Source: a virus. From it: a DNA stretch of 20,236 nucleotides. This document shows positions 1 through 20,236 of this stretch, piece after piece. The stretch covers positions 1 through 20,236 of IMG/VR virus record IMGVR_UViG_3300007722_000149; one strand, given 5' to 3'. The notes below the pieces were generated by a model. That model did no database searches. It worked only from the letters and a program-made list of their open reading frames with translations, and was not told the origin of the DNA. Both the position numbers and the translations under genes were made by a program. Every line of letters begins with the position of its first letter. The first letter of the stretch is position 1.

Positions 1-114
1 GCTGCGAATGACGGGGACAGCCTTGCGCAGCAATCCAATTCACTAATCAGCACTTCTGCGCAAGGGCTTAAACGCAAGCCTGAAACGCAGCGCGTTAGTT
101 TGATCGGAGGCTAG
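1..114 (+). CDS. C-terminal end of an upstream phage gene (partial)
   Basis: The first frame is open from base 1 to a TAG at 112-114 and encodes 37 residues ending in RVSLIGG. There is no start inside the window, so this is the 3' end of a gene that begins upstream. The tail is polar and lysine/arginine-containing with no recognisable motif. The stop lies three bases before the portal start, and the portal's ribosome binding site (GGAGG, 106-110) sits inside its last codons, as expected for tightly packed late phage genes. In BPP-1-like and T7-like phages the gene before the portal is often the large terminase subunit, so that is the best guess, but it rests on position only. Confidence 0.5.
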   Translation, partial: AANDGDSLAQQSNSLISTSAQGLKRKPETQRVSLIGG

Positions 115-117
115 GGC

Positions 118-1770
118 GTGGATATTGAAAGCAAAGAGGCGCAACGCCTGAATGAAGTGCTCACCGAGCTTCGCCTATCGCGGAGTTCGTTCTGGCATCT
201 CTGGCGCGAACTTGCCAACTATTACCTCCCAACGCGGTACGTTTGGCTACAAAGCGATAACGAAAATCAGCGGGCGCAGAACGCAAAGAACCAATATATC
301 CTCGATAGCACTGGCACCCGCGCAGTTCGCACTCTCGCCTCCGGTATGATGAACGCAATCACCAGCCCATCCCGCCCATGGATGCGGTTGAAGATAGCCG
401 GGCTGAAAGAAACCTCCAACGAGGTGGCCCGTTGGCAGGAAGACGTTGCCCGCCGGATGCTCGCCGTTATGGCGGAAAGCAATTTCTATTCCAGCATGGC
501 AACGCTCTACCTCGACCTATCGACGTTTGGCTCTGCCGCGTCGTTGATCTACGAGGATGATGATACCGTAATCCACTGCTACAACCCCGCGCTCGGAGAG
601 TTCTACTTCGGCCAAAGCCATCGCTTTACTGTCGATACATTTGCCCGCGAAATACAGCTATCAGCCAAGCAGATGGTGAACCAGTTTGGCGCGGAAAATT
701 GCACGGAGCAAATCGCAACAGCCGCTGCTAACGGCGGCGCTACTGCGTTGAAGTTGCATAAGGTAGCGCACCTTATTGAGCCGGGCCGCCGCGACACAAA
801 CTTCGCATACACCGAAACGTATTGGGAGCCTAGTGCGCTGGCATCCGGCAAAGTGCTTCGGCGCAAAGGCTTCAACGAACTCCTTGGCGTGTTTGCCCGC
901 TGGGAAGTTACCGGCAATGATGCCTACGGAACATCGCCTGCTATGGATGCGTTGGCTGACGTTATCCAACTGCAGCACGAAACAAAGCGCAAAGCCCAGG
1001 GCATCGACAAGGTAATCAACCCTCCTATCGTGGCGGACGTGCAGCTTCAGCATCGGCCAACCGCGTTGCTCCCCAATGGCATCACCTACGTCAGCGGTCA
1101 GAACAACGTAGGCGCGAAACCGCTCTACCAAATCCAGCCGCCGTTGCAGGAAATGACGGAGGACATTCGTGAGGTGCAGATGCGCATCCGTGAGACACTC
1201 CACAACGATCTCTTTCGCATGATTTCCCAACTGGATACTGTGCGGAGCGCAACTGAGATAGACGCTCGGCGGGAAGAGAAACTTGTCCTCCTCGGCAGCG
1301 TCCTCGATCGCTTTGAGAAGGAAGCGCTAACCCCTGCGATCAATCGTATTTACTCAGTCATGGAGCGCCGGGGCCTCCTCCCCGATCCGCCAGCCGAACT
1401 CGAAGAAGGCTCCCCGATTGAGATTGAATACGTCTCAATCCTATCAACAGCTCAACGGGCCGTCTCCGCCGCGCCAACTGAACGCTGGCTGCAGCTAATC
1501 GGTAACATCGCGCCGATAGCGCCTGAAGTTGTTGCCATTCCTGATTGGGAAGAACTCATCCGTAACTACGGCGAAGCTATTGGCGTTGAAGCGCGGGACG
1601 TTAAATCTCGTGAACAGCTTGCGTTCGAGCGGGAAGCGGCGCAGCAAAAGCAGGCGCAGGAAGAGGCGGTGCAACAAGGCGCGGTAGCTGTCGATGCGGC
1701 GCAACAGCTTAGTGCAACTGACGTAGGCGGCGGGTCTAACGCGCTTCAACAACTACTAGCAGCCAGTTAA
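118..1770 (+). CDS. Portal protein (T7 gp8-like head-to-tail connector)
   Basis: The 550-residue product matches the head-to-tail connecting protein family of short-tailed phages in length (T7 gp8 is 536 residues) and pattern. The N-terminus has the typical SRSSFWHLWRELANYYLP segment, followed by a region on removal of the first residues of the form DSTGTRAVRTLASGMMNAIT, and a later helical stretch near LVLLGSVLDRFEKEALTPAI. The last 50 residues are rich in Gln and Ala, a common disordered tail. The portal forms the dodecameric ring at one capsid vertex through which DNA is packaged and released. The start is GTG with GGAGG (106-110) seven bases upstream, and no better in-frame ATG is nearby. 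It precedes the head genes, as in related phages. Confidence 0.93.
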   Translation: MDIESKEAQRLNEVLTELRLSRSSFWHLWRELANYYLPTRYVWLQSDNENQRAQNAKNQYILDSTGTRAVRTLASGMMNAITSPSRPWMRLKIAGLKETSNEVARWQEDVARRMLAVMAESNFYSSMATLYLDLSTFGSAASLIYEDDDTVIHCYNPALGEFYFGQSHRFTVDTFAREIQLSAKQMVNQFGAENCTEQIATAAANGGATALKLHKVAHLIEPGRRDTNFAYTETYWEPSALASGKVLRRKGFNELLGVFARWEVTGNDAYGTSPAMDALADVIQLQHETKRKAQGIDKVINPPIVADVQLQHRPTALLPNGITYVSGQNNVGAKPLYQIQPPLQEMTEDIREVQMRIRETLHNDLFRMISQLDTVRSATEIDARREEKLVLLGSVLDRFEKEALTPAINRIYSVMERRGLLPDPPAELEEGSPIEIEYVSILSTAQRAVSAAPTERWLQLIGNIAPIAPEVVAIPDWEELIRNYGEAIGVEARDVKSREQLAFEREAAQQKQAQEEAVQQGAVAVDAAQQLSATDVGGGSNALQQLLAAS

Positions 1771-1781
1771 AGGAAATATTT

Positions 1782-1898
1782 ATGCCTAAAGATTTATACT
1801 TAGACCCAAAACGAAAACTAGAATATGCTGAATATATGTCGAAATTAGCTGATAACGACACATCACCAAGAAACGTAAATACTATGAAGATCAAGTAA
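1782..1898 (+). CDS. Small hypothetical protein, probably frameshifted
   Basis: A 38-residue reading frame starts at ATG 1782, preceded by AAAGGA (1769-1774) with about seven bases of spacing, a strong site overlapping the portal stop. The product starts MPKDLYLDPKRKLEYAEY and is charged. It ends at TAA 1896-1898, but from about 1868 onward the neighbouring -1 frame has much more protein-like content (see 1856-1996). The original gene was probably about 72 codons and is split by an indel or read through by frameshifting. Two 60-base lines inside it count 33% G+C, well below the flanking genes. I do not recognise a family. Confidence 0.45.
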   Translation: MPKDLYLDPKRKLEYAEYMSKLADNDTSPRNVNTMKIK

Positions 1899-1996
1899 AA
1901 AAGCTTAAAGCGAGCAAAGAAGGCCACAATAAAGCCACGAAGAAAACGCAAGAAGAAATTGCAAAGAGGTTGTACAAAAAAGGTCAAAATAACTAA
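1856..1996 (+). other. Lysine-rich open frame continuing the 1782 gene in the -1 frame
   Basis: This frame is open from just after a TAA at 1853-1855 to TAA 1994-1996 and encodes 46 residues. Thirteen of them are lysine, in a helical pattern (KKRKYYEDQVKKLKASK then QEEIAKRLYKKG). It has no ATG, GTG or TTG near its beginning, the only TTG being close to the end, so it cannot easily be translated alone. It fits as the second half of the protein begun at 1782, reached by a -1 shift between about 1856 and 1895. No classical slippery heptamer was found there, so a mutation or a base-calling error is at least as likely as programmed shifting. Confidence 0.45.
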
Positions 1997-2035
1997 GCTA
2001 ACATATGGCTCTTTACAACCCTAACGGATTATGAT

Positions 2036-2383
2036 ATGGCGAATGAGAACAAAATAAAAGCGCGTTGGCAACAGGAAGATGAGACTGCGATTGAGGATGC
2101 CATCCTCGCCCTGCAGAAGCACAAGCAGGGCCGCAAGTTTCTCTGGTGGTTGCTGGAAGTTGGGAGCGTAAACACGCAGCCTTTCGCCCACAACGCGCTG
2201 CAAACCTCGTTTAACTGTGGTCAGTTGAACGTGGGGAATAGGATTTTAGAAGCGATAACTTCCGCGTCACCGGAAGGGTATCTCAAAATGATGAAGGAAC
2301 ATAGTGATGAGCGAAGCGATAGAGACGGAGAACTTGACGCCAGCAGAGCCGGTAGCGAGCGAGCCGGCTACCCCGGCAGTTGA
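2036..2383 (+). CDS. Bbp19-like phage structural protein
   Basis: The 115-residue product resembles the Bbp19 family of small proteins encoded between portal and scaffold in BPP-1-like podoviruses. Characteristic pieces are GRKFLWWLLEVGSV (about residues 32-45), an asparagine/phenylalanine segment AHNALQTSFNCGQLNVGNRIL, and a PEGYLKMMKE end. Its molecular role is not established; the conserved position suggests a head-assembly part. The start is ATG 2036 with a weak GGA (2026-2028) upstream. The family core appears to end near residue 90. The remaining polar tail (DERSDRDGELDASR and on) overlaps the start of the scaffold gene in another frame. Confidence 0.8.
   Translation: MANENKIKARWQQEDETAIEDAILALQKHKQGRKFLWWLLEVGSVNTQPFAHNALQTSFNCGQLNVGNRILEAITSASPEGYLKMMKEHSDERSDRDGELDASRAGSERAGYPGS
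2294..2298 (+). promoter_or_regulatory. Ribosome binding site deciding the scaffold start
   Basis: AAGGA lies inside the Bbp19-like gene, eight bases before ATG 2307 and five before GTG 2304. The spacing favours ATG 2307 as the scaffold start. Confidence 0.6.
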
Positions 2384-2924
2384 ACCGGCGGCTGAACCTG
2401 AAAGCCTTATCTCCGGCGAGCCGAAAGTAGCGGATGCACCTGTAGCGGATGCGCCCGAGCCTCTTGTCGCTGACGACATTACGTTCCCCGAAGGGATGGA
2501 AGTCCCTGATGAAATTCGCGAAGAGCTTCTAACCGTGTTGAACAACACAGAAGCTTCTCCGAAAGACCGCGCGCAAGCGTTGGTTGAGCTGCAAGCCAAG
2601 GTAGCAGGACAGGCGTCGGAAGCGGCAAGCCAGCAGTTCCAAGACCAGCAGCGGCAGTGGCAAGACGAGGTTAAGAATGACCCAGAAATTGGGGGCGAAA
2701 AATTTCAAAGCAACCTCCAAGGCATTCAGCGCCTTGTCGATCAGTTTGGGAATGAGGAGTTCGCGGGTGTTATGGCTGCGACAGGGGCGGGCAACAACAT
2801 TCACGTTGTGCGCTTCTTTCACGCGATAGCGCAAAAGATTAATGAAGGTGGCCCAATCTCGGGTGCGCCAGCGAACGCCGAAGCCTCAGCTGCTTCCCGT
2901 ATGTTTCCGAGTATGAAAGGATAA
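2307..2924 (+). CDS. Capsid scaffolding / assembly protein
   Basis: The 205-residue acidic product is placed directly before the major capsid gene, as scaffolds are. The N-terminal 60 residues are low-complexity Pro/Ala/Glu, expected to be disordered. The middle is helical and glutamine-rich (SQQFQDQQRQWQDEV). The C-terminal half carries the pattern NDPEIGGEKF, then a RLVDQFGN segment, then GAGNNIHVVRFFHAIAQKI, typical of podovirus scaffold or capsid-assembly proteins. Such proteins guide capsid assembly and are then removed. ATG 2307 is chosen over GTG 2304 because of AAGGA at 2294-2298. The first 77 bases overlap the Bbp19-like gene in a different frame. The stop at 2922-2924 is four bases before the capsid start. 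Confidence 0.82.
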   Translation: MSEAIETENLTPAEPVASEPATPAVEPAAEPESLISGEPKVADAPVADAPEPLVADDITFPEGMEVPDEIREELLTVLNNTEASPKDRAQALVELQAKVAGQASEAASQQFQDQQRQWQDEVKNDPEIGGEKFQSNLQGIQRLVDQFGNEEFAGVMAATGAGNNIHVVRFFHAIAQKINEGGPISGAPANAEASAASRMFPSMKG

Positions 2925-2928
2925 GTAA

Positions 2929-3930
2929 ATGGCAGCACTATCTGCAATTAATCCAACTCTTCTCGATCTGGCGAAACGGAGCAATCCCGACGGCAGTATC
3001 GCAGACATTGTTGAGATACTAAATCAGACTAACGAAGTTCTCATGGACATGACTTTCCAGGAGGGCAATCTCACAACCGGCCATCGGACAACTGTCCGGA
3101 CCGGTATTCCTGAGCCAACGTGGCGCAAGCTATACGGCGGCGTTCAGCCTACCAAATCGACGACCGCTCAGGTCACCGATAACTGCGGTATGCTGGAAGC
3201 CTACGCGGAAGTTGACAAGGCACTTGCCGACCTCAACGGAAACACGGCTTCGTTTCGCCTGTCGGAAGACCTTCCGCATATCGAAGGTATGAACCAGTCG
3301 ATGGTTGAAACCATCTTCTACGGCGATGAAACAATCTATCCAGAGCGTTTCACGGGCCTGGCACCTCGCTACAACGCGCGGTCAGGGCACGCAGCTGCGG
3401 AGAATGTGATCCACGGTGGCGGTGCTGGTGCGGATAACGCATCTATCTGGCTCGCTGTTTGGGGACCAAATACCGGCTTCGGCATCGTGCCAAAAGGTAG
3501 TTCAGCTGGCTTGCAAATGAGCGACAAGGGTCAGGTGACCATCGAGAATATCGACGGTAACAATGGCCGGATGGAAGCGTATCGTTCGCACTATCGCTGG
3601 GACGGGGGCTTGACCATTCGTGACTGGCGCTATTTCGTTCGTATCGCTAACATTGATCGTTCGGAGTTGAACGCGGCTATCACTGGTAGCAGCGCTAATC
3701 TGGCGTCTTTGATGTTCGATGCTATCGAGCGGGTTCCTAACTTGAGCATGGGTCGCCCTGTGTTCTACATGGATCGTGGCCTGAAGTCGATGTTCCGTAA
3801 GCAGCTGTCAACGCTGAAAGATAACCTCACTACTGAGGAAGTTGCGGGCGTTCGTGTCGATACGTGGCAGGGTATTCCACTCCATCGCGTTGATGCACTA
3901 TCTGCTAACGAAGCGCTGGTTCCAGCATAA
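2929..3930 (+). CDS. Major capsid protein (BPP-1 Bbp17-like)
   Basis: The 333-residue product resembles the BPP-1 type major capsid protein, an HK97-fold shell subunit. Recognisable segments are the N-terminal LLDLAKRSNPDGSIADIVEIL, then TTGHRTTVRTGIPEPTWRKL, YGDETIYPERFTGLAPRYN near residues 131-149, the WDGGLTIRDWRYFVRIANID region near 225-244, and a C-terminal end of the form VRVDTWQGIPLHRVDAL. The gene has AAAGGA (2916-2921) before ATG 2929, a good site for a highly expressed protein. It is followed after 11 bases by the cement gene. I see no slippery sequence near the end that would give a T7 10A/10B-like extension. Confidence 0.93.
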   Translation: MAALSAINPTLLDLAKRSNPDGSIADIVEILNQTNEVLMDMTFQEGNLTTGHRTTVRTGIPEPTWRKLYGGVQPTKSTTAQVTDNCGMLEAYAEVDKALADLNGNTASFRLSEDLPHIEGMNQSMVETIFYGDETIYPERFTGLAPRYNARSGHAAAENVIHGGGAGADNASIWLAVWGPNTGFGIVPKGSSAGLQMSDKGQVTIENIDGNNGRMEAYRSHYRWDGGLTIRDWRYFVRIANIDRSELNAAITGSSANLASLMFDAIERVPNLSMGRPVFYMDRGLKSMFRKQLSTLKDNLTTEEVAGVRVDTWQGIPLHRVDALSANEALVPA

Positions 3931-3941
3931 GGAGATTTGAT

Positions 3942-4409
3942 ATGATTATGGACGAAAGAAATGAATTTGCTGATGCGGCTAGTGTTGCCGCAACGGCAGG
4001 TACTGCGCTGATCGGGGATCAAATCCCGCTTAGCGTTGCGCGTGACGTAGGTAGCGGTCAGCCCGTTTACCTCGTTCTATCTTGCTCGACGAGCATTATC
4101 ACTGGCGGTACGGCGGGAACTATTAAGTTCCAGCTTGTCTCCGACAGCACTGCAGCGATTGCTGTGGATGGTAGTGCTACAGTGCATTATGACACGGGAA
4201 CCTTTGTGACCGATGATGATGCGCTTAACGCTTTGGATGCTGGCGATTTTATCGCTGTTGTGGCGTTGCCTCTCGAGGGTGCTGTTTACGAGAACTTCCT
4301 CGGCGTCCTTGCTATCGTCGGCACAACTACCGTGACGGCTGGTGCGATCAACGCGTTTCTAACGCTTGACCCTCCGGTATGGAAAGCCTATGCTGAAGGA
4401 GCAAACTAA
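3942..4409 (+). CDS. Bbp16-like capsid cement protein
   Basis: The 155-residue product resembles the Bbp16 family, the jellyroll cementing protein that decorates and stabilises the BPP-1 capsid. It is rich in small and beta-forming residues, with segments such as VARDVGSGQPVYLVLSC, GTIKFQLVSDSTAAI and GDFIAVVALPL, and ends in WKAYAEGAN. It starts at ATG 3942 with AAGGAG (3929-3934) at seven bases; a second in-frame ATG at 3948 is less well placed. Its position directly after the capsid gene fits the role. Its stop overlaps the start of the next small gene (TAATG). Confidence 0.85.
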   Translation: MIMDERNEFADAASVAATAGTALIGDQIPLSVARDVGSGQPVYLVLSCSTSIITGGTAGTIKFQLVSDSTAAIAVDGSATVHYDTGTFVTDDDALNALDAGDFIAVVALPLEGAVYENFLGVLAIVGTTTVTAGAINAFLTLDPPVWKAYAEGAN

Positions 4410-4570
4410 TGAAAATTAAACTTTTCAATTCGTTCTTCGGCCCGGATAGCCAGTTGCGGAAGCCTGGGGAGTATACTGTCCCTGACGATTGGGACCTACC
4501 GAAGGGGACGAAAGTCCTTGAAGACGACGACGAGCCGGTGGCGAAAAAGTCTGCGGCGAAGTCTAAGTAG
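4409..4570 (+). CDS. Small acidic hypothetical protein of the head module
   Basis: A 53-residue frame starts at ATG 4409, sharing bases with the cement gene stop (TAATG), with AAGGAG about 10 bases upstream. The product begins MKIKLFNSFFGPDSQ, carries a central YTVPDDWDLPKGTKVLEDDD segment and ends in an Ala/Lys/Ser tail. The tight coupling, good ribosome binding site and sensible composition support a real gene. Small proteins with a similar proline-tryptophan-aspartate segment are found between capsid and tail genes in phages, but I cannot assign a function. It could be a minor head-completion or decoration factor. Confidence 0.75.
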   Translation: MKIKLFNSFFGPDSQLRKPGEYTVPDDWDLPKGTKVLEDDDEPVAKKSAAKSK

Positions 4571-4582
4571 GGAGTTCAGTTG

Positions 4583-5245
4583 GTGGCGATAAATTCTGAG
4601 ATTGGCGTGTACAACTTAGCGTTGAACGCAGTGGGCGAACGGGCCAATGTATCGTCACCAACTGAAAACTCGCGTCGGGCCGAGGTGTGTAGATTGTGGT
4701 ATGACCTCGTGAGAGATCAAGTCATGGAAGCTGCACCTTGGCCCGAGGCAACTACGCATATGCGACTTGCGCGGAAGGCTGAACAAACTACAGTTGCGTG
4801 GGTGCAGGGCGATCCCTCACCTGGGTATCAGTATTCTTTCGCGCTACCTGCGGATTGTCTCCGCCCACAATATTTGAAAGACTTCGCGCCGTTTGAGTTG
4901 ACTACCGAAGATGGCGTGAAGCTGTTGCAATGCAACACAGCCGAACCAATCCTGCGGTACACAGCCGCACAGGATAACGTGGCGCTATGGACAAATAACC
5001 TTCTAATGGCGATTGTCTACGGCCTCGCCGGACATATTGCCCAGCCCCTTAGTGGGAAAACCCGACTAACAGCAACGCTAGTAGACCGCGCTAATCAGCT
5101 CATTCTCGCCGCTCGCGTTAATTCCGCGAACCAGCCCAACCAGCACTATGAGCATATTCCCGACTGGATTGCTGCAAGAGGCTATCTAAACCAAACGCAG
5201 TCACAGTTCTTTTACCCGGTAGGGGGCCTCCTCAATGTCGAATGA
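4583..5245 (+). CDS. Tail tubular protein A (T7 gp11-like adaptor)
   Basis: The 220-residue product fits the gp11/tail tubular A family, the ring that docks under the portal and carries the nozzle and fibres. Typical features are the N-terminal IGVYNLALNAVGERANVSS segment, the VCRLWYDLVRDQVMEAAPWPEAT helix followed by the hydrophobic core, a GYQYSFALPADCLRP stretch near residues 85-99, and a late LAGHIAQPLSGKTRL helix. GTG 4583 is chosen because GGGAG (4570-4574) is eight bases away; TTG 4580 in the same frame is only five away and would add one residue. Its end overlaps the nozzle gene by 11 bases. Confidence 0.88.
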   Translation: MAINSEIGVYNLALNAVGERANVSSPTENSRRAEVCRLWYDLVRDQVMEAAPWPEATTHMRLARKAEQTTVAWVQGDPSPGYQYSFALPADCLRPQYLKDFAPFELTTEDGVKLLQCNTAEPILRYTAAQDNVALWTNNLLMAIVYGLAGHIAQPLSGKTRLTATLVDRANQLILAARVNSANQPNQHYEHIPDWIAARGYLNQTQSQFFYPVGGLLNVE

Positions 5246-7967
5246 TATTGCTAAGTACGCCTTTATAGCGGGGGAAATTTCCCCAACACTTTACGGACGT
5301 ACCGATCTCACAAAGTTCGATCTCGGCATGTCAGAGGCGACAAACTTTTTTGTTGATTATCGCGGCGGGCTTAGCACACGTCCCGGCTCACAGTTCATTG
5401 AGTTTGTAAAAAGCGATACGCTGGAGACACGGTACTTCCCCTTCAGCTTTTCTATCGAAGAGGAAGATACGCATATAATCCTTTTCGGGGATTACTATAT
5501 CCGCATCCTCCAAGAGGGCAATTATATTCTCGAAGCTGCGGTTAGTTGTACCGTATTAGGCGGGACTGTCACAGTCACCGCGCATGGGCTGACAGCGGGC
5601 CGCTGGATTAAGGTAGGCGGTATTAGCTATGCCGTGGCTGACGTAACCACGAATACGTTTAATATTTACACGATACCTGGGAATGAGGTTGCATCGTCTG
5701 TTAACTTCACAAGTTACCAAGCGGTGTATGAACTCGTATCGCCCTACGCTGCAGCCGATCTTTACGAGCTAAACTTCCAGCAGTATCGCGATGTGGTAAA
5801 GATAACTGGGGTGAACTTTCCGCCGTATGATTTGACGCGGCTGGCCGAAGCTTCTTGGACTCTAGCCATAGTAGAGATAAGCGCGTTTTCTCAAGGCCCA
5901 ACAATTACAGGAAGCTCTACCAGCACCGCAGGTAGTGCACAGGTTCTTTTTGCCGTTACCTCTATCTATGAAGACGGCAGTGAAAGCATCATGGGCAACC
6001 CCTTCCGGCTATCATCCATAGTCAACTACGCTGCCGTAGAGGGTTCAGTTAGCGTAAGCTGGGCCAGTGTTGCGGAAGCGGTTTCCTATAACGTATATCG
6101 CAGCGTTATTAGCGTTTCCGAAGTATTATCCCTCGGTAGTGAATTTGGTTATGTAGGTAAAACGCAGGGCACTAAATTTACTGACCCGAACATTGTGCCT
6201 GACTTCGGCAAAACCGGCCCAACAAACTACACCCCTTTCACCCCTGGCGCGATTACTACGGTACGAGTGACTGCGGGCGGAACTGGTTACTCAAGCGCGC
6301 CGACCGTTGCAGCTGCCGGTGGTGGTAGCAACTTTGCCGCTCGGGCTATTGTTGACGACTCAGGTAAGGTTGTCAATGTAATTATTGAGAACGGCGGGGA
6401 GGATTATGTCAATCCTACGATCTCCTTTTCAGGCGCTGGTAGTGGTGCTACAGCTACGGCAACTGCGCGGGCGCTTACCGGCATCTATCCTAATGTAAGC
6501 CTAATCTTCCAGCAACGGCAAATCTACGCGAGTTCCCTCGAAGACCCGATAACTATTTGGGGCAGTCAGATACGCCGGTTTAGTAATTTTAACACCTCCG
6601 AAATTCTAGTCGGCACTGACGGATTTCAGTTCACGCTTGACAGTAGCAGCGTCTCACCTATCCGACACCTTGTCGGGATGCGGGGCGGGATGCTCGCGAT
6701 GACTGCTGACCATATTTGGCTTATGAACGGTGGGGGCGCTAACGAGGCACTAACGGCCACAAATGCGCTTGCAGAAACGCAAACCTATACCGGCGTCAGC
6801 CGACTGCCGCCCATTCGCGTAGGGGCCTCTCTCCTCTACACGGAAGGCAAAGGCTTTGCCGTTCGCGAGTTACTCTACAATGAGTTTTCTCGCGTGTACA
6901 GCGGGCAGGATCGTAGCATCCTTTCCAGCCACCTATTTGGCAAGGGCAAAACCATTAAGGCCTGGGCGTTTCAAGAGTCGCCTTACAAGGTTGTGTGGTG
7001 TGTGCGGGACGATGGAAAGCTTCTTGCGTTCACTATAGTCTCTGAGGAAGATGTATTCGCGTGGACCCCTTGCGAAACTAAAGGGCGATATACTGACGTT
7101 ACCGTTGTGCGGGAAGGGGAGCAAGATCGCGTCTACCTCATGGCTGAACGGTTCATCAATAATCGCTGGACTAAGTTTATCGAGCGACTTGACCTTCGGC
7201 AATTCGTAAACACAGAAGATGCTTGGTGCGTTGACTGCGGGCTGGAGTATCCTCTTAGCTATCCTGCCGGGACTATCACAGTGTATAACGGGGACTATGC
7301 GACTATTACGGGCGGAAGTTTTCTCGGCACCGAAGATTGTGTTCTTCGTGCGGCTAATGGGCGCTGGCGCGTAACTTCTGCTACTGCAGGGCGCGCTGAA
7401 TTACTCCGCATAATTGAGCCTACAGAGTGGGTGCCGGAAACCGAAGACGCTTATACGTTTCCGATAACCACTGGTAATTGGTCTTTAACAAAACCTGTTT
7501 CGTCAGTGGGGGGATTGCAGCATCTTGAGGGGGAAACTGCTGCAATCCTCGCTGACGGAAGTGTTATACCTAATCAAGTTGTAACTGATGGAATGATAAC
7601 GCTTGAGGAACCGGCAAGCCGGATTATCATTGGCCTGTCGTATACTTGCCGCGCAAGAACGCTGCCGCTAATCGTTCCCGGCGAAAATATTGAGGCGCGG
7701 AGAAAGCGTATAGTAGCTGTCTCCATGCGGTTGAACAACAGTCGGGCGTTAAAGGTAGGCGACTCCTACGATAGTGTATATGAATTTCCAGCTCGATCTG
7801 ACGAACCCTGGGGCAATCCTGTTCGGCCACTTACCGGCCTCGCGCAGACGCCTATCGGAAGCACGTGGGATGAAGAGTCCTACACCTATTTTCTGCTCGA
7901 CGATCCTCTACCAGCCACACTGTTAAGTCTCGTGCAAACAATGGAGCTTGGCGATGACCCCGATTGA
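5235..7967 (+). CDS. Tail tubular protein B / nozzle (T7 gp12-like) with inserted beta domains
   Basis: The 910-residue product has the N-terminal signature of nozzle or stabilisation proteins: FIAGEISPTLYGRTDLTKF, a NFFVDYRGGLSTRPGSQF segment, and FSIEEEDTHIILFGDYYIRIL. These proteins close the tail after packaging and form the DNA exit channel. It is longer than T7 gp12 (794 residues). The extra length is partly an Fn3-like region (about 222-325, with YEDGSESIMGNPFRL and VSWASVAEAVSYNVYRS) and a two-copy GGxGY repeat (about 338-412). The beta-propeller-like body follows (RQIYASSLEDPITIWGS onward). ATG 5235 has AGGGGG (5221-5226) upstream. The last 14 bases overlap the next gene. Confidence 0.88.
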   Translation: MSNDIAKYAFIAGEISPTLYGRTDLTKFDLGMSEATNFFVDYRGGLSTRPGSQFIEFVKSDTLETRYFPFSFSIEEEDTHIILFGDYYIRILQEGNYILEAAVSCTVLGGTVTVTAHGLTAGRWIKVGGISYAVADVTTNTFNIYTIPGNEVASSVNFTSYQAVYELVSPYAAADLYELNFQQYRDVVKITGVNFPPYDLTRLAEASWTLAIVEISAFSQGPTITGSSTSTAGSAQVLFAVTSIYEDGSESIMGNPFRLSSIVNYAAVEGSVSVSWASVAEAVSYNVYRSVISVSEVLSLGSEFGYVGKTQGTKFTDPNIVPDFGKTGPTNYTPFTPGAITTVRVTAGGTGYSSAPTVAAAGGGSNFAARAIVDDSGKVVNVIIENGGEDYVNPTISFSGAGSGATATATARALTGIYPNVSLIFQQRQIYASSLEDPITIWGSQIRRFSNFNTSEILVGTDGFQFTLDSSSVSPIRHLVGMRGGMLAMTADHIWLMNGGGANEALTATNALAETQTYTGVSRLPPIRVGASLLYTEGKGFAVRELLYNEFSRVYSGQDRSILSSHLFGKGKTIKAWAFQESPYKVVWCVRDDGKLLAFTIVSEEDVFAWTPCETKGRYTDVTVVREGEQDRVYLMAERFINNRWTKFIERLDLRQFVNTEDAWCVDCGLEYPLSYPAGTITVYNGDYATITGGSFLGTEDCVLRAANGRWRVTSATAGRAELLRIIEPTEWVPETEDAYTFPITTGNWSLTKPVSSVGGLQHLEGETAAILADGSVIPNQVVTDGMITLEEPASRIIIGLSYTCRARTLPLIVPGENIEARRKRIVAVSMRLNNSRALKVGDSYDSVYEFPARSDEPWGNPVRPLTGLAQTPIGSTWDEESYTYFLLDDPLPATLLSLVQTMELGDDPD
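7943..7946 (+). promoter_or_regulatory. Ribosome binding site deciding the start at 7954
   Basis: GGAG is seven bases before ATG 7954 but only one base before the in-frame TTG 7948, so it supports ATG 7954. Confidence 0.55.
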
Positions 7968-8328
7968 CAAGATACCTGAAATGGACTGGAGTGAGCGGGC
8001 GAGTAAAGACATGCGCCTTGCGGACGGAGAGGAACTGCTTGCCGCAAGTCAAGTTGCGTATCGCCTCGGCAATGCTGGAATTATTGGGCTTATCTATTCT
8101 TCATATTTCGCGCCTCCTTGGCTTTGGTTTGCGTTGGCGAAAACCGCAAGCATGAAAGACTTAATAGACTTCCGGCGTAAGCAGGACGCCATCCCTCGCG
8201 GAACACTTACCGCAGTTGATGACGATGATGCTACCGCGTATCGCTTCGCCGCCTTCTACGGCTTTGAGCAGACGGGTCAAACTATTGAATATGAAAGCAC
8301 ATTAATGCTTATCATGAGGAAAAAATAA
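7954..8328 (+). CDS. Small GNAT-like virion-associated protein (T7 gp13-type position)
   Basis: The 124-residue product lies between the nozzle and the gp14-like gene, where T7 encodes gp13, a 138-residue protein with an acetyltransferase-like fold. It has the outline of that fold: an N-terminal helix with ELLAASQVAYR, a strand-like GIIGLIYSSYF, a tryptophan pair PPWLWFAL, a helix, then ATAYRFAAFYGFEQTG near residues 94-109. The last part resembles the closing segment of GNAT proteins (small residues, then GFE). I see no clear acetyl-CoA binding R/Q-x-x-G-x-G/A loop, so catalysis is doubtful and a structural role is more likely. It overlaps the nozzle gene by 14 bases. Confidence 0.6.
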   Translation: MTPIDKIPEMDWSERASKDMRLADGEELLAASQVAYRLGNAGIIGLIYSSYFAPPWLWFALAKTASMKDLIDFRRKQDAIPRGTLTAVDDDDATAYRFAAFYGFEQTGQTIEYESTLMLIMRKK

Positions 8329-8867
8329 TGGCATTTGCACCTCTCCTTCTCCCCGCTATTGGGGGATTTCTCACAAGTGCTAGTGGTATCGCGGCGGTAG
8401 CAACAGCTGGTATTGGCGCGGTTACAGCTATTTCACAGGGCAATTACCAAGCGGCTGTGGCGCGGAACAATGCAGATGCTGCGACAGCCCAAGGTAATCG
8501 CGAGTCGGCTGCGGCGCAGGCAAATGCTATGCGGTTATCGCAGGAAAATGCTGGCCGTGTTGGCGCGCTTACAGCATCGCAATCGGCGTCCGGGCTTGAC
8601 GTGGGTAGCCGCTCGTTCGGGCAGGCGCGGGCACTTGAAACTCGCATAGGTAATCTTGAGGTGCGGGATACTGCGCGGGCAGGAGCCGATGCAGCTAATG
8701 CAAATTTCCGGGAAGCGTCAAACTTTCGCGCAGAGGCCACCAACGCAAAACGACAAGGGATGCTTGGAGCGGCTGGTAGTGCGATTGGACTCGCCAGTAG
8801 TTTTGCGGGAAGTTCGCAGGGGAAGTCGTTGGTCGGTGGTAGTAAGCTTAAGAAGAGGTTCGGTTAA
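8328..8867 (+). CDS. Internal virion protein, T7 gp14-like
   Basis: The 179-residue product begins with a hydrophobic glycine/alanine stretch (about residues 5-35, LLLPAIGGFLTSASGIAAVATAGIG in two parts) and continues as a long alanine/asparagine/glutamine-rich helix (NNADAATAQGNRESAAAQ). The C-terminus is glycine/serine-rich and ends in basic KKRFG. This is the pattern of gp14-type ejected proteins, which form the outer-membrane part of the channel through which podovirus DNA passes. The start is coupled to the previous stop (TAATG, 8326-8330), and its own stop is coupled to the next start in the same manner, so it is probably made in step with the other internal proteins. Confidence 0.8.
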   Translation: MAFAPLLLPAIGGFLTSASGIAAVATAGIGAVTAISQGNYQAAVARNNADAATAQGNRESAAAQANAMRLSQENAGRVGALTASQSASGLDVGSRSFGQARALETRIGNLEVRDTARAGADAANANFREASNFRAEATNAKRQGMLGAAGSAIGLASSFAGSSQGKSLVGGSKLKKRFG

Positions 8868-11521
8868 TGGAAGTTCGTAGAAATACCAGAACCAGTGCAC
8901 CTGCAGGGCGCGCAACATTCACCCGCGCTTCGACGATTGACGTTACTCCGTTACAGCGGGGCATCCAATCTCTCGGCGATAACATTGACGCGGGCATAAA
9001 AGCTCACCAGCAGTTTGAGTTGCAGAAGCGGCTGTTGGAAGAAAACAATAAGATTAAAGCTGAATTTGAAGAACGTAGTCGTGCGCCTGACATGGACCCG
9101 TTTACATTTTCCCAGTCGATTGATGCTGACTATACAGATCGAGCGAATAGCGTGGCCGATGAATATCGTAAGCTTGGCTATGACGGGGAACTCGTTAATG
9201 ACTTCATGCTCGGCATGGGGAGAATACGGAACGGCGTAACGGATAACGCAACTGCGGTGCAGACGCAGGCCCTAGCAACTCGGGCGCTTAGTGATATTGG
9301 CAAAATTGCCGATGAAGGTTCTAGGGCTATCGTTAATGATGTTGATAGCTATGAGACAACCCTGGCGTTTTCCCTCGATACGGTTGACCTAAACCCAGCG
9401 CTTGGTGATGCGGAAAAGGTAATGCAGAAAGACGCGATACGCGAACGGTTCCGGCAGGCTGGCGGGGAAGTCTTTGGGCGTAGTCGGCCTGAAGATGTGT
9501 TTGCGCAACTTGATCCTAACGGGGTTTTTCGTAGTAATAGGGCTGTTGCGGCTGCCGGGACGACTGGAGTAGGCGGTACTGTTGCAGCTGAAGGGCAGCA
9601 AAAAGATGTTGGCGATGTACTTACTCAAGGTGGTCTAGCCTCTCACGTAGTCGCAGGTTTTCTCGGTAACTTTGACGTTGAAGGTGGGTATGGTGGCGCT
9701 CTTGGCGATGGCGGAAATGCCAGCGGTATCGCTCAATGGCGACATGAGCGCCGTGATAACTTCAAAAAACAGTTTGGCAAAGAGCCTCATCAGGCTACTC
9801 ACGCGGAACAAGCGCAGTTTGTACTTTGGGAAATGGAAAACCCTGCTGCGGCTGGTATGTCTGTTAAACAGCGGGATGCTATCCTTAATGCTGGTAGTGC
9901 CACAGAGGCTGCTGAGCTCATTGATAAGTATTATGAACGATCGAGTGGCGCTCATCGTGCGCGGCGTATTGAAGCTGCGGCTAAATATATTAACATAGGA
10001 CAGCAAGTTCCTCAAGCGGGTGACGTAACTGCCGTTGCCCTTCCTCCCAGCGATCCTGCGATTAGCAATCCTACTCCAGGCAATGGCGAAGTTGTACCTG
10101 AAGAAGCCCCTGTCGCTGCCGCAGAACTGCATCCAGTCCTCCGTGATCTTACGGGTGAAGAGCGCCTTCGGGTGTTAGGGATGGCGGATAAGGAACTTCA
10201 ACAGAAGACTGCGAATAGCAAAGCTGAAATGGAATTGCGGCTGCAGAATATTAAGGCGCAGATCGAAAGCAATGATGGCAACGTAACTATTCCAATGCCA
10301 ACGCTGGAGGAACTTACGCCGTTGTACGGTGAAGTCGCGGCTGGCCAGATCATGGCGGACGTCAATACGCTGCAGCAATCCGCAATCTTCCGGCAGGATT
10401 GGGCCGGGTCTAGCGTTGCCAGCATGGATGCGGAATTGGAAAAGCTACGCCCAGCGCAGGACGATCCTGCCCTTGCCGTTAAACTGCAGACGTATGAAAA
10501 CGCAAAAGCAGTGCGAAATGCTATCGTTGAAAAACGTATGGAAGACCCTGCAGCATACGCATTATCACAAAATTCTGCGCTTGCTAAAGCAATTGAAAGC
10601 GGAAATTCCCCCGCATACTACGCGCTGCAACGCGCTGAACAGACCCGCCTCGGCATCCCGAAAAGCCAACAGAACCCTTGGCCGCAGGAATACATTGATG
10701 AGCAAAAGGCGAAGTATGATACTCTTAGCACAGATCAACGCTTTGACTGGCAGATGCGCCATATCAAAGGTGCAACTCGTGATGAGTTTGGTAACTTCGC
10801 GCAGGCGTTTGAGGGCACGGATGCTTACGACGATATGTTGACGACAAGTTTCTTGTATACCACACGCAGCCAGAAAGAGGTTAACCGATTGTTGCCTATA
10901 ATTCTGCGAGGTGCGGCCATCATAAAGAACGATCCAGCGCGGCGTCCTCCGTCAGAAAAAATGGTCGTACAGTTTCAAAGCAATCTACTCGGCGGTGTGC
11001 GGAATACTAACCCTAACCTTAGCCGCTCGATCCGCAATGCAGCTGACGCAATCTATGTCGCACGAGGAGGTGACCCAATTGATCCCGACCCCAACTTGTA
11101 TACCGAAAGTTTACGCGAAGCTGTCGGCGGTAAGTTTAATAATTCTTCCACCAGCTGGGGAAACTACGGTAAGAACGGGGTGAAAGATTTGACAATATTT
11201 CCTCCCTTCGTAACTAAAAACCAATTTGATAATTGGCAAGCTGGTCTCACTACAAAGGGGCTGCAAACGCTTTCGCAGAATGGCGCACCTCGTCACGCTA
11301 CCGGCGAAGCAGTATCCGCTAGTGACGTAGTGGATGAAGGCGTCCTTGTTATGGTTGAGCCCAATGTTTATACTATAAAATTTAAGCAGTCGGGCGGTGT
11401 AACTGAGGGTGCGTATGGTAATGATGGACGGCCTGTGCGGCTTCGTATTACCGGCAAAGATATTATCAATGCGTCTAAACCACCAGCACCTACATTTACA
11501 CCAACCAGAAATGCGAAATAG
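8867..11521 (+). CDS. Large internal virion protein with phage tail lysozyme domain
   Basis: The 884-residue product is a helix-rich ejected core protein with an embedded peptidoglycan hydrolase. Residues about 248-375 match the phage tail lysozyme (Phage_lysozyme2-type) pattern: VVAGFLGNFDVEGGY, then GDGGNASGIAQWRHERRDNF, then QAQFVLWEMEN and a C-terminal DKYYERSSGAHRARR. Glu272 in NFDVEGGY is the probable catalytic acid. The N-terminal 240 residues are charged helices (QKRLLEENNKIKAEFEERS). The C-terminal 500 are helical, with a proline-rich linker near 385-415. The domain would open the cell wall for DNA entry. The start is coupled by TAATG with AGAGG upstream. T7 carries its wall-cutting domain in gp16, so the arrangement differs. 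Confidence 0.85.
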   Translation: MEVRRNTRTSAPAGRATFTRASTIDVTPLQRGIQSLGDNIDAGIKAHQQFELQKRLLEENNKIKAEFEERSRAPDMDPFTFSQSIDADYTDRANSVADEYRKLGYDGELVNDFMLGMGRIRNGVTDNATAVQTQALATRALSDIGKIADEGSRAIVNDVDSYETTLAFSLDTVDLNPALGDAEKVMQKDAIRERFRQAGGEVFGRSRPEDVFAQLDPNGVFRSNRAVAAAGTTGVGGTVAAEGQQKDVGDVLTQGGLASHVVAGFLGNFDVEGGYGGALGDGGNASGIAQWRHERRDNFKKQFGKEPHQATHAEQAQFVLWEMENPAAAGMSVKQRDAILNAGSATEAAELIDKYYERSSGAHRARRIEAAAKYINIGQQVPQAGDVTAVALPPSDPAISNPTPGNGEVVPEEAPVAAAELHPVLRDLTGEERLRVLGMADKELQQKTANSKAEMELRLQNIKAQIESNDGNVTIPMPTLEELTPLYGEVAAGQIMADVNTLQQSAIFRQDWAGSSVASMDAELEKLRPAQDDPALAVKLQTYENAKAVRNAIVEKRMEDPAAYALSQNSALAKAIESGNSPAYYALQRAEQTRLGIPKSQQNPWPQEYIDEQKAKYDTLSTDQRFDWQMRHIKGATRDEFGNFAQAFEGTDAYDDMLTTSFLYTTRSQKEVNRLLPIILRGAAIIKNDPARRPPSEKMVVQFQSNLLGGVRNTNPNLSRSIRNAADAIYVARGGDPIDPDPNLYTESLREAVGGKFNNSSTSWGNYGKNGVKDLTIFPPFVTKNQFDNWQAGLTTKGLQTLSQNGAPRHATGEAVSASDVVDEGVLVMVEPNVYTIKFKQSGGVTEGAYGNDGRPVRLRITGKDIINASKPPAPTFTPTRNAK

Positions 11522-11523
11522 TT

Positions 11524-13299
11524 ATGGGATTATTTGACTCAGACTTGACCCAAGAAATTATACCCTCTCGTGGTACGCCCAGCGGTTTCTTTGAGGGAAT
11601 TTCTCAAGGCTATAAACAACAGTATCGTGTTGACTCCCCATACTCCTTAGAGTTTGAAGTCACAGATGCGTGGCAGGATACCCTTACGGAATATGAAGCT
11701 ATAACCGGCGAGAAGCCTGCGTTCCGCCTTGACATGGCCGCGTTAAATAGTTACGCGAGGACTATCCAAGGTGAGGAAATTTCCGTGTTCCAGCGGGAGG
11801 CGTTTGGCGGGGGCATCCCGCAAGAACTTAAAACAAACATTGCAGCCTTTCAAGCGTTTAACGAAAAATTAAAAGCCAGCGGTAATGATAAGCTAAAATC
11901 CTTCGAGCAAGTGCTTGAGGAGGTTTTCGCTATGCGAGCGGAGGTTGAAAAAGAGTCGAGCATAAAGTCCGAGACGGGGGGAGTATCGGGCGCTATAGGT
12001 GAGTTTATAGGCGCTACTGCCGGAACATTAACTACACGTGATCCGCTGTCGCTAGGGACGTTAGGGGTAGGCGGGATATTCAAGACGGTGCTTGCTCGCG
12101 TTGCTACGACAGCCGCTATCTCTGGTGGCCTTACTGCGGTTACAGAACTTGGGTCGGTGCAGCCAGACAGGAAACTGTCTGGTCTTCCGGAACGTGATCC
12201 GTTTTTCGATATTGCCGTTGCCGCTGCCGCGGGTGGTATATTTGAAGGGGTAGGCACGCTTGTACAACGCTTGATCCGTAATCGGGCGGGTAGAGCCGAA
12301 GCGGCTGCGCCGGACATATCTGCGTTTCCCGCTGACTCACCAGACCCACGTATTCGAGGCGCTCGGCATATCTTTGAGATGGAAGATGTGGTCATTTCTA
12401 AATCGCCGTATGGCACTGGCCGTAAAGGACTAAAGCGTTTTACTGCGGAACTTGAAGAGGTGCAGGATATATTCGCGGGTAAGACTGATACCGCTATTGC
12501 GCGTGTGCTACCTCCGGTGCCGTATGAGCAGTTGAAGAAAGCCGCTGACTTTGATATTATCAGTGAGATAGAGCCAGTTATATACGCGAGGATGGAGGAG
12601 GCGCAGGTACGTTTGACTGAGGCGCAAACGCAATTGGATAATCTGGAGAATAACCCGCCGACTATTGAAGATGCGATTGACTCAATCGACCCTGATACCG
12701 GAGCGGTTGTGCGTTCGCTGTTAGATGATTTGGAAGCGCCGGGCCTGACCACACAACGGCGTGGTGAGATTGAACAGCGGTTAAATGTAATCACGGAGAC
12801 GCTGGACCAAGCTGCCATCGACAAACGGCTGAATGATATTAGCATTACACCGAAGAAAAAATTACAATTTCAACGTAAATCACTCCGAGCCGCAAACAAG
12901 AATTACAAAAAAGCGTATGCGGAAGTTGAAGCTGTCCGTGCGCGATTTGTGCGGGAACAGGAACAAATCGAGATTGTTCAACGGGCACGGGCGTCGGAAG
13001 ACTTGGCTACAATAATTGCCGAGGGCCGCTCGCCGGTGCAAATGGCTTCCGTAAGTGGCGAGGCATCTGTTGCTATCGCTAAGCGGCTTGAGGCGTTTGA
13101 TATTGAACTGGAGGCTAACACGCTCGTCGCCCGTTTTGATGAGGCTTCCGATACGGTTGACCTCGGCTTGGAAGAGCCGGTCAGTATGAGTATGTTGATT
13201 ATTGACGCGGATGGTAGGCAAGTTTCTGTGCGCGAAATGATGGAAGACCTTCGTGACGATGCCAACCTTGATGAAGCTATGAGGAGTTGTTTGCTATGA
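11524..13299 (+). CDS. Internal virion protein with hydrophobic insert and coiled coil
   Basis: The 591-residue product lies between two other large internal proteins. The first 140 residues are soluble and mixed. Residues about 150-250 are glycine/alanine-rich and hydrophobic in several segments (SGAIGEFIGATAGTLT, LGTLGVGGIFKTVLARVATT, DIAVAAAAGGIFEGVG), joined by an RDPFFD loop. This resembles the membrane-inserting segments of ejected core proteins. From about 350 it becomes a long coiled coil (RMEEAQVRLTEAQTQLDNLENN). There is no clear ribosome binding site before ATG 11524, two bases after the previous stop, so it probably relies on translational coupling. It is a plausible inner-membrane channel subunit by analogy with T7 gp15/gp16. 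The family is not identified more precisely. Confidence 0.7.
   Translation: MGLFDSDLTQEIIPSRGTPSGFFEGISQGYKQQYRVDSPYSLEFEVTDAWQDTLTEYEAITGEKPAFRLDMAALNSYARTIQGEEISVFQREAFGGGIPQELKTNIAAFQAFNEKLKASGNDKLKSFEQVLEEVFAMRAEVEKESSIKSETGGVSGAIGEFIGATAGTLTTRDPLSLGTLGVGGIFKTVLARVATTAAISGGLTAVTELGSVQPDRKLSGLPERDPFFDIAVAAAAGGIFEGVGTLVQRLIRNRAGRAEAAAPDISAFPADSPDPRIRGARHIFEMEDVVISKSPYGTGRKGLKRFTAELEEVQDIFAGKTDTAIARVLPPVPYEQLKKAADFDIISEIEPVIYARMEEAQVRLTEAQTQLDNLENNPPTIEDAIDSIDPDTGAVVRSLLDDLEAPGLTTQRRGEIEQRLNVITETLDQAAIDKRLNDISITPKKKLQFQRKSLRAANKNYKKAYAEVEAVRARFVREQEQIEIVQRARASEDLATIIAEGRSPVQMASVSGEASVAIAKRLEAFDIELEANTLVARFDEASDTVDLGLEEPVSMSMLIIDADGRQVSVREMMEDLRDDANLDEAMRSCLL
13281..13286 (+). promoter_or_regulatory. 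Ribosome binding site deciding the start at 13296
   Basis: GAGGAG ends nine bases before ATG 13296 and abuts the in-frame TTG 13287, which it therefore cannot serve. ATG 13296 also overlaps the preceding stop as ATGA. Confidence 0.7.
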
Positions 13300-15749
13300 G
13301 TTTTAAGGATTGTATTGATAGCGCGCTGCTTGTAGGGCGGATTAGCGAAAGCAAGGCGGATAAGGCTAAGGCTGCTCATGAGGCGGAATTTGAACGGGCT
13401 AAGCTGGAAGGCATGGACGAGGCAACAGCGGAACTGGCGGCGGCACGGGCGGCTACTGAAGAGATTAGTGCGGCTAATGCCACTCGTCGCTGGCAGAAGA
13501 TGAAAGATATTCAAGCTGCGCATATTATTACACAACGGCTGACGAAGGCGAAAGACCCGGTTCAAGAACTTGAAGCAGTAATGGCCGGTGTTGAGTATGA
13601 TTATATGTTTGTGCAATCGGTGGCTCTTTCTCATCTTGACCAGATGATGCTGAAGTATAAACCTACGGTGAGGAACAGTACGCCGGAAGAAGGGCTCGAT
13701 GAAGTTGTAGATGCCTTTTTCGGTAAAAGCAGTTCTGCTGAGGCGCAAGCAGGCGCGAAGGCGATTACAGATATGTATGAGATGCTTCGCAAATGGGCTA
13801 ACCGGCATGGCGCGAGTATTGCGGCAACCAAAGAAGGCCACCTACCCCAAACCCACGATGCGGCTAAAGTCTCTAGGGTGCAGGAATATACTCGCGGGGA
13901 TGGTAGTCGGTCAAACACCTGGGTGGATGATCACCTGGAAGAGGGGATTATTGATTGGGAAACTATGAGGCTTGATGGTAAAGCTATTCCAGTAGGAGAA
14001 CGGCCAGCCGCACTGTTGAGTATGTATGACGGAATTGTGGCTGACGGGAAGATGCGGGATAAGTATCTGCTTGAGGGGGGTAATGCAGGGAACCTTGCAA
14101 CCCGGCTTGGCCGAGATAGGTTTTTGCACTACGCGGGGCCTGAAGCGTGGAAAACTATGCAGGCTAAATATGGCGCGGGAAATTTGTATCAGCAAACGAT
14201 TGGCATAGTCGATCACATGGCTAAAGAAATTTCAATGATGCAAACCTTCGGTACCTCGCCGGGATCAATGAAAGACTTTGCTGGAAGGCTTGCGGAAAAT
14301 CAAGCTGGCAAGCGGGCACAAGCCGCAGGGAAAAATGTAAACAATGCGGTAAAAAAGGCGGCGCGAGGCGTTGAAGTTTTTAACGATATGTTCGACATAC
14401 ATGATCGGAAAGTTATTAGCGCTGAAAGTAATTGGGCGGTGCAGACTTTTTCAGGGATACGCACAGTAGCGGTTGGTAGTAAACTTGGTAGTGTTTTAAT
14501 CCCTTCCGTATTTGGAGATCTCACTAACGCTAAAATGACGCAAAAAATTTACGGCCTTCCGCTTGCCGGTACCGCTCGTAGTTACTTCAAGGAGGTGGGT
14601 TCTGGTAGGATTGGGAGGGAAGATGCGATTAGCCTCGGCGTGATCTGGGAGGATGCGATAGGGCTGGCGCAATCTCGCCTACGGTATTTCGGCGCGCTGG
14701 ACGGGCCGCATTTTGCGCGAGTGTTTAGCGATAAAGTATATCGTATTGGACTGGCATCGGCACACACGCAGAATGCACGAGACTCTAGCGGGAAGCAGTT
14801 CATGAACTTCTTACACACGGCTAAGAAGACTAAATTCGACGATCACCCACTTCTAGGGGCAATGCTGGAAGTGGGTATCACCGCTAAGGATTGGAATGTA
14901 TTCCGGGCGACACCTTCACGCGATGTTAGGGGCGGAAAGTTTCTTACTCCAATGGACTTGTTCAAAGCGGGAAACCGTGATGAACAGGCCGTTGCTGAAA
15001 AGTTTGGTAACCTGTTACAAATGTATATTCAATCAGCAGTGCCTACGCCTAACCTTCGTTCGCGTAGAGCGGCAGGGGAGGCTATTGATCCTAACAGTTT
15101 TCTTGGACAGCTTAACCGGACAATGGCAAGCCTACTTGCCTTTCCGATAGCGCTGCACTTTAACCAGCTTCGCAGGATAGCAAGGCTGCCTAGAGTCCGA
15201 GATAAGATGGTTTACGGCGCGGCATATTTCGGCTCCATGTCTGTTGCCGGAATGTTCATTACACAGGGTAAGGCGCTAGTTGGCGGCGGTCAGCTTAGAG
15301 ATATGAGCCTGTATACCGAGGAGGGGAAATTAAACCTTGACTTCTATGGTCGTGCTATGATAAACGGGGGTAGCATGGGAATCCTAGGTGACGTTGTAAT
15401 GAATTATATAAATCTGAATAACAACCCTCACCAATCAGGAAACCCAACTTCAGAACTTTTGAAAGCGGTCCATAAACTAACTCTAGATAATATAATCGAC
15501 GGGATGGAGGGGAAACCGATTGAGGCAGCTGCAGATGCGCTTAACCTGGCCGATCAACTTATGCCTAAATTTTGGCATACGAAGGTCTTAATGGAGCGGG
15601 CTATCCTTGATGACCTGCAACAACAGGCTGATCCGGAAGGCTATCGGCGCGCATTGCAATATGAGCGGGAACATCAAGAAGGTATGTGGTGGCCGACGGG
15701 AGGGGAGCCAGAAGCGCTTCGCCCTGAAACGGCTTTCGGCGGGCGGTAG
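13296..15749 (+). CDS. Large internal virion protein (gp16-type C-terminal part)
   Basis: The 817-residue product starts with charged helices (KADKAKAAHEAEFERAKLEG) and has a KEGHLPQTHDAAKV motif near residues 179-192. This is followed by FLHYAGPEAWKTMQAKYGAG and IVDHMAKEISMMQTFGTSP near 277-321. This string is shared by large internal or ejected proteins of many podoviruses and prophages. Two mildly hydrophobic stretches follow (IRTVAVGSKLGSVLIPSVFG; YGAAYFGSMSVAGMFITQG), which could contact a membrane. The C-terminus is tryptophan- and proline-containing. I see no hydrolase motif; the wall-cutting activity is in the gene at 8867. It is the last gene before a 63-base intergenic space. Confidence 0.75.
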   Translation: MSFKDCIDSALLVGRISESKADKAKAAHEAEFERAKLEGMDEATAELAAARAATEEISAANATRRWQKMKDIQAAHIITQRLTKAKDPVQELEAVMAGVEYDYMFVQSVALSHLDQMMLKYKPTVRNSTPEEGLDEVVDAFFGKSSSAEAQAGAKAITDMYEMLRKWANRHGASIAATKEGHLPQTHDAAKVSRVQEYTRGDGSRSNTWVDDHLEEGIIDWETMRLDGKAIPVGERPAALLSMYDGIVADGKMRDKYLLEGGNAGNLATRLGRDRFLHYAGPEAWKTMQAKYGAGNLYQQTIGIVDHMAKEISMMQTFGTSPGSMKDFAGRLAENQAGKRAQAAGKNVNNAVKKAARGVEVFNDMFDIHDRKVISAESNWAVQTFSGIRTVAVGSKLGSVLIPSVFGDLTNAKMTQKIYGLPLAGTARSYFKEVGSGRIGREDAISLGVIWEDAIGLAQSRLRYFGALDGPHFARVFSDKVYRIGLASAHTQNARDSSGKQFMNFLHTAKKTKFDDHPLLGAMLEVGITAKDWNVFRATPSRDVRGGKFLTPMDLFKAGNRDEQAVAEKFGNLLQMYIQSAVPTPNLRSRRAAGEAIDPNSFLGQLNRTMASLLAFPIALHFNQLRRIARLPRVRDKMVYGAAYFGSMSVAGMFITQGKALVGGGQLRDMSLYTEEGKLNLDFYGRAMINGGSMGILGDVVMNYINLNNNPHQSGNPTSELLKAVHKLTLDNIIDGMEGKPIEAAADALNLADQLMPKFWHTKVLMERAILDDLQQQADPEGYRRALQYEREHQEGMWWPTGGEPEALRPETAFGGR

Positions 15750-15812
15750 TTTGGGTATGGTCGTCCGACCCTAGCGGCGGTATGGCTCCTAGCTGATGAA
15801 CGGGAAAAGATT
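15750..15812 (+). other. Intergenic spacer with imperfect direct repeat and short hairpin
   Basis: This is the longest non-coding gap between the internal-core and fibre genes. GGTATGG occurs at 15754-15760 and 15779-15785, and CCTAGC at 15770-15775 and 15788-15793. GGTC/GACC (15759-15762 and 15767-15770) could form a weak four-pair hairpin. There is no clear -35/-10 promoter and no U-run, so it is neither a convincing promoter nor a factor-independent terminator. GGGA at 15802-15805 serves the next gene. Confidence 0.35.
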
Positions 15813-17093
15813 ATGACAGTTGGTACTACGTTAAATGTCGCACAGCTGCTAACCGATGGGGCAGCAACAGATTTTCCTTACGCGTTTATCGTGTTTGAAA
15901 AAGAAGATTTACAGGTAGTGCTACGCGATCTTGACGGAGTGGTTGTTAAGACTTACGCGCAGAATGAGTTCAGCATATCCGGCCTTGGCGCAAATGCGGG
16001 TTCGATTAACATTGTACCTGCGCCGGTTACTGCGCATGAAGTGCTAATCATGCGGGAAGTTCCTGTGCTTCAACCTACCGATATTGTCAATCAGGGCGGG
16101 TTTTTCCCCGAGGTGATTGAGCGGCAGTTTGACGAAATCGTTATGCAGAACCAACAGGCGGATGAGAAACTTAGCCGCGCTATTGTAGCTGACCTTGGCG
16201 ATCCTGCGTATACGTTAGGCCGCCTTGATGCCGATGATGTCATTCAGTTCCGTGGCGGTAAATTAGAAGGACTGAGTTTAGCGGAATTTGCCGCGCCAGC
16301 AAATGCCGCAGCTGCAGTGGGCGAGGGTTATGCTGCAGCGTTAATAACATATACCTTTGGCTATATCGGCCTAGATGCAACAGTTCCCGCTGGCGTTGAT
16401 GAAGGAGAGGGCTTCGTCTACACGGTTGCCGGTCGAGTTTACGGCGCGCTTAATCTCGGCGGTTCGGCTGATGTTAAGTTTGAGATACTGACTAAGGCAC
16501 TTGCCGAGGCTGGCGGGGCGGGTTCTGGGACTGTTACTAGCGTTGCTCTAGGCGGGGGCTCTACGGGACTCACCTTTAGCGCGGCTATAACTACCAGTGG
16601 TACGATCACGGTAGGCGGAACCCTTGCAATCGCCCACGGCGGAACGGGCAGTGATACAGCCGAGGACGCAAGAACCGAGTTAAGCGCAGCCGCTAGTGGC
16701 GCTAACGTAGATATTACCAGCCTGAAAGAGACCACGACTATTACAGCGGGCGGTACTATTGCAGCGACCTCCCTGGGCTTTCGCGGCGTTCCTCCATCAG
16801 CGCAAGCAGTCGGTTCTGCAATAACGCTAGGACTTACCGACTCTGGCCGTGTAGTAGTTAATACCCTCGGTGGCTGGACTATCCCGGCAAACAGTTCTAT
16901 CGCGTTTCCTATCGGAACAGCAATAATTCTATATAACGACAGTGCCTCTACACAGACCGTAGCAATCACCACGGACACGCTGCGCAGAGCGGGCACTACT
17001 GATACTGGAACCCGAACGGTTGCCCTGCGCGGGATGGCTAGCCTTATGAAAGTGAAAACTACCGAGTGGCTTATAACGGGTAATATAACATGA
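15813..17093 (+). CDS. Tail fibre with T7 gp17-type N-terminal anchor
   Basis: The 426-residue product has the T7 tail-fibre N-terminal domain in residues 1-125: DFPYAFIVFEKEDLQVVL, then KTYAQNEFSISG, IMREVPVLQPTDIVNQGGFFPEVIE in two pieces, and DEIVMQNQQADEKLSRAI. This domain attaches fibres to the tail. Residues about 237-290 hold the widespread fibre repeat GTVTSVALGGGSTGLTFSA with ITTSGTITVGGTLAIAHGGTGS. The last 100 residues form a beta-rich end with no chaperone or enzymatic motif. The fibre is short compared with T7 gp17 (553 residues), suggesting that it is a platform to which another receptor-binding protein (see 17458) attaches. GGGA is seven bases before ATG 15813. The end overlaps the next gene as ATGA. 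Confidence 0.87.
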   Translation: MTVGTTLNVAQLLTDGAATDFPYAFIVFEKEDLQVVLRDLDGVVVKTYAQNEFSISGLGANAGSINIVPAPVTAHEVLIMREVPVLQPTDIVNQGGFFPEVIERQFDEIVMQNQQADEKLSRAIVADLGDPAYTLGRLDADDVIQFRGGKLEGLSLAEFAAPANAAAAVGEGYAAALITYTFGYIGLDATVPAGVDEGEGFVYTVAGRVYGALNLGGSADVKFEILTKALAEAGGAGSGTVTSVALGGGSTGLTFSAAITTSGTITVGGTLAIAHGGTGSDTAEDARTELSAAASGANVDITSLKETTTITAGGTIAATSLGFRGVPPSAQAVGSAITLGLTDSGRVVVNTLGGWTIPANSSIAFPIGTAIILYNDSASTQTVAITTDTLRRAGTTDTGTRTVALRGMASLMKVKTTEWLITGNIT

Positions 17094-17446
17094 GCGGTGT
17101 GCTTGCTCTCCTATCTACAGCTGCTGGTAATCCGTTCAGCGTAGCCGCGAGTAACGTTTCTAAAACTGATACTGGTTTCGCTGCATCAGGAACAGTTACT
17201 ACAAACACATCGCCCGGTACAACACCAACGGGTGGTACAGCTCCCTACATTTATGCTTGGACAAAGTTCAGTGGCTCTTCGGTCCCGGTGGTTAGCGATG
17301 CTACTGCACAAAATCCAACTTGGTCGGGGACTGTCAACAGTGAAGTCGCAGAAGTTGCGGTGTGGCGAGTTACGGTAACTGACGACGCAGGCGCTGCCGC
17401 GACTGCGAACATTACTGTTTCGCTTAACTGGTTTAATTTGGCTTAA
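17090..17446 (+). CDS. Small Ig-like (PKD-type) tail-associated protein
   Basis: The 118-residue product is one beta-sandwich domain with features of phage Ig-like/PKD modules: GTVTTNTSPGTTPTGGTAPY, the YAWTKFSG core tryptophan segment, and VAVWRVTVTDDAGAAATANIT near the end. Such domains occur fused to tail proteins and as free small proteins, and they are thought to aid weak binding to cell-surface carbohydrates or to act as spacers. The start overlaps the fibre stop (ATGA, 17090-17093), so translation is coupled. The stop is 11 bases before the spike gene. It could be an adaptor between fibre and spike, but this is only inference from gene order. Confidence 0.7.
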   Translation: MSGVLALLSTAAGNPFSVAASNVSKTDTGFAASGTVTTNTSPGTTPTGGTAPYIYAWTKFSGSSVPVVSDATAQNPTWSGTVNSEVAEVAVWRVTVTDDAGAAATANITVSLNWFNLA

Positions 17447-17457
17447 AGGGATTTAAT

Positions 17458-20055
17458 ATGGTTGTGCCACTGTTTGCTTCAAAATTGCGTAACGATATTT
17501 TGACCTCATTGAGGCCGTTTACCGATGCTCCTATATATACAGCGGTTAGTGGATTTCCGGCTGCGAGCAATAGTGAAACATGGGCAGTTATCCTCTCAGG
17601 TGCTGAAGAAGGTATCTACTTGGATCAAGGAACGTGGACACGTCGGGGCGATACGCAAGCGTTTCGGGCAGAGACCGCTGCTGAAGCGGCTGAAGCCGCT
17701 AAAGATGCAGCCCTTGCTGGCCTGACCGCAGCCGATGTTTACACAGACACCACAATCGCAGCCGCCAAAGTCACTGGCCTTGCCGCTGTAGCGGAAGGGG
17801 AAACCTTTTACGCAACCGGCGATGATGTTGACTATGTTGGCCTGTATAAAGACCTGGCCGGCGTTGCGACGGAGATTGTGCGGATTGCCAAGCCATCCGC
17901 GCTTGACGATGCCGTAGCGCTAGCATCTTCTGTGGCCGCACGGGCCACGGTGGGTGCGGCCACAGTGGCGAACGCTGGCACGGGCACTGCCGCTAGCTTC
18001 TCTTACATGAACCAAGAGGCGTCACCGATTGCGGGTCGGCTCACTGAGGTAACTTTATACACGGCAAGCAACGTGGAAATGTCGGTTTTTGTTGCTACCG
18101 ATGATGGCAGCAACTTTGCAACACGCGTCCAGACAGTTAGGGTTTACGCGATAGCGGGGGTGAATACCTATAAGGTTGATCTGCCTATTGCGGTTGGCCA
18201 AATTGTCGGTTTTCATGGGCCGAGCACTAAGCAGACGGGCACGGGCAAGGCTGCCTACTATAAGTCTGGATTGCTTGGGCTGACAACCGAAGCGGTAACA
18301 GCGGCGGCAGGCTATGGCTTGCAGTTTTCCGCGAAGATTGTTTCTGAAATCGGCGACAGCTACACAATAGCCAGCGGTCTAGGCAATAGCGAGAGGATTG
18401 GGCGGGCAGTTGTATCAGCATCGGGCGGGACGGTTGGGGCGGGGTTCTTTATTGCAAATTATAACCCTGCCACCCTAAGCGGATTTGTCACTGAGGTGGA
18501 TGTCTCGGTTGTGAACGAAACAGCCGCAGCAAAACTGGCGGTTGTCAGCATGAACGCAGACGGCACGGTAAACCTTGTCGAAAGCCGCACAGTTAGCTTA
18601 TCGCCCGGAATAAACCGTATTCGCCCGCAAGGCTTGGCGATTGCGGCTGGGCAATATGTTGGCGTATTGGCCTCGGGTAGCCTTGTGCAAAACACGACAA
18701 CCGGCGAGCCTGTTTTTTATATTACAGGGCTTCCCGGAACCAGCACATCAAAGGCCATCCTTAACAATTACGGCATTGAAATAGGCGTTACGATCGAAGA
18801 GGCCGACCGCGCAGCAATCTCGCAATCCGGCTCTTCTGTAGCTAGCGGAATTGTGGCTGACGGCACCACGGACGCAACTACGGCAATTAAGCGCTTACAG
18901 CCAAACGGGGCCTATCTCCCAAGAGGCACCTACGCTGCTACATCCTTGCGCCATGAGGGGTTAAACCTTAGCGGCCCCGGCGACGTGCTTCTGAACGGGC
19001 GAAAGTTCTTCTTGCCGGCAGAACCTTCCACCGCATCACTGCTCCGGCGGTTTCGCTCGGAAGTCGCTCGCCAGATTGGCGACTTGTCTGGGCTTGCGTT
19101 TATTGGCGACAGCATCACGTTGGGGCAAGCTGGCACTAGTGACTGGCTTTACACAATGCCTTATCTTGTTTCTGGATTTGCCAATTCTACGAGTTCGCCG
19201 AACGACACGCCTATAATGAACAGCTTCCAAATTTCACTTTCCGCGATGGGCATTACTATGCCCGCGACCCCTGCTTATGGAGGCACAGGGCCGCAGGGGA
19301 TGGCGCTGACCCTTGCTGATGGTGAGACTTTGACGCTTGACGCTGGCAACTTCCGGATTGTCGATGTCTTCTATGATCGGGCAGTCTCTGCCGGTTCGCT
19401 TGCCTTCGCTTTTAATGGCGCTGCCGCATATAAAACCGTTAGCTGTGCCGGTTCGGTCTTAACTGACGAGACTACGTACACCGGCGCGGGAACGGGCCAA
19501 ACCACATCCGGCGTTTACACAATCACCGCATCGGGCGGGCCAGTGATTATAACTGGCCTAATTAGATTGGGCGAGTTGGTTGACACTTTCCGGGGTCGCC
19601 TGCCTGTCTATAACTTTGGCCGCAATTCGCAGGCAATTACCGGCCTGACTGCAACGCGCATTGCGTCGATGAAGAAGCAAATGGCTGTTTTCGGGGGCAG
19701 CGCGCCGGGGGCGGTTTTGATCTATGGTGAGAACGATCAAATCAGCACTTTGCCCGCCACAATTTACACCAACTTCACCGCCAAGATTGACGAACTAGTT
19801 ACCGCTGGTTTCAAGTCAATATGGGGGTGCGGTATTCTCAAACCCGCATCGTCTACATACACATACGCGGCGGGATGCAGCTATCGGGGAGCGAACGGCG
19901 CAGTGCGGGCCGCGTTTGAAGATAAGGGTGTGCCATTTATCAAACTGGACGCGGTGGAGTTTAGCGAGCGCGGGCTTTCGCCAGACGGGGTGCATCCAAA
20001 TGATGCCGGGACAGCATTGATGGCGCAGTTAATCATCGAGGATATGGCGGAATGA
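17458..20055 (+). CDS. Tail spike with tandem beta domains and C-terminal SGNH hydrolase
   Basis: The 865-residue product is probably the receptor-binding depolymerase or deacetylase. Residues 1-145 form an anchor-like start (YTAVSGFPAAS; an alanine-rich helix at about 70-90). Two related beta domains follow, about 160-295 and 313-448; both contain TEV, a V-x(2)-GQ segment (AVGQIVGFHG, AAGQYVGVLA) and an end of the form YG-[LI]-[QE]. Residues 464-495 (VADGTTDATTAIKRL, GAYLPRGTYAA) resemble the start of a pectate-lyase-type beta helix. The SGNH domain runs 545-865: FIGDSITLG (Ser552), GRNS (721-724), YGEND (Asn759) and SPDGVHPN (Asp843, His846), a full catalytic set for ester cleavage. AAAGGGA (17445-17451) precedes ATG 17458. 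Codon use looks GC-richer than in the internal genes, suggesting exchange of this module. Confidence 0.85.
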   Translation: MVVPLFASKLRNDILTSLRPFTDAPIYTAVSGFPAASNSETWAVILSGAEEGIYLDQGTWTRRGDTQAFRAETAAEAAEAAKDAALAGLTAADVYTDTTIAAAKVTGLAAVAEGETFYATGDDVDYVGLYKDLAGVATEIVRIAKPSALDDAVALASSVAARATVGAATVANAGTGTAASFSYMNQEASPIAGRLTEVTLYTASNVEMSVFVATDDGSNFATRVQTVRVYAIAGVNTYKVDLPIAVGQIVGFHGPSTKQTGTGKAAYYKSGLLGLTTEAVTAAAGYGLQFSAKIVSEIGDSYTIASGLGNSERIGRAVVSASGGTVGAGFFIANYNPATLSGFVTEVDVSVVNETAAAKLAVVSMNADGTVNLVESRTVSLSPGINRIRPQGLAIAAGQYVGVLASGSLVQNTTTGEPVFYITGLPGTSTSKAILNNYGIEIGVTIEEADRAAISQSGSSVASGIVADGTTDATTAIKRLQPNGAYLPRGTYAATSLRHEGLNLSGPGDVLLNGRKFFLPAEPSTASLLRRFRSEVARQIGDLSGLAFIGDSITLGQAGTSDWLYTMPYLVSGFANSTSSPNDTPIMNSFQISLSAMGITMPATPAYGGTGPQGMALTLADGETLTLDAGNFRIVDVFYDRAVSAGSLAFAFNGAAAYKTVSCAGSVLTDETTYTGAGTGQTTSGVYTITASGGPVIITGLIRLGELVDTFRGRLPVYNFGRNSQAITGLTATRIASMKKQMAVFGGSAPGAVLIYGENDQISTLPATIYTNFTAKIDELVTAGFKSIWGCGILKPASSTYTYAAGCSYRGANGAVRAAFEDKGVPFIKLDAVEFSERGLSPDGVHPNDAGTALMAQLIIEDMAE

Positions 20056-20090
20056 GCATAATTGAAATCATCATTCTGGCCAGCCAATGA
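20052..20090 (+). CDS. Micro-ORF of 12 residues after the spike
   Basis: ATG 20052 overlaps the spike stop (ATGA) and the frame ends at TGA 20088-20090. The product is MSIIEIIILASQ, hydrophobic and too short for a typical protein. It could be a coupling leader or a remnant. GCGGA just upstream could serve as a weak ribosome binding site. Confidence 0.2.
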   Translation: MSIIEIIILASQ

Positions 20091-20155
20091 CCGACACAAT
20101 CAAAGCCGTTCGCCAATCGCTGACACTGACGGAAATCGGCGTGATTATATTATGA
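20087..20155 (+). CDS. Micro-ORF of 22 residues, possibly a truncated membrane protein
   Basis: ATG 20087 overlaps the previous micro-ORF stop (ATGA), and the frame ends at TGA 20153-20155. The product, MTDTIKAVRQSLTLTEIGVI plus two residues, resembles the beginning of a small membrane protein (basic amphipathic start, then isoleucine-rich) cut short. It may be a decayed gene, a translational link to the next gene, or chance. Confidence 0.25.
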   Translation: MTDTIKAVRQSLTLTEIGVIIL

Positions 20156-20236
20156 CCGAACCCAGAAACACAACAGGTGAACGATTGGCCAGGATCGAAA
20201 CATTGCTCGAAGGGCTTGCTGAAATGAAAGACGACC
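20152..20236 (+). CDS. Start of a small coiled-coil phage protein (partial, runs off the end)
   Basis: ATG 20152 overlaps the previous stop as ATGA, and the frame is open to the window edge, giving 28 residues: MTEPRNTTGERLARIETLLE then GLAEMKDD. The RLxRIExLLEGLAEMKDD pattern is a short heptad-like coiled coil, as at the start of small phage proteins that continue into one membrane segment (XhlA-like, encoded near holins). Lysis genes commonly follow the fibre genes, so this may open the lysis cassette. The missing C-terminal part prevents assignment. Confidence 0.55.
   Translation, partial: MTEPRNTTGERLARIETLLEGLAEMKDD

Follow-up and report, generated by a model that had tools for sequence, protein, structure and literature searches.

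Phage tailspikes with an SGNH-type esterase domain are best described for gp63.1 of Escherichia phage G7C, a tailspike of solved structure (PDB 4QNL) with proven O-acetyl esterase activity. This protein deacetylates the O-antigen (PMC13123978, PMC13082707), removing the O3-acetyl group of the host lipopolysaccharide without cutting it (PMC13123978). The G7C-like spikes of Moo19 and B2 were likewise active as esterases in assays (PMC11654681), as were two SGNH fibres encoded by Klebsiella prophages (PMC13123978), and gp41 of Acinetobacter phage Aristophanes, a podovirus tailspike with an SGNH-type C-terminal half, is a proven capsule deacetylase that acts on the K26 capsule (PMC8471582). In gp63.1, a 66-residue entry module (residues 179-244), catalogued in Pfam as PF21562 ("G7C, Tail fiber protein, domain 3"), leads directly into the SGNH domain. 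Here we describe a spike of an uncultivated podovirus that is probably a new, divergent member of this esterase-tailspike type, with a domain order already known from gp63.1.

The DNA analyzed in this work (hereafter the window) is a stretch of 20,236 bases from a podovirus of the BcepC6B/BPP-1 type. Its major capsid protein is 62% identical to that of BcepC6B and 56% identical to that of BPP-1, and the GP7 (PF20911) and Head-tail_con (PF12236) families are both present, with the gene order of these two phages. A close relative (L002), with 94-96% DNA identity to the window, stops before the spike gene, and two more distant relatives, G002 and G004 (92% and 90% identity in the major capsid protein), both extend through it. 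Elsewhere in the window, an internal virion protein (8867-11521) contains a Phage_lysozyme2 domain at residues 245-376 (E=1.5e-17); within the ejection machinery, this domain probably serves to cut peptidoglycan. The two large genes for internal virion proteins share a stop/start overlap at 13287-13299, where the ATG of the second gene (13296) still lies within the first. G002 has this overlap too, and it is an ordinary sign of coupled translation. In a tail protein (5235-7967), residues 335-413 form an 80-residue glycine-rich stretch with matches to families of baseplate wedge and head-closure proteins; it appears to be an inserted module.

The spike gene (17458-20055, plus strand) is open from ATG to stop and encodes 865 residues. 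The reading frame, the four catalytic residues (Ser552, Asn759, Asp843 and His846) and the motifs GTTDATTAIK (residue 469) and LPRGTY (residue 487) were all found where the original prediction had placed them. Table 1 lists the features of the spike and of the two genes preceding it.

Table 1. Coordinates of the tail operon genes and of the spike segments in the window.
Feature	Position	Strand	Remarks
Adaptor with T7 gp17-like N-terminal anchor	15813..17093	+	64-72% identical in G002/G004, whose spikes differ
Small PKD-like (Ig-fold) protein between adaptor and spike	17090..17446	+	45-64% identical in G002/G004
Spike N-terminal peptide (MVVPLFASKLRNDI)	17458..17499	+	Sole part common to the G002/G004 spikes
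Beta domain, copy 1 (residues 171-294)	17968..18339	+	Duplicate comparison and shuffles
Beta domain, copy 2 (residues 321-446)	18418..18795	+	Duplicate comparison and shuffles; low-confidence all-beta model
Pectate-lyase-type entry (residues 464-515)	18847..19002	+	Position equivalent to G7C gp63.1 domain 3 (PF21562)
SGNH hydrolase domain (residues 541-865)	19078..20052	+	Ser552, Asn759, Asp843, His846; block II NFGRNSQ 719-725
Insert in the SGNH domain, after block I and before block II (about residues 605-711)	19270..19590	+	Common to the Vibrio phage 1.211.A SGNH protein

The window, G002 and G004 share the same gene order, in which the adaptor is followed by the PKD-like protein and then by the spike. 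DNA similarity between the window and G002 ends at 17477, seven codons into the spike gene, and the common N-terminal peptide, about 14 residues with PLFA(S/T)(K/R)L(R/K)N, probably acts as a docking element. Of the anchor initially proposed for this protein, the sister spikes share only this short part. The G002 spike (L082:4554-6338), which occupies the same slot and starts with the same peptide, has a conventional beta-helix body above the PF12708 cut-off and no SGNH domain, and the G004 spike (L084:3057-6452, minus strand) comprises 1132 residues that, past the short common N-terminus, match no Pfam family at E<=1. Three differing bodies behind a common peptide form the pattern of an exchangeable receptor-binding gene, and the spike is, as judged from sequence, a swapped receptor-binding cassette, with three unrelated bodies occupying one slot.

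The catalytic blocks of the SGNH family can be followed through the C-terminal domain of the spike. Block I (GDSIT, 550-554), containing Ser552, is kept in a homologue from Vibrio phage 1.211.A, while block III (GEND, 757-760), with Asn759, and block V (DGVHP from 843), with Asp843 and His846, align to solved SGNH enzymes, the latter over DGVH (843-846). Block II, placed by hand comparison with the gp63.1 family, aligns with NCSVSGK in G7C gp63.1 and has Ser724 at the usual position of the oxyanion-hole glycine, with Gly721 three residues earlier. The claim that all catalytic residues are present was hence slightly overstated, since it is true of the Ser, Asn, Asp and His residues only. When searched alone, the domain passes the PF00657 cut-off (24.3 bits against 23.6; E=4e-5) and scores below that of PF13472 (27.6 bits against 32.9; E=5e-6). 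A profile built from the spike domain and its Vibrio relative matches the solved SGNH esterases 9hi5, 4hf7 and 3hp4, with E-values from 3e-4 to 0.03; blocks III and V align in these matches, and block I aligns weakly and in the best matches only. A single-sequence AF2 model of residues 455-865 had low confidence (pLDDT 31.8). No protein search recovered a close homologue whose substrate is known. Viral contigs searched with the whole protein and with its parts yielded no relative, and one scan of genome contigs returned two short block V matches only. Among 29 records of related phages, none gave an SGNH match; many of these records are fragmentary and might not include the spike gene.

The domain inserted between blocks I and II spans about 105 residues and is beta-rich by sequence. 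Both the insert and the catalytic blocks are shared with an SGNH protein of Vibrio phage 1.211.A (NVP1211A_15, AUR95711), which is 26% identical to the spike over residues 609-863, is annotated as SGNH and keeps the IGDSIT and DxxHPND motifs. The Vibrio protein differs from the spike in its N-terminus, in having no beta duplication and in an extra C-terminal laminin-G-like domain. Vibrio phage 1.211.A carries two adjacent genes annotated as SGNH hydrolases (L086:3975-7538), and only the first of them is related to the spike. The inserted domain also seemed to resemble Aristophanes gp41, but we rejected this likeness for want of a collinear profile match. Unlike the spike, gp41 is fused to its own T7-like anchor and has no Pfam entry module.

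Upstream of the entry, the two beta domains are related, as originally proposed. A single comparison of the copies yields 27% identity over 122 columns (E=1e-5), and their local score of 91 was reached by none of 2000 shuffles (mean 34.4, standard deviation 6.2). A two-sequence model of the duplicate reached a pLDDT of 52, and a Foldseek search with this low-confidence model returned nothing significant (best E 0.008), its top rows including a few carbohydrate-binding and C1q-like beta-sandwiches that are likewise not significant. Given the confidence of the model and the outcome of this search, a sugar-binding role for the beta domains is only a guess.

The pectate-lyase-type entry that separates the beta domains from the SGNH domain is about 50 residues long, rather than about 30 as first estimated, and its likeness to pectate lyases is weak when taken alone. 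It aligns with PF12708 at E=0.029 in a library scan and at E=0.0026, below the curated cut-off, in a one-genome search. The alignment covers only positions 7-48 of the 213 in PF12708, and the spike has no multi-turn beta-helix body. PF21562 itself returned no match to the spike in the Pfam search. A query containing the gp63.1 module and SGNH domain matched 19 phage records, 17 of which cover at least 80% of the query; these gp63.1-type records come from Escherichia, Aeromonas and Pectobacterium phages and reach down to about 33% identity. Among gp63.1-like genes, the spike gene of Pectobacterium phage CB4 (L110:1-1222) is divided between two frames that overlap, perhaps through a frameshift or an error in sequencing. 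The gp63.1-family profile aligns to the spike over the entry and on through block I with an hhalign score of 40.0 (shuffles: mean 15.0, maximum 24.1), and the spike thus has a short entry directly before its SGNH domain, as gp63.1 does. Restricted to its SGNH part, the profile reaches 34.7 across blocks III to V, and the entry alone gives a marginal 19.2 (shuffle maximum 18.2). The beta-helix spike of G002 scores 17.5 and does not match. An HMMER profile of the gp63.1 entry and block I could not distinguish the spike from shuffles, so we regard the kinship between its entry and the gp63.1 entry modules as supported but remote.

The distance from the entry to the catalytic serine is also comparable, at 95 residues in gp63.1 and 88 in the spike. 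The domain order of the spike had been considered unusual, a view that does not hold: the same short entry stands directly before the SGNH domain in gp63.1 and in its relatives from Escherichia, Aeromonas and Pectobacterium phages. The two proteins differ at their ends, gp63.1 having a Tail_spike_N head that the spike lacks and two carbohydrate-binding domains after the SGNH domain (PF21988, PF22245), neither of which has a Pfam match in the spike. The spike chain ends 19 residues past His846, and these C-terminal domains are therefore missing. Conversely, the tandem beta domains before the entry and the domain inside the SGNH domain are found in the spike and not in gp63.1. What appears particular to the spike is the combination of an insert between blocks I and II, an upstream tandem beta pair and no C-terminal carbohydrate-binding modules. 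With PF21988 and PF22245 absent, the spike would work like gp63.1 while standing outside its exact family.

The best reading of these data, and a likely one, is that put forward in the original prediction, a spike whose SGNH domain is an esterase or deacetylase of surface glycans; its motifs and genomic context are observed, and its activity is predicted. The Pfam SGNH matches, the profile matches to solved esterases, the Vibrio homologue, the slot in the tail operon and the gp63.1 profile support an esterase tailspike, and the serine at block II, the weak likeness of the entry, the missing C-terminal carbohydrate-binding domains and the want of a close homologue with a known substrate weigh against it. 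The residue at the block II position contributes its backbone NH, so Ser724 is not fatal to SGNH activity. That same substitution, together with tandem beta domains that could bind sugar, is what would favor a spike that only adheres, its SGNH domain having lost or lowered its activity to become a lectin-like receptor binder. The retention of the Ser, Asn, Asp and His residues and the presence of the same blocks in the related Vibrio phage protein argue against this, and we deem it unlikely. An active esterase could also act on something other than polysaccharide O-acetyl groups, such as a lipid, a thioester or another acyl ester: the family matches include a lipase, acetylxylan esterases and a thioesterase, and sequence alone thus does not fix the substrate. 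In the papers considered here, however, those SGNH domains of phage spikes whose natural substrates have been tested act on O-acetylated surface polysaccharides (PMC13123978, PMC8471582, PMC9569702), which makes a different substrate a rather improbable choice here.

The idea that the hydrolase replaced a depolymerase body stands at the level of the gene slot, where the syntenic G002 has a full beta-helix spike. Taken further, it would make the entry the stump of a beta-helix depolymerase whose catalytic body was recently replaced by recombination within the gene, as the similar start of the G002 spike in the same slot and the weak PF12708 match to the entry might suggest. Yet the swap junction with G002 lies near codon 7, outside any helix, the same short entry is conserved before the SGNH domain across the gp63.1 family, and the G002 spike fails to match the profile of that family. 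We consider such a stump very doubtful; the corresponding entry of gp63.1 is a recognized Pfam domain, which makes a structural module the better interpretation, rather than the remnant of a lost helix.

We thus regard it as probable that the gene encodes the tailspike of a BcepC6B/BPP-1-like podovirus, made up of a docking peptide, a beta stalk or sugar-binding part, a neck and a C-terminal SGNH O-acetyl esterase. This proposal builds on the observed motifs, duplication, tail-operon position, body-swapping slot and collinear gp63.1-family match; esterase activity and an acetyl substrate are put forward by analogy. The N-terminal peptide would dock the spike, presumably a trimer, on the adaptor, the PKD-like protein or both, the tandem beta domains would serve as the stalk or bind sugar, and the short pectate-lyase-type module would form the neck. 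As in gp63.1, the SGNH esterase may strip O-acetyl groups from the host O-antigen or capsule at adsorption, leaving the chain uncut.

In BcepC6B, a single protein, gp18, appears on visual inspection to begin like the anchor and to contain a region resembling pectate lyase. A tentative scenario, which we consider possible but not favored, is that the BcepC6B-like lineage has divided what is usually a one-piece tail fibre among a fixed adaptor, a small PKD-like connector and an exchangeable spike attached by only its roughly 14 N-terminal residues, with whole bodies (beta-helix, SGNH esterase and the unclassified 1132-residue form) exchanged at one peptide junction, and that the spike represents a subfamily with a sugar-binding domain inside the enzyme rather than after it.

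The main interest of this locus is that three phages can be compared side by side, giving a clear case in which spike bodies are exchanged behind a peptide of 14 residues. In this phage group, the comparison suggests, entire spike bodies can be swapped at a very short junction. The divergent SGNH spike of an uncultivated BcepC6B-like phage also adds to the growing evidence that deacetylation, beside chain cutting, is a common phage route through surface polysaccharides.
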